NCBI GenBank assembly: GCA_000424365.1
Contig: AUJT01000013.1
Coordinates: 1-64,000, forward strand
Source of the DNA: Lachnospiraceae bacterium NK4A144
Lineage (GTDB): Bacteria > Bacillota > Clostridia > Lachnospirales > Lachnospiraceae
Direction of reading: 5' to 3'
Length of the DNA: 64,000 nt
Numbering within the stretch: position 1 is the first letter of the stretch; the number at the start of each line of letters is the position of its first letter. The notes beneath the pieces are model-generated. The model was not told the DNA's origin and made no database searches. It worked only from the letters and a program-made list of their open reading frames with translations. This document shows, in pieces, positions 1-64,000 of this stretch. The position numbers were made by a program, and so were the translations under genes.

Positions 1-155
1 TAACTGATTTAATCTACATAATTGACAACAATAACAAATGCTAATACATAATAAAGAAAATATTTACATTTTTTCTCTGTTAATCTAGCATTCTGCTATT
101 TTAATTAACGCGAACGTACGTGAAAAAATATGTGAACTTGACGTTCGCCCATTTT
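1..155 (-). promoter_or_regulatory. Probable CRISPR leader downstream of cas2
   Basis: This AT-rich stretch lies directly downstream of cas2 in the direction of cas transcription, the usual place of the leader in type I-C loci. It contains an 8-bp inverted repeat, GCGAACGT at 110-117 and ACGTTCGC at 141-148. No CRISPR repeat unit is visible, so the first repeat probably lies just beyond base 1. The leader assignment is inference from position and composition. Confidence 0.5.
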
Positions 156-446
156 TCACATGGACAAAAAATCCTGTTCAGCATTATAACTCTTCTTTTT
201 ACCAAACTGCTCGATTCTTGTATTTGCATTATTTCCTAAATTATAGAATCGAATGCTGTCTTCTTCATCCATAAGTTCACAAAGAACACCCTTTAAATAT
301 CGATACTGTGCTGCATCCAAGTTGCACTCAAACACAGAAAACTGCACACGTTGACCATAATTCACACATTCTTTTGCTATCTTTCGAAGCCTTTTCCTTC
401 CGGCTGCAGTCTCCGTATTAACATCATAAGTCACCAAAACAAGCAT
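156..446 (-). CDS. cas2: CRISPR-associated endonuclease Cas2 (type I-C)
   Basis: Cas2 is the small dimeric partner of Cas1 in spacer acquisition. The 96-residue protein opens with a beta strand and the conserved aspartate (LVTYDVNTE, residues 4-12), then a basic helix (GRKRLRKIAKEC) and the strand motif QRVQFSVFEC; all are typical of the ferredoxin-like Cas2 fold, and the length is normal. The gene starts 3 bases after the cas1 stop, so translation is probably coupled. It is the last gene of the cas operon, next to the presumed leader. Family assignment is secure from sequence and context. Confidence 0.95.
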   Translation of the reverse strand: MLVLVTYDVNTETAAGRKRLRKIAKECVNYGQRVQFSVFECNLDAAQYRYLKGVLCELMDEEDSIRFYNLGNNANTRIEQFGKKKSYNAEQDFLSM

Positions 447-449
447 ATT

Positions 450-1481
450 TCATCTCCATATAAATGGTGGATACGCATCTATATCACCTCTAATATACCT
501 TGCCAAAAGCATCGCTTGAGTATACGGTACAAGTCCCCACTCAATCTTCTCTTTCAAAAATGGATGTTCGATTTTTTCCTGTTTTCTCTTCTGCCAAGAC
601 TGTTGTATCTTTTTTCTCCCGTCCTCCGTTATCAAAACAGATCCATTTTCCTGAACTTGGAAATCACCTGAATTTACAATCCCATTATTGATCAAGCTCA
701 AAACAAAACGATCTCCTAATACAGGTCGTAATTCTTCAACCAAATCCAATGACAACGATACGCGACCAGGTCTGTCTGTATGCATAAATCCAACATAAGG
801 ATCCAATCCAACCGTTTCTAACGCAGATGAACACATACTTGTGAGCATCATATAAACATACGATAGTAACGAATTCACATTATCTAATGGCGGACGTCTG
901 TTTCTTCCATGATAAAAAAATGTATCTTTATTCCGCAGTATCATCTGATCAAACTTTCCAAAATAAATCGTTGCCGCAGCACCTTCGATTCCTCGTAATG
1001 AATCATTGTCAACAGCATTAACTATATTCGAAAGCATCCCCTTTAAGAGACTAGACGAATCTTGAAATTCGTCTATATCAACGCGATCTGCGTGATCTCT
1101 CTTAACACGGTCAAGGACATGTTTCTCATTCATCACTTTTCCAAGAATAAAATTCTTACTGACATTGTTCCGCCGTTCATCAGAATCTGCTATCCGATAC
1201 TGCTCACGTCTAAGCAAAACATTTCCACTTGTCCGACCTGACGGTCTGGATAAAAAATAGCCTGACGGTTTGCAAAACACCAAATCAATATTTTTTTCAT
1301 GGCATTTTCCAATCAAAGATGGCGAAGCTCCTGCATAAGAAAATATGCATATACCTTCCAGAATATGTAAAGGAAAACGCCCCTTTATATCATCTCCAAT
1401 CTTTATTACGACATTTTCTCCGTCTAAAGTCGCATATGCGTCTTCGGTATTAACATATAACACATTTAGCAGCTTTCTCAT
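450..1481 (-). CDS. cas1: CRISPR-associated endonuclease Cas1 (type I-C)
   Basis: Cas1 is the integrase that inserts new spacers, acting with Cas2. The 343-residue protein has the N-terminal beta domain and the alpha-helical C-terminal domain. The three metal-binding residues can be read: Glu166 in GIEGAAA, His234 in GFMHTDRPGR and Asp246 in SLSLDLVEE, so the active site looks intact. Its ATG overlaps the cas4 stop by 4 bases (ATGA), indicating translational coupling. Length matches the I-C subfamily. Nothing suggests decay. Confidence 0.96.
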   Translation of the reverse strand: MRKLLNVLYVNTEDAYATLDGENVVIKIGDDIKGRFPLHILEGICIFSYAGASPSLIGKCHEKNIDLVFCKPSGYFLSRPSGRTSGNVLLRREQYRIADSDERRNNVSKNFILGKVMNEKHVLDRVKRDHADRVDIDEFQDSSSLLKGMLSNIVNAVDNDSLRGIEGAAATIYFGKFDQMILRNKDTFFYHGRNRRPPLDNVNSLLSYVYMMLTSMCSSALETVGLDPYVGFMHTDRPGRVSLSLDLVEELRPVLGDRFVLSLINNGIVNSGDFQVQENGSVLITEDGRKKIQQSWQKRKQEKIEHPFLKEKIEWGLVPYTQAMLLARYIRGDIDAYPPFIWR

Positions 1482-2140
1482 TTCTCCAGCTTTATCATCC
1501 TTTGTATATAATCCTCTACCGTATTCTCTTCAAACAACTCCGGCATACAGATCCCAACCAATGAACATGATTCACACGACTTTTTCTTACGTACTTTAGG
1601 ATTTTGTCCCCTTGTATAAAGATCATGCATTTCTTTTACTGATTCTCTCACAAGGTTTCTGATTTTTTCGTTTAGGTCAACATTCATTCGATGTCTGTTC
1701 TCTCCGTAGTAGATAGCCCCTTCCGGAATATTACAACAATACATCTCCTCTAAACACATTGCCTGTGCACAGACCTGTGCTTCATCACATAAAGTTGGTT
1801 TCTTTTTTCCTCTCTTATATTCGATCGGATATGGTTGCCAAAGGTCTTTTTCTCCAACGATATTGATTCCATTTTCACATTTGTAAAACTCAACAACATC
1901 ACATTGTCCAGAAAGACCCAATTCACGAGAATGAACATACATGCCTCTGGATATCAATGTATTTCCGCGACGTTCATGTCTAATCTTGTCATGAGCATTT
2001 TTATGAAAAAACTGTCCGTCGACAGTTTTTTCATTTTCACACCATTGCTTTTCAATATGAATCAACGCCCATTGCCGTTTACAAAATATGAAATGCTGTA
2101 TTCCTGATAATTGCAGAAAATCTTCTTCATTAAATTCCAT
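1478..2140 (-). CDS. cas4: CRISPR-associated exonuclease Cas4
   Basis: Cas4 trims pre-spacers and helps choose PAM-containing ones before Cas1-Cas2 integration. The 220-residue protein has a conserved first cysteine at residue 20 (FIFCKRQW) and the C-terminal cysteine cluster SCESCSLVGIC, which with Cys20 would bind an iron-sulfur cluster. A RecB-like nuclease core lies between (YPIEYKRGKKKP, with the catalytic E-x-K arrangement). I place the start at the ATG at 2140 because GAGG lies 6 bases upstream; a TTG one codon earlier is less likely. It overlaps the end of cas7 by 11 bases. Confidence 0.93.
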   Translation of the reverse strand: MEFNEEDFLQLSGIQHFIFCKRQWALIHIEKQWCENEKTVDGQFFHKNAHDKIRHERRGNTLISRGMYVHSRELGLSGQCDVVEFYKCENGINIVGEKDLWQPYPIEYKRGKKKPTLCDEAQVCAQAMCLEEMYCCNIPEGAIYYGENRHRMNVDLNEKIRNLVRESVKEMHDLYTRGQNPKVRKKKSCESCSLVGICMPELFEENTVEDYIQRMIKLEK

Positions 2141-2969
2141 CAATTTCCTCTAATGCTAATCCAGGCAATTCATCTACCTTGATCTCATAGTCCGAAATAT
2201 CCTTTGCATCTTCATTAATAACGTTAATTTTTACTAAATCATGCACTTTTCCTGATGAATACTGTCCATCCTTACAATTATGTTTCCACCAGAACACTTT
2301 TACAACTTCCATTGAGCCATCCGGTCTTGCAGAAGATGCGTCATTTAAAAATAATGTTCTTAAACATTCTTTGACAGTATTTGCATCCTCTTCAGAAAAA
2401 CCAGTTTTCTCAGCAAGTTGAACATTGATCGAACCCTTTATTTTGTATAGTCCAAACTTAACAAAATGCTTCATACCCATCGTGTCAGACCCCTTTTTAT
2501 CCGCTGGTTCTCCGTTAACACTTTTAGTAATCTGCATTGACTGAATTTCAACAGGCGAAATACTTTCAGCCTGATGTATCGTCACGGGTCCACGCACTCC
2601 AGCCGATCCACCACTGACATCCATTGACTTAAATGCAAACACTTGTCCAAATGTTCGAACATCCAGCCATTCCTCACAAGCTTTCTTCTCATATTCTGTC
2701 CGATCTTTAATCCCTTTTAGCTTCGAAGATGCTCTTTCACTCAAACTCTTAAATCCATCTTGACAACGATCATCGGATTGAACAAATATCGGATTTCCAA
2801 GATCCTGCATACGATTTCTGATCTTCCTTTTTATACATACATCTGATATTTCTCCGAAACCGTCGTAATCTGTCCTTGGCCGATTTCCGTTCAAAGGGTC
2901 TCCATTTGGATTTGCGTTTTTTACGCTTGCAATCACAAGAAAATCAATTTTGTTCTCGAATTTACTCAT
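2130..2969 (-). CDS. cas7: Cas7 (Csd2), type I-C Cascade backbone
   Basis: Cas7 forms the helical backbone that coats the crRNA in the I-C effector. The 279-residue protein begins with an RRM-like strand followed by the typical NPNGDPLNGNRPR segment of Csd2 proteins, and has a conserved glycine-rich region near SGGSAGVRGPVT. The ATG at 2969 is preferred to one five codons upstream because GGAGG (2978-2982) sits 8 bases before it. It lies between cas8c and cas4, the standard I-C order, and multiple copies per complex are expected from the family. Confidence 0.95.
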   Translation of the reverse strand: MSKFENKIDFLVIASVKNANPNGDPLNGNRPRTDYDGFGEISDVCIKRKIRNRMQDLGNPIFVQSDDRCQDGFKSLSERASSKLKGIKDRTEYEKKACEEWLDVRTFGQVFAFKSMDVSGGSAGVRGPVTIHQAESISPVEIQSMQITKSVNGEPADKKGSDTMGMKHFVKFGLYKIKGSINVQLAEKTGFSEEDANTVKECLRTLFLNDASSARPDGSMEVVKVFWWKHNCKDGQYSSGKVHDLVKINVINEDAKDISDYEIKVDELPGLALEEIDGI

Positions 2970-2990
2970 CTTTTTTTCCTCCATATTGAT

Positions 2991-3368
2991 TTATTCATCT
3001 GCAACATTGTCTTTCTTTGTATACATATTTTTTCTCTGTAAATAGTATCCAATAAGATACATATCCGAAAGCGGCTTATTAATCTCATTCTCCGGAAACG
3101 CATTTATTATCGACATTATTTCACCAATCATATTCTTATAATTAATCCTGCTCCCTGCTGGTAATCTGGGAATATATGCTCGTTCAAGCTGTTTCTCAAG
3201 TTCGAACGCATAATGTAAAGGTCGATTACAAAACACAGACTGTAATCGGATAGCATTTGGTTCACGTTCATCGCTTTTATCATAGGTATCACGCTCTATT
3301 TTTTCATATATAGCCAGTAAACGTCCAAACTGATAACTTCTATCCGGCTTTTCCATATCAAGCTCCAT
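2991..3368 (-). CDS. cas11c: Cas11c small subunit from internal start in cas8c
   Basis: An in-frame ATG inside cas8c at 3368 is preceded by AAGGAGG (3377-3383) with 8 bases of spacing, one of the best Shine-Dalgarno sequences in the operon. Translation from it would give a 125-residue protein starting MELDMEKPDRSYQFGRLLA, predicted to be mostly helical. Published work on other type I-C systems shows that a Cas11 small subunit is made from such an internal site and is needed for a full Cascade. The sequence evidence here is the site and length; expression is inferred. Confidence 0.82.
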   Translation of the reverse strand: MELDMEKPDRSYQFGRLLAIYEKIERDTYDKSDEREPNAIRLQSVFCNRPLHYAFELEKQLERAYIPRLPAGSRINYKNMIGEIMSIINAFPENEINKPLSDMYLIGYYLQRKNMYTKKDNVADE

Positions 3369-4787
3369 TCCTATCTCCTCCTTCTTATGATCATAATAAT
3401 ATTTACGTATAACTGCACATGTTGTATCTAACAGATATTTCCGTGTCGTTTTTCCATACAAATGCATCCGTGATGCATTTTGTACCAACTGCTTTTCAAT
3501 ATCTGCAGGAAAAAGCTCTTTCCCTATCCTGCATCTAAGCAAACGTTCAACCGTCTGTTTCTTAATGTTATCATCAACTTCTACATGACCATCATGCTCA
3601 CGATTACGTTCTAATCCATATGTATATTGAACAATTCTAGGGATTGATGGTGCCAAAACAGTATTGAATGAGTACCACACACAATGCTCATCCCAATCCT
3701 TCAATCTCATCAAGTATATTTCTGTAGGTATTTCGCTATAAAAAGTCACCGCTAATCGACCTGGAATTGCAGCATCAAAAACGGCGACTACTGTTTTTGA
3801 TGATATTTTATCCTTCAATTCCGATCGATACCCCTCTATGGTTCTCGACAACATGTCTCTATAATCTGATGGAACCATTTTGGTTCGATTTTGATCATCC
3901 GATTTCACCAACGGATTTATAGGTACCGGTATCTGATCACCCTGAGGCGACCAACATACGAAAGCTCTTCCACCTTGCACCGTTCCCTGATTTTTCAATA
4001 CCCATTTCAATGCATTATGTGATTTTTGTGATGCTAAATACCCTATTGTTAAAGCATCTTTAGGATTAATAAACCTTCCTCGAAACGTAAAATTTGTTTT
4101 ATCATTTGAAGATATTAATTTTGCATTTCCTTTAGATGAGAAAATCCCCTTCAAATGCTGCGAAGCTAATATCACCTCTTCACCTGTTAACATGCAAATG
4201 TTTTTATCACACTTTTCTTGTATCTTATCCAGATAGTATTTAGAATATAAACTCATTAGTTTAACATCTCGATACACCCTTGCTTCACCTTCGCATCCGA
4301 GCACATTCCATGCAACCAGTTCTTCTTCCTTACTTGGTAAACCTTTATCAGTCAGTTTTAAATTCCCGTCTTTACACAAATCCTCCACGATTGTATTAGC
4401 TGAAACATATTTATATATTGCTTCTAGTTTTGGATCACCAAAATCGGATTCAATCCAATTTTTCAGCTGTGTCAAATAATCCTGCTGCCTCTCTTCACTT
4501 TTATCATCATAGGATGCCAAATATTTAATTTGCTCACACAATGGATGCGGCGAAAGCTTTGTGCCTGACCTTCCCGCTGAAGATTCAGTTACAGGAATGA
4601 TGATTTTTTCTTCTTTAGACCTCTGAGCAGAACTGATATATTTTCCATCTTGATCAATTGTTATCTCTATATTTGCTGATACAATTGCATGTCCTATCGG
4701 AGCGAGAGGTTCTTTTCCATCTTCATACATCCCGGCAATACTCTGATTCGCATCATAAGTTTCCAAAGCACATTGAAATAACCCCAT
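2991..4787 (-). CDS. cas8c: Cas8c (Csd1), type I-C large subunit
   Basis: Cas8c is the large subunit that recognises the PAM and recruits Cas3. The 598-residue length is usual for Csd1. Recognition rests on operon position and features such as the central segment NPKDALTIGYLASQKSHNAL and QGGRAFVCWSP. The start codon directly follows the cas5c stop. The last 125 residues carry a strong internal ribosome binding site and an ATG that should yield a separate Cas11c subunit (see separate entry). No frameshift is visible. Confidence 0.93.
   Translation of the reverse strand: MGLFQCALETYDANQSIAGMYEDGKEPLAPIGHAIVSANIEITIDQDGKYISSAQRSKEEKIIIPVTESSAGRSGTKLSPHPLCEQIKYLASYDDKSEERQQDYLTQLKNWIESDFGDPKLEAIYKYVSANTIVEDLCKDGNLKLTDKGLPSKEEELVAWNVLGCEGEARVYRDVKLMSLYSKYYLDKIQEKCDKNICMLTGEEVILASQHLKGIFSSKGNAKLISSNDKTNFTFRGRFINPKDALTIGYLASQKSHNALKWVLKNQGTVQGGRAFVCWSPQGDQIPVPINPLVKSDDQNRTKMVPSDYRDMLSRTIEGYRSELKDKISSKTVVAVFDAAIPGRLAVTFYSEIPTEIYLMRLKDWDEHCVWYSFNTVLAPSIPRIVQYTYGLERNREHDGHVEVDDNIKKQTVERLLRCRIGKELFPADIEKQLVQNASRMHLYGKTTRKYLLDTTCAVIRKYYYDHKKEEIGMELDMEKPDRSYQFGRLLAIYEKIERDTYDKSDEREPNAIRLQSVFCNRPLHYAFELEKQLERAYIPRLPAGSRINYKNMIGEIMSIINAFPENEINKPLSDMYLIGYYLQRKNMYTKKDNVADE
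3377..3383 (-). promoter_or_regulatory. Internal Shine-Dalgarno for Cas11c
   Basis: AAGGAGG on the minus strand, within cas8c, 8 bases before the ATG at 3368. It is unusual because it lies deep inside a coding region. Confidence 0.8.
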
Positions 4788-5516
4788 TTAAATCACCTCC
4801 CCGAACTCATTTAATCCAGAAAAGTTCTTTTTATCCTCAAATATCTTCATTTCTGCTTCTCTTATTATTTTATGTCGTGGACAATCCTCCGGTCTTTGGA
4901 ATTCGATAATCCCATTTTTCATGACAGGTTGCCATAAATTAACAGTCATTTTCCCTTTTGTTTCCTCTGAATAAGCTTCATCCGGATATGTGATTCCATG
5001 ATACATAAGCCCGAAATTAAGCTCATCTATATTTTCGTACGCTGATTCGCCTTCACCAAAAACACAAGGGCTTACATATCCTTGACATTCTCTTGTTCCT
5101 AAAAAGATATCCCGTCTTCCACCTTTTTCTATCATCCTTTTAGCTATATTATGATGCTTGTTTTCATTTTGATCCTGTTCCAACTCCGGTCTATTATCAT
5201 TCCATTCAAAATGCGCTCTAACCTGATATCTGACATTTTTCAAATAAGTGTAATAAGACAAATCATTTCCACCGTTCATTTTTATAGGACGTATTCCCTT
5301 TGTCTCTGTTTGAATTGGGTTCATGATCCTGATCGCATCTATGTACCATATAAATGTTGGTTTCCAATATATTGAGGCAGTAATTCCCTTTATTGCTTCA
5401 TAGGTAGGAATTTGGTAAGTGCACTTTTCTCCTCCCAAACGAAATATCGGATCAGAAAACAATGCATATTTTCCATAAACTTCGTATTCCACAATATTTG
5501 GATGTTTTGTTTTCAT
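4788..5516 (-). CDS. cas5: Cas5c (Cas5d), pre-crRNA endoribonuclease
   Basis: In type I-C, which lacks Cas6, Cas5c cuts the repeat RNA and stays on the crRNA 5' handle. The 242-residue protein has the N-terminal RAMP strand (YGKYALFSDPIFR), the segment YEAIKGITASIYWKPTF and a Lys-His pair in NKHHNIAKRM that fits the catalytic Lys-His of characterised Cas5c enzymes. It abuts cas8c with no gap and follows cas3 by 3 bases. Catalytic residues are assigned by similarity of local sequence, not by alignment. Confidence 0.93.
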   Translation of the reverse strand: MKTKHPNIVEYEVYGKYALFSDPIFRLGGEKCTYQIPTYEAIKGITASIYWKPTFIWYIDAIRIMNPIQTETKGIRPIKMNGGNDLSYYTYLKNVRYQVRAHFEWNDNRPELEQDQNENKHHNIAKRMIEKGGRRDIFLGTRECQGYVSPCVFGEGESAYENIDELNFGLMYHGITYPDEAYSEETKGKMTVNLWQPVMKNGIIEFQRPEDCPRHKIIREAEMKIFEDKKNFSGLNEFGEVI

Positions 5517-5519
5517 AGC

Positions 5520-7919
5520 CTATCCCTCCAAAAATCCACTTAGATTTCCATTCATCGTTATACCAACGTTCTCATCATAATATCCATCACTCAAAAACCA
5601 GACATCCCTATCTTTAATCGGTATAATCGCACCTAAGCTTTCCAAGCGCTGTTTTTGATACGGATACAAGGTAACCGTATACCCCTTAGCTTCTTTTAAC
5701 AATCCCATAACATAGTTAAAATCATATTCTGCTCTTTCACTTGAAAGATCTGCAATAATGTCTTTTCCTTTTTCATATGGAACAATTACATCCATCGTAT
5801 TTTCATCAAATACGTGAAAGTTTTGATAAGCCAGCTTAAACGCCTGATGTAACATATATATCCCATACAGCTGAGTATTATCGTTTGTAAAAAACTGATT
5901 ATTTGAAGACAGTAACTGAAAAATCGAGAAGTTTGCTTTATCTACACTATAATCCGGATAATTTTGTTTCATTTCACCATACAAAAATTTGTAGTAGTCT
6001 TTGACAGATTCATCGGAAGTAAACGAGTTCCCCTCCTTCTCATTTTTTTGAATAAGCCTAATTGATGCGTCTTTCTCTCTTTTTATCTCTTCCAGCATTG
6101 TTAAATTTTCATCTGTACAATTAAGCATATATACCGTCCCAGGTATTTCCATTTCTCCATCACGATTACATCTACCGTCAGCTTGAACTACTTTGTCTAT
6201 ACCAGCCAGCAATCTGATTACACATTCGAATGAGATATGGACTCCTGCCTCCAGAACTTGTGTTGAAATACATATTAACGGTGAATTATCCGATGTGGAC
6301 TTTTTTAATTCAGACTTTATCTTATCCAGAACAATCCTTCTATGCTGCATACACATAGAGGCTGACAGATGATAACAATTATGTTCTAACGATAATTCCT
6401 GATATAAACGTTCGCTTTCATTTTTCTTATTACAAATTACTAATACACTTTTTGCATTACCTGCCAATTCAAGTATTCTCTGAGATAAATCATCTGTTTT
6501 ACAGTTTCCAGCATTCTTTATGACCGTTCTTTTGAAACAGTCCCATATTTTTTCATCATATGGAACTATATTTCTTGCAGGTAATGATATAGGATGATCC
6601 GCTCCTTCCAAATAAGGCTGCGTTGCCGTACATAAAACCACTGTAGTTTTGCAACAACCGCATAGAAAAGAAATCATTAGATTAAATAACGTTAATAGTT
6701 TATTTGGAACACTCTGAACTTCATCAATCACAATGATCGAATCACTCAATGAATGAAATCGACGAATATTAGACATTTTCCCGGCAAAAAAGGTATCTAA
6801 TAATTGCACTAATGTCGTAATTATAATCGGAGATTCCCAATTATCAATGTACAACTCATTTAGATTTAGCTCATCACCACTAGTCTCCGGTTGCAAAGCG
6901 TTGGAATGATGTTCAAGTATCAACGATTGATCTGATATGAAACTCCTTACTACGTCAGCATTCTGTTCCAAAATACTGAGAAGCGGTGACACAAATATAA
7001 TTCGACTTTTTCCATATTTTTCGGCATGTGAAAGTGCAAAACGTAAAGAACTAATAGTTTTTCCGGCACCTGTAGGAACACTCAACCTAAATAATCCTTC
7101 TGTTTGAAAAGATGCTTCTTTACATTTATCTGATATTTTCATTCTGGCTTTGTTAATAGCCGATGAATTATCAAATGTATCTATTATCTTTTCTGCATGC
7201 TCTAATTCATCATGCCAAATGTGACTGATATCTTCACATCTTTTCGGATAGTCAATACTATTAACAAATTTCGCTGTATCCCTCCGATCACCATCTACGA
7301 CCGCAGATAACACCATTCTGGTCAAACATCCAATATAAAAATTTATTTCATCTATCCGCTTCTCCGGATCGGATTGTTTTTCTGAAAGTCTACTGATTTG
7401 TTCTATATATTTCTCAACTGACACTACTGCTTTTTCATAGTATCCATTCAATTCATTTTCGTTAACGCAATATTCAAAATAATTGCCAATTGCCTCTTCA
7501 TAATCTATATCTTCTTTAGTAGACCGATACTCAAACCCATTTTTTCCATTTTCATCCATGCAATCAAATACACCGTGATGAGCGCCAATCGCATAAGCTA
7601 CCAAATCTCTAGTAAGCTTTCCTGCAGGTGTATCTATATCCGAAAATTTATCCAAAACATATTTAACTCCAGTAAACGTATGATTCACTGACCCTCTTTG
7701 GACAGAATCAGGATCTTCAACTGCTTTGCATATATATTCGTTAAACTTTTTTGTATACTTTCCTGCATCATGAAGCAATCCTGCAAGATAACCAACCTCT
7801 CCAAGACCAATTGACTTCAAATAGCTTGATGCATATTCTGCCGTTTTTTTACAATGATCACTAACGGTTTGTATTTTTCGATCTCCAGTTATGGAAATAT
7901 GTGCAATATAGTTTTCCAT
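5520..7919 (-). CDS. cas3: Cas3 HD nuclease-helicase (type I-C)
   Basis: Cas3 is the nuclease-helicase that degrades target DNA after Cascade binding. The 799-residue protein carries the HD nuclease motif LLHDAGK (about 49-55) and AHHG (about 113-116), then a superfamily 2 helicase with Walker A PTGAGKT (about 282-288), the Walker B box DEVQ (about 399-402), the TAT motif III (about 431-433) and motif VI QADGRCNR (about 579-586). All core residues are present, so the interference machine looks functional. It is the first gene of the operon; GGGAG precedes the ATG. Confidence 0.97.
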   Translation of the reverse strand: MENYIAHISITGDRKIQTVSDHCKKTAEYASSYLKSIGLGEVGYLAGLLHDAGKYTKKFNEYICKAVEDPDSVQRGSVNHTFTGVKYVLDKFSDIDTPAGKLTRDLVAYAIGAHHGVFDCMDENGKNGFEYRSTKEDIDYEEAIGNYFEYCVNENELNGYYEKAVVSVEKYIEQISRLSEKQSDPEKRIDEINFYIGCLTRMVLSAVVDGDRRDTAKFVNSIDYPKRCEDISHIWHDELEHAEKIIDTFDNSSAINKARMKISDKCKEASFQTEGLFRLSVPTGAGKTISSLRFALSHAEKYGKSRIIFVSPLLSILEQNADVVRSFISDQSLILEHHSNALQPETSGDELNLNELYIDNWESPIIITTLVQLLDTFFAGKMSNIRRFHSLSDSIIVIDEVQSVPNKLLTLFNLMISFLCGCCKTTVVLCTATQPYLEGADHPISLPARNIVPYDEKIWDCFKRTVIKNAGNCKTDDLSQRILELAGNAKSVLVICNKKNESERLYQELSLEHNCYHLSASMCMQHRRIVLDKIKSELKKSTSDNSPLICISTQVLEAGVHISFECVIRLLAGIDKVVQADGRCNRDGEMEIPGTVYMLNCTDENLTMLEEIKREKDASIRLIQKNEKEGNSFTSDESVKDYYKFLYGEMKQNYPDYSVDKANFSIFQLLSSNNQFFTNDNTQLYGIYMLHQAFKLAYQNFHVFDENTMDVIVPYEKGKDIIADLSSERAEYDFNYVMGLLKEAKGYTVTLYPYQKQRLESLGAIIPIKDRDVWFLSDGYYDENVGITMNGNLSGFLEG

Positions 7920-8257
7920 CGAGTTCTCCCATTTACCATGTTGGCATTATTATATATCTTACAAGTCATTTATCGAATTAAGTTTCACATTTTAAACAAT
8001 TATTACTTGTTCACACGCTATCAATATATTTATTTTTACAACTAAACTGAATTTCTGATTTTTTCTAGTTAATCCTTATAATTATTATAAAACTTATGCT
8101 GTCCAATAAAACGGACAACAATACCACACCCAAGCACCCAAAGAAAATCCTCGTAGTTATGTAAATCCTCTAGCGTAGGACAATCGTTGTTTCCTTCACG
8201 CCATACTGTCTCTCATTCTTAATTCTTAATTATCGTCATTCCGTTGTCATATCGAAA
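7920..8257. other. Intergenic region upstream of the cas operon
   Basis: This gap holds the candidate cas promoter near 7949, a small stem (TGTCC/GGACA near 8100-8117) and otherwise AT-rich sequence. I see no gene and no CRISPR repeat in it. Confidence 0.6.
7949..7954 (-). promoter_or_regulatory. Candidate -10 element for the cas operon
   Basis: TATAAT on the minus strand, about 30 bases upstream of the cas3 ATG. The -35 region at 17-bp spacing (TTCGAT) is poor, so this promoter is only a candidate. Confidence 0.4.
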
Positions 8258-8285
8258 TTGTCTTTTTATGATAATGTGTTACAAT
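8258..8285 (+). promoter_or_regulatory. Strong sigma-A-type promoter of RNA candidate
   Basis: TTGTCT at 8258-8263, a 16-bp spacer and TACAAT at 8280-8285 preceded by TGT, an extended -10. Expected transcription start is near 8292. No convincing protein-coding gene follows, which points to a non-coding transcript. Confidence 0.7.
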
Positions 8286-8291
8286 AGGTCT

Positions 8292-8520
8292 TAGTGGGTG
8301 GTGTGCCTACCGCCTATGCATAAGAGCTTACTTGCTCTGAGGTTTAGCCTTGTCGGACTTGGCTTTACTAGCGTTATTGAAACTGTTACTCGAGAAACTG
8401 TTTCGTCTTTTTTAACGCTTTTACCAAGTCCATCAAGGCTTTTTCAATACCCTTTATGTCTTATTTCTCCACGTCTGATGGGCGGTGACCAGTTTTGGGG
8501 ATAAAAAAGCACCCCGAAGG
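8292..8520 (+). ncRNA. Candidate structured non-coding RNA
   Basis: Downstream of the 8258 promoter the sequence is rich in paired segments. A long hairpin is built from AGCCTTG (8346-8352) with CAAGGCT (8434-8440), GGACTTGG (8355-8362) with CCAAGTCC (8424-8431), GCGTTA (8371-8376) with TAACGC (8413-8418) and GAAAC (8379-8383) with GTTTC (8400-8404). A smaller hairpin AGAGC/GCTCT lies at 8323-8338. Near the 5' end ACCGCC (8309-8314) can pair with GGTGGT (8297-8302) or with GGCGGT (8481-8486), so alternative folds are possible. I cannot name the family; raiA-type RNA or a 6S-like RNA are options only a covariance search can test. The 3' end is approximate. Confidence 0.62.
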
Positions 8521-8558
8521 AAACTTAAATCAATTTTTTTCGCACCAACGCCAAAAAT

Positions 8559-8582
8559 CCCCGAAGCCATCAGGCTTCGGGG
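8559..8582 (-). terminator. Terminator after the GGGtGRT gene
   Basis: CCCCGAAGCC and GGCTTCGGGG form a perfect 10-bp stem with a 4-base loop. On the minus strand it is followed by ATTTTT, a usable U tract, so it ends the 9646-8624 transcript. It may also stop the plus-strand RNA candidate, although the plus-strand U tract is poor. Confidence 0.85.
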
Positions 8583-8623
8583 ATCCTTTACGTTTGGACA
8601 AATATTTTATTATTAATCTAAAA

Positions 8624-9646
8624 TTAGAACTTACCAGCCTTAGCAGCCTCTTCCAGAGATACAGCTAAGCTTACTGTAGCTCCTACCATCGGGTTGTTAC
8701 CCATACCGATAAGACCCATCATCTCAACGTGAGCCGGAACAGATGAAGAACCAGCGAACTGAGCGTCAGAGTGCATACGGCCAAGAGTATCTGTGAAACC
8801 GTAGGAAGCCGGACCTGCTGCCATGTTATCCGGGTGAAGTGTACGACCTGTACCACCGCCGGAAGCAACTGAGAAGTACTTCTTACCAGCCTCTACGCGC
8901 TCCTTCTTGTATGTACCAGCTACCGGATGCTGGAAACGTGTCGGGTTTGTAGAGTTACCTGTGATGGAAACGTCTACATTCTCGTGCCACATGATCTTAA
9001 CACCCTCACGAACATCGTTTGAGCCGTAGCACTTTACAGCTGCACGAGGACCGTTGGAGTAAGGTGTCTCAGAAATGATCTTAAGCTCATCCTTGTGGTA
9101 ATCAAGCTCTGTCTCAACGAATGTGAAACCGTTGATTCTGGAGATGATCTTTGCAGCATCCTTACCAAGACCGTTAAGGATAACGCGAAGCGGCTTCTGA
9201 CGAACCTTATTAGCCTTTGTAGCGATACCGATAGCACCCTCAGCTGCTGCGAATGACTCGTGACCAGCAAGGAATGCGAAACACTCTGTATCCTCTTCAA
9301 GAAGCATCTTACCGAGGTTACCGTGGCCAAGACCAACCTTACGCTGATCAGCTACAGAACCGTCGATACAGAAAGCCTGAAGACCTTCACCGATAGCTGC
9401 AGCAGCCTCGGAAGCCTTACGGCAGCCCTTCTTGATAGCGATTGCAGCACCTACTGTGTAAGCGTAGCAAGCGTTCTCGAAGCAGATAGGCTGTACACCC
9501 TTAACAAGGCTGTAAACATCAAGACCAGCGTCCTTTGTTACCTGAACTGCTTCTTCAATAGAATTCATACCGTAGTTCTTAAGAACTGCGATAATGTTGT
9601 CATAACGTCTCTCTTTGGACTCAAATACAATATTCTCGTCAGCCAT
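8624..9646 (-). CDS. GGGtGRT protein of unknown function
   Basis: The 340-residue protein contains the name-giving motif GGGTGRT (residues about 269-275) and is rich in glycine and alanine, with a conserved stretch AGHESFAAAEGAIG. This family is known from anaerobic bacteria and has, to my knowledge, no demonstrated biochemical role. The gene has a strong ribosome binding site (GGAGG) and codon use that looks biased toward abundant codons, which suggests high expression. It follows a NifU-like scaffold gene by 22 bases and ends in a strong terminator, so the two form an operon. A link to iron-sulfur or redox metabolism is inference from that neighbour. Confidence 0.85.
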   Translation of the reverse strand: MADENIVFESKERRYDNIIAVLKNYGMNSIEEAVQVTKDAGLDVYSLVKGVQPICFENACYAYTVGAAIAIKKGCRKASEAAAAIGEGLQAFCIDGSVADQRKVGLGHGNLGKMLLEEDTECFAFLAGHESFAAAEGAIGIATKANKVRQKPLRVILNGLGKDAAKIISRINGFTFVETELDYHKDELKIISETPYSNGPRAAVKCYGSNDVREGVKIMWHENVDVSITGNSTNPTRFQHPVAGTYKKERVEAGKKYFSVASGGGTGRTLHPDNMAAGPASYGFTDTLGRMHSDAQFAGSSSVPAHVEMMGLIGMGNNPMVGATVSLAVSLEEAAKAGKF

Positions 9647-9668
9647 TATAGTCTGTCCTCCTTTTCAA

Positions 9669-10361
9669 TTATTCTTTTCTGGGATCGATAGTTCTAACAG
9701 CATCGTCAAAACGACCATACTGACCCTGAGCCTTCTCGAAAGCAGTATTAGCATCGTCGCCAGCCTTCATGAAGTCCATCATCTTTCCGAAGTTTACAAA
9801 CTTGTAACCGATGATGTTGTCGTCAGCATCAAGACCGAGCTCTGTCATGTAACCATCTGTCATCTCAAGATAACGAGGTCCCTTTTCAAGAGTGGAGTAA
9901 ATTGTACCAACCTGAGAACGGAAGCCCTTACCAAGGTCCTCAAGTCCTGCACCAACTGCAAGACCGCCCTCAGAGAAAGCGGACTGAGAACGTCCGTATA
10001 CGATCTGGAGGAACAGCTCTCTCATAGCTGTATTGATAGCATCACAAACAAGGTCTGTATTAAGTGCCTCAAGAACAGTAAGTCCCGGAAGGATCTCGCC
10101 AGCCATAGCAGCAGACTGAGTCATACCTGAGCATCCGATAGTCTCTACAAGAGCCTCCTGGATGATACCCTCCTTAATGTTCAGGGAAAGCTTGCAGGCA
10201 CCCTGCTGAGGTGCACACCAGCCCACACCATGAGTGAAACCGGAAATATCCTTGATTTCCTTGGCCTGAACCCACTTCGCTTCTTCCGGAATGGGAGCAC
10301 AGCCGTGGTGCACGTCCTGATGAACTTTGCACATCTCTTCGACTTTCTTTGTGTAAATCAT
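9669..10361 (-). CDS. NifU/IscU-like iron-sulfur scaffold protein
   Basis: The 230-residue protein resembles the NifU N-terminal (IscU) scaffold: cysteines appear at FTHGVGWCAP, GACKLSLNIK and ETIGCSGMTQS, the last matching the scaffold motif with Cys followed by Ser-Gly. It is longer than IscU (about 130) because of a C-terminal extension of about 90 residues with no motif I recognise. It lies just upstream of the GGGtGRT gene and has AAGGAG before its ATG. It may load or hold a cluster for that partner; this is inference. It is not next to a cysteine desulfurase gene. Confidence 0.8.
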   Translation of the reverse strand: MIYTKKVEEMCKVHQDVHHGCAPIPEEAKWVQAKEIKDISGFTHGVGWCAPQQGACKLSLNIKEGIIQEALVETIGCSGMTQSAAMAGEILPGLTVLEALNTDLVCDAINTAMRELFLQIVYGRSQSAFSEGGLAVGAGLEDLGKGFRSQVGTIYSTLEKGPRYLEMTDGYMTELGLDADDNIIGYKFVNFGKMMDFMKAGDDANTAFEKAQGQYGRFDDAVRTIDPRKE

Positions 10362-10490
10362 GTGAAATTCTCCTTTCAGATTTTGTCTACCTTAACGGAC
10401 ACGAAGCCAACGTATCCGAACGCGCACGTAAAAACGAACAATTTCTACTCAAAAATACTCTCCACAGCCATAAGCCATAGATCGACACGC

Positions 10491-10519
10491 GTCATAGCAC
10501 GATTGTTATTTTCTCACAA
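10491..10519 (-). promoter_or_regulatory. Candidate promoter of the NifU-like/GGGtGRT operon
   Basis: TTGTGA at 10514-10519 and TATGAC at 10491-10496 on the minus strand with a 17-bp spacer. It would give a leader of about 120 bases. Confidence 0.45.
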
Positions 10520-10576
10520 AATTAGATACATTTCAACGGAAAGTATTGGATTTTTGTGAATTTTATGACAAACATT

Positions 10577-11926
10577 CTAATCCCTATAGGTGTCATGGAT
10601 AAATAAAATGTCATCAAACCTTGCATTAAAGGCATTTACGACCGTAGGCGAGAAGTGTTTTCCACTCTCTGCAAGTATCTCATTTCTTGCATTTTCTGCA
10701 GGCCATGCGTCTTTATAGGTTCGTTTACTTGTCAGAGCATCAAACGCATCCGCCACCGCAACTATTTGAGCGGATATATCGATCTGATTCTCCATGAGAC
10801 CTCTGGTATAACCCTCTCCGTCCCATCTTTCATGATGTTCTGAGGCAATGATCTGCGCGAGATGCATTATCTCATCATCCTGATTGCTAAGAAGCTCGCG
10901 TCCATAGTCCACGTGTTTCTTCATTATTTCAAATTCTTCCTGTGTAAGCCCGGTCGGTTTCTCGAGGATCTCATTCGGGATCATGATCTTGCCGATATCA
11001 TGCATCATCGAAGCGATCCTTATGTATTGCACCTTTTTTTCATCAAACCCGAGCTCACGGGCAAGTAATGCACTGTACTCTGAAACACGACGTACATGCT
11101 GTCCAGTCTGGGGCGATTTTCGCTCGATAACCTGCGCAAAAGCCAGGATCGTTTTTTCCTGAGCGCCCTGCAGCTGACCTGCAAGTGTTTCTCGCTCAAC
11201 ATTTGCATGCGCAGTAGAAACCATATGATAGATAAGGACACATTCAAGCACAAATATAAATGTACCAAGTACTGTCATCCATTTATCGAGGATAAAGGCA
11301 ACCGGGCGATCCTCTATCATATAGGTAAGATTTGTTCCCATATGGACTGCTTCCGTAAGGAGCAGCGTAATGACTATTTCCATTATGAGCCCTCGATGGG
11401 AAAAATCATCCCATCTGCGCCTCAGGAACAGAAATTCATTTCTCATACTAAAGCCATATATGAGAACCATGCATCCCATAAATATGCATATCTGCCAATA
11501 CTGCTCAGACATGATCATGGCAGTTGTTTCCGCAGTTTCAAAAAGCGCGTAGAAACAAAATGCCATGGAATACGGTATTACTGCGATCTTTGACAAAAAA
11601 CTCGCCATGATCGGAACAGGTATTAGCATCAAAATAAACTGCAAGCCGAACCTAAATACGTAAACACTATTGGATGGCATCACTTCATAATCAAGCAGAT
11701 AATTCGCAAAGTATGCCAATGGAGGAAGCGTAACGAACTGCCAGAAATCGATGGAGATCAACGCCGTAAATATTGTTGCTTTTACAGCTTCTTCTCTTCT
11801 CCTCTTTCGATATGACAGATACCATGCTCCTATCGTAAATATAAGCATATTTATGATAAGAGGATAGCCCCTGTGTAAAAATTCAATGTAGTACTTCAGT
11901 ATCGCGCCGTTTTTCATGACGATCAC
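10577..11926 (-). CDS. Membrane HD-GYP domain protein
   Basis: The N-terminal half (about 230 residues) holds several hydrophobic helices, about six. The C-terminal half is an HD-GYP domain, the family that hydrolyses cyclic di-GMP: HVRRVSEYS, HDIGK, and HHERWDGEGYTRGL can be read. The normal GYP tripeptide is GYT here, a change seen in divergent members, so activity is likely but not certain. The GTG start at 11926 overlaps the stop of the upstream hexapeptide protein; an ATG at 11917 is an alternative start. The membrane part may sense an unknown signal. Confidence 0.85.
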   Translation of the reverse strand: MIVMKNGAILKYYIEFLHRGYPLIINMLIFTIGAWYLSYRKRRREEAVKATIFTALISIDFWQFVTLPPLAYFANYLLDYEVMPSNSVYVFRFGLQFILMLIPVPIMASFLSKIAVIPYSMAFCFYALFETAETTAMIMSEQYWQICIFMGCMVLIYGFSMRNEFLFLRRRWDDFSHRGLIMEIVITLLLTEAVHMGTNLTYMIEDRPVAFILDKWMTVLGTFIFVLECVLIYHMVSTAHANVERETLAGQLQGAQEKTILAFAQVIERKSPQTGQHVRRVSEYSALLARELGFDEKKVQYIRIASMMHDIGKIMIPNEILEKPTGLTQEEFEIMKKHVDYGRELLSNQDDEIMHLAQIIASEHHERWDGEGYTRGLMENQIDISAQIVAVADAFDALTSKRTYKDAWPAENARNEILAESGKHFSPTVVNAFNARFDDILFIHDTYRD

Positions 11927-12594
11927 ACTTGCTTTGTTACAACGTGATCTGCATCCTTAAATATCGAGTCTGCAGGTACAACACCGCGAACACGTGATAA
12001 AGGATAAATATTGCTGTTTCTGCCAATAACAGAGCCGGGATTAAGCACAGAATTGCAGCCTACCTCTACATGATCTCCAAGCATGGCACCAAACTTTTTG
12101 AGGCCGGTCTCGATTTCTTCTCCGTTTTGTGACTTCACGACAACAAGCTTTTTATCAGACTTTACATTAGAAGTAATGGAACCTGCTCCCATGTGAGAAT
12201 AGAAACCGAGTATGGAATCACCTACATAATTGTAATGCGGAACCTGAACATGATTGAACAGGATGACATTCTTAAGCTCTGTAGAATTTCCAACAACACA
12301 GTCATTTCCTACTAATGCCTTTCCGCGGATAAACGCGCACTGACGTACTTCTGTGCGCTCACCGATGATACACGGACCTGTGATGGACACAGTCGGCCAT
12401 ACCTTTGCAGACTTTGCGATCCAAATATTTTCGCCCTTCTGCTCATACACTTCAGGATCGAGTGTGGGACCGATCTTAAGGATCAGCTCTTCGATACCCT
12501 TAAGTGCTTCCCACGGATAGGTAAATCCTGCGAGATATTCTCCTGCTAAAGTTTCATTAAGATCGTACAGATTTTTGATTTCTGCTTCCTTCAT
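11923..12594 (-). CDS. Left-handed beta-helix (hexapeptide repeat) protein
   Basis: The 223-residue protein is dominated by hexapeptide repeats (IWIAKSAKVWPTVSI, CIIGERTEVRQ, ALVGNDCVVGN, VIGRNSNIYPL), the left-handed beta-helix fold of acyl- and nucleotidyl-sugar transferases such as the C-terminal part of GlmU. There is no N-terminal nucleotidyltransferase domain; residues 1-50 are a short helical region. The substrate is unknown. It has AAAGGA before its ATG, starts 15 bases after topB and overlaps the HD-GYP gene, so the three genes are probably co-transcribed. Confidence 0.8.
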   Translation of the reverse strand: MKEAEIKNLYDLNETLAGEYLAGFTYPWEALKGIEELILKIGPTLDPEVYEQKGENIWIAKSAKVWPTVSITGPCIIGERTEVRQCAFIRGKALVGNDCVVGNSTELKNVILFNHVQVPHYNYVGDSILGFYSHMGAGSITSNVKSDKKLVVVKSQNGEEIETGLKKFGAMLGDHVEVGCNSVLNPGSVIGRNSNIYPLSRVRGVVPADSIFKDADHVVTKQV

Positions 12595-12609
12595 TTTTTA
12601 TTCCTTTCA

Positions 12610-14652
12610 TTAACCGGGAATTTCCCGTATTTTTTGACGTATCACGTAACTCAGATCTTTTCCCCGGACTCTTTCTACATATCGGGTAACGTACTTATCG
12701 AGTTTTTCCTGATATTCGTCCGGTGATATCTCGCCTCTCTCAACTCCTGAGAGACCTTTTTCCCAGCTGGCTGTCATTTCGGGATTAAGCATGCCGGGCA
12801 TTGTAAGGTATACTACCTCGTAGACCATTTCGCCGAATTTGCCTGGGGTCAGTACCTGCTTCTTACTATTTAGATAACCGATCTTTACGAGTTTCTCTAT
12901 GATGCCTGCTCTGGTTGCACTCGTACCGATACCGGCGCCCTTTATCTGCGCTCTTAGTTCCTCGTCTTCGATCAGCTGACCTGCATTCTCCATGGCAAGT
13001 ACCATGGAACCGGAGGTGTATCGCTTCGGCGGAGTTGTTTTTCCATTCTTCATATTGAATCCGGCGATTCCGACTTCCAGATTTTTCTTTAATTCTCCTG
13101 CGATGGCGGTGAGATCAACTTCGTTTTCTTCTTCCTCTTCATCTTCACCGTCGCTATCTGCATTTTCAGCCTTTTCATCTTCCGGCTTCTTTGCTTTCTC
13201 CTGCTTTGCAAGGATCTTTTTGTCCTGACCTGTTATTACATAAAATCCGGGCTCTTTGAGGACTTTCGATGATGTAAAGAAATGCTCTGTTCCTACCAGT
13301 GTTTCCAGCGTGATCTTTTGGAACACTGCAGGAGGGTAAAAGATCGAGAGAAATCTCCTTACTATCATGTCATAGACACGTTTACAGAGATCACTCACAT
13401 TATTGTATTCAGATACATTTCCTGTCGGGATGATGGCATAGTGATCTGTGACCTTGCTGTCATCTGTGTACGGTTTTTTGTTGATCCCAGTATATAGTTT
13501 ATTATCGAGAATGTTCTTTGTAAACTCTGCTGTGGGCGGATATTTTAAAACACCGTTCAAATTTTTGCTGATTTCCTTTGCTACAGCCGATGAAAGCACT
13601 CTCGCATCTGTTCTCGGATATGTTGTAAGTTTTTTCTCATATAGCTCCTGTGCAGCTGCAAGTGTCTGCTCGGGGCTTATCTTGAAACGCTTGGAACATG
13701 CCGCCTGTAGTTCTGCAAGGTTATATAAAAGCGGCGGTTTCTTTTTTTCCTGATTTTTATTTACGGACAGGATAGTTCCATGGTCTTCTTCCTGTAGCTT
13801 TTCTACGAGTTTTTTTGCTTCTTCTTCGTCCAGAAATCCTTTTTCATTGTAGATTTTTGGTGAACCGTAGTAGGCTGAGCCTTCCACCGCTTTCCATTCA
13901 CCTGTGTACTGTCCGTCGGGAAGTGTAAATGTTCCTATTAATCTGTAAAAAATCGTTTCTTTGAAATTTCTGATCTCTCTTTCCCGGCGAACTACCATTC
14001 CGAGAACACAGGTCATTACGCGTCCTACTGCTATGGCTGCGTATTTTTTTGTACCTGCGGCGTCATTCAGCATGCCTGCATAGCGTACTGAAAGCGCTCT
14101 TGAGAAATTGATACCCATAGCGTAGTCTTCTATACCACGCATAATGCCTGCATTTCCGAGGTTGTCGTATTCCGAGTAGGGTTTTGCTTCCCTCATGCCC
14201 CGGCTTATTTCTTCCTCGGTAGTGGAGTCGATCCAGACACGCCGTTCATCCATTCCTTCCCGGACACCACCGTAACGACGGATAAGTTCCTCGATGACCT
14301 GTCCTTCTCGTCCCGAGTCTCCTGCCCATAGCACAGTGCCGATATCTTCTCTATGAAGCAGCGAATTTACAACATCATATTGCTTTTTGACATTTCCTAT
14401 TACTTCATATTTATATGTCTGCGGCAAAAAGGGAAGATCTTTGAGATTCCACTTTTTATATTTTTCATCGTATTTTTCCGGATAACACATTTCTACCAGA
14501 TGACCTACGCACCAGGTTATGACGTATTCTCCGTTTTCGATGGAACCGTTACGATTTCCGGAAACATGCAGGATCTTCGCATATTCACGGGCAACGGACG
14601 GTTTCTCTGTTATGATCAAAGTTTTTAACTTCTTACTGCTTTCCTCACTCAA
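12610..14652 (-). CDS. topB: DNA topoisomerase III (type IA)
   Basis: A type IA topoisomerase that relaxes and decatenates DNA. The 680-residue protein has the TOPRIM domain with ITEKPSVA (about 14-21) and DSGREGQ (about 112-118), and the active-site tyrosine Tyr345 in LTTYPRTD. An acidic low-complexity insert (about 500-517) interrupts the C-terminal part. There are no zinc fingers at the C terminus, as usual for TopB. The start codon appears to be TTG, with GGAG about 10 bases upstream. The gene is chromosomal here, with no sign of a mobile element carrying it. Confidence 0.93.
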   Translation of the reverse strand: MSEESSKKLKTLIITEKPSVAREYAKILHVSGNRNGSIENGEYVITWCVGHLVEMCYPEKYDEKYKKWNLKDLPFLPQTYKYEVIGNVKKQYDVVNSLLHREDIGTVLWAGDSGREGQVIEELIRRYGGVREGMDERRVWIDSTTEEEISRGMREAKPYSEYDNLGNAGIMRGIEDYAMGINFSRALSVRYAGMLNDAAGTKKYAAIAVGRVMTCVLGMVVRREREIRNFKETIFYRLIGTFTLPDGQYTGEWKAVEGSAYYGSPKIYNEKGFLDEEEAKKLVEKLQEEDHGTILSVNKNQEKKKPPLLYNLAELQAACSKRFKISPEQTLAAAQELYEKKLTTYPRTDARVLSSAVAKEISKNLNGVLKYPPTAEFTKNILDNKLYTGINKKPYTDDSKVTDHYAIIPTGNVSEYNNVSDLCKRVYDMIVRRFLSIFYPPAVFQKITLETLVGTEHFFTSSKVLKEPGFYVITGQDKKILAKQEKAKKPEDEKAENADSDGEDEEEEENEVDLTAIAGELKKNLEVGIAGFNMKNGKTTPPKRYTSGSMVLAMENAGQLIEDEELRAQIKGAGIGTSATRAGIIEKLVKIGYLNSKKQVLTPGKFGEMVYEVVYLTMPGMLNPEMTASWEKGLSGVERGEISPDEYQEKLDKYVTRYVERVRGKDLSYVIRQKIREIPG

Positions 14653-14731
14653 ATCAGCTAATCTCCATTACTATGATGACAGGATTTTTACTTTTGCCCC
14701 TGTCCTCATATGATAGTTTTCGTGAATACTC

Positions 14732-14760
14732 ATTATAACATGATTAGACTTTTTTAGACA
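14732..14760 (-). promoter_or_regulatory. Candidate topB promoter
   Basis: TATAAT (14732-14737) preceded by TGT gives an extended -10; TGTCTA lies 17 bases upstream as a -35. Confidence 0.6.
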
Positions 14761-14765
14761 TTGAA

Positions 14766-14795
14766 AAAGGACTGCCAAATAATGACAGTCCCATT
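14766..14795 (-). terminator. Terminator after asd
   Basis: GGGACTG and CAGTCC flank a loop and are followed by TTTTT on the minus strand, just past the asd stop codon. Confidence 0.75.
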
Positions 14796-14828
14796 TTACG
14801 CTATTTATCAAACATTAATTCACAAGCA

Positions 14829-15914
14829 TTACTTCTTTGTGATATAGCCCTTTGCCTTCAGGAGCTCTGCGCAAAGTACTCCGCCGCCTGCTGCTCCACG
14901 AACAGTGTTGTGAGAAAGTCCTACGAACTTGTAATCGAAAAGGCTGTCCTCACGAAGACGTCCGATGGATACACCAAAGCCGTTCTCATAATTTACATCG
15001 AGATCAACCTGCGGACGATTGTCCTCAGTGAGATACTGGATAAACTGCTTCGGAGCTGACGGAAGTCCGAGCTTCTGAGGCTCGCCGCTGTAATTTACCA
15101 TAGCATCGATCAGCTGCTCCTTGGTAGGCTTCTTTGCAAACTTTACAAATACTGTAGCTGTGTGACCGTTAAGGATCGGAACACGGATGCACTGAGCTGT
15201 GATCTTTGGACCTGCTGCGGGCTCGATGTGATCTCCCTCTACATGACCAAATACTCTAAGAGGCTCTTTCTCACTCTTTTCTTCCTCTCCGGAGATGAAA
15301 GGAATGATGTTGTGCTCCATCTCAGGCCAGTCCTTAAATGTCTTTCCTGCACCGGAGATTGCCTGATAGGTAGAAACAACAACTTCTGTCGGCTCAAACT
15401 CTTTCCATGCCCAGAGAACAGGTGCATAAGACTGAATAGAGCAGTTCGGCTTTACTGCGATAAATCCGCGCTTTGTACCAAGTCTCTTTTTCTGAGCCTC
15501 GATAACTTCTGCGTGTTCCGGATTGATCTCAGGAACGATCATCGGTACATCCGGTGTCCAGCGGTGTGCGCTGTTATTTGATACTACCGGTGTCTCAGTC
15601 TTTGCATAAGCTTCCTCGATAGCCTTGATCTCTTCCTTGCTCATATCTACAGCTGAGAAGCAGAAATCAACGTCCTTTGCTACATTCTCAACGTCACTTA
15701 CATCACGTACGACGATCTTCTTAACAGCTTCCGGCATCGGTGTGTCCATCTTCCAGCGATCACCGATTGCTTCTTCGTATGTTTTGCCGGCACTTCTGGG
15801 GCTTGCAGCAATAACAGTTACTTCAAACCAAGGGTGATTTTCCAGCAGTGAAATAAATCTCTGACCAACCATACCGGTTCCGCCAAGAATAGCAACATTG
15901 AGCTTTTCAGACAT
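14829..15914 (-). CDS. asd: Aspartate-semialdehyde dehydrogenase
   Basis: Reduces aspartyl phosphate to aspartate semialdehyde, the branch point to lysine, diaminopimelate, threonine and methionine. The 361-residue protein starts with an NADP-binding motif (LGGTGMVGQRF), has the catalytic cysteine Cys158 in VKPNCSIQSY and the catalytic histidine His251 in NGHTATVF. The spacing and length fit the archaeal/fungal-type enzyme (about 350-360 residues) rather than the E. coli type. It is transcribed alone from a strong promoter, with a structured leader of about 115 bases. Confidence 0.94.
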   Translation of the reverse strand: MSEKLNVAILGGTGMVGQRFISLLENHPWFEVTVIAASPRSAGKTYEEAIGDRWKMDTPMPEAVKKIVVRDVSDVENVAKDVDFCFSAVDMSKEEIKAIEEAYAKTETPVVSNNSAHRWTPDVPMIVPEINPEHAEVIEAQKKRLGTKRGFIAVKPNCSIQSYAPVLWAWKEFEPTEVVVSTYQAISGAGKTFKDWPEMEHNIIPFISGEEEKSEKEPLRVFGHVEGDHIEPAAGPKITAQCIRVPILNGHTATVFVKFAKKPTKEQLIDAMVNYSGEPQKLGLPSAPKQFIQYLTEDNRPQVDLDVNYENGFGVSIGRLREDSLFDYKFVGLSHNTVRGAAGGGVLCAELLKAKGYITKK

Positions 15915-15960
15915 GATTTTTTCTCCTCTTTTCGGGTCCGTTCCCGTAACTTGATTATTG

Positions 15961-16024
15961 TCACACTATATTAGTCGTATGCGTAGCTGCATGAGCCGTT
16001 ATGCGTTAATGCGCTAAAGTGTGA
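15961..16024 (-). promoter_or_regulatory. Structured 5' leader of asd
   Basis: Between promoter and gene, TCACACT (15961-15967) pairs with AGTGTGA (16018-16024), and TTAG (15971-15974) with CTAA (16014-16017), separated by a 3-base bulge. The 39-base loop contains repeated ATGCGT. It does not match a riboswitch I know. Confidence 0.45.
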
Positions 16025-16035
16025 AACTGACGTTT

Positions 16036-16064
16036 AATATACTCCTGTAAGCTTATTTTGTCAA
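16036..16064 (-). promoter_or_regulatory. Strong sigma-A promoter of asd
   Basis: TTGACA (16059-16064), exactly 17 bases, TATATT (16036-16041) on the minus strand: near consensus. Confidence 0.85.
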
Positions 16065-16105
16065 CCCTGTACGTGCAATTGTTTTTTTGAGACGGACACC
16101 GTGGT

Positions 16106-16250
16106 GTAACAGTTCACACGTAAACGGAGCACTACGCTGCGGAGTTTACGACCAAGAAAGATGAAAAGCCATTGGATTTTGCCCATCGCCGGAGGCGATT
16201 TAATTGGCAAAATCCGTTACGTGAGCGAGCTGGAAGCGAGTGAACAGTAA
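16106..16250 (+). repeat. Family A MITE-like element, copy A1 (145 bp)
   Basis: Begins GTAACAGTTCACACG and ends with imperfectly complementary GCGAGTGAACAGTAA. Internal hairpins: GTAAAC/GTTTAC at the left and GGATTTTGCC/GGCAAAATCC enclosing ATCGCC/GGCGAT in the middle. It is flanked by the 9-bp direct repeat CACCGTGGT at 16097-16105 and 16251-16259. Lies between argH and asd, downstream of argH. Confidence 0.85.
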
Positions 16251-16270
16251 CACCGTGGTTATTGTCTCGA

Positions 16271-16292
16271 TCTGTAAGCGAGTGAACAGTAA
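16271..16292 (+). repeat. Family A fragment A6
   Basis: CTGTAAGCGAGTGAACAGTA repeats the right end of family A, about 20 bases past copy A1 and close to the argH stop. Probably a remnant of a second insertion. Confidence 0.6.
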
Positions 16293-16305
16293 TGACACTG
16301 CTATC

Positions 16306-17694
16306 TTAAAATGACTGTTTCTTAAGATACTCGTGATAAAAAGCTGCATTTTTTTCCATGGACTCATGTCCCGGAGCGCCAAAAGTCAGGCGTTTCTCAA
16401 CGCATGTCCTGAGCGCGATGGCTTCATAGATGTCATCTTCAAATACTTCGCTCTCGCTCTTCCACTCATCCATAGTAAGGTCATCCATTGCCTTGCCTTC
16501 TTCGAGGCACTTAAGTACCAGACGACCGATAATGGAATGTGCATCACGGAACGGAACGCCCTTCTTTACGAGGTAGTCTGCTGCATCGGTAGCATTTGTA
16601 AAGCCGTTCTTTGCGCTCTTTTCCATTACGTCATTTCTGAATTTCATAGTGGAGACCATGCCTGTGAAAAGGTGAAGGCAATCGGTAACTGTATCTATCG
16701 CGTCAAAAACGACTTCTTTATCTTCCTGCATATCCTTGTCGTAAGCAAGCGGTATGCCCTTCATGGTTGTGAGCATACTCATAAGCGCGCCGTAAACCCT
16801 GCCTGTCTTTCCGCGTACGAGCTCAGCGATATCGGGATTCTTTTTCTGCGGCATGATACTGGAACCGGTGCTGAAACGATCATCGATCTCAACAAAACGG
16901 TACTCATTTGAATTCCAGATGATGACTTCCTCTGAAAATCTGCTGAGATGCATCATGATAGTTGACAATGCAGATAAGAACTCAATGAGGTAATCCCTGT
17001 CAGATACAGAGTCCATGCTGTTTCTGGTAGGTCCAAGCTTAAATCCAAGCTTTTCTGCAGTAAACTCACGGTCAAGCGGATATGTTGTACCTGCAAGAGC
17101 GCCGCTTCCGAGCGGACAGCTGTCCATTCTGTTATAAATGTCCTTAAGACGTGAACGGTCACGAATGAACATCTCAAAGTAAGCTCCCATGTGATGAGCC
17201 AGTGTCACAGGCTGAGCCTTCTGAAGATGTGTAAATCCGGGCATGAAAGTATCGAGATTATTGTCAATGATATCTGAAAGAGCCTCCTGCAGATGGAACA
17301 GGCTCTCATCAACAGCCTTTACAGCTTTTCTGGTATAAAGCTTCATATCGAGCGCAACCTGATCATTTCGACTGCGTCCTGTATGAAGTCTTTTTCCTGC
17401 ATCACCGATCCTCTCAGTGAGCACAGCTTCTACAAAAGAATGTACATCTTCGTATTTATCGGTTATTTCGATCTTACCTGCATCGACATCGGCTATGATA
17501 CTCTTTAAGCCTTCAGCAATGGCTTTTCCGTCCTCTTCGCTGATGATGCCGGTTCTCGCAAGCATCTCTGCATGTGCGAGGCTGCCCTCTATATCCTCAT
17601 GTACCAGTCTCTTGTCAAAATAGATAGACGCATTAAACCTGTATGCATCCTGATCTGTCGCAGACTGAAAACGTCCGCCCCATAACTGTGCCAA
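16306..17694 (-). CDS. argH: Argininosuccinate lyase
   Basis: Cleaves argininosuccinate to arginine and fumarate, the last step of arginine synthesis. The 462-residue protein has the superfamily signature GSSIMPQKKNPD, the TGRSRNDQ motif and the start MAQLWGGRF typical of ArgH. Length is normal. It begins 20 bases after an upstream membrane-protein gene, so it may be co-transcribed with it. No argG or other arginine genes are in the window. Confidence 0.96.
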   Translation of the reverse strand: MAQLWGGRFQSATDQDAYRFNASIYFDKRLVHEDIEGSLAHAEMLARTGIISEEDGKAIAEGLKSIIADVDAGKIEITDKYEDVHSFVEAVLTERIGDAGKRLHTGRSRNDQVALDMKLYTRKAVKAVDESLFHLQEALSDIIDNNLDTFMPGFTHLQKAQPVTLAHHMGAYFEMFIRDRSRLKDIYNRMDSCPLGSGALAGTTYPLDREFTAEKLGFKLGPTRNSMDSVSDRDYLIEFLSALSTIMMHLSRFSEEVIIWNSNEYRFVEIDDRFSTGSSIMPQKKNPDIAELVRGKTGRVYGALMSMLTTMKGIPLAYDKDMQEDKEVVFDAIDTVTDCLHLFTGMVSTMKFRNDVMEKSAKNGFTNATDAADYLVKKGVPFRDAHSIIGRLVLKCLEEGKAMDDLTMDEWKSESEVFEDDIYEAIALRTCVEKRLTFGAPGHESMEKNAAFYHEYLKKQSF

Positions 17695-17714
17695 CTGTTG
17701 ATCCTCCTATTTTC

Positions 17715-18215
17715 TCAATCGTCGAATTTGCCCTTGATCACGGAAATCACAGACAGATAAACAACTGCTCCCGTAAGAACTATGGTAAACATCCCGGTTA
17801 CTGCACCGATAACTATGAGAAGCGCAACCAGAGCAAGTGAAGCCCATGTAGGCGCATTTCCCATAAAAACACCCATGAGAAGTACTATCACCATCGCAAT
17901 AGCAACTACCGGTACAGACATAGTCTCAACATGCACATGTGCCAAAGCACAAATGATCAGCACAACAACTACCGCTGCGATACCTATCAGAGAAAGTGTA
18001 TCCCGTGAAAGTACAGCATCTTTGTACTCCCGCCGGACGTTTCTCTTCTTGCGGTCATCCTTTGATTCTGCATGCCGAAGTACTTCTGTTCTGCTGTTAT
18101 TTGATGAAACGGTGGGATGACTAAGATCTTCCGTAATGTTTACCTTGTCAATGTTTTTCGCATCTGTATTCAATTTCACGCCCCCCCTGTGACCAAATTT
18201 TTCCCCTTGATCCAA
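17715..18215 (-). CDS. Small membrane protein of unknown function
   Basis: A 166-residue protein with a hydrophilic, charged N-terminal part (about 75 residues) and three to four hydrophobic helices in the rest (SLIGIAAVVVVLIICALA, then VPVVAIAMVIVLLMGVFMG, then LALVALLIVIGAVTG and TIVLTGAVVYLSVISVI). I do not recognise a family. It lies directly upstream of argH and downstream of a TSCPD gene; these neighbours give no clear function. Confidence 0.65.
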   Translation of the reverse strand: MDQGEKFGHRGGVKLNTDAKNIDKVNITEDLSHPTVSSNNSRTEVLRHAESKDDRKKRNVRREYKDAVLSRDTLSLIGIAAVVVVLIICALAHVHVETMSVPVVAIAMVIVLLMGVFMGNAPTWASLALVALLIVIGAVTGMFTIVLTGAVVYLSVISVIKGKFDD

Positions 18216-18286
18216 ACGCCCTTCCGAACGTTGTTTATGCTTTTATTTTAGTGCACAGAAGCATAAGCGTCAACGGCTTTTTCACT

Positions 18287-18544
18287 TTAAAGTGAGGAAG
18301 CAACAGCTTCCCCAAGGGCCTTTGAAAGCTGATCTGCACAAGAAGTGTTTTTAAATCCACAGGTATTTCCTGCAAGGACTTCTTTTACTTTTTCTGCATC
18401 CATTCCCTCTACCAGACGTGCTATCGCCTTGAGGTTTCCGTTGCAGCCTCCCTGAAACTGTAAATTGTGAACGCACTTATTATCATCAAGCTCAAAGCTG
18501 ATATTAGTTGCACAAACGCCCTTTGTCTTATAGTTGTACTGCAT
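18287..18544 (-). CDS. TSCPD domain protein
   Basis: An 85-residue protein starting MQYNYKTKGVCATNIS, of the small TSCPD family (named for a motif found at the C terminus of some ribonucleotide reductases). Cysteines at CATN, NKCVHN, GGCNGN, NTCGFK and TSCADQ suggest metal binding, which is unproven. I place the start at 18544 because AAGGAG lies 7 bases upstream; an ATG eight codons earlier lacks a good site. Function unknown. Confidence 0.82.
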   Translation of the reverse strand: MQYNYKTKGVCATNISFELDDNKCVHNLQFQGGCNGNLKAIARLVEGMDAEKVKEVLAGNTCGFKNTSCADQLSKALGEAVASSL

Positions 18545-18628
18545 TTTAGATCTCCTTATTCGAAACATCTTAATTGGTAAAAAAGGTGGGCAGATAGAAC
18601 TCTGCCCACCGCTTAAAGCACATTATAT

Positions 18629-18819
18629 GATGTCAGGGTCAAAAGGTCAAAATCCGATTGTGCTTGCACAAAGAGGATTGAGACCTTGGGACCCGCAAAA
18701 CACGAGCAAGTAGCGTTATTACGCGGAATGCGAGTGTTTTAGGATTGCGGGAATTGCGTAGCAATGAAGCAATCCGTGACATCAGTAAGGGGCAAAATTT
18801 ACTTTTGACCCTTACATCC
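18629..18819. repeat. Family B MITE-like element, full copy B1 (191 bp)
   Basis: Ends are GATGTCAGGGTCAAAAG (18629-18645) and CTTTTGACCCTTACATC (18802-18818), inverted with one mismatch in 17. TTATAT flanks both sides (18623-18628, 18820-18825), a possible target duplication. Inside, CCCGCAA/TTGCGGG, AAAACAC/GTGTTTT and GGATTGC/GCAATCC form stems. No coding capacity. It sits between the RND efflux gene and the TSCPD gene. Confidence 0.75.
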
Positions 18820-18857
18820 TTATATTTTGCACAATTTAATATGTCAACAATACCTGA

Positions 18858-21800
18858 TCACTTATTATCATCTGTCCAATCGCTGTTATCATGTTTTTTT
18901 CTGTGCTTTTCCTTCCTTTTTGCAATCTTCTCAGCAACCTTTTCATCCAGTTCCTTAAGCTTGCGTTTCTGCATTTCTTCTCGAGAAAGGGTCTTTGCCT
19001 GCATCTTTTCACGATGACGCTTCTGCACTCTGGCAGCCTTTGCGCGAACTCTGTCAAGCAGGAGATAGAATGTAGGCAGGAGGAGCAATGTAAGTATCGT
19101 GGAAGAAAAAAGTCCGCCGACGATAACCGCAGACATTGCCTGCATTGACTCTGCACCCTTTGCGAGGCCAAAAGCCTGCGGGATCATGGCAAGCATGGTA
19201 GTAAGCGTAGTCATAAGGATCGGACGCATACGTCCTGTTCCGGAATCAACCAGTGCCTCTACCGTATCCATACCCGCTGCCTGATTCTGCTTTGCCATAT
19301 CGATAAGGATAATACCGTTATTAACAACGATACCTGCCAGCATCAATACACCCATGAGAGCAACCATGCTGACTTTGATATTCATAACCAGCAGGAACAG
19401 GATAGAACCGATAGCCGCAAACGGGAGGCAGAGCATGATAAGTATGGAATCAGCTATTGACTCAAACTGGATCGCCATAACCATGAATACGAGGAATATG
19501 GCGATTCCGATCGCCTGTCCGAGAGCTGCAAACTCTTCGTTCTGCATCTCCATCATTGATGAAGTTTCAAAGGTAACATTATCAAATTCCATCTGACCTA
19601 CGGTCTGGTCAAGTTTTGCTGAGATCTCGTCTTTAGTCGATGATGTCATTGTCGCCGTAATGGTCGCGCGGTAAGCTCCATCCTCTCTGGTGATGCTCTG
19701 AGGCGCGGACGCAAATACTACCGAACCGATCTCTGAAAGCGGAACACTTGCTCCCTTTGAGTTTGTAAAGGTCATTGCCTCGAGATCCGCAACGTTGTCG
19801 TAATATCCCTTGGGATACTCGACTGTAACGTCATAGGACTCATCATCGATAGAAACCTCCAGCGCCTTCTTTCCACTCATATTGTAGTAGATAAGTCCGG
19901 CAACTGCCTGAGCACTGAATCCCTTTGCCTGCGCCATTACAGGGTCGATAACAACCTTAGCCTTGGTTCCGGTCTCCTGTATGGAGTTAGAAACTCTAAG
20001 CACTCCGTTGGTATTGTGCATTGTCTCAACAATCTGAGCTGCTGCGGCTTTAAGGTCATCTCTATCCGTCGAAGCAATATCAAATTCTTTCGTATCCGCG
20101 TTCGTCATGCTCGACATACCCATGGACGAACCTGCACTTGCGGAAATCTCGCATATCGATGAGAAATTGGCAAGCTTTGTATTGTACTCATCAACTATAT
20201 CCTGCGTTGCAAGTTTTGAATCATCAGACTTGTACGCAGTAAGCGATGCTTCTGCAGATGACTGCGACGTATCCGATGTATAGGTATCGATATCCGGATC
20301 ATCTGCTAGGTACTTTTCGAGCTTCAGAACTACCTCATCCATCACTTCCAGCTTTACATTTGGCTTGAAGGTTACATCGATACTAACGATACCTTCATCC
20401 GTAGCTGCCATAAGCTCTGACTGAAGCAATCCTGTGAGACTCAGAGTAATAACCAGCAATACTATCGCAAATACAAAGGTTAACTTTCTCCACTTCAATA
20501 CAAAACGCAATACTTTTTCATAACGCCTCGAAACCCATCCGAGTATCCTGTTTGTGATGATACCCTTTTTCTCAACAGGTCTGTAGATAGAGAAGCAAAG
20601 CGGTATAAGCGTGATCGCAGAGACCAGTGATGCCATCAGCGCGAAGATAATGGTGAAACCGAGCTGCTTAAACATCTGTCCGGAAAGACCTTCCATAACA
20701 GACAGCGGCAGGTAAACAACGACTGTTGTAATAGTCGAAGCTATTACCGAATTCATAACGATACTCGTACCTTCAAGCGCAGCTTCGCGGAAAGAAAGTC
20801 CTTCCGATCGTTTTCGGAAGCACATTTCCAGTACTACGACGGCATTATCTGTCATCATACCGACCGCAATGACAAGGGATGAAAGCGTGATGACATTTAG
20901 GTCAAACCCTGCAAAGTACATACAGATAAGTGTCACCATGAGGGACACCGGCATGGTACTTCCTACGATAAGTGAACCTTTCAGATCACCGAAGAAAATA
21001 AACAGAACGCCCATTGCAAGGAGAACCGCCTGAACTACCGTCTGTCCAACCTTAGTCAGTCTGTCCAGGATCTCATCAGCCGAATCGTTAACTGTCTCAA
21101 AAATGAGATTTGGGTTCTTCTTCTCGATGGAAATCATGGCTTTCTTAACTGCCCTTGAGAGAGTAACCGCTGATTCCGACTGTTTTTTCTTTATGCTGAC
21201 ATTTACGGATTCATGTCCGTTGTAACGGCTCAAGGATGAAGCTTCTTTATTCTGATAGCTGATATTTGCAACATCAGAAAGATGTATTACTTCTCCGGAA
21301 GAGGTTGTGATCGGAACCTGCTCAAGCTCAGCGATCTTTTCATATTTTACCTCAGCGTTAAGGGAGAGCTTTTGATCACCTGCAGTTACATCACCTGCCG
21401 GCATCGTGAAATTAACGGCAGTTATCGCGCTTGCGATATCGGAGATCCCGAGTCCGTACTGACTTACATATTCCGGTACGAGGCTGACGCTGATGTATTT
21501 GTCATCACCGCCGGACACTTCTACCTGCGCAACTTCACTGACCTTTGTAAGCTCCGGTTTAACATTATCATTTACTGCCTGAAGCACATTGATATCATCA
21601 CTTGTACCTGAAATAGAGTAGGTGATATCAGCCATGGAGTTCATATCGATCTCCATGATAGTCGGATCGGATGTGTCATCCGGAAGACTTCCCTTTACAC
21701 CATCGATTGCAGACTTTACATCGTCATACGCTTCGTCCATATCTGTACCGTATTCAAAGGTAAGCTGGAGTGAACCGTAGTTTTCATTTGCCGTAGCGCT

Positions 21801-22043
21801 TGTAGACTTCAATCCTGATATGGAATCGCAGGCATCGGCGATCTTATCGACAACAAGTTCATCGACTTCCTCAGGTGAAGCACCGGAATAAACAACCGAT
21901 ACAAAAAGCATCGGCATGGTCATATCCGGCATCAGCTTCATCGAGATATTGGATAACGATAAAAGTGCAAACAGCACCAACGCGATTACAGAAACGACCG
22001 CTGTGACCGGACGGTTCAGTACGCCTTTAACAAATCCTTTCAT
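18858..22043 (-). CDS. RND-family efflux transporter (AcrB/MMPL-like)
   Basis: A 1061-residue inner-membrane proton-driven pump. It has the N-terminal helix followed by a large extracytoplasmic loop with FVSVVYSGASPEEVDE, a second block of helices (LLAMGVLFIFFGDLKGS, then VITLSSLVIAVGMMTDNAVVV, the usual helix-4 region with the conserved Asp), a second loop, and a final block with LAGIVVNNGIILIDM. The C-terminal tail is highly charged. The ATG overlaps the adaptor stop by 4 bases. In Gram-positive bacteria these pumps work without an outer-membrane channel; the substrate is unknown. Confidence 0.92.
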   Translation of the reverse strand: MKGFVKGVLNRPVTAVVSVIALVLFALLSLSNISMKLMPDMTMPMLFVSVVYSGASPEEVDELVVDKIADACDSISGLKSTSATANENYGSLQLTFEYGTDMDEAYDDVKSAIDGVKGSLPDDTSDPTIMEIDMNSMADITYSISGTSDDINVLQAVNDNVKPELTKVSEVAQVEVSGGDDKYISVSLVPEYVSQYGLGISDIASAITAVNFTMPAGDVTAGDQKLSLNAEVKYEKIAELEQVPITTSSGEVIHLSDVANISYQNKEASSLSRYNGHESVNVSIKKKQSESAVTLSRAVKKAMISIEKKNPNLIFETVNDSADEILDRLTKVGQTVVQAVLLAMGVLFIFFGDLKGSLIVGSTMPVSLMVTLICMYFAGFDLNVITLSSLVIAVGMMTDNAVVVLEMCFRKRSEGLSFREAALEGTSIVMNSVIASTITTVVVYLPLSVMEGLSGQMFKQLGFTIIFALMASLVSAITLIPLCFSIYRPVEKKGIITNRILGWVSRRYEKVLRFVLKWRKLTFVFAIVLLVITLSLTGLLQSELMAATDEGIVSIDVTFKPNVKLEVMDEVVLKLEKYLADDPDIDTYTSDTSQSSAEASLTAYKSDDSKLATQDIVDEYNTKLANFSSICEISASAGSSMGMSSMTNADTKEFDIASTDRDDLKAAAAQIVETMHNTNGVLRVSNSIQETGTKAKVVIDPVMAQAKGFSAQAVAGLIYYNMSGKKALEVSIDDESYDVTVEYPKGYYDNVADLEAMTFTNSKGASVPLSEIGSVVFASAPQSITREDGAYRATITATMTSSTKDEISAKLDQTVGQMEFDNVTFETSSMMEMQNEEFAALGQAIGIAIFLVFMVMAIQFESIADSILIMLCLPFAAIGSILFLLVMNIKVSMVALMGVLMLAGIVVNNGIILIDMAKQNQAAGMDTVEALVDSGTGRMRPILMTTLTTMLAMIPQAFGLAKGAESMQAMSAVIVGGLFSSTILTLLLLPTFYLLLDRVRAKAARVQKRHREKMQAKTLSREEMQKRKLKELDEKVAEKIAKRKEKHRKKHDNSDWTDDNK

Positions 22044-23812
22044 TCTGCTGCCTCCGTAGCGGACTCTGACGCGTTTTCATCTTCTGCGCTGTCCTCATTT
22101 GTGTCCTTTTTTTCGCCTGCATTGCCGGAAACTGTATCCGCAGAAACAGTCTCAGTCACGGCAGACGGCTTTACAGCAGCCTTTTTGCTCTTATCTACAG
22201 TTGTAGCTGTGACATCAATTTCTGATCCGTCGGTAAGCTGACTTGACCAGCTGACGATTACTTCATCATCTGTAGTAAGTCCACTCTCAACTGCAATATA
22301 TTTCTCATCAGAAATGCCGACTTCAATGTTTACACGTCTTGCTGTTCCGTTTTCATTTACATATACATACGCCTGCTCATCCTCATAGTAAACAGCGTCC
22401 AGAGGAACTGTTATGGTATTTGCAGCCTCACGGGTTATTGTACGGACGCTTACATTTGATCCGTTGATGAATCCAGGATTTCCCTGTGCTACAGCTTCTA
22501 CCTTAAACAGATTTTTGTCTGCATCGAGAGTCGTTCCTATTGAAGTGATCACTGCTTCATACTCTTCCCCATTCTTGGTAACGACAGCAGTATTTCCGAC
22601 CTTCATATTTTCAGCTGATTCCTCTGCTACATAGAAGACGATCTTATTTAAGGAATCGCTTTCAATTACATACGCACTCGAACCGGAAGCAGCCATATTG
22701 TGAAGTGATACATTTATCGCCGTAATGGTTCCGCTTACCGGTGCGGTAATAATTGTATTGTCCAATGCCATTTTTGCATTTTCCAGAGTAGACTTTGCCT
22801 GCTGAACTGATGCTTCTGAACTCGTAAGGCTGGCATCCGCGCCGACAACCTGTGCGTTTACGCTGTAAAGAGTTGCAGCCTTTCCATAGGTTTCATAGTC
22901 CTGAAGCTGCTGCTCTGCATATGCCTGGCTGTTCTGAGCAACATAGTAATTCATTTCCGCATTGCCGGCAGAATATTCTGCACTCTTTTTCTGGAAGTTT
23001 GCAGAATCCTCCGCTGATTCATAACTCTTTTCTGAAGACTTGGCTGTGGACACAGCTGTCTGTGCTTCGGTTATGGCGGAATTCAACGCATTTTCTCCTG
23101 AATATCCCTGATCCTTAAGCCATGCAAGTGCTGCAGCCTCTCCATCGGAAGATTTTTTACTGTTATAAGTATCCCTTATGGACTTCAGCTGATTTACCAG
23201 TTTTTTCGCTCTCTTCTTTGATTTTTCTGCATCATTTGCGTTACCGTGAGCATCAGATTCATTATCCGCATAGAAATCCACGCTGTTCTGTGCACTGCCA
23301 AGATTATTCGCTGCCTGCTGTACTCCTGCCTTTGCAGAATCAACAGCCTGTTGTAACTGCATCTCGGTAGTTCCCATGGTTCCGAGTGTCTGTGTAGCAG
23401 CTGCCTTTGTGCTGGCTGCAGTTGCCTGCTGAGCTGTATAGCCTGCCTCTGCACTCTTCAAGGTTGCCTGCGCCTGCTGCAGAGAAATCTTTGCAGACTC
23501 ATCATCTACTCTGAAAAGGAGATCTCCCTCATTTACGTGATCACCTATTTCAAAATTTTTTTCTACGACTTCACCGGAAGCCTTTGGTACTACAGTTACC
23601 GTCGTATCTGCCTCTATTGTTGCTGCGAAGTTTGAACTGATGGAGACTGTTCTGACTTCCGGAGACGCGGTTTCTACACTTACTGCATTTGATACTTCCA
23701 TAGTTGCGTCTTCTACAGCCGGCTTACTGCTTCCGCATGCCGTAAGAAGACTGCCCGATGCTAAAATTGCAGAAAGAAGGACACACAGACCCTTTTCCTT
23801 TAATCGATTCAT
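22040..23812 (-). CDS. RND efflux adaptor lipoprotein (HlyD/MFP family)
   Basis: Membrane-fusion adaptor for the downstream pump. The start is set at 23812 because GGAGGAG lies 7 bases upstream; a longer reading adds 29 residues with no signal. The N-terminal signal ends in the lipobox LLTACGSS, so it is a lipoprotein. A biotinyl-lipoyl-like half (VVEKNFEIGDHVNEGDLLFRVD), a long coiled coil of about 250 residues and the return half (TITAPVSGTITAINVSLHN) follow. The Ala/Gln-rich hairpin is longer than in typical AcrA. The last 80 residues are a low-complexity tail. Confidence 0.9.
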   Translation of the reverse strand: MNRLKEKGLCVLLSAILASGSLLTACGSSKPAVEDATMEVSNAVSVETASPEVRTVSISSNFAATIEADTTVTVVPKASGEVVEKNFEIGDHVNEGDLLFRVDDESAKISLQQAQATLKSAEAGYTAQQATAASTKAAATQTLGTMGTTEMQLQQAVDSAKAGVQQAANNLGSAQNSVDFYADNESDAHGNANDAEKSKKRAKKLVNQLKSIRDTYNSKKSSDGEAAALAWLKDQGYSGENALNSAITEAQTAVSTAKSSEKSYESAEDSANFQKKSAEYSAGNAEMNYYVAQNSQAYAEQQLQDYETYGKAATLYSVNAQVVGADASLTSSEASVQQAKSTLENAKMALDNTIITAPVSGTITAINVSLHNMAASGSSAYVIESDSLNKIVFYVAEESAENMKVGNTAVVTKNGEEYEAVITSIGTTLDADKNLFKVEAVAQGNPGFINGSNVSVRTITREAANTITVPLDAVYYEDEQAYVYVNENGTARRVNIEVGISDEKYIAVESGLTTDDEVIVSWSSQLTDGSEIDVTATTVDKSKKAAVKPSAVTETVSADTVSGNAGEKKDTNEDSAEDENASESATEAAE

Positions 23813-23921
23813 AAATTTTCTCCTCCATAAACACATGTGTAAAATAGGCAAAATAAAACGGTCACTATTTTTTAGGACCGAAAAAAAACGAAACACCATG
23901 TCCGTGAACTTTTCACATGAT
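23813..23921 (-). other. Upstream region of the efflux operon
   Basis: Holds a 10-bp palindrome ACACATGTGT (23831-23840) close to the start of the adaptor gene and a small CGGTC/GACCG stem. The palindrome could be an operator; this is inference. No gene is visible. Confidence 0.4.
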
Positions 23922-24063
23922 ACTGTTCACTCGCTTACAGCTCGCTCACGTAACAGGTTTTGCCAATTAAATCGCCCTCGGCGATGGGCAAAACCTAGTG
24001 GCTTTTCTGCGTTTTTTACGTAAACTCCGCAGTAAATGCTCCGTTTACGTGTGAACAACCAAG
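23922..24063 (-). repeat. Family A element, copy A3 (142 bp)
   Basis: Reverse-oriented copy lying in the divergent region between the efflux adaptor and the response regulator. It shows the same internal stems as A1. The 9-bp sequence TCACATGAT flanks it at 23913-23921 and 24064-24072 (the match extends to 12 bases). Confidence 0.83.
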
Positions 24064-24260
24064 TCACATGATACTATTACTCCATAAACTCAAAATAAAC
24101 TTTTCTTAATATTTTTTGAGTTTATATTTGTTTAATAAAACGGTGTTAGAATAAACAAGAAATAAATGATTCTTGCAAATGCTGAAACGCTGCACCAAAT
24201 ATAGTAACATATTTAATGTACAAATTTCTGTATTTTTGTAGATTTTAACCTTATTTTCTC

Positions 24261-24289
24261 TTAATATATCGGACAATTTTATGTATACA
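24261..24289 (+). promoter_or_regulatory. Candidate promoter of the two-component operon
   Basis: TTAATA (24261-24266), 17 bases, TATACA (24284-24289), about 30 bases before the response-regulator ATG. The rest of 24064-24260 is AT-rich with no gene. Confidence 0.5.
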
Positions 24290-24317
24290 TAAAGTCACTT
24301 TTACGGGAGATTCCACA

Positions 24318-24998
24318 ATGTTTAATATTTTGATCGTTGAAGATGATAAGAATACGAGACGTCTCATGACGGCAGTTCTCAGTGCCAATGGTTATACAAC
24401 ATTAACAGCCGGGAATGGTCTGGACGCATTTAAGACAATGGAGACCAATCATGTAGATCTGATCGTTTTGGATGTGATGATGCCCGAGATGGACGGATAT
24501 ACTTTTGCAAAAGAGCTCCGCTCCGCGGGAAGTGATCTTCCTATCCTGATGGTCAGCGCAAAGGTCCTGCCTGCTGACAGGATCGAAGGTTTCCGTTCCG
24601 GCACCGATGACTATATGACAAAGCCTGTGGATGAAGAGGAAATGCTTTTACGCATACAGGCGCTCCTCAGGCGGGCACGGATCAGTTCGGAGCATGTCCT
24701 TAATATAGGAAATGTAATACTGAATTACGACAGCTTTTCCGTAACTCAGGGTGATTCCGCTCCTCAGATACTCCCACAGAAGGAATTTTTGCTTCTGTAT
24801 AAGCTTCTCTCCTACCCCGGAAAGATCTTTACGAGGATACAGCTCATGGATGAATTTTGGGGGCCTGATTCCGAGTCTGATGAAGCAACCGTGACCGTGC
24901 ATATAAACAGACTTCGTAAACGTTTTGACGGCTGCAGAGCATTTACTATCGAAACTGTGCGCGGACTTGGGTACAGAGCCGTTAAGCATATCGAATGA
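24318..24998 (+). CDS. OmpR-family response regulator
   Basis: A 226-residue regulator. The receiver has the acidic pair EDD (8-10), phosphorylation site Asp52 (LDVMMPEMDG) and conserved Lys102 (TKPVD). A winged-helix DNA-binding domain follows (FLLLYKLLSYPG ... RIQLMDEFWG ... VTVHINRLRKRF ... GLGYRAV). The sensor kinase gene starts 16 bases later. Because the pair is divergent from the RND efflux operon, it may regulate that pump; this is inference from position. Confidence 0.94.
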   Translation: MFNILIVEDDKNTRRLMTAVLSANGYTTLTAGNGLDAFKTMETNHVDLIVLDVMMPEMDGYTFAKELRSAGSDLPILMVSAKVLPADRIEGFRSGTDDYMTKPVDEEEMLLRIQALLRRARISSEHVLNIGNVILNYDSFSVTQGDSAPQILPQKEFLLLYKLLSYPGKIFTRIQLMDEFWGPDSESDEATVTVHINRLRKRFDGCRAFTIETVRGLGYRAVKHIE

Positions 24999-25014
24999 TC
25001 ATAGCGAGGTTTTT

Positions 25015-26142
25015 ATGCTTCCATACAAAGACAAAACAAAAGAGATCCGTTCCAATATTGAGTTTGCTCGGAAAAATTCTCACAAACGCATGGCTCTCAT
25101 TTATGGCGGACTTATCTTTTTTTCAACATTACTGACCGTCATCCTATCCGCGTATCTGACGTATTTTGGAATTACACATATTCCTTTTATTCATGACTAT
25201 GTGACGACTTCTATAGTAACGTTCCTGCTTGTTCTGGTCGTTGTCAGTTCATTTATCGGAATGATACTTACGATCATCATCGTACACTTTCCGCTGCGTC
25301 CGATATCCCGCATTATAAGCGCAGTCGATACACTCGCAAACGGCGACTTCACTGTAAGAGTGCCTGATAACTATACTCTGAGTCCTATGCGTGCCCTTGC
25401 AAAGTCAGTTAACCGTCTGGCCGAGGAACTGGGAAATACCGAACTTCTTAGAAGTGATTTTATCGATGACTTTTCCCATGAGTTTAAGACTCCTATCGTA
25501 TCGATCCGCGGTTTTGCGCGGATACTTAAAAGTGGAAATTGCACTGAGGAAGAAAAAAATGAATATCTGGACATCATTTTGGAGGAATCTACAAGACTTG
25601 CCTCTCTGTCCACAAACGTGCTGAATCTGAACAGGATCGAGAAACAGACTATCCGCACAAACGATCAGCTCTTTAACTTTGCAGAAATGGTCAGGCGTGT
25701 CATTCTGATGCTTGAAACCAAATGGTCCAGAAAAAATATCAGTCTGGATATAGACCTCGACGAACTTGATTATTATGGGGATCCCGATCTTCTGAGCCAG
25801 CTCTGCATTAACATCATCGATAATGCGATCAAATTTTCTCCGGCCGAAGGTGATGTAAAGATCTCCCTTAAACCTGCGCCAGGGGCTGAGGATGTGAACA
25901 AAGCTAAAAAAGCTGCTCACGGATCATCTATAATTTTTACCGTCGAGGATCACGGAGCCGGAATGACTCCCGATGAAAAGGATCGTGTCTTTGAAAAGTT
26001 TTTCCAGGGAGATTCCTCCCACTCCACAGAAGGGAACGGTCTGGGGCTTTCCGTTGTACAAAAAATCGTCAACCTGTATAACGGCCATATAAATATAGAA
26101 AGCACTCCCGGAGAAGGAAGTACATTTATCATAGAATTGTAA
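25015..26142 (+). CDS. Sensor histidine kinase
   Basis: A 375-residue membrane kinase. Two transmembrane helices (MALIYGGLIFFSTLLTVILSA region; SIVTFLLVLVVVSSFIGMIL) enclose a very short loop, so it may sense a membrane-located signal. A HAMP linker (PISRIISAVDTLANGDFTV) leads to the H-box FSHEFKTPIVSI and the ATPase boxes NIIDNAIKFS, VEDHGAGM and GNGLGLSV. I use the ATG at 25015; an in-frame ATG further upstream would lie inside the regulator gene. GAGG is found upstream. Confidence 0.94.
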   Translation: MLPYKDKTKEIRSNIEFARKNSHKRMALIYGGLIFFSTLLTVILSAYLTYFGITHIPFIHDYVTTSIVTFLLVLVVVSSFIGMILTIIIVHFPLRPISRIISAVDTLANGDFTVRVPDNYTLSPMRALAKSVNRLAEELGNTELLRSDFIDDFSHEFKTPIVSIRGFARILKSGNCTEEEKNEYLDIILEESTRLASLSTNVLNLNRIEKQTIRTNDQLFNFAEMVRRVILMLETKWSRKNISLDIDLDELDYYGDPDLLSQLCINIIDNAIKFSPAEGDVKISLKPAPGAEDVNKAKKAAHGSSIIFTVEDHGAGMTPDEKDRVFEKFFQGDSSHSTEGNGLGLSVVQKIVNLYNGHINIESTPGEGSTFIIEL

Positions 26143-26143
26143 A

Positions 26144-26186
26144 AAGGGCTGTGAAAGATTTTTTCTTTCACAACCCTTTCTTTTTT
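26144..26186 (+). terminator. Terminator between kinase and citrate synthase
   Basis: GGGCTGTGAAAGA pairs with TCTTTCACAACCC, followed by T-rich sequence. It ends the two-component operon and can act in both directions for the convergent citrate synthase gene. Confidence 0.85.
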
Positions 26187-26199
26187 AACCATTCATCTC

Positions 26200-27573
26200 T
26201 TATGGACGTTCACTCATAGGTACATATTCCTGTACAGCTGAAACTGGCTTATACGCAGGACGTATGATCTTTCCATTGTTTGATAATTCCTCAATTCTGT
26301 GAGCACTCCAACCGGCGATACGTGCGCAGGCAAAAAGAGGTGTAAAGAGTTCTTCCGGAAGACCAAGCATTTTGTAAACAAATCCGGAATAAAAGTCCAC
26401 ATTACAACAAACACCCTTATAAATAGGACGCTCTGCAGCGATAAGTTCCGGTCCGATCTTTTCTACCATGGCATAGAGTTCAAATTCTTCATCATAACCC
26501 TTTGCACGTGCAAGCTTTTCTACGAAAGACCGGAAGATAACCTCTCTCGGATCGGAGATGGAATAAACGGCATGTCCCATTCCATAGATAAGTCCGGCAC
26601 GGTCAAATGCCTGCTTATTAAGAAGTTTATCGAGGTATTCACGTACCTGCTCCGGATCCTTGGTGTTTTCTACGTTCTGCTTCAGATCCTCCATCATATG
26701 TATAACTTTTATGTTTGCGCCGCCGTGACGCGGTCCCTTAAGAGAACCAAGAGACGCAGCAATGGCTGAGTATGTATCGGTTCCGGTGGAAGATACAACG
26801 TGAGTCGTAAAGGTGGAGTTATTTCCTCCGCCGTGATCCATATGCAGAACAAGCGCGATATCGAGTATCTTTGCCTCCAGATCAGTGTACTTACTGTCAG
26901 GACGCAGGATATACAGAAGGTTCTCTGCTGTGGACAGATCTTCCTGTGCACGGTGGATAAAGAGGCTCTGCCCATCATGATAGTGCGAATATACTTGATA
27001 TCCGTATACAGCAAGCATAGGGAAAAGAGATATCAGCTGTAAGCACTGACGAAGAACGTTAGGAACACTGATATCATCATCATTGTCATCATATGAGTAC
27101 AAAGTCAGGACGCTTCGAGCCAGAGTATTCATCATGTCACGGCTCGGAGCCTTCATGATGATGTCACGCACAAAACTCGTAGGCAGGGAACGATAGGACC
27201 CGAGAAGCGCATTAAACTCATCCAGTTCTTTCTTATCCGGCAGGTGACCGAAAAGAAGCAGATAAGCACATTCCTCAAATCCAAAGCGGTTTTCTGATGA
27301 AAAACCGTTTACGAGATCTTTAATATTATAACCTCTGTAATAAAGATTACCTTCGTCCGGAAGGAGCTCTCCATTTACGAGCTTTTTTGCCTGAATGTCG
27401 GAAATATTGGTGAGACCGGCAAGAACACCCTTACCGTTCATATCACGGAGACCACGCTTTACATCATACTTGGTGTAAAGTTCCTGGTCGATAATGGTAG
27501 ATTTGACTGCATCTTCTGCAAGTCTCCTGATCTCGGGGGTTACGGCTGAAAAAATAACTCTCTTGTCGTCCAT
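26200..27573 (-). CDS. gltA: Citrate synthase
   Basis: Condenses oxaloacetate and acetyl-CoA to citrate. The 457-residue protein has the catalytic histidines in LHMDHGGGNNSTF and in YGMGHAVY, and the signature GLIYGMGHAVYSISDPR. It is longer at the N terminus than E. coli GltA by about 30 residues, as in clostridial members. AAAGGAG precedes the ATG. No aconitase or isocitrate dehydrogenase gene is nearby. It might accept other acyl-CoAs; I cannot tell. Confidence 0.92.
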   Translation of the reverse strand: MDDKRVIFSAVTPEIRRLAEDAVKSTIIDQELYTKYDVKRGLRDMNGKGVLAGLTNISDIQAKKLVNGELLPDEGNLYYRGYNIKDLVNGFSSENRFGFEECAYLLLFGHLPDKKELDEFNALLGSYRSLPTSFVRDIIMKAPSRDMMNTLARSVLTLYSYDDNDDDISVPNVLRQCLQLISLFPMLAVYGYQVYSHYHDGQSLFIHRAQEDLSTAENLLYILRPDSKYTDLEAKILDIALVLHMDHGGGNNSTFTTHVVSSTGTDTYSAIAASLGSLKGPRHGGANIKVIHMMEDLKQNVENTKDPEQVREYLDKLLNKQAFDRAGLIYGMGHAVYSISDPREVIFRSFVEKLARAKGYDEEFELYAMVEKIGPELIAAERPIYKGVCCNVDFYSGFVYKMLGLPEELFTPLFACARIAGWSAHRIEELSNNGKIIRPAYKPVSAVQEYVPMSERP

Positions 27574-27755
27574 TCATTTCTCCTTTATTACTGATTTATT
27601 GTTTCGCGGATAGGAAGAACCTGCGGCTTCCGCGATTTTCGTTAACTCAACTATATCTTTAACACTGTACATTCATAAAGCGTAATGAACGAAAATATCT
27701 CTTATCCAGCGTGACGATTCCGGACAGTTTATACGGTATATACAGTATAAAATAC

Positions 27756-27899
27756 GTTACAGTTCACACGTAAACGGAGCATTTACTGCGGAGTTTACGA
27801 CAAAAAAACTGAATAGCCATTGGATTTTGCCCATCGCCACAGGCGATTTAATTTGCAAAATCCGTTACGTGAGCGAGCTAAGAGCGAGCGAACAGTACC
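27756..27899 (+). repeat. Family A element, copy A2 (about 144 bp)
   Basis: Begins GTTACAGTTCACACG and ends GCGAGCGAACAGTAC. Direct repeats TAAAATAC flank it (27748-27755 and 27900-27907; eight of nine bases match in the 9-bp frame). Internal stems as in A1. Confidence 0.83.
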
Positions 27900-28001
27900 T
27901 AAAATACATGTGATACAGGAAGATTATCCCTAACGAAAAACGAATGTGTATATTTAACAAACGGCTCTGTATACCGTATGTATTATACAAATTCATGATA
28001 C

Positions 28002-28023
28002 CACAAAAACGATCGTTTTTGTG
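28002..28023. repeat. Perfect 22-bp palindrome
   Basis: CACAAAAACGA is followed directly by its reverse complement. It sits about 170 bases upstream of the cyclophilin start. It could be an operator or a hairpin; function unknown. Confidence 0.5.
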
Positions 28024-28081
28024 CTATTTGAGCAAAGGTTAATAAATTATTCATGTATACACAATTTATAATTCCAAATCT

Positions 28082-28123
28082 GTTACTGTTCACTCGCTTA
28101 CAGCTCGCTCACGTAACGGATTT
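28082..28123 (-). repeat. Family A fragment A5
   Basis: Right-end piece only (GTTACTGTTCACTCGC ... CACGTAACGGATTT), reverse orientation, ending 6 bases before the -35 box of the cyclophilin promoter. Confidence 0.7.
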
Positions 28124-28129
28124 ACAAAA

Positions 28130-28158
28130 TTGTAAGATAAAGAGATAAATGTTATAAT
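28130..28158 (+). promoter_or_regulatory. Promoter of the cyclophilin gene
   Basis: TTGTAA (28130-28135), 17 bases, TATAAT (28153-28158) preceded by TGT (extended -10). Confidence 0.75.
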
Positions 28159-28193
28159 TTCGACTATAACGCTTATATGAAGAAAGGAATACT

Positions 28194-28727
28194 ATGTCTG
28201 ATAAGAAGAATCCTGTTGTAACCATTACAATGGAAAACGGAGATGTTATGAAGGCTGAGCTGTATCCGGAGATCGCGCCGAATACTGTAAACAACTTCAT
28301 CTCACTTATTAACCACAATTTCTATGATGGAGTTATCTTCCATCGCGTAATAAAGGGCTTTATGCTCCAGGGAGGAGATCCCGACGGAACAGGAATGGGC
28401 GGCCCGGGCTACTCTATCAAGGGTGAGTTTTCAAGCAACGGCTTTGAGAACAACCTTAAGCATGATGCCGGCGTTCTTTCAATGGCTCGTACAATGATCC
28501 CTGATTCTGCAGGAAGCCAGTTCTTTATCATGCACAAGAAGGCTCCGCACCTTGACGGCGAATATGCTGCATTCGGTAAGATCATCGAGGGAATGGATGT
28601 AGTAAATAAGATCGCTGAGACTGCTACAAGTTTTGACGATCGTCCGTACGAAGAGCAGAAGATCGAAACTATGACAGTTGAAACCTTCGGCGAAACATAT
28701 CCTGATCCGGAGATTATCGAAGACTAA
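28194..28727 (+). CDS. Cyclophilin-type peptidyl-prolyl isomerase
   Basis: Cytosolic foldase of 177 residues. It has the cyclophilin signature FHRVIKGFMLQGGDPDGTG with the catalytic arginine, then SAGSQFFIMHK and HLDGEYAAFGKI. There is no signal peptide or membrane anchor. AGAAAGGA lies upstream of the ATG. The gene is monocistronic, with its own extended -10 promoter and a terminator downstream. Confidence 0.94.
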   Translation: MSDKKNPVVTITMENGDVMKAELYPEIAPNTVNNFISLINHNFYDGVIFHRVIKGFMLQGGDPDGTGMGGPGYSIKGEFSSNGFENNLKHDAGVLSMARTMIPDSAGSQFFIMHKKAPHLDGEYAAFGKIIEGMDVVNKIAETATSFDDRPYEEQKIETMTVETFGETYPDPEIIED

Positions 28728-28751
28728 TATATTTAGTGTTTTTAATGTAAA

Positions 28752-28832
28752 CAAGTTACGCTAGGCTCGATAAGACCTCGCCAAGCGAACTTGCATAGCA
28801 CGCACTAAGCTCGAAAATACCTCGCTAAGTGC
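28752..28832 (+). repeat. Two tandem stem-loops (family C)
   Basis: CGCTAGGC/GCCAAGCG (28759-28787, extendable by CAAGTT/AACTTG) and GCACTAAGC/GCTAAGTGC (28802-28832) form two hairpins with similar loops (TCGATAAGACCTC and TCGAAAATACCTC), 44 bases apart. No other copy was seen in the window. Confidence 0.6.
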
Positions 28833-28847
28833 TCCGCATAAAAAGAG

Positions 28848-28909
28848 CTGTAAACCAGATCTGATATTCTCAGATCACCGGTTTACAGCCCTTTTTTTCT
28901 ATTATCAAA
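28848..28909. terminator. Bidirectional terminator after cyclophilin
   Basis: AGCTGTAAACC and GGTTTACAGC flank an inner stem GATCTGA/TCAGATC and are followed by a run of T. It separates the convergent cyclophilin and membrane-protein genes. Confidence 0.85.
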
Positions 28910-28914
28910 ACGTC

Positions 28915-29268
28915 TTACTTCAAAAATTTGTCCTGTGCGGCCTTTGTCTGCCATGCAAATACTACGCATGTTGCAAGGAGGATCGCTGTTATAGCGAGTC
29001 CTACAGTGGAATTAGTGATCCCAGTATAATCCATATACAGTGATGCAGCGCCAAGAAGCAGGAAAAGTGTTCCGCATATATAATATACCGGACTCATCTT
29101 TTTTATAAATCCCGGAACATCATGTGCAGCCATGATATTTATATCTTTTCCGATAAGACCTGTACCTGTGATGGTACCTGTACGGTTCATCGTCACTGCA
29201 CTATATAAGATATAAAGTCCGGCACAAACCTCGATAATGTCAAAAACCATGTTAAAACTATCACCCAT
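28915..29268 (-). CDS. Small membrane protein of unknown function
   Basis: A 117-residue protein with three hydrophobic segments (FDIIEVCAGLYILYSAV, MSPVYYICGTLFLLLGAASLY and GLAITAILLATCVVFAW). I do not recognise the family. It has its own transcription unit, convergent with the cyclophilin gene and divergent from cheY. GGAGG precedes the start. Confidence 0.6.
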   Translation of the reverse strand: MGDSFNMVFDIIEVCAGLYILYSAVTMNRTGTITGTGLIGKDINIMAAHDVPGFIKKMSPVYYICGTLFLLLGAASLYMDYTGITNSTVGLAITAILLATCVVFAWQTKAAQDKFLK

Positions 29269-29417
29269 AACAACTCCTCCAAGCCAAAATACACTGATCC
29301 AGCTTTTTTTATTTATTCGAATAACACTTTGTATATTGTATCATAAAGTACAATGCACTTCTATCAAAACAATCAATATTTTATACATTTTGTACTGATT
29401 ACAGACCAATAGGCGCA

Positions 29418-29446
29418 TTGAAATCAGCAATTTTTTCATTTATACT
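29418..29446 (+). promoter_or_regulatory. Promoter of the cheY/cheX-like pair
   Basis: TTGAAA (29418-29423), 17 bases, TATACT (29441-29446): near-consensus sigma-A promoter, giving a leader of about 80 bases. Confidence 0.8.
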
Positions 29447-29532
29447 TTGAAGTGGAAAATCATAATAATGATGTAAAAAGCACTATTTTACCCTTACATC
29501 ACAAAATTTTGACTAATCAGGGGGAAACGCTG

Positions 29533-29916
29533 ATGGGCTTCGAAAATCTGAAGGTTTTGATCTGTGATGATTCTCTTCTTGCCAGAAAAAATCTCCGTGA
29601 CGGATTAAAGGTTCTGGGTTGTACCAATATCACCGAGGTTTATGATGGTAAGGCTGCTGTCGACCAATATAAGGGATCGTCTTTTGATGTGGTCTTTCTC
29701 GATATCGTTATGCCGGTAATGGATGGAATAACTGCCGCCCGCGAAATCTGCGCAGCAGATCCAAACGCATATATTGTAATGGTTTCCTCCGTCGGTACAC
29801 AGGTTCATTTACGAGAAGCAATTAAAGCCGGTGCAAGAGATTTCCTGCAAAAGCCTGCTACTCCGGAGCAGATACGCACTGCTCTTGAACATGTGACCGG
29901 GGGTGAAGATGAATGA
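29533..29916 (+). CDS. Stand-alone CheY-like response regulator
   Basis: A 127-residue single receiver domain: acidic CDD (11-13), phosphorylation site Asp57 (FLDIVMPVMDG) and Lys107 (LQKPAT). There is no output domain, so it must act by protein contact. I set the start at 29533 because GGGGGA lies 8-9 bases upstream; an upstream in-frame ATG lacks a site. Its stop overlaps the next gene by 4 bases, which carries a CheX-like domain. Confidence 0.9.
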   Translation: MGFENLKVLICDDSLLARKNLRDGLKVLGCTNITEVYDGKAAVDQYKGSSFDVVFLDIVMPVMDGITAAREICAADPNAYIVMVSSVGTQVHLREAIKAGARDFLQKPATPEQIRTALEHVTGGEDE

Positions 29917-30359
29917 CAAAGCAAAGCCTTTATGTGGCTGAGCTGGTCTTTAATCTAAATCGTTTTGTGGATGAAAGGATCCGTTCCCGCCCCACAACGA
30001 TTCTGGACCGGATACCAGATCAGTGTTTTATAGGTCAGACCATAACAGGCGACTATCAGGCGATCACCGGTATTTATGCCGAAAAGGATGTCCTGACTAC
30101 TTTTGCTGTCAAGTATTCAAAGATCGAATTAGAGAAATATGACAGTATTGTTCCGGAACTGGCAGCCGACTTTATGAATCTTCATAACGGTCTGTTTCTG
30201 GTCAATTTATCCGATTCAGAGCATATCGAGTCAAGTCTCCTGCCTCCGATGATGGATCCGGACAAAAATATTTCTGCTCCAGACCACGATCCGCAGACAG
30301 TTTATCAGATGCCTGTTGAATTTGACTTTGGTGTTGTTAACTTTATATTGGCAGAATAA
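29913..30359 (+). CDS. CheX-like protein, possible CheY phosphatase
   Basis: A 148-residue protein with the overall pattern of the CheC/CheX/FliY fold. The catalytic motif of that family is an acidic residue followed by ExxN; here ELAADFMNLHNG reads as DxxN in that place, a conservative change. Translation is coupled to the receiver gene (ATGA overlap), so a phosphatase or binding partner of that receiver is a sensible inference. Function is not certain because the motif is altered and similarity is weak. Confidence 0.62.
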   Translation: MTKQSLYVAELVFNLNRFVDERIRSRPTTILDRIPDQCFIGQTITGDYQAITGIYAEKDVLTTFAVKYSKIELEKYDSIVPELAADFMNLHNGLFLVNLSDSEHIESSLLPPMMDPDKNISAPDHDPQTVYQMPVEFDFGVVNFILAE

Positions 30360-30396
30360 AAGCTGTGTGGAAATTTTTCCACACAGCTTTTTAGAT
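30360..30396 (+). terminator. Terminator after the cheX-like gene
   Basis: AGCTGTGTGGAAA pairs perfectly with TTTCCACACAGCT and is followed by TTTT. Confidence 0.88.
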
Positions 30397-30435
30397 GCTA
30401 TATTCGCGGATGATCCGGCAAAGTCGGGTGCGATA

Positions 30436-31926
30436 TTATTTTTTAAGATACTCTTCTACTACATTCTGCATCTCATTTATCTCGCAGGTAGTCTTGTGAA
30501 GAATGTCTGCGTTGCGGATCTCTTCGATAGCGTTAGGGATCTCAACGTTTCCGATCTTTGAAAGCTCATCAGCAAGCTCGAAGTCATCTTCTACAGATGC
30601 ATACTTCTGATCAACAGCAGTCATAACGCTCTTTGTGAACTTGAACGGGCTTGCTGTAGAAGCAATGACTGTAGGAGTCTCATCGCCTGTCTCCTTAACA
30701 TACTGATCATATGCGCTTCCTGCAACTGCAGTATGTGTGTCGATGATATAGCCTGTATTTCCATATAATTCATGGATCTTTTCAGCTGTCTGAGCCTCAG
30801 ATGCATAGAAACCACAGAAATCGTTGAGGTTTTCCTTCATTTCATCAGTGATCTCATACTTACCGGTCTCACGAAGGCTCTCCATGAATGCACGGTTCTT
30901 CTCAGGATCGTTTCCTGCAATGTGGTAGATCAGACGCTCAAGATTGCTTGAGATCAGGATATCCATGGAAGGTGATGTAGTAAGGATAAACTGTCTGTTT
31001 CTATCATAGGTACCTGTCTTAAAGAAATCAAAAAGTACCTTATTTTCATTTGATGCACAGATAAGCTTATTGATCGGAAGACCCATATTCTTTGCATAGT
31101 AAGCTGCAAGGATGTTACCGAAGTTTCCTGTCGGAACTACTACATTGATCTTCTCTCCGTCCTTAATACGCTCATTCTCAAGGAGTCTGGTATATGCATA
31201 TACATAATAAACGATCTGTGGAACCAGACGTCCGATATTGATGGAGTTCGCAGATGAGAACTGGAAGCCTTCCTTACCGATAGCATCGTTAAGTTCTCTG
31301 TTTGCAAACATCTTCTTTACGTTTGTCTGGCAGTCATCGAAATTACCATTAACTCCGACAACCATTGTGTTTTTACCCTTTTCAGTAACCATCTGAAGCT
31401 TCTGAACAGGGCTTACTCCATCCTTCGGATAGAAAACGATGATCCTTGTGCCCTCTACATCTGCGAAACCTGCAAGTGCAGCCTTGCCTGTGTCACCGCT
31501 GGTAGCTGTCAGGATAACTATATCGTTTGTGATCTTATTTTTCTTTGCGGAAGTGATCATCAGATGCGGAAGGATCGAAAGAGCCATATCCTTAAACGCG
31601 ATAGTCTTTCCATGGAAAAGCTCAAGATAATAAGCCCCATCTGCCTCTGTAAGCGGAGCGATCTCTTCTGTGTCAAATTTTTCATCATATGCACTGTTGA
31701 TGCAATGCTTTAACTCTTCCTCTGTGAAATCAGTCAGGAACTCTTTCATGACAGCATATGCTACGCCACGATAGTCCATCTCACTAAGTTCCTTTAATGA
31801 ATACTGAAGTGAAGGGATCTTTTCGGGAACAAAAAGTCCGCCATCATCACAAAGTCCCTTAAGAATTGCTTCAGATGCTTTTACACGGGTTTCAGAATTT
31901 CTGGTACTGCGATAAAAAAGATCCAT
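30436..31926 (-). CDS. thrC: Threonine synthase
   Basis: PLP enzyme that converts phosphohomoserine to threonine. The protein has the PLP-lysine motif in HGKTIAFKDMALS, the substrate motif TATSGDTGKAAL and GNFGNILAAYYAK. About 496 residues, the longer ThrC type with an N-terminal domain. I place the start at 31926 (MDLFYRST) because GAGG lies at suitable spacing; an ATG four codons earlier is possible. Its own promoter lies about 70 bases upstream. Confidence 0.95.
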   Translation of the reverse strand: MDLFYRSTRNSETRVKASEAILKGLCDDGGLFVPEKIPSLQYSLKELSEMDYRGVAYAVMKEFLTDFTEEELKHCINSAYDEKFDTEEIAPLTEADGAYYLELFHGKTIAFKDMALSILPHLMITSAKKNKITNDIVILTATSGDTGKAALAGFADVEGTRIIVFYPKDGVSPVQKLQMVTEKGKNTMVVGVNGNFDDCQTNVKKMFANRELNDAIGKEGFQFSSANSINIGRLVPQIVYYVYAYTRLLENERIKDGEKINVVVPTGNFGNILAAYYAKNMGLPINKLICASNENKVLFDFFKTGTYDRNRQFILTTSPSMDILISSNLERLIYHIAGNDPEKNRAFMESLRETGKYEITDEMKENLNDFCGFYASEAQTAEKIHELYGNTGYIIDTHTAVAGSAYDQYVKETGDETPTVIASTASPFKFTKSVMTAVDQKYASVEDDFELADELSKIGNVEIPNAIEEIRNADILHKTTCEINEMQNVVEEYLKK

Positions 31927-31998
31927 TAATTTCCTCATTTCTCAGAGTTTGTCTCTGTACTGCCTGCGTTGTAATACTTTAACGCGATGATGTGACTC

Positions 31999-32027
31999 AT
32001 TATAGCACACGACTTTTTAAACCACAA
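31999..32027 (-). promoter_or_regulatory. Promoter of thrC
   Basis: TTGTGG (32022-32027), 17 bases, TATAAT (31999-32004) on the minus strand. A family B repeat end lies 6 bases upstream of the -35 box. Confidence 0.75.
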
Positions 32028-32033
32028 TATAAA

Positions 32034-32057
32034 GATGTCAGGGTCAAAAGTAAATTT
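32034..32057 (+). repeat. Family B solo end, copy B2
   Basis: GATGTCAGGGTCAAAAG (32034-32050) continues into TAAATTT, matching the inner sequence next to the right end of B1. No partner end is visible within 200 bases, so it is a truncated element. Confidence 0.7.
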
Positions 32058-32069
32058 CTTCGTAAGTAA

Positions 32070-32102
32070 AAAAGACCGCTGTTCTTTCAAACAACGGTCT
32101 CC
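32070..32102 (-). terminator. Terminator after the SleB-like gene
   Basis: AGACCG/CGGTCT stem (32073-32100 with inner TTGTT/AACAG) followed by TTTTTT on the minus strand. Confidence 0.75.
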
Positions 32103-32129
32103 ATGTGAGGGGTATTATTAACACACTTT

Positions 32130-32867
32130 TTATACAAAAAAACTGTGACTACCTACTGTCTTTACTAATGTCTTATTTCCCCATGATGAACCACGGTGGA
32201 AATAAAGCGCTCCATTAGAAAGATCTGTTCCTGCAATAGCACTCTTTACCGCATTTACAGTATCCGCATTTGGAACTGCTGATGCAAAACTACCATTGCT
32301 TATCGGTCCAAACTGTCCGGGACTTGCAAGTACCGCTGAAATGGAATTTGCAAAATGCGGACTTCTCACTCTATTCAATACGACATTAGCAACCATGATC
32401 TTGCCATCTGTCGGTTCATGTCCGGCCTCTGCCTGAACGATCTTGCAAAGTGAATTAAAGTCATCTGTAGACATACCCGATGCTGAAAGTGAATCCTCAA
32501 AAGCCTTCTGCAGTTCTTCCTGCTTCTTAGCTTCTTCCTCAGCCTTTACTCTTGCTTCCTCTTCTGCCTTTTTACGCTCTGCCTCTGCCTTGATCTCCGC
32601 AGCCTTTGCCTCAGCCTCTGCCTTAGCTCTCGCTACTTCTTCCTCAGCAGCTTTTCTCTGCTCCTCTGCATCTGCCTGCGCCTTTGCAACAGCCTGCTGT
32701 GCTTCCTCAAGTGCTGCGGCCTGTGCATCTTCTACGGCATTTACAGTATTTTCTGTCGGAATTTCCTCAGCATGTGCTGTGACTCCTACAGTCGAAAGTG
32801 AAAGTGCCAGCGCCAGACAACCGCCAAATACTCTGGTTGCATAGTGTTTCTGTTTCAGTAAGCTCAT
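32130..32867 (-). CDS. Secreted SleB-type cell-wall hydrolase
   Basis: A 245-residue exported protein. A signal peptide ends near AHA (residue 33). A long Ala/Glu/Lys-rich coiled coil (about 45-125) follows and then a Hydrolase_2 (SleB/CwlJ) domain: FNSLCKIVQAEAGHEP, VANVVLNRVRSPHF, with the probable catalytic glutamate in VQAEAGHE. In spore-formers this domain cuts spore cortex, but many members act in vegetative cells; here there is no spore-specific evidence. AAGGAG precedes the ATG. Confidence 0.88.
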   Translation of the reverse strand: MSLLKQKHYATRVFGGCLALALSLSTVGVTAHAEEIPTENTVNAVEDAQAAALEEAQQAVAKAQADAEEQRKAAEEEVARAKAEAEAKAAEIKAEAERKKAEEEARVKAEEEAKKQEELQKAFEDSLSASGMSTDDFNSLCKIVQAEAGHEPTDGKIMVANVVLNRVRSPHFANSISAVLASPGQFGPISNGSFASAVPNADTVNAVKSAIAGTDLSNGALYFHRGSSWGNKTLVKTVGSHSFFV

Positions 32868-32963
32868 ATAACTCCTTCTGTGCTTGTTACTAATCCCCCG
32901 TCGATCTCTCCCAATTGAATCGATTATGTATTCAAAACATCAAGAATTTTGACTACAAGCGAT

Positions 32964-32992
32964 AGTATAACATTATTTTTTCAATTTGTTAA
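32964..32992 (-). promoter_or_regulatory. Promoter of the SleB-like gene
   Basis: TTAACA (32987-32992), 17 bases, TATACT (32964-32969) preceded by TGT on the minus strand. Confidence 0.7.
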
Positions 32993-33060
32993 GGAAATGT
33001 TACATTTAGATTTCATTTTGTAACTATGTATCAATACAATTTATTTCATTTTGTTAATAT

Positions 33061-33089
33061 TTGTTTTATTCTCACAGATTTGTTATACT
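33061..33089 (+). promoter_or_regulatory. Candidate promoter of the AP2-domain gene
   Basis: TTGTTT (33061-33066), 17 bases, TATACT (33084-33089) preceded by TGT. It would give a leader of about 190 bases, AT-rich and with no feature I recognise. The gap 32868-33287 holds only these divergent promoters. Confidence 0.55.
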
Positions 33090-33287
33090 TTTATGTGTTA
33101 GAATTTTTGTGTATATGTACCAAAAATTGATTACAATTTACAAAAATTTGGGTTCCGCACTCCACTAATGCCCCATTTTTTCATACTTTTTTGGGATTTC
33201 ATCATTTCGAAATTTTAAACAAAGATAATGATTATTAACCAATAAACGCCCTGTTATCAGCATTTTCGCAGGAAAAGAGGCCTAATC

Positions 33288-34103
33288 ATGAAAAATATGA
33301 CAGGAATTTCAAAATCTGTTAAGAAAGATGGAACAATTTATTACCGGGCTTCTCTGACCTATAAAGGAAAACACATCAGTCTCGGAAGCAGTACGTCTGC
33401 TGAGACTGCGCACCAGATGTATAAAGACGGAACCGATATTTTAGAGAAAAATCTGCATATCGCAGACTATTCATCAAAATCTGCTCTGCCTTTCGATAAA
33501 TGGATTTCTCTTATTAATATGAGAGATAATAAGGTTTACCTTAAAAATCCGATCTATATGCACGCCAGTTTCTTTTCCTACTACCTTTCACCATCTGTAG
33601 AGCTGAAATTTGACATAGATGATCTTTTCTTTTATTCCGAGCACCGGATACAGGAACGTGGTGGTCATCTTTTCTGTGAAAATTACGGAACACAGGTCTC
33701 TTTGCGCTCGAGATACGGTATCCATCCATTTTCGGTAAAAGGACGCGATTACCGGTTCCTTAATGGTGACGATACTGATTTTAGATATGAGAATATAGAA
33801 GTAATCAATCACTATATGGGTGTTGAAAAAATACGTGTGAGATACCAGACGAGATGGCAGGCTTCTATTAATGTTCGCGGAGTTATGCGACTCGGTGTCT
33901 ACGAGACTGAGGAAGAAGCTGCGATCGCTTTTAATAAAGCGCTTGATATGCTGGAGAGTATAGGGCAAAAAAAGACCGGGCTCATGCCAAATTACATTGA
34001 CAATATGCCCGGTAGTAAATATGCAGATATTTATACGGAACTGAAACTTTCCGAACGTTTTACTTCTTATATAGATGAAGTCAAGGGCCAAGAGAAATCT
34101 TGA
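33288..34103 (+). CDS. AP2-domain protein with degenerate HNH-like core
   Basis: A 271-residue protein. An AP2-like domain at the N terminus (GISKSVKKDGTIYYRASLTYKGKH, about 5-55) is paired with a second at the C terminus (VEKIRVRYQTRWQASINVRGVMRLGVYETEEEAA). Between them GRDYRFLNGDDTDFRYENIEVI resembles the HNH homing-endonuclease core (DHINGD...DNR..NL) but the key histidine is Arg. AP2 domains in bacteria often sit on homing endonucleases. Loss of the histidine suggests a DNA-binding regulator rather than a nuclease; this is inference. The gene stands alone. Confidence 0.72.
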   Translation: MKNMTGISKSVKKDGTIYYRASLTYKGKHISLGSSTSAETAHQMYKDGTDILEKNLHIADYSSKSALPFDKWISLINMRDNKVYLKNPIYMHASFFSYYLSPSVELKFDIDDLFFYSEHRIQERGGHLFCENYGTQVSLRSRYGIHPFSVKGRDYRFLNGDDTDFRYENIEVINHYMGVEKIRVRYQTRWQASINVRGVMRLGVYETEEEAAIAFNKALDMLESIGQKKTGLMPNYIDNMPGSKYADIYTELKLSERFTSYIDEVKGQEKS

Positions 34104-34108
34104 CCCTT
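34083..34108. terminator. Inverted repeat between convergent AP2 and GH25-like genes
   Basis: AAGGGCCAAGA and TCTTGACCCTT (10 of 11 paired) with a GAAA loop overlap the end of the AP2 gene. There is no clear T run, so termination is likely but weak. Confidence 0.5.
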
Positions 34109-34117
34109 GTCATTACG

Positions 34118-35344
34118 CTATCTCACCGTATAATCCACAAACGAGATATCCAGATTAACATTTCCGTCTATGCCGTCGACCTGACCTTTATGTGTGTACT
34201 GCCACATATTGTAACGATATGGGAATACCGAAACAGGATCTGTGTCAAACAGCCACCAGTCGTAATCCTGTATCAGGTTCATGTCCATATGTTCAACAAA
34301 TTGTTTCTTTGTTGCGCCGATCATGGGCGTATATCCATAAAGAGTTATGGTATCACAGAAAGCCTTTGCGATCGTTGCGAGTTCTGATTTTGACAGATCC
34401 TCTGTACGATACTTATCGTCAGCCACTTCCTCCGAAACAAAAACTATCGGATAGTCTACGGGGTGTCCCTGGATCGCAGCGATCACATAATTCGCCTCTT
34501 CTACGGCTTCTATAGGCGTGATCGCCATGGAATAAAAGTACACGCCTGTACGTATCCCATTAGATGAGCAGCCGTTAAGATTATTCTGAAACTCTTCATC
34601 TACAACCACTCTTCCAGATCCGTAACCTCTGGAACCCATTCGCAGCATGGCAAAGTCCACTCCGGCATCCGCAACTTTTTCCCAATCGATCTTTTTCTGA
34701 TACATGGAAACATCTATTCCGCGGAAGGAAGTCTTCTTCCCGTTCAGAGCATAATCAACCCACACTCCGTCACGTACAAACGCTTCTTCATAGCGCTCAT
34801 TTTTCTTTATGGTAGGATCAACAGAAGCAAACCAGGTCTTACCCTCTATAAGCTCATTTACATCAAAAACATTGCCTGATATTGTTTTTCTCTCTTTTGC
34901 CTGAGCTGAGTTTTCCAGATCTGATCCATTATCGGACACAGTCTTGTTTTCAGATACAGTCTCTTCTTTTTCTTCCGGCTTATCAGGTATTTCTTCTTCC
35001 TGTATCCTGTCGTCTTTTGTATTTCCGGCGTCCGCTCCGGGCAGCACTGTTGATTCCTGCTCCGGTTCATCGTACATATGCCAGAAATTCAGCTGATCAC
35101 TGGTTCGTTTCGTGCTGTTACTCAGCTGATTTAACGAGCGTGTTTCCGATACATCAGCCTCCCTTGGCTCTGCCTCTGCTGTCGTCTGCTGTACCACGAC
35201 CCGCGCCGGCTTTTTATTTGCGTAAAGCGTCAGCAGCAATACGAGAAATACCGCAACAACTGCCACTCCGCATCCAAGCACAAACCTCATCCTGGTCTTC
35301 AGGTTATCCGCAAACTGCTCATCGTCCCCTCGAAGCATTGACAT
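34118..35344 (-). CDS. Membrane-anchored GH25 muramidase-like protein
   Basis: A 408-residue protein with one N-terminal transmembrane helix (about 21-40), a long acidic Ser/Thr/Glu-rich linker (about 50-155) and a GH25 lysozyme-like domain starting FRGIDVSMYQKKIDW (about 208). Asp211 matches one catalytic aspartate. The family's D-x-E motif is VSE here (303-305), so the second catalytic aspartate is replaced by Val while Glu305 remains. It may be weak, inactive or a binding module. AGGGGGA precedes the ATG. It faces the AP2 gene. Confidence 0.8.
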   Translation of the reverse strand: MSMLRGDDEQFADNLKTRMRFVLGCGVAVVAVFLVLLLTLYANKKPARVVVQQTTAEAEPREADVSETRSLNQLSNSTKRTSDQLNFWHMYDEPEQESTVLPGADAGNTKDDRIQEEEIPDKPEEKEETVSENKTVSDNGSDLENSAQAKERKTISGNVFDVNELIEGKTWFASVDPTIKKNERYEEAFVRDGVWVDYALNGKKTSFRGIDVSMYQKKIDWEKVADAGVDFAMLRMGSRGYGSGRVVVDEEFQNNLNGCSSNGIRTGVYFYSMAITPIEAVEEANYVIAAIQGHPVDYPIVFVSEEVADDKYRTEDLSKSELATIAKAFCDTITLYGYTPMIGATKKQFVEHMDMNLIQDYDWWLFDTDPVSVFPYRYNMWQYTHKGQVDGIDGNVNLDISFVDYTVR

Positions 35345-35374
35345 ATTTTATTCCCCCTGATCGATCACCTGATT

Positions 35375-35487
35375 GTTACTGTTCACTCGCTTTCAGCTCG
35401 CTCACATAACGGATTTTGCAAATTAAATCGACTTCGTCGATGTGCAAAATCCAATGGCTATTCAACATTCTTCGTCGTAAACTATAA
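35375..35487 (-). repeat. Family A element, internally deleted copy A4 (113 bp)
   Basis: Contains the right and middle stems (GTTACTGTTCACTCGC, GGATTTTGC/GCAAAATCC) but lacks about 32 bases at the left end. CACCTGATT (35366-35374) and CACCTGGTT (35488-35496) flank it with 8 of 9 identical bases. Its edge provides the last residue and stop codon of apbE. Confidence 0.78.
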
Positions 35488-36516
35488 CACCTGGTTATCC
35501 TTATCTATAAAAAATACCTTGATCTCATTATCTGTGCCTGTGAGGCCCTTCTCCTCATTTACGGCACGTACGAGATCTGCTCCTTTCTCAGGTCCAAGAA
35601 TAAAGCATGACGTACTAAGCGCATCTCCATCAACTGAATACTGCGATATGATAGTTACCCCGTTCAGTTTCGATTCTGATGGATAACCGGTCGCTGTATC
35701 CAATATGTGAAAATAGAATTTTCCGTCCTGTTCAAAATATCGCTCATACGGACCCGAACTTACGACAGATGTTCCTTCCGACTCCACCGGAAAGAGCACT
35801 TCGTTTGACTCTCCAAACGGTTTCTGGATTCCTATCTTAAAAGGATTTCCATTTGGATTTTTACCTATTGTGATCACGTTTCCGCCCAAGTTGATTATAG
35901 CACTACCGACACCCTTACTGATAAGAAATTCTTTTAATTTGTCGGCAATATAACCCTTTGCGATGCCTCCAAGGTCAATTTCCGCGTCAGGATCAGATAA
36001 ACGCACTTTATTTTCATCTGCATTTATTTCGATGCAATGATAATCCACATGTTTTAGACCTTCTGTGATCTTTCCGGAGTCCGGCACTTTTCCGTAGCCG
36101 GATGTGAAATCCCAAAGCTTACTTACCGGATAGATGGTCACATCAAAAGCCCCATCTGTTAATTCCGCGTAATGTACAGCCGTCTGCAGAAGTTCGATCG
36201 TATCATCCGATACCTCGACCTCTTCTCCGCCTGCCGCATTTATCCGTCCGACATCTGATGTGTCGATATTTGCCGAAAAAATATTTTCATAATCACGGCA
36301 CAACGAAAATGTGTCATTGATAAGAGTCTCATCTCCCTTATCATACAACGTCACCGTCGCAACGGTATTTAATACAAAATCAGTACCGCTGACAGGCTCT
36401 TTTTTCCCTACTCCAAAAGTGGACTGCGCTCCCTGAGCGCAGCCCACAATACTCAGAACAACAGCTGCAACCGTTATTCCACTCATCAATTTTTTACTTA
36501 ATCCTGACAATTTCAC
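35482..36516 (-). CDS. apbE: ApbE FAD:protein FMN transferase
   Basis: Attaches FMN covalently to threonine of target proteins, here most likely RnfG and RnfD encoded upstream. The 344-residue protein has a lipoprotein signal (VVLSIVGCAQG), then the ApbE domain with LWDFTSGYGKVP, EIDLGGIAKGYIAD and SAIINLGGNVITIG. It starts 10 bases after rnfB, so it is part of the rnf operon. The stop codon lies in a family A element (A4), so the original C terminus may have been slightly different. The domain itself is complete. Confidence 0.93.
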   Translation of the reverse strand: MKLSGLSKKLMSGITVAAVVLSIVGCAQGAQSTFGVGKKEPVSGTDFVLNTVATVTLYDKGDETLINDTFSLCRDYENIFSANIDTSDVGRINAAGGEEVEVSDDTIELLQTAVHYAELTDGAFDVTIYPVSKLWDFTSGYGKVPDSGKITEGLKHVDYHCIEINADENKVRLSDPDAEIDLGGIAKGYIADKLKEFLISKGVGSAIINLGGNVITIGKNPNGNPFKIGIQKPFGESNEVLFPVESEGTSVVSSGPYERYFEQDGKFYFHILDTATGYPSESKLNGVTIISQYSVDGDALSTSCFILGPEKGADLVRAVNEEKGLTGTDNEIKVFFIDKDNQVL

Positions 36517-36526
36517 TATCTCTCAA

Positions 36527-37318
36527 TCATCCTAATTTAGTGATAACCTTCTTCGGGCACTTCTGTGCGCAAAGACCACAGCTAACACAATTATCATAAT
36601 CGATATGCGCAATATTGTCGACAACATGTATCGCATCTTTCGGACAATTTTTCTCACAAAGGTGACAGCCGATACATCCAGCCTCGCAGACCTTCATGAC
36701 GCCGGGTCCCTTTTCCTTAGATGAACATTCAACCGCATACTTATTCTTCTTCGGCTTAAGTTCGATCATGTTTCTAGGACAATTCTCGATACATTTTCCG
36801 CAGGCTTTACACTTGTCAGGGTCTACCTTTGCTACTCCATCGATAACATGGATAGCGTCAAAAGGACATACTCTTTCGCAGGTTCCTCCGCCAAGGCATC
36901 CGTACTGGCAGGCCTTCGGTCCGCCACCCGGAGTCATATTCAGCATCTTACAGTCCATCAGTCCTGTATATTCTGATTTATTCTTTGCCTTTGTACATGT
37001 ACCTGCGCACTTAACAAATGCAACTTTGGGTTCTTCGGCAGAAATAACCTGACCCATTATAGCCGCAACCTTATCCGCAACCGGCTCTCCACCTACAGGG
37101 CAGCCATTAACCGGTGCAGCACCTGTAACAATTGCGTGTGCCATTGCGGCACATCCTGCCTGTCCACAACCACCGCAGTTAGCTCCGGGGAGGACCGCAA
37201 GTATCTTATCTTCTCTTTCATCGACTTCGACTGCGAACTTTTTGCCGGCTATGCCCAGGAATACTCCTACGAACAGACCGACCGCCGTTACGCAGGCGGC
37301 AGCGATTATAATACCCAT
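36527..37318 (-). CDS. rnfB: Rnf complex subunit B (ferredoxin-like)
   Basis: Iron-sulfur subunit that takes electrons from ferredoxin. The 263-residue protein has an N-terminal transmembrane helix (IIAAACVTAVGLFVGVFLG), the Fe-S domain GANCGGCGQAGCAAM, and further clusters in GCLGGGTCERVCP, CKACGKCIENCP, CIGCHLCEKNCP and CVSCGLCAQKCP. Order and length fit clostridial RnfB. It is followed by apbE. Confidence 0.95.
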   Translation of the reverse strand: MGIIIAAACVTAVGLFVGVFLGIAGKKFAVEVDEREDKILAVLPGANCGGCGQAGCAAMAHAIVTGAAPVNGCPVGGEPVADKVAAIMGQVISAEEPKVAFVKCAGTCTKAKNKSEYTGLMDCKMLNMTPGGGPKACQYGCLGGGTCERVCPFDAIHVIDGVAKVDPDKCKACGKCIENCPRNMIELKPKKNKYAVECSSKEKGPGVMKVCEAGCIGCHLCEKNCPKDAIHVVDNIAHIDYDNCVSCGLCAQKCPKKVITKLG

Positions 37319-37425
37319 AATTTCCTCTCATTCCAGAGTGAAACCATTTCGTCTCGCTCTTACCTCAATATTTTTACTACGCATACCAATGCAAGTATCA
37401 GTTACCTTCCGGCATCTGCGTCTCT

Positions 37426-38007
37426 TTACTTAAGCCCTGAGAAACCGCAGAATGCAATAGCCATAAGTGATGCAGTGAACATGGTGAACGGGAAGCCCTG
37501 TACTGCCTTAGGGATACGATTGTACTGCATTTTTTCACGGAGTCCTGCGAGGATAACAATAGAAACCGCAAAGCCTACCGATGTTGCAAAACCGTTTACG
37601 ATACCCTGGATAACGTTGTACCCGTTCTGAACGTTCAGCAGAACTGCACCGAGAACAGCACAGTTTGTTGTGATAAGAGGAAGATATACACCAAGCGCTT
37701 TATAGAGGCTCGGTATAGATTTCTTTAAGAACATCTCAACAAACTGAACCAGCGATGCGATGACCAGAATAAATACGATGGTATTCAGGTAATCGAGGTT
37801 AAGCGGATGCAGGATAAATGTGTAAATAACTCCGCATATCGCACTCGCAAGCGTGATTACGAATACTACAGCCGCGCCCATTCCGGTTGCCGTTTCAACC
37901 TTCTTGGAAACTCCGAGGAACGGACAGATTCCAAGGAACTGAGACAGGACAACATTATTTATGAGCATTGCCATGAGCAAAATTGAAATCAATGATGTAT
38001 TACTCAT
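37426..38007 (-). CDS. rnfA: Rnf complex subunit A
   Basis: Integral membrane subunit, 193 residues, six helices. It carries the conserved LLMAMLINNVVLSQFLGICPFLG start and YLPLITTNCAVLGAVLL typical of RnfA/NqrE, with the cysteines that bind an iron-sulfur cluster at the dimer interface with RnfE. ATGA overlap with rnfE indicates coupling. Confidence 0.95.
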   Translation of the reverse strand: MSNTSLISILLMAMLINNVVLSQFLGICPFLGVSKKVETATGMGAAVVFVITLASAICGVIYTFILHPLNLDYLNTIVFILVIASLVQFVEMFLKKSIPSLYKALGVYLPLITTNCAVLGAVLLNVQNGYNVIQGIVNGFATSVGFAVSIVILAGLREKMQYNRIPKAVQGFPFTMFTASLMAIAFCGFSGLK

Positions 38008-38741
38008 TTGTCATTCGCCTCCTTCTGTGCTGCCTCTACCGACTGAAACTTTCCTGCACAGTTAGAACGGAATGCGCAAGCCGAACATTCTGCACCGGAT
38101 TCATCAGTATGAGTTACCGGGAGACGTACTCCTCTCTTTGCTTCGATGTTATTGATAATAGCTGTACGAATCGTGATCAGCACTGCAAGTACCATAAATG
38201 CTCCGGGCGCCATTACAAAGATCGAAGGTGTGAACTCAGAGAGGTTTCCGATCGGATGTCCAAAGATCGAACCGGCACCGATAAGCTCACGGATAAAGCC
38301 GATAACCGTAATGGACATTGTAAATCCGAGCCCCATTCCTATTCCATCAAAGAATGAGGAAACCGGACCATTTTTGTAAGCATACGCTTCTGCTCTTCCG
38401 AAGATGATACAGTTAACAACGATAAGCGGAATATAAATTCCGAGAGATGCATAAAGGTCAGGTGTGAAACCTTCCATAAGCATATCTACGATCGTTACGA
38501 ATGAAGCGATGATAACGATAAATGACGGAATACGTATCTCATCCGGGATAACCTTACGCAAAAGTGAGATAAACAGGTTTGAGAGCGCCAGAACCACTGT
38601 AGTGGAAAGGCCCATACCAATACCATTCATCGCTGAGGTGGTTACCGCAAGTGTCGGACACATACCGAGCACTATTACGAGAGTCGGGTTTTCTTTAACA
38701 ATACCGTTAAACAAACGCTCGAGAGGTGTGTTAGGTTTCAT
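38004..38741 (-). CDS. rnfE: Rnf complex subunit E
   Basis: Membrane subunit of 245 residues, homologous to RnfA/NqrD: GIVKENPTLVIVLGMCPTLAVTTSAMNG and YIPLIVVNCIIFGRAEAYA carry the paired cysteines. A hydrophilic tail of about 40 residues with several cysteines (AECSACAFRSNC) extends the C terminus beyond the usual length; a metal-binding role is possible but unproven. The start overlaps rnfG by 1 base. Confidence 0.93.
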   Translation of the reverse strand: MKPNTPLERLFNGIVKENPTLVIVLGMCPTLAVTTSAMNGIGMGLSTTVVLALSNLFISLLRKVIPDEIRIPSFIVIIASFVTIVDMLMEGFTPDLYASLGIYIPLIVVNCIIFGRAEAYAYKNGPVSSFFDGIGMGLGFTMSITVIGFIRELIGAGSIFGHPIGNLSEFTPSIFVMAPGAFMVLAVLITIRTAIINNIEAKRGVRLPVTHTDESGAECSACAFRSNCAGKFQSVEAAQKEANDK

Positions 38742-39319
38742 TATTCTTCACCTCCTGCAAGATTTTCATTGTAGTAAGCCATTCCGGCATTTACACCACG
38801 TGTAACACACTTTGAAGTAAATGTTGCACTGGAGATTGCCTGAACATTATCACCGAGAACAAATTCTGTGGAGCTGTCCTGTCCGTAGAACTGAGGCAGC
38901 CATGTCGGATCGGTCTTTGCATTCATACCAAGTCCGGGAGTTTCATCGATAGATGTGATCGAAATGCCCTCTATAGAGCCCTCAGCATTAACACCTATTG
39001 AGAAAGTGATATCTCCGCCGTATCCACCATGACTTGTTACGTTGATAACATATCCAACATTTTCGCCACCGGCATCATGTGCAGCTAAAACAGAATCAAT
39101 ATTGGCATCTAACTCGGTATTTGCTACAGCTTCCGCGCCTGTGTCCTCAAATGTTTCAGCTTCTGAAAGAACCGAACGATATGCTTCATTCAAAGCTTTT
39201 TCATTCTGAACACGGATAGCATCTGATGTGATCTCATGAACGACACCGAGAAGTAAACCAAAGCAAAGCGCGATAACGGTCATTATAAGAGTGTTTTTTA
39301 CTTCTTTACTCACGATCAC
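38741..39319 (-). CDS. rnfG: Rnf complex subunit G (FMN-bearing)
   Basis: A 192-residue extracytoplasmic flavoprotein anchored by an N-terminal helix (TLIMTVIALCFGLLLGVVHE). The FMN-binding domain has GVNAEGSIEGISI and the flavinylation motif ISSATFTS, whose threonine is the probable ApbE target. It is coupled to rnfD by a 4-base overlap. Confidence 0.94.
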   Translation of the reverse strand: MIVSKEVKNTLIMTVIALCFGLLLGVVHEITSDAIRVQNEKALNEAYRSVLSEAETFEDTGAEAVANTELDANIDSVLAAHDAGGENVGYVINVTSHGGYGGDITFSIGVNAEGSIEGISITSIDETPGLGMNAKTDPTWLPQFYGQDSSTEFVLGDNVQAISSATFTSKCVTRGVNAGMAYYNENLAGGEE

Positions 39320-40269
39320 TTACCTCCCTTCTGTGGCTTCACATAACCGAAGCACTTAAGAGGTGCCCATCTTTCAATAAGCGGAACAATAAGGTTTCCG
39401 ATGATGATTGCATAGGAGACGCCCTCTGCGCCGCTGGCGAAAATACGGAACACGCCGGTAAGGATTCCGAGGAAGATACCGAAGATGATCTTTCCCTTTG
39501 TGGTGATGGGGCTTGAAACATAGTCTGTTGCCATAAAGAATGCACCGAGCATCAGACCGCCACCTGCAAGCTCACCTGTAAGGAAGTAAGGATTTGCACC
39601 GTGACCTCCGAAAATAATAAGAAAGAGCGTAAATGTCAGGATATATGTTCCCGGGATACGAAGATCGATGATTCCCATAAGTATCAGGAAACATGCACCT
39701 ATCACGATAGCGATAACAGATACTTCTCCGATGGTTCCCATTTCATTACCGATGACCATGTTGTAGGTATTTACGATCTCACCATTCTTTAACTGAGCAA
39801 GAGGTGTTGCTCCGGAGAATGTGTCATACGCAAAATTTGTCATCTTTCCGGCAAATGAGATAAGAAGGAAACATCTTGCTCCCAATGCGGGATTCATGAA
39901 GTTCTGTCCAAGTCCGCCAAAAAGCTGCTTTATAAGAACTATTGCCACGAAAGCACCGAGAACGCATACCCAAAGCTCTATACGAGGCGGCATGTTAAGT
40001 GCCAGAAGAAGTCCTGTAAGAGCTGCCGATCCATCGGACACTGTTATGGGCAGTTTCATTATTCTTTCGTATGCATATTCAAAAATCACACTGGAGATCA
40101 TTGTTACGAGGATAACTGCAATAGTATATGCTCCGAAATGCCATATACCAAATGCTGTAGCCGGCATAAGAGCAATGATGACATAAAGCATGATCTTCTG
40201 TGTAGTGATCCTGTCCCGGATATGCGGGTTCGAAGATACATTTAAGAGCTTATTATCTTCTGCCATCAT
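39316..40269 (-). CDS. rnfD: Rnf complex subunit D (FMN-bearing)
   Basis: Membrane subunit of 317 residues with about nine helices. It contains the flavinylation motif FSGATPLAQ, in which the threonine carries FMN added by ApbE, and the conserved GLGQNFMNPALGARC. ATGA overlap with rnfC. Confidence 0.95.
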   Translation of the reverse strand: MMAEDNKLLNVSSNPHIRDRITTQKIMLYVIIALMPATAFGIWHFGAYTIAVILVTMISSVIFEYAYERIMKLPITVSDGSAALTGLLLALNMPPRIELWVCVLGAFVAIVLIKQLFGGLGQNFMNPALGARCFLLISFAGKMTNFAYDTFSGATPLAQLKNGEIVNTYNMVIGNEMGTIGEVSVIAIVIGACFLILMGIIDLRIPGTYILTFTLFLIIFGGHGANPYFLTGELAGGGLMLGAFFMATDYVSSPITTKGKIIFGIFLGILTGVFRIFASGAEGVSYAIIIGNLIVPLIERWAPLKCFGYVKPQKGGK

Positions 40270-41645
40270 GAATCACCACCTTTCGATTTTTTTGCTTCCT
40301 CTTCTGCTTTTTTCTTTGCAGCAGCCGCACGGTCACGACCGATGCTGAGCTTCTTCATAGACTTGATCGCCTGACAGAGCTGACGCTTTGCAGGACATAC
40401 GTATGAGCAGGAACCACATTCGATACATTCCTTACCGAACAGTCTGTTGAACTCATCATAGTTTTCATGCTCTGCAAATGTAGCGAGCTGTGAAGGTATC
40501 AGTTTTTCCGGGCATGCTTCCACGCAGCGTCCGCAATTTATACATGCTGTCTCACGTGAATGAGCCACATCATCGTAGGAAAGGCAAAGTAATGCTGAGG
40601 ATGTCTTTGTAACAGGAACATCCAGATCAAAAAGAGAAAATCCCATCATAGGGCCGCCCGAAATGATCGTCTCAGGCTCTCTTCCCTCAATAAATCCACC
40701 AGCCTCATCCAGCAGTTCCCTGTAATTTGTTCCACAGCGAACCTTGAAGTTTCTGGGGTCAGCAATAGAATCCCCTGTAACCGTAACTATGCGGTTCATC
40801 AGCGGACGATTATTATTAACTGCATCATTGATAGCAACCAGGGTATCACAGTTATCCACGATACATCCTGCATCTGCAGGAAGCATTTTAGAATTGATCT
40901 GTCTGTGCGTACATGCATAAATGATATGACGTTCTGAACCCTGCGGATATTTTGTTCTTAAAGCATAAACTTCGATACGAGGTTCATTTTTTGTGAGCCT
41001 GGAAAGCAGATCGATAGCATCAGGCTTATTATCCTCAATAGCGATAATTCCCTTTGCGTTATCAAAAAGCTTGAGCACGCACTTCATACCACCGATAAGA
41101 AGCTCAGGTGTCTCCATCATACGGCGATAGTCACTTGTGAGATACGGCTCACATTCTGCGCAGTTTGCGATAACATAATCGATCTTTGAAGGATCCTTTG
41201 GTGCGAGCTTTACATGAGTAGGAAATCCTGCTCCGCCCATTCCGACAACGCCCGCATTCTTTACCGCAGCGAGTATTTCTTCCTTGGACATTGCATCCAG
41301 TCCCTTAGAAGCTGGATATTCTACTTCCTCATAGAGACCATCATTCTCCACTATAATGGATTCGACCATATCTCCCACCGGGACACGATGCTTCTCTATC
41401 TTTTTAACGGTACCGCTGACTGTAGCGAAAATGTTAGCCGAAACAAATCCGCCAGCCTCTGCGATCATCTGTCCCGTTTTTACCTTGTCTCCGACTTTCA
41501 CTATCGGTTTCGCCGGAGCTCCGATGTGCTGGGACAACGGATAGACGAGATCGCCCTTAGGCAGCACTTCCTTAATTGGCTTATCCTTTGACAGATCTTT
41601 TCCGTCGTAAGGATGAATGCCGCCGCTGAAAGTATACTGTGACAT
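40266..41645 (-). CDS. rnfC: Rnf complex subunit C (NADH-binding)
   Basis: The NADH/FMN subunit of the ferredoxin:NAD+ oxidoreductase. The 459-residue protein has the biotinyl-lipoyl-like N terminus (GAPAKPIVKVGDKVKTGQMIAEA), GMGGAGFPTHVK for FMN/NADH binding, and two Fe-S motifs, CINCGRCVEACP and CIECGSCSYVCP. It is the first gene of the rnf operon. A Lys/Glu-rich tail of about 20 residues ends it. The complex couples ferredoxin oxidation to ion export; whether Na+ or H+ is used cannot be read here. Confidence 0.95.
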   Translation of the reverse strand: MSQYTFSGGIHPYDGKDLSKDKPIKEVLPKGDLVYPLSQHIGAPAKPIVKVGDKVKTGQMIAEAGGFVSANIFATVSGTVKKIEKHRVPVGDMVESIIVENDGLYEEVEYPASKGLDAMSKEEILAAVKNAGVVGMGGAGFPTHVKLAPKDPSKIDYVIANCAECEPYLTSDYRRMMETPELLIGGMKCVLKLFDNAKGIIAIEDNKPDAIDLLSRLTKNEPRIEVYALRTKYPQGSERHIIYACTHRQINSKMLPADAGCIVDNCDTLVAINDAVNNNRPLMNRIVTVTGDSIADPRNFKVRCGTNYRELLDEAGGFIEGREPETIISGGPMMGFSLFDLDVPVTKTSSALLCLSYDDVAHSRETACINCGRCVEACPEKLIPSQLATFAEHENYDEFNRLFGKECIECGSCSYVCPAKRQLCQAIKSMKKLSIGRDRAAAAKKKAEEEAKKSKGGDS

Positions 41646-41815
41646 TCTCAGACCCTCTTTCCTTTAGATTTTTCTTACACTTAAATGAACTGTTTATATG
41701 ACCTTTTCGGTTTTACTGATAAAAGTCATTGATTACTGCGGTAGCGCCATCAGCTCTCAACATGCTATAATAAGCACCGGCTGAATTTTATGAATTTCCT
41801 AATAATTCAAAAAAT

Positions 41816-41853
41816 ATACAATAAAAGCCCGATTATTAAAGCTTTTATTGTAT
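41816..41853. repeat. Perfect 13-bp inverted repeat between rnfC and the exonuclease-like gene
   Basis: ATACAATAAAAGC (41816-41828) and GCTTTTATTGTAT (41841-41853) with a 12-base loop. No T run follows, so it is not a typical terminator. It could be an operator for one of the divergent genes. The rest of the 41646-41924 gap is AT-rich. Confidence 0.5.
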
Positions 41854-41924
41854 ATTAACGCATACACACCCGAGACGAAAACACATAGTTTTCCCTCTGT
41901 AATCTAACATTTATAATAACAAAT

Positions 41925-43070
41925 ATGCTTATAATTGACAACTTTTTATGCAAAGTTTCCAATCAAAAAATTTATGAATATTTAACAAATGGCTCCGACG
42001 GTATTTTTCTGGACATAGAAACCACCGGTTTCTCTCGTGACAGAAACATTGTTTATCTGATCGGACTGTTATTTAAAACGGATATTTATACATCCGACTC
42101 CGGGTGGACCCTTCGACTGATGCTCGCCGAGAAAGAGAGTGATGAAAAAGAGCTTCTCACCTATTTGCTGTCTTTTCTCGCAGGACGGAAAGATCCCCGA
42201 CTCATTACTTTTAACGGAGTTCGTTTCGATCTGCCTTTTTTAACTGAAAGATTAAAACACGCAGGATACGATGATGCCAGTATTCCATCATGCCTCACAG
42301 ATGATTCCGGATTCGATATATTCCGTATAATTTCTCCGTTTAAGAAAATTCTCGGATTGGAAAATCTTAAGCAAAAAACCGTCGAGAAGTTTTTAGGAAT
42401 AGACCGTAAAGATCAGTATAGCGGCGGAGAACTTATAAATGTATTCCATGCGTATGCATCATCAGGGAACGAAGTCATGAAAAATCTGCTCTTAAGTCAC
42501 AATCATGATGATGTCCTCGGCATGAGTGAGATTCTGCCGATCCTTTGCTATGCATGGCTCTTTTCAGGACAAGATAATAGCGATTTCCTGTCAATCAGGG
42601 ATTCAAAAGTGGTCTCCGACCTCTCCGGTACAGAAGAAAAGCCTGTTGAAATGGTCATTTCATTCGAGAGTAAATTTCCATTTTATTCTGACCACGTTTT
42701 TGACAATGGCTCTGTATCGCTGTCAGTCAGCGGTTCCTCAGGTAAACTGCATTTACCGATCGTTAACGACACACTTTATCATTACTTTCCGGACTATAAG
42801 AATTATTTTTATATACCTTCTATGGATACGGCCATTCACAAATCCGTGGCACAGTTCATGGATAATGAGGACAAAAAGAAGGCAACAGCCGATAGCTGTT
42901 ATGTAAAAAAGACAGGATTCTTTATTTCACAGAAAGAACCGGTATTTTCACCTGTGTTCAAGAAATGTAGAAAAGACAAATGTTCATATTTTTGTATCGC
43001 TGATCTCAATCTCGAAAGCACCGATCTGGAGACATACATGTTATCAGAATTAGTGCAGCTTGCAAAATAA
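41925..43070 (+). CDS. RNase H-fold exonuclease-like protein (YprB type)
   Basis: A 381-residue protein of the ribonuclease H-like family related to Bacillus YprB. Exonuclease motifs are visible: FLDIETTGF (Exo I, Asp and Glu), FNGVRFDLPFL (Exo II) and HNHDDVLG (Exo III), so the active site looks intact. The C-terminal 150 residues are unlike a known domain. No Shine-Dalgarno is visible, and TATAAT at 41912-41917 lies so close to the ATG that the message may be leaderless. Function in repair or RNA processing is inference. Confidence 0.75.
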   Translation: MLIIDNFLCKVSNQKIYEYLTNGSDGIFLDIETTGFSRDRNIVYLIGLLFKTDIYTSDSGWTLRLMLAEKESDEKELLTYLLSFLAGRKDPRLITFNGVRFDLPFLTERLKHAGYDDASIPSCLTDDSGFDIFRIISPFKKILGLENLKQKTVEKFLGIDRKDQYSGGELINVFHAYASSGNEVMKNLLLSHNHDDVLGMSEILPILCYAWLFSGQDNSDFLSIRDSKVVSDLSGTEEKPVEMVISFESKFPFYSDHVFDNGSVSLSVSGSSGKLHLPIVNDTLYHYFPDYKNYFYIPSMDTAIHKSVAQFMDNEDKKKATADSCYVKKTGFFISQKEPVFSPVFKKCRKDKCSYFCIADLNLESTDLETYMLSELVQLAK

Positions 43071-43086
43071 ACAATAACGCAAAAAA

Positions 43087-43120
43087 CTCCGGAGCTTTTC
43101 GCTCCGGAGCCTGCTTTTTT
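43087..43120 (+). terminator. Terminator between exonuclease-like gene and cheR
   Basis: CTCCGGAGC and GCTCCGGAG form a strong stem, followed by CCTGCTTTTTT. Probably serves both convergent genes. Confidence 0.85.
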
Positions 43121-43129
43121 ATATATCTT

Positions 43130-43912
43130 TTACCTGATCTTCTCGTAGAAGAAGGAATTTCTTCTCTCATATCCCATGTCTTTGTAATTCATGATCTGCT
43201 CGGTACTTCCGATAAAGAGTATGCCTCCTTTTTTAAGTGAGGCAGCAAACTTACGGAACACTTCATCCTTTGCTTCTTCTGTGAAATAGATCAAAACGTT
43301 TCTACATACTATCAGATCCTGATTTGACGGGTATGGATCTTTCAGAAGATTGTGTTCCTTGAACTCAACCTGCTTCTTTATTTCGTCTTTAATCTGATAA
43401 GAAGGACCTACTTTATCAAAATACTTGTCCTTGAGGTCACTCGGAACACCTGTTAAACTCTTTGCTGAGTAAAGTCCGACTTTTGCCTTTCCTATTACAG
43501 TCTTATCCAAATCCGTTGCGTGAATCTTTATCTTGTTCAAAGGTATATGCCTAGAAAAAGCCATTACTAAGGAATACGGCTCATCACCTGTAGAACATGC
43601 CGCGCTCCAGATTTTAAGGTTCTCGCCAAACTTTCTCTTAAGTTCCGGGATAAATTCCGTATCCATCAGCTTCCACTGATCCGGATTTCTATAAAACTCC
43701 GACACATTGATCGTGATATAGTTTACAAACTCATCAAACAGTGCCGTATCTTTCTTTAGACCATCAGCATATCCCGCATAATCCTTAAAACTATTGCGCG
43801 TAATAAGAGAATCAATTCTCCTTCGCATCTGCTTTTCTTTGTAAGCATTAAGATCTATTTTTGTTAAAGAAAAAATAGACTTCTTGAATTCCTCGTAATC
43901 GCCCTGTATCAT
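43130..43912 (-). CDS. cheR: CheR chemoreceptor methyltransferase
   Basis: SAM-dependent methyltransferase that methylates chemoreceptor glutamates. The 260-residue protein has an N-terminal helical domain, then the SAM-binding motif WSAACSTGDEPYSLVM and the segment CRNVLIYF typical of CheR. I set the start at 43912 because AAAGGGG lies upstream; the ATG five codons earlier is less likely. It stands alone, without other che genes nearby. Confidence 0.93.
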   Translation of the reverse strand: MIQGDYEEFKKSIFSLTKIDLNAYKEKQMRRRIDSLITRNSFKDYAGYADGLKKDTALFDEFVNYITINVSEFYRNPDQWKLMDTEFIPELKRKFGENLKIWSAACSTGDEPYSLVMAFSRHIPLNKIKIHATDLDKTVIGKAKVGLYSAKSLTGVPSDLKDKYFDKVGPSYQIKDEIKKQVEFKEHNLLKDPYPSNQDLIVCRNVLIYFTEEAKDEVFRKFAASLKKGGILFIGSTEQIMNYKDMGYERRNSFFYEKIR

Positions 43913-44029
43913 AAGCACCCCTTTCATTAGAGTTAGACATCATCTTAACTATAGCATAGTCAGACAAGTAAACCTAGTTCAAAAAGATGAACATACAGTT
44001 TGTATTCAATTTTATGCGAAAAACCGGGC

Positions 44030-44058
44030 AGGTATAAAACCTGCCCGGTAAAAATCTG
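44030..44058 (-). terminator. Terminator after rpsA
   Basis: ACCGGGCAGGT pairs with ACCTGCCCGGT with a loop of about five bases. On the minus strand it is followed by TTTTTCG. Confidence 0.8.
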
Positions 44059-44074
44059 TATTAGTGGATAAGAA

Positions 44075-45187
44075 TTACTCCTCTACATTCTCGTAATCAT
44101 CAGATGCATCCTCGCCATCCTGCTCACGAAGAAGAGCCTTGATGGAAAGAGAAATCTTGTGATCATCGCTGTTGAAGTCAACAACCTTTGCTTCAACTTC
44201 CTGACCAGACTTAAGAACATCTGAAGGCTTCTCAATGTGCTCACGAGCGATCTGAGAAACGTGAAGCAGAGCATCAATGCCCGGCTCAAGCTCAACAAAT
44301 GCACCGAAATCAGTCATACGTGCAACCTTACCTCTTACAACAGTACCTACAGCGTACTTCTCAGCAGCGATAAGCCAAGGATTCTCATCCGGGAACTTAA
44401 GAGAAAGAGCAATCTTTGTACCCTGGATATCCTTAATGAATACTCTAAGAGTCTGACCAACCTTGAATACCTTCTTCGGGTTCTCAACATGGCCCCAAGA
44501 CATCTCGGAGATGTGAAGAAGACCGTCGATATCGCCAAGATCGATGAATGCACCGAAATCAGTAATGTTCTTTACTGTACCCTCGATGATGTCACCAACA
44601 TGAAGCTTATCAAGAAGCTCCTTCTGTCTCTCAGCCTTTCTCTCAACAAGAAGGCACTTACGATCGCCAATAACTCTTCTTCTCTTAGGATTGAACTCTG
44701 TGATCATGAATTCAATTTCCTGACCAAAGTACTTATTAAGATCCTTCTCATATGTATCAGATACAAGGCTTGCAGGAATGAATACTCTTGCTCCCTCATA
44801 AACAACTGAAAGACCACCGTCAAGAACCTTAACAACCTTAGCCTTAAGAACTGTTTTATTGTTGAAAGCTTCCTCGAGCTTCTTATTACCTCTGTCAGCT
44901 GCGAGTCTCTTATAAGTCAGAAGAATTACCTCATCGCCAGACTTACCTTTGAGAACCTTTGCCTCCATGGTATCGCCCTCATTCACAACAGTTGTGAGAT
45001 CAAGGTTATTATCGTTTGAATACTCGCTTCTTGTGATGATTCCATCACCCTTAGCGCCGATATTAAGTACGATCTCATCAGGCCTTACAGAAATAACTGT
45101 ACCTGTTACGATTTCTCCGGGTCTGATATTTGAGTCATTTTCCAGTGACTCGTTAAATAACTGTTCAAAAGTCTGTTCCTCTGACAT
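44075..45187 (-). CDS. rpsA: S1 RNA-binding domain protein (ribosomal protein S1-like)
   Basis: A 370-residue protein with four S1 repeats, for example PGEIVTGTVISVRPDEIVLNIG, VGDIIEGTVKNITDFGAFIDLG and VGTVVRGKVARMTDFGAFVELE, each the OB-fold RNA-binding unit. It ends in an acidic tail. The start at 45187 has GAGGAGG upstream and lies inside the end of ispH (23-base overlap, different frame). In many Clostridia these two are fused as one protein; here they are separate. Confidence 0.92.
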   Translation of the reverse strand: MSEEQTFEQLFNESLENDSNIRPGEIVTGTVISVRPDEIVLNIGAKGDGIITRSEYSNDNNLDLTTVVNEGDTMEAKVLKGKSGDEVILLTYKRLAADRGNKKLEEAFNNKTVLKAKVVKVLDGGLSVVYEGARVFIPASLVSDTYEKDLNKYFGQEIEFMITEFNPKRRRVIGDRKCLLVERKAERQKELLDKLHVGDIIEGTVKNITDFGAFIDLGDIDGLLHISEMSWGHVENPKKVFKVGQTLRVFIKDIQGTKIALSLKFPDENPWLIAAEKYAVGTVVRGKVARMTDFGAFVELEPGIDALLHVSQIAREHIEKPSDVLKSGQEVEAKVVDFNSDDHKISLSIKALLREQDGEDASDDYENVEE

Positions 45188-46019
45188 AGCTTTGAACCTC
45201 CTCAATAATATAATTTGGGGTGGATGCCCCAGCTGTGATACCTACACAGTGAATTGATTCAGGAGAGCCTAAATTCAAGTCATCAAGTGTCTGTATATGT
45301 CGGGTATCCCGACATTCTTCAGAACAGATTTCGTATAGCTTTCTCGTATTGGAGCTGTGTTTCCCACCAATTACTATCATCACATCCACCTGGGATGCTA
45401 TCTCTCTCGCTTCTGTTTGTCTCTGCTCTGTCGCACTGCAAATTGTATTCACAGTATTTATACTATAACCTTTTTTTGTAAAGATTTCAACTAATTCTTT
45501 AAATTTACTGTAATTAAATGTTGTCTGTGACACAACGCAAACGCCGTTATCTCCGGAAGGGCTGAATTTTTCAGCTTCTTCGCGAGTCTGTACAACGGAT
45601 ACGGGTGTGTCCGAAAATCCGATTATACCCTGAACTTCCGGATGAGATGCATCTCCGATAACAACAATTTCTTTACCGGCCTTACTTTCTTCCTCGACAA
45701 TATTATGAATTTTTACAACAAACGGACAGGTGGCATCCACCAGTCTGATCTCCGGCTTTTTACGGATCAATTCATAAATATCTCTGGAAACACCATGAGA
45801 ACGTATTATTACAGTTCCGGATTCAAGTTTTTCAAGTTCTTCTCTTGAATTCAGGACCGTAACTCCCTTGCTCTCAAAGTCTTTTACTACTTCTTCGTTG
45901 TGGATTATCTCTCCGTAAGTATAGATCTTTCCACCACGGTTTATTTCTTCATAGACAGTATCTACGGCCCGTTTAACACCAAAACAAAAGCCAGCAGATT
46001 TTGCCGTGATAACTTTCAT
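45165..46019 (-). CDS. ispH: 4-hydroxy-3-methylbut-2-enyl diphosphate reductase
   Basis: Last step of the MEP isoprenoid pathway, giving IPP and DMAPP. The 284-residue iron-sulfur protein has the three cluster cysteines in SAGFCFGVKRAVD, DATCPFVVK and TICSATEQRQ, and HSNTRKLYEIC as usual. It lies between cmk and rpsA, the common clostridial arrangement. Its 3' end overlaps rpsA. Confidence 0.95.
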   Translation of the reverse strand: MKVITAKSAGFCFGVKRAVDTVYEEINRGGKIYTYGEIIHNEEVVKDFESKGVTVLNSREELEKLESGTVIIRSHGVSRDIYELIRKKPEIRLVDATCPFVVKIHNIVEEESKAGKEIVVIGDASHPEVQGIIGFSDTPVSVVQTREEAEKFSPSGDNGVCVVSQTTFNYSKFKELVEIFTKKGYSINTVNTICSATEQRQTEAREIASQVDVMIVIGGKHSSNTRKLYEICSEECRDTRHIQTLDDLNLGSPESIHCVGITAGASTPNYIIEEVQSYVRGTDF

Positions 46020-46144
46020 ACATTATCCTTTCAGATTTGAACATTGCGTTATTACTCACTTGCGTACAATCACACTCGATCATACTTCAATATGTGCAAA
46101 AAAATCCGTAACATAAGCAACTATTTCATCAAAAACAGATTTTT

Positions 46145-46184
46145 ATGATGTCAGGGTCAAAAGACCTTTTGACCCTGACATCAT
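46145..46184. repeat. Family B end-to-end palindrome, copy B3 (40 bp)
   Basis: ATGATGTCAGGGTCAAAAG is followed by two bases and its perfect reverse complement. This is both ends of the family B element joined with the interior deleted. It lies between the cmk stop and ispH. Confidence 0.75.
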
Positions 46185-46189
46185 CATTA

Positions 46190-46846
46190 CTATTTCACGT
46201 ATGAAAGGATCTTGTCTGCAACCTGCTCAATGGTCATATCGGAAGAATCAACCAGAATTGCATCTTCTGCCTGTACGAGTGGAGCTTCGTCACGGGTCAT
46301 ATCACGGTGATCTCTTTCTGCGATCTCTTCCTGAATCTTCTCCAGATTACATCTCTCACCCTTGGCGCAGAGTTCATCATATCTTCTCTTTGCACGAACC
46401 TCTACGGATGCTGTAAGGAAGATCTTAAGGTCAGCGTTCGGAAGTACCTTTGTGCCGATATCTCTGCCGTCCATTACCACATCCTGCTCAGCTGCAAGCT
46501 TCTTCTGAAGAGCTGTAAGCTTCTTTCTTACCTCAGGTACGACTGATGTCTTTGATGCAGCTGCGCTCACGTCCTCTGTACGGATCATACCGTTTACATT
46601 CTGTCCATTAAGGAAAACACACTGAACACCGTCTTCATAACGGATGGAAATATCTGCACTCTGGCTCTTTTCTGCAATGAGATCTACTCTGTCAAGCTCT
46701 ACGCTTTCTTTTAACATAAAAAGAGCCATTGCACGGTACATTGCTCCCGTATCAACGTAAATATAGCCCTTTTTCTTAGCTACAAGCTTGGCAATGGTGC
46801 TCTTTCCGGCACCTGCAGGTCCATCAATTGCAATATTGTATGACAT
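46190..46846 (-). CDS. cmk: Cytidylate kinase
   Basis: Phosphorylates CMP/dCMP. The 218-residue protein starts with the P-loop GPAGAGKSTIAKLVAKK, has MDGRDIGTKVLPNADLKIFLTA and the lid-region arginines, and normal length. It is part of a probable operon from tetR through rpsA, separated from the upstream flavoprotein gene by 51 bases. Confidence 0.95.
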   Translation of the reverse strand: MSYNIAIDGPAGAGKSTIAKLVAKKKGYIYVDTGAMYRAMALFMLKESVELDRVDLIAEKSQSADISIRYEDGVQCVFLNGQNVNGMIRTEDVSAAASKTSVVPEVRKKLTALQKKLAAEQDVVMDGRDIGTKVLPNADLKIFLTASVEVRAKRRYDELCAKGERCNLEKIQEEIAERDHRDMTRDEAPLVQAEDAILVDSSDMTIEQVADKILSYVK

Positions 46847-46897
46847 ATCTGATTCCTTTCAAAATTCCTATATTTAGAAGTCAATTTTGACATTCAC

Positions 46898-48136
46898 TTA
46901 ATTGTTATCGGCAATTGCCCGTCCGCAGGCAACCGCTGTTGACCATGCGATCTGAAGATTAAATCCTCCTGTTACCGCATCCAGGTCAAGAACCTCTCCA
47001 ATAAAGTACAGATGAGGACAGCTCTTCACTTCCATTGTACCCGGATCGATTTCCTTTACACTGACGCCGCCCTTTGTGATTATGGCTTCATTAAAGCCTC
47101 TGAGACCGGTCACTGTCATTGTGAAATCCTGTATAAGTTCTCTCAGCCTGCTTCTCTCTTCATGAGAAATCTCTGCGCAGCGCTTTGAGGGGTCGATACC
47201 GGATCTCTCTATCATGACCGGTACGAGCTTTGACGGAAACAGTGCTCCAAGAGAATTCTTGAACTGTTTACTTCTGGACTCGTCAAATTCACGGATAAGA
47301 CGTTCATCAAGCTGCTCTGCCGTAAGTGCCGGCTTGAGATTTAGGTGAAGCGTAAGCTCCGATTCAAAATTTGAAGGTGCTACTCGCGCCGAAGCAGACA
47401 GTATCATCGGACCACTCACACCGAAATGCGTGAAAAGCATCTCCCCGAAGTCTGAATATAGTTCCTTTTTTCCCTTCATGAGTCGAAGCCCTGTATTTTT
47501 AAGAGAAAGTCCCTGCAGATCTTTCACGAAGGATTCCTTTGTATTGAAAGGCACGAGCGCAGGTGTAGGATCTTTTATCTTTAATCCGAGAGTCTTTGCA
47601 AACTTATAGCCGTCACCTGTTGAACCAGTAGATTCATATGACTTTCCGCCGGTAGCAACTACGACCGCATCTGCATAGTATTCCTCACCATCCGCAGTTA
47701 TAAGTCCCTTGCACACTCCTTCATCCACGATCAAAGAAGTAACTTTTTCATAAAGGCGCACTTCTACACGAAGGCGACGAAGTTCTTTATCAAGAGCATG
47801 GATCACATCATAAGAATGATCACTTACAGGAAATACACGATTTCCGCGCTCAATCTTTGTTTTGAGCCCAAGTTCCTCAAAAAAATCGATCGCATTCTCA
47901 TTTGTGAAGCCATAAAGACTCGAATACATAAATTTACGGTTTGAGACAATACTGTCAAAAACCGTTTCCAGATCAGATGCATTTGTGAGATTGCATCTTC
48001 CCTTACCTGTGATAAAAAGCTTCTTGCCAAGCTTCTCATTTTTTTCAAAAAGTGTGACGCTTAAGCCTGATCTCGCTGCCATAACAGCACACATCATGCC
48101 CGAAGCGCCTCCACCGATAACTAATACTTTTTTCAT
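46898..48136 (-). CDS. HI0933-family FAD-dependent oxidoreductase
   Basis: A 412-residue flavoprotein with an N-terminal FAD motif (VIGGGASGMMCAVMAARSGLSVTLFEKN), the segment FITGKGRCNLTNA and the C-terminal motif GGFNLQIAWSTAVACGRAIA of the HI0933/BaiN/aminoacetone oxidase family. The substrate is unknown. It overlaps the RpiR regulator by 4 bases, so transcription and translation are coupled. Confidence 0.9.
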   Translation of the reverse strand: MKKVLVIGGGASGMMCAVMAARSGLSVTLFEKNEKLGKKLFITGKGRCNLTNASDLETVFDSIVSNRKFMYSSLYGFTNENAIDFFEELGLKTKIERGNRVFPVSDHSYDVIHALDKELRRLRVEVRLYEKVTSLIVDEGVCKGLITADGEEYYADAVVVATGGKSYESTGSTGDGYKFAKTLGLKIKDPTPALVPFNTKESFVKDLQGLSLKNTGLRLMKGKKELYSDFGEMLFTHFGVSGPMILSASARVAPSNFESELTLHLNLKPALTAEQLDERLIREFDESRSKQFKNSLGALFPSKLVPVMIERSGIDPSKRCAEISHEERSRLRELIQDFTMTVTGLRGFNEAIITKGGVSVKEIDPGTMEVKSCPHLYFIGEVLDLDAVTGGFNLQIAWSTAVACGRAIADNN

Positions 48137-49092
48137 TTACCACCATAAATCGTCTTCGGATAGTTCCGAATCGAATCTTCATCTACAAAATCAATCTCGT
48201 CCTGATTGTAGATCTGATAATCACCCCAAACACGTTCCAGATCTTCGAGCTGGGCAATGACACGGTCCGTACGCTTCATACAGAGAGCCACCACCAGCGA
48301 ATTTATCAGAGAAAGAGGTGCTACCAGTGAATCCACAATGGATATATTATCACTTCTCGCGAGCAGATTACAGGATGAATATAAATTCATCGGTGAGTGC
48401 ACGCTGTCAGTGATCGATATCACATGTGCATTTCTGTCATTTGCGAACTCCATTGCTTTCAACGTTCTCATGGAATATCGCGGAAAACTTATGCCGATCA
48501 CCACATCTTTTTCGTTAACTGTGATCATTTGTTCAAAGACTTCCGTCATACTGTTAGTGGAAATCAGATGAACATGACCAAACATCATATTTAGATAAAA
48601 TGACAGGAATCCTGCAAGGGGTGCGCAGCTGCGGATGCCGACCACATATATATCCCGTGCCGCGAGGATAGTTTCTACCGCGGATTCAAATGCTTTTACA
48701 TCTACGTTAGAGATCGTGTCCGCTATTTTTTCTATGTCAGACTTTAGTACAGAGTTGATTATCTCCGACTGACTGGCATTTCCATATGCCAGATCCATCC
48801 TGTCTATGGAACTGAGTTTTGTCCGGACTAAATGTGCAAGTTCTTTCTGAAATGCAGGGAAGCCGTCATATCCTAATGCTCCGGCAAATCTGACAACTGT
48901 AGACTCGCTGACCCCCACCTCGGCTCCAAGCTGGGCAGCAGTCATAAAGGCTGTCTCATCTGTATGTGCAGATATATACCTTATCAGAGCTTTCTGTCCT
49001 CTGCTCATCTCATCATATCGCCGACGCATAACAGAAAGCAGATTTTCCTCTTCCATCTCAGAATTTTGAATCCGTTCAGACAGTCCTTCCAT
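48133..49092 (-). CDS. MurR/RpiR-family transcriptional regulator
   Basis: A 319-residue protein with an N-terminal helix-turn-helix (LGAEVGVSESTVVRFAGALGYDGF) and a C-terminal SIS sugar-phosphate domain (DIYVVGIRSCAPLAGFLS; VVIGISFPRYSMRTLK). Such proteins sense phosphosugars; the ligand is unknown. AGGAG precedes the ATG at 49092. It overlaps the tetR gene by 17 bases. Confidence 0.9.
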   Translation of the reverse strand: MEGLSERIQNSEMEEENLLSVMRRRYDEMSRGQKALIRYISAHTDETAFMTAAQLGAEVGVSESTVVRFAGALGYDGFPAFQKELAHLVRTKLSSIDRMDLAYGNASQSEIINSVLKSDIEKIADTISNVDVKAFESAVETILAARDIYVVGIRSCAPLAGFLSFYLNMMFGHVHLISTNSMTEVFEQMITVNEKDVVIGISFPRYSMRTLKAMEFANDRNAHVISITDSVHSPMNLYSSCNLLARSDNISIVDSLVAPLSLINSLVVALCMKRTDRVIAQLEDLERVWGDYQIYNQDEIDFVDEDSIRNYPKTIYGGK

Positions 49093-49636
49093 AAATTCTC
49101 CTGAACATATCCATTAAGAGAGAAATAGTCTCTGTTTCGGATATATCAAAATCATCACGGATCACCATGCATGCGATACCATGGATAAACAGCCACACTT
49201 TCATGAATACGGACTCTGCCTCATCGGGGCTGATGCCTGGTATGCGGCGGATCTCACGGATCACGAAATTGTTCTTTCCACCATTTACGATATCATAGGA
49301 GCTCTTTTTTAAGCGGTTGCTCTCCAGAAAAAGAAGTCTGAAAAGATGCGGTTCCTTCTTTGCAAAATTGATATAGTTCATACCAAAATCTACAAACGGT
49401 ACATCAGAAATGCTTTCGGAATTAATAAAGAAATCAGAGAAATATCCTACACACTTCAGAAAAAGATCATCTTCAAGTTCCGCCATATTTGTATATATGC
49501 GGAAGATCGGCTGTGTGGAACACTGTGCTCTTTCTGCAAGATGTCTTGCAGAAAGTTCGATACTCCCCTTTTCACGCACCAACTCAAATGCACTGTCCAG
49601 CAGTTTCTCTTTGGTTATAGTCTGTTTCCTTGACAT
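49076..49636 (-). CDS. TetR-family transcriptional regulator
   Basis: A 186-residue regulator with the N-terminal TetR helix-turn-helix (FELVREKGSIELSARHLAERAQCSTQPIFRIYTNMAELE) and a variable ligand domain. It is first in the operon leading to rpsA. Upstream, two CGTATACG palindromes lie 50 bp apart, a plausible self-operator. No strong Shine-Dalgarno is visible. Confidence 0.88.
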   Translation of the reverse strand: MSRKQTITKEKLLDSAFELVREKGSIELSARHLAERAQCSTQPIFRIYTNMAELEDDLFLKCVGYFSDFFINSESISDVPFVDFGMNYINFAKKEPHLFRLLFLESNRLKKSSYDIVNGGKNNFVIREIRRIPGISPDEAESVFMKVWLFIHGIACMVIRDDFDISETETISLLMDMFRRIYGRTV

Positions 49637-49699
49637 ATTTACCCGACACCGGTGAAGGCTCCGCTGTCTTCCTCCATCTCCCTCGTATTTTACCCTTTC

Positions 49700-49757
49700 G
49701 TATACGACATAACCTGTTTTCCCCTTCTGACAACAAATTGATCCCCACCGTATACGA
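49700..49757 (-). promoter_or_regulatory. Two spaced palindromic sites upstream of tetR
   Basis: CGTATACG occurs at 49700-49707 and 49750-49757, exactly 50 bp apart, each followed by ACA on the plus strand. On the minus strand a candidate promoter (TTGTCA near 49732, TATGTC near 49710) lies between and overlaps the proximal site. They fit TetR operators. Confidence 0.5.
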
Positions 49758-49831
49758 CACGTGCAATTATTTTAATTTTATAACGGTCGATATGGAATTG
49801 CAAGTTTTATCCCATAGGTATACAAAAACTC

Positions 49832-49868
49832 CTGTATTCAAGCCATGTTGAATACAGGAGTTTCTTAC
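49832..49868 (-). terminator. Terminator after oadA-like gene
   Basis: ACTCCTGTATTCAA and TTGAATACAGGAGT form a 14-bp perfect stem with a six-base loop, followed by TTTTTG on the minus strand. Confidence 0.9.
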
Positions 49869-49896
49869 TTACATTATTTAGGTTTCACAACCTGTT

Positions 49897-51312
49897 TTAG
49901 ACAGGGTATGCACCATTTTTTGTATCTGCCTTTGCAGGATCGATTCCTTCCTGCTGTGCTTTTCTATACTTGAAGAAGTCTGTAGCTACCTGAGGGAACA
50001 GAGCGTAGGAAAGTACATCCTCCGGCTGCTGATCGTACTCAGCCATCTCCTTCTTATACTTCTCGAGCTGCGGCTCGATGTGATCTGCCGGTCTGTCTGT
50101 GATCGGTGTCTCACCCGGAATGATCTTTGCAACTACTTCAGGATTCATGGGCTTAACTGTCTGGCCATAGAGTCCACGGCAGAGATCCTTTGTCTGACCT
50201 GAGCAAACCTTGTATCTCTCGCCCATAAGAACGTTCATAACAGCCTGTGTACCAACGATCTGTGAAGAAGGTGTTACGAGAGGCGGCTCACCGAGATCCT
50301 TACGTACGCGCGGTACTTCCTCAAGAACCTCCTGAAGCTTATCTTCCTTGCCCTGCTCACCGAGCTGCTTGATCATGTTTGAAAGCATTCCGCCCGGTAC
50401 CTGATAACGAAGTGTGTTGATATTTACACCCATAACCTTCGGGTTAAGGAGTCCGCTCTTTAAGCACTCTTCACGATACGGCTCGAAGTGCTTACCAACT
50501 TCGATAAGCTTATGCAGGTCAAGACCTGTGTCATACGGTGATCCTTCAAGAGCCTTTACCATAACCTCTGTAGAAGGCTGTGAAGTACCCATTGAAAACG
50601 GTGATGCTGCTGTATCGATTACATCTACGCCAGCCTCGATAGCCTTGAGATATGTCATGGAAGCCATACCTGAAGTGTAGTGTGTATGAAGCTGAATAGG
50701 AAGCTTGGAACCTTTCTTCAGAGCTGTTACAAGGTCGTAAGCTGCGCCCGGAAGGAGAAGTCCTGCCATATCCTTGATACAGATGGAATCTGCACCCATG
50801 TTTTCGATATCGCGGGCGATGTTTTCCCAATACTCAAGAGTATATGCATCACCAAGTGTATAGCAAAGAGCGATCTGTGCATGACCGTTCTCTTTCTTTG
50901 TAGCCTCAACTGCTGTTCTGAGGTTACGAAGGTCATTTAAGCAGTCAAAGATACGGATAACGTCGATACCGTTTGCGATGGACTTCTGTACAAAGTACTC
51001 TACTACATCATCTGCATAGTGGCTGTATCCAAGGATATTCTGTCCACGGAAAAGCATCTGCAGCTTCTGATGAGGAAGTCCCTTACGAAGCTTTCTAAGT
51101 CTCTCCCACGGATCCTCTTTAAGGAAACGCAGGCAGGAATCGAATGTAGCACCACCCCAGCACTCAACTGAATGATAGTTGATCTGGTCCATTGTATCGA
51201 GAATTGGAAGCATCTGTTCGATCGGCATTCTTGTGGCAATCAGGGACTGATGTGCGTCACGAAGAATGGTCTCGGTAATGCCGACCTGCTTCTTTACTGT
51301 TTCAACAGCCAT
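49897..51312 (-). CDS. Oxaloacetate decarboxylase alpha-type carboxyltransferase (5S type)
   Basis: A 471-residue TIM-barrel carboxyltransferase that transfers CO2 between oxaloacetate/pyruvate and biotin. Motifs include RDAHQSLIATRMP, FRGQNILGYSHYADD, IRIFDCLNDLRN and SICIKDMAGLL, and the catalytic lysine region. It lacks the usual C-terminal biotin domain, which is encoded by a separate gene here. I set the start at 51312 because GGAGG is 8 bases upstream; an in-frame TTG five codons before is less likely. It is the last gene of the cluster. Confidence 0.88.
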   Translation of the reverse strand: MAVETVKKQVGITETILRDAHQSLIATRMPIEQMLPILDTMDQINYHSVECWGGATFDSCLRFLKEDPWERLRKLRKGLPHQKLQMLFRGQNILGYSHYADDVVEYFVQKSIANGIDVIRIFDCLNDLRNLRTAVEATKKENGHAQIALCYTLGDAYTLEYWENIARDIENMGADSICIKDMAGLLLPGAAYDLVTALKKGSKLPIQLHTHYTSGMASMTYLKAIEAGVDVIDTAASPFSMGTSQPSTEVMVKALEGSPYDTGLDLHKLIEVGKHFEPYREECLKSGLLNPKVMGVNINTLRYQVPGGMLSNMIKQLGEQGKEDKLQEVLEEVPRVRKDLGEPPLVTPSSQIVGTQAVMNVLMGERYKVCSGQTKDLCRGLYGQTVKPMNPEVVAKIIPGETPITDRPADHIEPQLEKYKKEMAEYDQQPEDVLSYALFPQVATDFFKYRKAQQEGIDPAKADTKNGAYPV

Positions 51313-51405
51313 TAGTTTATCCTCCAAAAAATTTTCATAAAGTTCATCCCGCCCCTAAAGCACAGGACAAACCGTTCTTTTCTTTACAATCCGTAAATCC
51401 CGTTA

Positions 51406-52533
51406 TCAGCCTACGCCGAATACAGCCATAAACGTACCTGCAACGACTGCTGTACCAACAACGCCGGCAACATTCGGTCCCATGGCATGCATGAGAAGGA
51501 AGTTTGACGGATCAGCTTCTGCGCCGACTTTCTGGGATACACGTGCAGCCATAGGTACGGCAGATACACCTGCAGAACCGATGAGAGGATTGATCTTTCC
51601 TCCTGTTACAACACACATGATCTTACCAACTACTACTCCGGCGATAGTACCAAAACTAAATGCTATAAGGCCAAGAATAACGATCTTGATAGTCGTCCAG
51701 TTAAGGAATGCCTTTGCACTTGTTGTTGCACCTACGGAAGTACCGAGCATGATAACAACGATGTACATCATTGCATTACTTGCTGTTTCCTGAAGCTGAC
51801 GAACAACGCCGCACTCACGGAAAAGGTTACCGAGCATCAGCATACCGATAAGAGGAGCTGTTGTCGGAAGGATCATTGAAACAATGATAGTAACTATGAT
51901 CGGGAAAAGGATCTTCTCGAGCTTTGATACAGGACGGAGCTGCTCCATCTTGATCTTTCTCTCTTTTTCATTCGTAAGCAGTTTCATAAAGAACGGCTGA
52001 ATGATCGGAACAAGAGACATATAGGAGTAAGCTGCAACCGCGATCGGTCCGAGGATCGCTGTCTGTCCGAGTCTGGTAGCAAGGAAGATGGATGTCGGTC
52101 CGTCTGCTCCACCGATGATGGAAATAGCAGCAGCTTCCTTGTCATTAAATCCGAGCATGATAGCTCCGAAATATGCAGAGAAAATACCAAACTGTGCAGC
52201 CGCACCTAATATAAAGCTCTTAGGGTTAGCGATAAGCGGACCAAAATCCGTCATAGCACCTACACCCATGAAGATCAGACACGGCAGGATAGCCCATTCA
52301 TCCAGCATGAAGAAGAAATGTAAAAGGCCGCCCTCCTGCATGATATCCGGATAAATATTTACTAACAGCATACCGAAAGAGATCGGTACCAAAAGCAGAG
52401 GCTCGAACCCCTTTACAATGGCGAGATACAGGAATAACAAAGCCACACAGATCATGATAACTTCTTTATAAGTCATGGTCGAAAATGCGGACTCTGCTGC
52501 CAGATTCGCCAGCGTATTCGCAATATAATCCAT
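51406..52533 (-). CDS. Sodium-pump decarboxylase beta subunit
   Basis: A 375-residue membrane protein with about nine helices, the OadB/GcdB/MmdB family, which couples decarboxylation of carboxybiotin to Na+ export. Motifs: DFGPLIANPKSFILGAAAQFGIF, GGADGPTSIFLATRLG and GSAGVSAVPMAARVSQKVG. The conserved aspartate in GGADGPT is present. It lies between the biotin carrier and the OadA-like gene. Confidence 0.94.
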   Translation of the reverse strand: MDYIANTLANLAAESAFSTMTYKEVIMICVALLFLYLAIVKGFEPLLLVPISFGMLLVNIYPDIMQEGGLLHFFFMLDEWAILPCLIFMGVGAMTDFGPLIANPKSFILGAAAQFGIFSAYFGAIMLGFNDKEAAAISIIGGADGPTSIFLATRLGQTAILGPIAVAAYSYMSLVPIIQPFFMKLLTNEKERKIKMEQLRPVSKLEKILFPIIVTIIVSMILPTTAPLIGMLMLGNLFRECGVVRQLQETASNAMMYIVVIMLGTSVGATTSAKAFLNWTTIKIVILGLIAFSFGTIAGVVVGKIMCVVTGGKINPLIGSAGVSAVPMAARVSQKVGAEADPSNFLLMHAMGPNVAGVVGTAVVAGTFMAVFGVG

Positions 52534-52569
52534 TATTGAAACCTCCAGTTTCAGAAAGTTGCCGTTAAA

Positions 52570-52941
52570 TTACTTCAGTGTAGCAAGAAGTGTGCCGGCC
52601 TCGCATGCGTCGCCAACTGCAACATCGATGCTTGCAACAGTTCCATCCTGAGGAGCTACAACAGGGATTTCCATCTTCATAGCTTCGATAGTTACAACTG
52701 TGTCACCCTTCTTAACAGCATCGCCAACCTTTGTGTCAAGCTTAAATACCTTACCTGCTGCACCTGCTTCTACGCGGATGCTGCCTGCTGCTCCGCCTGC
52801 TGCCGGTGCTGCCGCGGGAGCTGCTGCAGGTGCAGGAGCTGCCTTCTTAACCGGTGCTGCTGCAGGAGCTGCGCCTGCTCCAACTTCGTCAACTGTTACG
52901 TCATATGCTGTACCATTAACGGTAATAGTATAATTTTTCAT
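52570..52941 (-). CDS. Biotin carrier protein
   Basis: A 123-residue protein with an N-terminal short domain, an Ala/Pro-rich linker (about 30-55) and a biotinyl domain with the attachment motif EAMKMEIPV. The lysine in AMKM would be biotinylated. The start at 52941 has AAAGGA upstream; an ATG ten codons earlier has no site. It serves the carboxyltransferases of this cluster. Confidence 0.93.
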   Translation of the reverse strand: MKNYTITVNGTAYDVTVDEVGAGAAPAAAPVKKAAPAPAAAPAAAPAAGGAAGSIRVEAGAAGKVFKLDTKVGDAVKKGDTVVTIEAMKMEIPVVAPQDGTVASIDVAVGDACEAGTLLATLK

Positions 52942-53013
52942 GATTATTCCTTTCGTTCCGGAGAGCTGCATTACGAAAGCATCTCCGAGTTTTCTGATTT
53001 TTTATTTTCTTTA

Positions 53014-53844
53014 TCAGCGTCTTCTCAGAGAACGTACGACAAATGTATCAGGAGATACATTTACACCTGTAGCTTCGCTTTCGTATGCTGCGATAGCTGC
53101 TGCGATAACTGCGATAAGTTCCTGATCATCGGATTCATTTACCGGTGCTGCAGGAGCTGTGGGTGCTGCTGCCGATGCCGCAGGAACTGCGGGCTTTGAA
53201 GCTGCCTTAGGAGCTTCGCTCTTCTTCTGAGCATTTGTTACGATAATACCCATAAGCCAGATAACAAGGCTTATGAAGATCAGCACTACAAATGTAGTTC
53301 CCATACCAAGAACGGTATTCAGAGCAGCATTTGTAATTTTCTCTGGAAATGTCTTTTCAACATTGACTGCTACACTGGTAACTGCCATTCTCTTTGACAG
53401 GATGATTTCCATCTCTGCAGTTTTTACAGAGCCATCATTTCTCTTATTTGTACCTGTAAGAGCCAGATCAACAATGACTTCTTTATCATCCGCAGTGATC
53501 TTTGTCGCCTCATCAGCAACCTTGGTGATAGCACCGATCTCATCTACAGTGGAAAGATATGATGAAAATCCACTCTGGAAAGCAGCTGCATCGATCTTGA
53601 GTCCATAGCTGGATTCGATATTAGAAACAACCGATTCCGCATCCTCTACATCGGCTTCTGCGATCTTCTTTCCGTTCTCGGCATCGATGCCGCCGTAAAG
53701 GTTATTTGCGATAAACTGCGCAATGGAAGTCACTGTCTTTGAATCATATTCAACCTTAGCTTCTTCCTTACCACAAGCAGTCATTGAAAGGACAAGGCAT
53801 ACGACAAAGGAGACCAATGCCAGCTTTTTCATAATTTTTTTCAT
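53014..53844 (-). CDS. OadG-family subunit with N-terminal lipoprotein domain
   Basis: A 276-residue protein. The signal ends in a lipobox (VLSMTACGKE). An extra extracytoplasmic domain of about 165 residues follows, then one transmembrane helix (GTTFVVLIFISLVIWLMGIIV), a Pro/Ala linker and a C-terminal segment (ELIAVIAAAIAAYESEA...VRSLRRR) typical of OadG/gamma subunits. Ordinary OadG is about 80-130 residues; the extension is unusual. It would help assemble the sodium pump. Confidence 0.82.
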   Translation of the reverse strand: MKKIMKKLALVSFVVCLVLSMTACGKEEAKVEYDSKTVTSIAQFIANNLYGGIDAENGKKIAEADVEDAESVVSNIESSYGLKIDAAAFQSGFSSYLSTVDEIGAITKVADEATKITADDKEVIVDLALTGTNKRNDGSVKTAEMEIILSKRMAVTSVAVNVEKTFPEKITNAALNTVLGMGTTFVVLIFISLVIWLMGIIVTNAQKKSEAPKAASKPAVPAASAAAPTAPAAPVNESDDQELIAVIAAAIAAYESEATGVNVSPDTFVVRSLRRR

Positions 53845-53862
53845 GAAATATCATCCTTTCTG

Positions 53863-55290
53863 TTAAATTGTTCCGTGTTTTTTATCCGGGATCATCGAAT
53901 CCTTCCCATAAAGCATTTCAAATGCACCGATGACATACTTTCTTGTGTCAGCAGGATCAATAAGTGTATCAACGTATCCGCGGGCTGCTGCACTTAAGGA
54001 GCTTCCCTGAAGTGCATCGTACTCAGCAGCCTTCTGGCTCTTGACGGAAGCATCTGCTCCGTCGCAAAGGATCTCAGCTGCATGTTTTCCATCAATAGCT
54101 CCAACCTTTGCGTTCTGCCATGCATATACATAGTCAGCACCGATAGCCTTGGAGTTCATAACAACCGCTGCAGAACCGTATGCTTCACCAACTATTACAT
54201 TTACCTTCGGAACGGAGGCAGTTGCAAGAGCTGCTGTAAGCTGTGCTGCTGCTGTTGCGATATCTTTCTCTGCGCACTCACAGTTGCAGAATCCACTTAC
54301 GTTTGTAAGGGAAAGGATAGGGATATTGAAAGCATCGCAGAACTTAACGAACTTAAGAGCCTTCTTGATACCCTTAACTGTAAGTACATTCTTAAACTTG
54401 TCAGCCTTTTCGCCAAGGATCTCGGAACGGTTAGCAAATACACCAACAGTTGATCCGTTAAGACGGATAAATCCTGTTACCATATGCTTTGCAAACTGAG
54501 CCTTTGTCTCAAAGAACTCACCATTATCAGCAATACGTACAAGAGCCTGAGCTGTATCGCCTGCGCATCCTGCAAGGTCTGCTGATGCACGATTAAGATC
54601 ATCGTCAGTCTCCTCAAGGTATGCCTCATCCTCGCAGTTATCCGGAAGGAATGAAACCAGTTCACGGATCTTTGTGAGAACTTCGTCGCCTTCAGCTGTT
54701 ACGTCTACAACGCCAGCCTCCTGAGCCTTATATGCTGCAGATGCTGTATCCTTCTTCTCCTCATAATTGCCCTCCACAGCATTAGGAGAATTTACAAAGA
54801 GTTTTCCGTTCTTCTCTTCCATAAGAACGAAGTCGGAAAGTTCTGTAAGAACAGCCATGCCGCCGCCAGCATTTCCAAAAACTGCTGTGATCTGAGGGAT
54901 AACGCCTGAACACTCTGACATAGCCTTATAAATGGATCCAACTGCTGCAAGAGCATCTGTAGACTCAGTAAGACGCATGCCTGTAGAATCAAGCAGTCCG
55001 ATAACCGGATAGCCTGTCTTTCTCGCCAGCTCATAGAGACCGACAATCTTTTTAGCATGCATTTCGCCGACAGAACCACCCAGCTGATCTGCATCCTGAC
55101 TGTAAACATATACCAGTCTTCCTTCAATCGTTCCGTAGCCGGTAACAACACCGTCTCCCGGAGCCTCCTCCGGCTTCGCATTAAAATCTGTACTCCTTGC
55201 CTGAACGCTGGCACCGATTTCCACGAAGCTGTTTCCATCGAGCAGGGATAAGATCCTTCTGCCCGCTGAGCTTGTTGTGAGATTGCTCAT
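53863..55290 (-). CDS. Acyl-CoA carboxyltransferase (methylmalonyl-CoA type, 12S)
   Basis: A 475-residue carboxyltransferase of the crotonase-related family, similar to methylmalonyl-CoA decarboxylase alpha, glutaconyl-CoA decarboxylase A and the 12S subunit of transcarboxylase. Motifs: GDGVVTGYGTIEGR, VFGNAGGGMAVL, IVGEAYGSAAVVMNSKAIGADYVYAWQNAKVGAI. The acyl-CoA substrate cannot be read. It is the first gene of a cluster that also encodes the OadG-like, biotin, beta and 5S-type subunits. Confidence 0.88.
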   Translation of the reverse strand: MSNLTTSSAGRRILSLLDGNSFVEIGASVQARSTDFNAKPEEAPGDGVVTGYGTIEGRLVYVYSQDADQLGGSVGEMHAKKIVGLYELARKTGYPVIGLLDSTGMRLTESTDALAAVGSIYKAMSECSGVIPQITAVFGNAGGGMAVLTELSDFVLMEEKNGKLFVNSPNAVEGNYEEKKDTASAAYKAQEAGVVDVTAEGDEVLTKIRELVSFLPDNCEDEAYLEETDDDLNRASADLAGCAGDTAQALVRIADNGEFFETKAQFAKHMVTGFIRLNGSTVGVFANRSEILGEKADKFKNVLTVKGIKKALKFVKFCDAFNIPILSLTNVSGFCNCECAEKDIATAAAQLTAALATASVPKVNVIVGEAYGSAAVVMNSKAIGADYVYAWQNAKVGAIDGKHAAEILCDGADASVKSQKAAEYDALQGSSLSAAARGYVDTLIDPADTRKYVIGAFEMLYGKDSMIPDKKHGTI

Positions 55291-55680
55291 ACTTTCAGTC
55301 CTCCATAAATATATTCATAATGCGTATAACCATAAAACATCTTTTGTCTATATGTACAACTAGCACAAATATAAATCAGATGTCCTTAACAAAAAACCCT
55401 ACGCGATTGTAAGTATACCACAAAGAAACATTAATAGATAGTGCTAAAACATGTGCAGTTGACGCAAATGTTAATTTTCTAACATACAATTCTTCATCAT
55501 ATCTAATGTATTTTGCCCCTATTTTTTAGGTTTTTACATCTATTTTAGTCATTTTTAATAATACAATCAAGTATACACAAAATACTCGGCTTCTTTGGTC
55601 GTAATTATATATGTTTTTTATATAGTACTTTCGTGATTTTATGCAAGAATTCACGACAATAAAGATGTTATGTTTAAATA
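55291..55680. other. Intergenic region upstream of the carboxyltransferase cluster
   Basis: AT-rich. An extended -10 (TATACT at 55412-55417 on the minus strand, preceded by TGG) is a candidate promoter, but the -35 is poor. No riboswitch or gene is recognisable. Confidence 0.4.
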
Positions 55681-55682
55681 AA

Positions 55683-55738
55683 AAAGAAGCACAAAATATG
55701 CAGTATTTGCTTCTTTGCATATTCTGTACTTCTTTTTA
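55683..55738 (-). terminator. Terminator after scpB
   Basis: On the minus strand AATATGCA pairs with TGCATATT and GAAG with CTTC around them, followed by TTTTTT. Confidence 0.75.
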
Positions 55739-55751
55739 TTTATCTTATAGC

Positions 55752-56381
55752 TTATACTCCAACCGGGATCGGATTATCTTCGCTTCCTTCACCGTTTTCG
55801 GTATTTTCGGAAAGAGCCTCGTACTCCGCCTGCTCGCGGAATCGCTCAACCTTTTCCGGATTAAGGCGCGGCAGATCTTCGAGAGACTGCACGCCAAAGA
55901 CTCTTAAGAATTCTTCTGTTGTTCCAAAAAGGATTGGTCGTCCCGGAGCATCCAGTCTGCCGAGTTCCTGGATCAGATTATACTCCAGGAGCTTATCAAC
56001 CGCATGGCTGGAACTAACGCCTCTGATGTGCTCGATCTGCAGACGTGTAACAGGCTGCTTATAAGCAACGATCGAAAGCGTCTCCAAAACCGAATCAGAA
56101 AGATGGTAGGTTCTCGGAGCATTTGCGACCTTTACGAGATAGTCATAAAGTTCTGTCTTTGTGCAAAGCTGCAGAGAATCTTCCAGATGGATCAGCATTA
56201 CACCGCTGTCCTCTTTTGCATACTTCTTTTCCAGTTCCGCTGCAGCATCATTCACTTCTTTTATTGATACACCTGCAACCTCGGCGAGTTTCTTTATCTC
56301 AACTGCCGAACCCAGAGTAAAAAGTATCGCTTCTATAATTGATTTCAGTTTCTTTTGTTCCATCTTTTCCTTCTGTTCCAA
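55752..56381 (-). CDS. scpB: Segregation and condensation protein B
   Basis: Kleisin partner that works with ScpA and SMC in chromosome compaction. The 209-residue protein has tandem winged-helix domains: IIEAILFTLGSAVEIKKLAE and LETLSIVAYKQPVTRLQIEHIRGVSSSHAVDKLLE. It follows scpA by 14 bases, and the pair forms the usual operon. Confidence 0.94.
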   Translation of the reverse strand: MEQKEKMEQKKLKSIIEAILFTLGSAVEIKKLAEVAGVSIKEVNDAAAELEKKYAKEDSGVMLIHLEDSLQLCTKTELYDYLVKVANAPRTYHLSDSVLETLSIVAYKQPVTRLQIEHIRGVSSSHAVDKLLEYNLIQELGRLDAPGRPILFGTTEEFLRVFGVQSLEDLPRLNPEKVERFREQAEYEALSENTENGEGSEDNPIPVGV

Positions 56382-56395
56382 TTCCTTTTATTTAG

Positions 56396-57139
56396 TCAGG
56401 CCGCCTTTCTGACTGTGATGATGATCTCGTCTCCGTCCTGCTCTGCATTAAGGTTCCCGTGTCTGATAAGTTCCAAAACGCTTAAGAATGTAACGATTAT
56501 CGCTAATTTATCTTTACTGTCAGTTAAGAGTTCTCTAAAGCTGAATGAAGTTCTGCTCTCCGCATACTGACGGATCTCTTCTGTACGATCCTCAAGGCTG
56601 ATCTCTTCCTTTTCGATCTTTCCAAACTTAGATCTTATAGGGTCGATCTTGTCTTCCTGACGCTTCATGGTTTCATGAAAGATACGGCTCAGAGCCGCAA
56701 GCGTCGTTCCGTTGAGCAGTACTTCATAATCAACCGGGGGTTTTACATTTTTCAGTTCCTCCGGCATGGTCGCAGGCTTAAAAAGCGAATGTGCCGCATC
56801 CTGCTGCATGTCCTTTAATTCATAGGACATATATTTGTAGATCTTGTACTCCAAAAGCTGCTGGACAAGTTCAGATCTCGGATCGACTTCTTCACCTTCC
56901 TCATTTACTTCTTTCGGAAGCAGCATCTTGCACTTAATATCGAGAAGTGTAGATGCCATGACAAGAAATTCGCTCATGATGTCCATATCCGCCTTACGCA
57001 TGGTATCCAGATATTCAAGATACTGCTGTGTTATGAGCGAGATCGGGATATCGTATATATCAACTTTATTCTTGTCGATCAGGTGAAGGAGCAGATCCAG
57101 CGGTCCTTCAAACACCTCAAGTTTTACCTCAAGCGCCAT
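56396..57139 (-). CDS. scpA: Segregation and condensation protein A (kleisin)
   Basis: A 247-residue kleisin. The N-terminal part EVKLEVFEGPLDLLLHLIDKNKVDIYDIPIS is the SMC-binding signature, and the C-terminal winged helix includes KLAIIVTFLSVLELIRHG. AGAGAGG lies before the ATG. It overlaps a small upstream gene by 11 bases. Confidence 0.95.
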   Translation of the reverse strand: MALEVKLEVFEGPLDLLLHLIDKNKVDIYDIPISLITQQYLEYLDTMRKADMDIMSEFLVMASTLLDIKCKMLLPKEVNEEGEEVDPRSELVQQLLEYKIYKYMSYELKDMQQDAAHSLFKPATMPEELKNVKPPVDYEVLLNGTTLAALSRIFHETMKRQEDKIDPIRSKFGKIEKEEISLEDRTEEIRQYAESRTSFSFRELLTDSKDKLAIIVTFLSVLELIRHGNLNAEQDGDEIIITVRKAA

Positions 57140-57422
57140 TTATTACCTCTCTATCATCCCAGTCTGTATCCGCGTCTTGTGAGTTGTCAAAATCAATCTT
57201 CAGATCAAAATCATCATCTGCCGGTATATCTATATCAAAGTCATCCTCTGCCTTTGTTACAAGCTCAACCGGCTTTTTCTTCGCCATTTCAGAAATACGG
57301 GATTCTGTCCTCATATTTCTGTGCAGGACAAAATCTTCCGGAAGGGTTCTCCTTCTTGAAAAGCCCTTTTTTTCCGGTTCCGACTGAATCTCAGTCTCCT
57401 CATATTTCATAGAAAGGTTCAT
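57129..57422 (-). CDS. Small acidic protein of unknown function
   Basis: A 97-residue protein: basic middle part (RRRTLPEDFVLHRNMRTESR) and an acidic C-terminal half (DDFDIDIPADDDFDLKIDFD). No domain recognised. It is translationally coupled to scpA. GGAGG is about 12 bases upstream, longer than usual. Possibly a regulator or partner of ScpAB; inference only. Confidence 0.5.
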   Translation of the reverse strand: MNLSMKYEETEIQSEPEKKGFSRRRTLPEDFVLHRNMRTESRISEMAKKKPVELVTKAEDDFDIDIPADDDFDLKIDFDNSQDADTDWDDREVINGA

Positions 57423-57481
57423 GTTTAACGTATATCCTCCACATGCCGGTTCCTAACACAAAAGTCTGACACCGGCACTTT

Positions 57482-57964
57482 TTAATTTTTCTGAAAAATA
57501 TTCTCTATATTGAATCCGAATATTGTCGTTCTGAATCCATTATAGATATCCTCGTAGGGAGCTGCACTGATCTGTGACTTAGGGAATGCAGCCCTCCACT
57601 GTCCGGTAACAGTATCCGCAAAGATCCTGTCATCATCCGGGTGTCCGTTTGATAAAAGAGACGGAAGCACGTAGAAAACCATCATGCACTGCATATCCAT
57701 GAGCTTTGTGGATTTCTTGAACATTCCCGCCTTGTCATATTCATTTTTCGCATAAGAGATCAGCGCAAGCGCAGCGCTCTGCATTTCTTCATCCTTATCA
57801 GCTGAATCATACATTGCTACTATCTCTTTATTAACTTCTTCTGTACGATTGCGATACTCGTTAAAAAAGTCCTCATAGTACTTTTTCTTAAAGTTACGCA
57901 TACCCTCTTTAAAATCAATCTTTGTTAAAAGCTGCGGTATGATCTTTTCAAGTCTCTCAGACAT
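57482..57964 (-). CDS. Conserved-looking protein of unknown function
   Basis: A 160-residue, mostly helical, cytosolic protein (FKEGMRNFKKKYYEDFFNEYRN; MDMQCMMVFYVLPSLL). I do not recognise a family. GGAGG precedes its ATG, and it lies between yebC and scpA on the same strand. Confidence 0.6.
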   Translation of the reverse strand: MSERLEKIIPQLLTKIDFKEGMRNFKKKYYEDFFNEYRNRTEEVNKEIVAMYDSADKDEEMQSAALALISYAKNEYDKAGMFKKSTKLMDMQCMMVFYVLPSLLSNGHPDDDRIFADTVTGQWRAAFPKSQISAAPYEDIYNGFRTTIFGFNIENIFQKN

Positions 57965-57996
57965 CCCGGCCCCTCCATATCGCTTTTCTTATAGTC

Positions 57997-58725
57997 TTAT
58001 TCGTTCCAGTTGTGATATACAGCCTGAACGTCATCATCCTCATCAAGAAGATCAAGGATTCTCTGGATCTTTGTGATGGAATCCTCATCTGTTACATCAA
58101 CATAGTTCTGCGGAATCTTTGTAACTTCTGCTGAAACCATGGGAACGCCAGCTTCCTTAAGAGCCTTCTCAACTTCCTCAAATGCATCAGGGGAAGTAAG
58201 GATCTCAAAGCTGTCATCCTCTTCGTTGAAATCATCAGCACCTGCATCAAGAGCTGTCATCATGAGGTCATCTGCTGATCCCTCGTACTCTTCCTTATCT
58301 ACGATGATCTGTCCCTTATCATCGAACATGAAGGATACGCAGCCCTGTGTTCCAAGGTTTCCGCTTCCCTTTGTGAATGCGGAACGAACATTTGCTGCTG
58401 TACGGTTCTTATTATCTGTCAGGCAGTTTACGATGATAGCTGTACCTGCAGGGCCATAACCCTCATATGTGCAGTACTCGTAGTTTACGCTTGCGCCTTC
58501 ACCGGATGCCTTCTTGATACCACGCTCGATAGTATCGTTCGGCATGTTGGAAGCCTTTGCCTTTGCAATAACCTGTGCAAGCTTAAAGTTGTTGTTCGGA
58601 TCCGGACCGCCTTCCTTTACGGCAACTGCGATCTCACGACCGATAATGGTGAAAATCTTTCCCTTTGCAGCATCGTTCTTCTCTTTCTTATGCTTGATGT
58701 TTGCAAATTTTGAATGTCCTGACAT
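57997..58725 (-). CDS. yebC: YebC/PmpR-family protein
   Basis: A 242-residue member of the YebC family, linked in different bacteria to transcription control or to translation of proline stretches. Motifs: MSGHSKFANIKHKKEKNDAAKGKIFT, NMPNDTIERGIKK, CTYEGYGPAGTAIIV. Length is normal and AAAGGAG precedes the ATG. Confidence 0.94.
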   Translation of the reverse strand: MSGHSKFANIKHKKEKNDAAKGKIFTIIGREIAVAVKEGGPDPNNNFKLAQVIAKAKASNMPNDTIERGIKKASGEGASVNYEYCTYEGYGPAGTAIIVNCLTDNKNRTAANVRSAFTKGSGNLGTQGCVSFMFDDKGQIIVDKEEYEGSADDLMMTALDAGADDFNEEDDSFEILTSPDAFEEVEKALKEAGVPMVSAEVTKIPQNYVDVTDEDSITKIQRILDLLDEDDDVQAVYHNWNE

Positions 58726-58779
58726 AATAAATCTCCTTTTGTTTCATAGCTGTAACTATCAGTCTTATAACGATCTGAT

Positions 58780-59667
58780 CTACAGATTTTTTCTTTCTGA
58801 ATTTTTTGAATGAGTTCCGGGTGCCCCGGGTCCAGGGTCAACCGGCTCCGCCTCCTCTTTCGGAAGCCGGGTGCATCTAACAGACTGGATCACACGTCCC
58901 TTTACATAGGCGATCCTGAATCTGTAACCTGCAAATTCTGTCTCGAAGTCTTCGCCTGTCTTGGGCACGTGCCCTAATCTGTCTGTCATAAAGCCGTTAA
59001 GGGTCTCATAACCGTCATCCGGAAACTCTATCCCAAGCTTTTCTCCTACTTCTTCAAGCGGAGCAAGACCTGCACAGATAAACGTATCATCTCTCTGGAG
59101 CCTTATCTGTGTTTCCTCGTTGTCATGCTCATCCTGAATATTTCCGACGATTTCTTCCAAAATGTCTTCCATGCAGACAATACCTGTAGCCTGTCCGTAT
59201 TCATCGACCACGACTACCATGTGTATCTTTTTCTGCTGCATCGTCCGGAAAAGAGAATCGATCTTACGTGTCTCCGGGATAAAATGAGCTTCCATCAGGA
59301 GACCATCTATCTCTCTTAAGGTCTTTTGGCGATTTTCCTGATGAACATTGGCTTTCATCGCATCCTTAAAATGCAGGATACCGATTATATTGTCCACATT
59401 ATCCTCATACACCGGATAGCGGGAAATATTTCCGTCCAACATAATATCGACAGTCTCACTAAGCGTAAGGCTGTCTTCTAGACCTATGATATTCTCACGG
59501 TGTGTCATGATATCCTGAGCTTCTTTATCTCCGAAGTCCAGGATCTTGGTGATCATCTCTGCTTCCGACGCTTCAATGACACCACTCTCATGACCCTCAT
59601 TCACCATGGAAATGATCTGATCTTCATTCAGTTTTTCTTTTTTGAATAGTTTTTTTAGTGATAACAT
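58780..59667 (-). CDS. CBS-domain CorC/HlyC-type protein
   Basis: A 295-residue cytosolic protein with a pair of CBS domains (IMTHRENIIGLEDSLTLSE; RYPVYEDNVDNIIGILHFKD; VVVVDEYGQATGIVCMEDILEEIVG) and a C-terminal CorC_HlyC domain. The N-terminal DUF21/CNNM membrane domain found in many homologues is absent, so it is of the shorter CorC type. A role in divalent-cation transport is suggested by the family. No clear Shine-Dalgarno. Confidence 0.85.
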   Translation of the reverse strand: MLSLKKLFKKEKLNEDQIISMVNEGHESGVIEASEAEMITKILDFGDKEAQDIMTHRENIIGLEDSLTLSETVDIMLDGNISRYPVYEDNVDNIIGILHFKDAMKANVHQENRQKTLREIDGLLMEAHFIPETRKIDSLFRTMQQKKIHMVVVVDEYGQATGIVCMEDILEEIVGNIQDEHDNEETQIRLQRDDTFICAGLAPLEEVGEKLGIEFPDDGYETLNGFMTDRLGHVPKTGEDFETEFAGYRFRIAYVKGRVIQSVRCTRLPKEEAEPVDPGPGAPGTHSKNSERKNL

Positions 59668-59724
59668 ATACCGCTGTTTTAATTATGCTGATCGACAAAG
59701 AATCCGACTTTCCAACGGAATTTC

Positions 59725-60951
59725 TTATAAGTCAAAAAAGTCTCTTACCGAAGCCACTTCGCCGTTTTTCAAAAAGATACGCGGGATGCGTCTGCCAAGA
59801 TCACAGACAAGTTCATAGTTGAAACGTCCCGAAAGATCTCCAAGAACTTCCGCGGTTATTTCTTCATCTCCGTCACGGCCTATCAGTGTTACCTGATCGC
59901 CTTCTTCCGCCTCAGGAATATCGGAAATATCTACCATAAACTGATCCATGCAGACTCTTCCGAGTATTTTTGCCTTTTTGCCTCTGATCAGTACCCAGCC
60001 TTTATTTGAGAGAGATCTCGGATAACCGTCACCGTAACCGACCGGAATCGTCGCTATACGCATACGACTGTCAGCAGTAAAAGTTCCTCCATAGCTCACT
60101 GACTCTCCAGGCTCAATGTATTTAATATAAACGATATGACTTTTAAGTTCAAGTACAGGGCGCAAAGGTACTCTGTCAAAGGATACGTCAGTACTCGGAA
60201 GCAGTCCGTAAAGCGTGATTCCGGCACGGACCATATCCATATTTGCTTTTTTATACAAAATCAGACCTGCAGAATTTGAACAATGGTGGATCTTGAAATC
60301 AACGCCATTTTCTTTAAGAAGATCAATATAATCAGAAAATTTCTTTATCTGCGTATCTGTCGGATCTTCTCCCCGCATATCTGCCTTTGCGAAATGAGTA
60401 AAAATACCCTCGCAATCAACGTTAGGAAGAGAACTGATCTTTTTTACAAGCTCAACAGAACTCTCATCCGGTCTGACTCCGATACGGCTCATAGCTGTAT
60501 CTACTGCCAGATGAATATGGATTTCTTTTCCCTGCTTTACAGCCTCTGCTGAAAGTGCCTCTGCCTGATCTGGTCTGAACACCGCCGGACGGATGTCATC
60601 CTTCACAAGGTCTGCATATGTCTCAGGAAATGTATAGCCGAGGATAAGAATGGGCTTTTTAATGTTGAAATGCCTAAGCTCCATTGCTTCCTCGGCCGTA
60701 GCCACTGCGTATCCCCACAGATAATCAAGTTTTTCCGCTTCTTTCGCTATCTCTACAGCACCGTGGCCATAACCGTTAGTCTTGACCACCGCCAGCATCT
60801 TTGTCTCGGGTTTCAGTCCTTCATGCATGCTTTCAAGGTTAAAATGAATTGCATCCAGATCAATGTACGCTGCCACACGTTCGTATTTTTTCAAATGTCT
60901 CACACATTCCGGAGCTCGTGCTCCATTTTTTAGTTTTAAGTCAACAACCAC
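59725..60951 (-). CDS. alr: Alanine racemase
   Basis: PLP enzyme that makes D-alanine for peptidoglycan. The protein (up to 408 residues) has the PLP-lysine motif AVVKTNGYGHG and the C-terminal catalytic tyrosine region VSYGGTFTADS. The start is uncertain: the reading begins with GTG at 60951 and has no good Shine-Dalgarno. It is 6 bases after the nnr gene. Confidence 0.92.
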   Translation of the reverse strand: MVVDLKLKNGARAPECVRHLKKYERVAAYIDLDAIHFNLESMHEGLKPETKMLAVVKTNGYGHGAVEIAKEAEKLDYLWGYAVATAEEAMELRHFNIKKPILILGYTFPETYADLVKDDIRPAVFRPDQAEALSAEAVKQGKEIHIHLAVDTAMSRIGVRPDESSVELVKKISSLPNVDCEGIFTHFAKADMRGEDPTDTQIKKFSDYIDLLKENGVDFKIHHCSNSAGLILYKKANMDMVRAGITLYGLLPSTDVSFDRVPLRPVLELKSHIVYIKYIEPGESVSYGGTFTADSRMRIATIPVGYGDGYPRSLSNKGWVLIRGKKAKILGRVCMDQFMVDISDIPEAEEGDQVTLIGRDGDEEITAEVLGDLSGRFNYELVCDLGRRIPRIFLKNGEVASVRDFFDL

Positions 60952-60957
60952 TATGTT

Positions 60958-62487
60958 TCAACATATGGCATCTATTATATCACCTGCAAGCAATCCGTGG
61001 CAGCCAAATTCTTTTGCTCCTTTGTCTCCTGCCTTTCCATGAAGAGCCACTCCGAGGGATGCTGCCTTTTCAGGGCTCACTCCCTGTGCGATGAGAGATA
61101 CTATTATCCCCGTCAGAACATCGCCGCTTCCGGCTGTTGCGAGACCATTATTTCCGTTTCGATTTACCACAGCTGTGCCGTCTTTCAAGGCAGTTACAGT
61201 TCTTGAATCCTTGAGGACACAAGTTAAGCCGTGTTTCTTTGCAAATGATCCGGCTGTTCCGATGAGATCATCTTTTACTTCCGGGATTGATAGTCCTGTA
61301 AGTCTGCTCATTTCACCCACATGAGGTGTTATGACCTTCTCCGAGGATCCTGTTTTTAACAGTTCTTTATTTTTAGAAATGATATTCAGCGCATCAGCAT
61401 CAAGAACTACAGGACGTTCCACACACTCACTTAGAGCAGTTTCAAGAATTTCTGCTGCATCCTCGCTCGTTCCGAGTCCCGGACCTATTGCCAGTGCAGT
61501 ACTCCACTTTATAGCATCTGCCAACGCTCGCTTAGTCTCGTCACTGTCATTTTCTTTCCATACGGTAACCAGCGCTTCCGGAACTGTACTCTGAATAACT
61601 GTCCTGTTATTTTCGTGAGCAAACACCCTCACCATGCCGCAACCTGTTTTCAGCGCAGCTCTCGCCGCCAATACCGCTGCCCCCGCAATATCACGAGAAC
61701 CTGCGATAAGCAGCACTTTTCCGTATGTTCCCTTATTTGAGTCGCTTTTTCTGTCCGGCAGACGTATCTCATGCTCCTCGTAGGAAGAAAGCTTTGGTTC
61801 TGCACAAAGCGATCTCTCTGTGATGCCTATCTCTGCTGTTACGAGCTTACCTGCATAAAGAGTCCCCGGCAGCATTATCTCACCAACCTTAGGGAAAGCA
61901 CACGCCACAGTCATATCTGCCCTGACAGCTGTTCCCATGACTTTTCCAGTATCTGCATCTATACCGCTCGGTATATCGACAGATATCACGTAAGAGCCCC
62001 GCTCCCTCAACTCGTTTATGGAGTCAATCGCCTTTGCATATATCCCACCGACATCGCGCGAAAGAGAAACGCCAAATACCGCGTCGATCACCACTGCGTA
62101 ATCCCTGTCCGGAACTGCATCCGCGATTCTCACCTCCGGCGCAAACGCTTTCACCGAAAGAATCTGTTCTTTTTCTAATGGTGAAGTCTTCTCTTCGCCG
62201 CCAACAAGCACAAAATCAACAGTGAATCCCCGCTCCATAAGTATCCTTCCTACTACAAAGCCGTCTCCACCGTTATTTCCGGGGCCTGATACTACGAGAG
62301 TCCTGTTATTCCTGCTGTTATTCCTGCTGTTTTTCCGCTGTTCTTTTACCTGCGCCAGAATCTTCTCTGCTTCATCTGCGATCTTCAGACCTGCACGTTC
62401 CATTAAAACAGCCGACGGAACATGCATCTCATCGGATGTCTTTCTGTCGGCCATCATCATTTCGTCTTTTGAAAGTATGTACTGCAT
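60958..62487 (-). CDS. nnr: Bifunctional NAD(P)H-hydrate epimerase/dehydratase
   Basis: Repairs NADHX and NADPHX. The protein (509 residues from the ATG at 62487) has the N-terminal epimerase domain (VVSGPGNNGGDGFVVGRIL) and the C-terminal ADP-dependent dehydratase (TGCGMVRVFAHENN; NNGLATAGSGDVLTGII). AGGGA precedes the ATG at 62487; a longer in-frame reading adds 70 basic residues that overlap the previous gene and is not credible. It is followed by alr. Confidence 0.92.
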   Translation of the reverse strand: MQYILSKDEMMMADRKTSDEMHVPSAVLMERAGLKIADEAEKILAQVKEQRKNSRNNSRNNRTLVVSGPGNNGGDGFVVGRILMERGFTVDFVLVGGEEKTSPLEKEQILSVKAFAPEVRIADAVPDRDYAVVIDAVFGVSLSRDVGGIYAKAIDSINELRERGSYVISVDIPSGIDADTGKVMGTAVRADMTVACAFPKVGEIMLPGTLYAGKLVTAEIGITERSLCAEPKLSSYEEHEIRLPDRKSDSNKGTYGKVLLIAGSRDIAGAAVLAARAALKTGCGMVRVFAHENNRTVIQSTVPEALVTVWKENDSDETKRALADAIKWSTALAIGPGLGTSEDAAEILETALSECVERPVVLDADALNIISKNKELLKTGSSEKVITPHVGEMSRLTGLSIPEVKDDLIGTAGSFAKKHGLTCVLKDSRTVTALKDGTAVVNRNGNNGLATAGSGDVLTGIIVSLIAQGVSPEKAASLGVALHGKAGDKGAKEFGCHGLLAGDIIDAIC

Positions 62488-62503
62488 AATCGCGTCCCTA
62501 CTT

Positions 62504-63271
62504 TTAATCAGGTTTATCTGTGGTTGTTTTAGATTCTTCCTTTTTTTCCGTTCCGTCTTTAGCGTCGTTTTTCTCCGCTTCATTCTCTCCGGCTTCTTTG
62601 ATCTCCTTAGCAATCTGGCGGGCTTTTTCTTCCCTTTTTGCTTCCATTCTCGCAATGATCTCCAGACGCTCTGCCTCGATATCATAATGAATATCAAAAA
62701 GATCTACAACCGACGGACCAAAAATACCCTGCATATACGAATAGAGCTCTACATTTACAAGCTCCATGTGCTGCTTTTCGAGGATCTTGCGCTTAAGCTC
62801 AACCCTCATCTCCTTTATCCAGGCACCTATAACCTCGATATCCCGTGTATTATCCTTTATCAGATCATAACTCTGCTTCATGGTATGAAGCATCAGTTCT
62901 TTATTAACCTCGTCGATCATCTTTGGAAGATCCTTCATCTCATCATAGTACTCTTCCAATCTCTCATTGATCTCATTTATCAGGCGGCTGCTTTCTTCGA
63001 GTTTTTTCTCTGCCAGCTTATCCGCGCCATTCTCAGTCCCGTTCTTATTCTTCATAATTTCGGACATGAGATTATTCTTGATCTTTTTTAGATCTTTTTC
63101 CTCGGTCGTAATCTTTCCCTGACGCTTTATAAGATCATTCAGTTCATCCTGAAGGCGGCGCATCTCCTTCGTTTCTCCAATTTCCTGGAGAAGCCTGTGC
63201 CACTTATTGTCGAGTGTCAGTGTCGGGATCCTGTTTTTCGACACCGCCTCCTTAAACTGATCCTCTGCCAT
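62504..63271 (-). CDS. Coiled-coil protein of unknown function
   Basis: A 255-residue, highly charged helical protein with long heptad-like stretches (about 25-120) and a Lys/Glu-rich tail (about 205-255). No transmembrane helix or enzyme motif. It starts 5 bases after rex and ends 16 bases before nnr, so it belongs to the rex operon. Function unknown. Confidence 0.65.
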   Translation of the reverse strand: MAEDQFKEAVSKNRIPTLTLDNKWHRLLQEIGETKEMRRLQDELNDLIKRQGKITTEEKDLKKIKNNLMSEIMKNKNGTENGADKLAEKKLEESSRLINEINERLEEYYDEMKDLPKMIDEVNKELMLHTMKQSYDLIKDNTRDIEVIGAWIKEMRVELKRKILEKQHMELVNVELYSYMQGIFGPSVVDLFDIHYDIEAERLEIIARMEAKREEKARQIAKEIKEAGENEAEKNDAKDGTEKKEESKTTTDKPD

Positions 63272-63276
63272 TACGC

Positions 63277-63933
63277 TCAGTCATCCTCCCAGATTCCGTG
63301 CTCGCTGTTATAAACATTGATATTGTACGAAAGTCTCATGAGGCTTTCGGAAAGGTGTACGCTCTCTACAATTACATCATCCGGAACATCCAGATCAATA
63401 TGTGAGAAATTCCATATCGCACGCACACCACAGTCTACAAGAGTCTTTGCGATCGCTACTGCTGCAGTCTTAGGTATAGCTATTACACCTATGTCTATAT
63501 TATTTTCTTTAATAAACGCAGGCATCTCCTCTATCGGCATGATAGGTATGTCTCTAATGGTATCTCCGATCACCTCAGGAGAAATATCAAAGATTCCCTT
63601 CATGATGAATCCGCGCTTTTCAAAATTTACGTAACCCGCCAGCGCACGTCCCAGATTTCCTGCTCCGATAAGTACCAGGCTGTGAGTATGATTCAGTCCG
63701 AGGATTTTTCCTATCTCATCATAGAGAAAGCTGACATTATACCCATATCCCTGTTGCCCGAAACCACCGAAATTATTTAGATCCTGACGTATCTGTGATG
63801 CTGTTACGTGCATTATTTCGGATAGTTCCTGTGAGGAGATCTTTTCGATCCCGTCATCTTTTAATTCTCCCAGGTATCTAAAGTATCTTGGTAGACGCCG
63901 AATTACCGCCCTTGATATCTGCTTGTCTGTCAC
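63277..63933 (-). CDS. rex: Redox-sensing repressor Rex
   Basis: A 218-residue repressor that senses the NADH/NAD+ ratio. The N-terminal winged helix (SRAVIRRLPRYFRYLGEL) and GGFGQQGYGYNV are followed by a Rossmann domain (VLIGAGNLGRALAGYVNF) and the C-terminal dimer arm. The start is GTG with AGGA upstream. It likely controls fermentation and electron-transfer genes; the rnf operon is a candidate target, inferred only. Confidence 0.95.
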   Translation of the reverse strand: MTDKQISRAVIRRLPRYFRYLGELKDDGIEKISSQELSEIMHVTASQIRQDLNNFGGFGQQGYGYNVSFLYDEIGKILGLNHTHSLVLIGAGNLGRALAGYVNFEKRGFIMKGIFDISPEVIGDTIRDIPIMPIEEMPAFIKENNIDIGVIAIPKTAAVAIAKTLVDCGVRAIWNFSHIDLDVPDDVIVESVHLSESLMRLSYNINVYNSEHGIWEDD

Positions 63934-64000
63934 TTTACTGTCCTGCTTTCGATTTTTAGTTTTTTCGACACTTCTCCGGCTTTTATTAGCCGGCGATATG

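Follow-up and report, generated by a model that had tools for sequence, protein, structure and literature searches.

The c4 RNAs of P1 and P7, the CI RNA of P4, and the OOP RNA of lambda are phage antisense regulators situated next to immunity-type operons. The c4 RNA acts on a small leader ORF and is processed from the same transcript. The IS30 antisense RNA and the IS10 RNA-OUT have their site of action at or within the transposase gene. Antisense RNAs in IS10, IS30, and IS200 are held to reduce transposase expression (PMC8450116).

The DNA stretch analysed here, termed the window, comprises 64,000 nucleotides of Lachnospiraceae bacterium NK4A144 (contig AUJT01000013.1, positions 1–64,000). 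A first-pass annotation had proposed a structured RNA behind a promoter at 8258–8582. A structured RNA on the plus strand is indeed probable, but the suggested RNA families, the proposed length, and the pairing of its 5' segment in two ways did not hold. The sequence probably contains a short folded RNA gene at 8292–8445 (+), alone beside CRISPR genes. We read this segment as an orphaned copy from a hitherto undescribed family of structured phage antisense RNAs, whose members would restrain in cis an operon of a leader ORF and an integrase; we assign this reading a probability of roughly 0.6. The family, the place of its promoter, the hairpins, the U-tract, the position opposite the ORF, the gene order, and the decayed state of the window's ORF are all evident from sequence.

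The extended -10 promoter of the first-pass annotation was recovered at 8258–8285 (+) with a score of 9/12. It consists of a -35 element TTGTCT (8258–8263), a spacing of 16 nt, and a -10 element TACAAT (8280–8285) preceded by TG (8277–8278). This site occupies the place homologous to the promoter of the relatives described below and is weaker than that of 16 of 19 relatives, which score at least 10/12. An overlapping alternative, TTGTCA-17-TATGAT at 8244–8272 (+), scored 10/12 (equalled by 9 of 500 shuffles) and lies off the homologous place. Six promoter-like sites were found between 7900 and 8800, compared to 2.7 in shuffles.

The predicted RNA starts approximately 7 nt past the -10 element. 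On the plus strand, the promoter is followed by three hairpins (HP1, HP2, and HP3) and a U-tract. HP1, the 5' hairpin, spans 8294–8317 (+) with a z-score of -3.4 (0 of 200 shuffles), and HP2 is a 5-bp hairpin at 8323–8338 (+), located over the stop codon of the ORF in relatives. The core of the fold is the long hairpin HP3 at 8346–8440 (+), for which a minimum free energy (MFE) of -37.2 kcal/mol was calculated (8345–8447). On its 3' side lies the terminator-like TTTTTC at 8440–8445 (+), which is complementary to the codons at the foot of the stem and preceding it. The long multi-helix hairpin recognized in the first pass was thus confirmed as a strong fold: 8292–8500 (+) gave an MFE of -67.9 and a z-score of -4.0, equalled by 0 of 200 shuffles. 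The minus strand of the same segment folds nearly as well (z -3.8, 0 of 200 shuffles), so folding alone does not decide the strand. The longer segment 8292–8582 reached a z-score of -6.3, but its last 26 or so bases belong to the terminator of the neighboring GGGtGRT gene (8557–8584, minus strand), which lies outside the RNA. As HP3 is followed by TTTTTC, an RNA ending at the U-tract would measure about 154 nt and not the approximately 230 bases originally suggested. The idea that the 5' segment pairs in two ways was given up, since the alternative partners lie beyond 8445, outside the conserved RNA, and relatives keep the local HP1. An overlapping 68-codon frame had been regarded as a by-product; this fits, as the frame starts beside the predicted transcript start and is antisense to an old minus-strand gene.

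The first relative came from a blastn search of the other 47 genomes of the genus, one of which gave a match of 73% identity over 136 nt (E 2e-8). There, the homologous segment, read in reverse complement, forms a 42-aa ORF (P0001) that has a ribosome-binding site and adjoins a phage endolysin. In total, 20 distinct relatives were collected from phages and prophages, namely 19 loci (denoted by L and a number) from IMG/VR and genome contigs, obtained by patterns and alignments, and gp35 of the active Faecalibacterium phage FP_Lagaffe (NC_047911). Identical contigs were counted once, as were the near-identical L076 and L120. The pattern match L038 was dropped because the second half of the ORF is missing and the fold is weak. 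In 16 of the 19 loci and in FP_Lagaffe, the ORF of about 42 codons lies upstream of an IS30-type transposase gene; eight of these 16 loci had been found through the transposase itself, and in the other eight it was seen after the ORF. L064 and L073 end short of it, and none was seen in the approximately 2.2 kb after the L046 ORF. Pfam placed HTH_38 above and the integrase core just below the cut-off in two of these transposases. A ribbon-helix-helix (RHH) protein is encoded 3' of the ORF in 13 of 15 scanned loci, and several loci carry holin and amidase or lysozyme genes upstream. The 42-aa ORF itself had no Pfam match and only weak matches to function-unknown PHROGs families (E 0.0096); four of ten members matched phrog_204 weakly (best E 0.0031).

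In FP_Lagaffe, gp35 is the ORF and the transposase is the integrase, and an opposing promoter and a hairpin RNA are predicted within the gp34–gp37 integration module. No RNA is among the listed record features of this stretch. The gene after the ORF encodes a helix-turn-helix protein, unlike the RHH protein of other loci. The transposase has been described as the atypical integrase of this phage, virions are produced, and mitomycin C, hydrogen peroxide, or bile salts caused no significant induction (PMC5883640). A tblastn search of phage records with the ORFs P0001, L121, and L118 as queries returned no match; as FP_Lagaffe is among those records and was found via its transposase, short queries of this kind overlook members. 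When the region was compared by blastn with phage and plasmid records, the matches were limited to fragments of about 30 bases, with E-values of 0.02 or worse. The G190 match was discarded, being a 24-base piece outside the RNA.

An antisense sigma-70 site of at least 10/12 was identified in 16 of the 19 relatives, with the -10 element ending 3–10 nt before the GC-rich HP1. For L064 the score was 9/12 (70 of 500 shuffles equal), and for L073 and L046 it was 8/12, no better than shuffles, with TATACT present at this place. As MAFFT misaligned HP1 and HP2 on the full RNA, these hairpins were assessed by other means. HP1 forms within 44 bases past the -10 element in the window and all 19 relatives, and in 18 of these 20 sequences at most 10 of 200 shuffles were as stable; the exceptions are L073 (20/200) and L046 (12/200). 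The U-tract comprises five T in the window and in 12 of 15 relatives and four T in L111, L141, and L130. The suggestion of a possibly new, structured RNA behind a promoter gained ground, as relatives share the promoter place, the hairpins, and the U-tract on the same strand.

For further searches, an HP3 model (R1) was built from 16 sequences including the window; L064 and the divergent L115, L118, and L119 were excluded from this model and from the HP2 and HP3 tests. R1 matched the window at 8345–8447, a sequence that is part of the model. Outside the model, it recovered L115, L118, L119, and L120 (E 3e-5 to 2.5e-4) as well as FP_Lagaffe (E 2.9e-7). Among 80 IS30-transposase loci, 15 matched and 65 did not; besides the four loci just named, the other 11 matches are model members or near-copies. 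All 15 locus matches and the FP_Lagaffe match are on the other strand from the ORF and the transposase. By sequence match, the minus strand of the window corresponds to the ORF strand, and the candidate RNA is antisense to it. The relatives' predicted promoters, known from sequence evidence only, would give such a cis-antisense RNA an opposing start of its own. An antisense regulator is the probable nature of this family. Within the genus, R1 matched the window's own genome and one of 47 others. Among 299 genomes of the bacterial family, it matched only the window's own, with 13 first-look candidates per genome scored; as this number was 13 for R1 and two for the family-wide DNA search, absence across the bacterial family is weakly established.

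In the window, the small phage ORF persists only as a decayed relative of P0001 at 8348–8457 (-), with a frame shift and without a usual start codon. The remnant was matched by tblastn (E 1.1e-5, one internal stop) and by a profile scan in two frames (E 1.6e-8 and 1.2e-3). A putative, weak remnant of the next phage gene (P0002-like) lies at 8140–8240 (-), the best hit of the window in the profile scan (E 0.4). No RHH remnant was detected near the window copy by the profile scan. The window's own genome gave no A9 match, and a downstream DNA-binding protein together with an IS30-type transposase was not found. The best ORF-strand promoter site in the window scored 4/12 in the scan used for the relatives. 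The frame, start, and promoter of the ORF are gone, and the window copy retains the family's promoter, HP1, HP3, and U-tract.

The copy has a host gene on one side and, on the other, a type I-C cas operon (156–7919, minus strand, near the contig start), of which Cas3, Cas5, and Csd1 were assigned by Pfam and the remaining genes by eye. In the two closest relatives at the GGGtGRT locus (approximately 95% identical there), homology breaks at 8547–8548, adjoining the terminator. Past 8547, the window carries the RNA and the cas operon, one close relative carries a cas9 gene, and the second carries a gene that by eye resembles an IS200-type transposase. The place 3' of the GGGtGRT gene (8547 leftward in the window; L160 and L161) looks like a hot spot. 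A reading as a CRISPR mimic (Racr) was dropped because no array was found in 1–3000, only two-copy families, and hence no repeat was available for comparison.

Whatever the RNA does in phages, the window copy might be dead prophage scrap whose hairpins are still undecayed, which we consider rather unlikely. The broken ORF, its missing promoter, and the barely recognizable next gene are in line with this, as are the promoter at the homologous place (weaker than that of 16 of 19 relatives), the single match among the other genomes of the genus, and an HP1 less stable (-18.5) than that of L003 (-23.9) or L018 (-23.6). However, the stability of HP3 in the window (-37.2) falls within the range of intact phages (-29.5 to -43.2). 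Randomly drifted controls at the same distance reached this value in only 5 of 3000 cases (15 relatives, 200 each) under a drift model without coding constraint; among relatives, 0–8% of drifted sequences reached the value of a member. Either selection on the RNA or an ORF lost only recently would account for this stability. As the loss may be recent, the preserved HP3 does not prove use.

The structure could also serve the mRNA of the ORF strand as a hairpin leader (attenuation or stability), with the antisense promoter being of minor importance. Native HP2 and HP3 were compared with chimeras of exchanged arms or halves in 15 relatives, whose pooled values are not independent since the members are related. 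HP3, which spans the ORF, averaged -27.8 on the RNA strand compared to -22.4 for half-swapped chimeras, and -20.2 compared to -16.7 on the ORF strand; on either strand, 47 of 210 chimeras were at least as stable as the native sequence. Native HP3 gained little or nothing over chimeras in four of the 15 relatives (L018, L111, L141, and L130). HP2 averaged -9.2 kcal/mol compared to -6.3 for arm-swapped versions on the RNA strand (matched or surpassed in stability by 50 of 210 chimeras) and -7.7 compared to -5.5 on the ORF strand (59 of 210). Relative to synonymous recodings using the family's own codons, HP3 had a mean z-score of -2.1 on the RNA strand and -1.4 on the ORF strand, so the ORF strand is structured as well, but the signal is larger on the RNA strand, a preference that is weak in places. 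Codons at the stem foot are frozen (Lys AAA and Ala GCC, each in 15 of 15 relatives), whereas codon choice differs at the other conserved Ala position and at two further Lys positions.

Covariation, which the first-pass annotation had named as a check, was seen within HP3 to a modest degree in aligned relatives: five pairs changed on both sides compared to 2.0 in shuffles, with 18 of 500 shuffles as high. Pairing was possible in 78% of the cells of HP3 columns compared to 35–48% in slid structures, with the structure itself taken from members. G-U cells outnumbered A-C cells 22 to 17 (11 sequences), a weak indication of strand, and RNAalifold proposed the foot of HP3 alone (7 pairs) for 11 sequences.

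A separate promoter serving the ORF, TTGACA-17-TATAAT or a near variant, scored at least 10/12 upstream in 18 of the 19 relatives and 9 in L064, a count made without shuffle control. Its spacer contains a palindrome, found by pattern in seven of 19 loci (L003, L018, L066, L068, L069, L071, and L073) and by eye in L029, L067, L141, and others. The palindrome differs between phages yet stays palindromic, as an operator would, resembling immunity operators. By eye, bases past the antisense -10 element (e.g., AATAGG) could base-pair with a stretch 3' of HP1 (e.g., CCTAT) in L068, L029, L003, L018, and L073, and the two segments seem to change together between phages. Part of this pairing falls 5' of the predicted RNA start, so it could form only in ORF-strand RNA or DNA. 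Both this promoter and this pairing would suit a role of the ORF strand. Nevertheless, the near-consensus promoter and the U-tract are on the RNA strand, the latter exclusively, and the window has kept the hairpin with a broken ORF and without a recognizable ORF-strand promoter. A structure serving mainly the ORF-strand mRNA appears doubtful.

A known bacterial RNA such as raiA or 6S, as originally proposed, can practically be dismissed: the likeness is general (a promoter and a long hairpin), and Rfam covariance models gave no family at gathering score for the window region, neither raiA nor 6S among the ten matches listed to E=10, and no match in the loci of four relatives. Elsewhere in the window, a Clostridiales-1 RNA (RF01699) was located at 18628–18784 (128.7 bits). 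No description of the present RNA emerged among the papers listed in literature searches. Thousands of candidate structured RNAs have been predicted (PMC8040213), and these may include the present one. A real phage RNA family absent from Rfam is likely.

Under the antisense reading, transcription of the phage RNA would begin at the promoter lying 3' of the leader ORF, ahead of the next gene, run back over nearly the whole ORF of about 42 codons, and end just before its start region. The RNA would be complementary to the ORF from approximately codon 5 to beyond the stop. Pairing with the leader mRNA would probably block leader translation and favor loss or early termination of the operon mRNA. 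The presumed consequence is lower expression of the small protein, the repressor-like DNA-binding protein, and the IS30-type transposase or integrase, and having less integrase and regulator would help to keep the prophage quiet. In the window, the RNA appears to be left as an orphan, and any present function is conjectural. It is very doubtful that the host has kept it as a superinfection block, acting on incoming Lagaffe-like phages by pairing with their leader mRNA and silencing the integrase operon; this idea takes note of the place, which is occupied by type I-C cas genes in the window and by cas9 in a close relative.

If our reading is correct, an uncatalogued RNA family joins lysogeny control in Clostridia phages that integrate by an IS30-type transposase, and a single stretch of bases codes for protein on one strand and, on the opposite one, for a structure under a promoter of its own. 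An orphan beside CRISPR-Cas further raises the question of whether hosts keep such RNAs against phages.

In comparison with the described systems, the present family resembles the IS30 antisense RNA and the IS10 RNA-OUT in that an antisense RNA and a DDE transposase belong to one element. Unlike these, it lies opposite a separate small ORF, with at least one gene between ORF and transposase, occurs in large phages, and has hairpins of its own. With the c4 RNA of P1 and P7, the CI RNA of P4, and the OOP RNA of lambda, it has in common that a small phage antisense RNA adjoins an immunity-type operon. In contrast to c4, the present RNA would come from a separate, opposing promoter.
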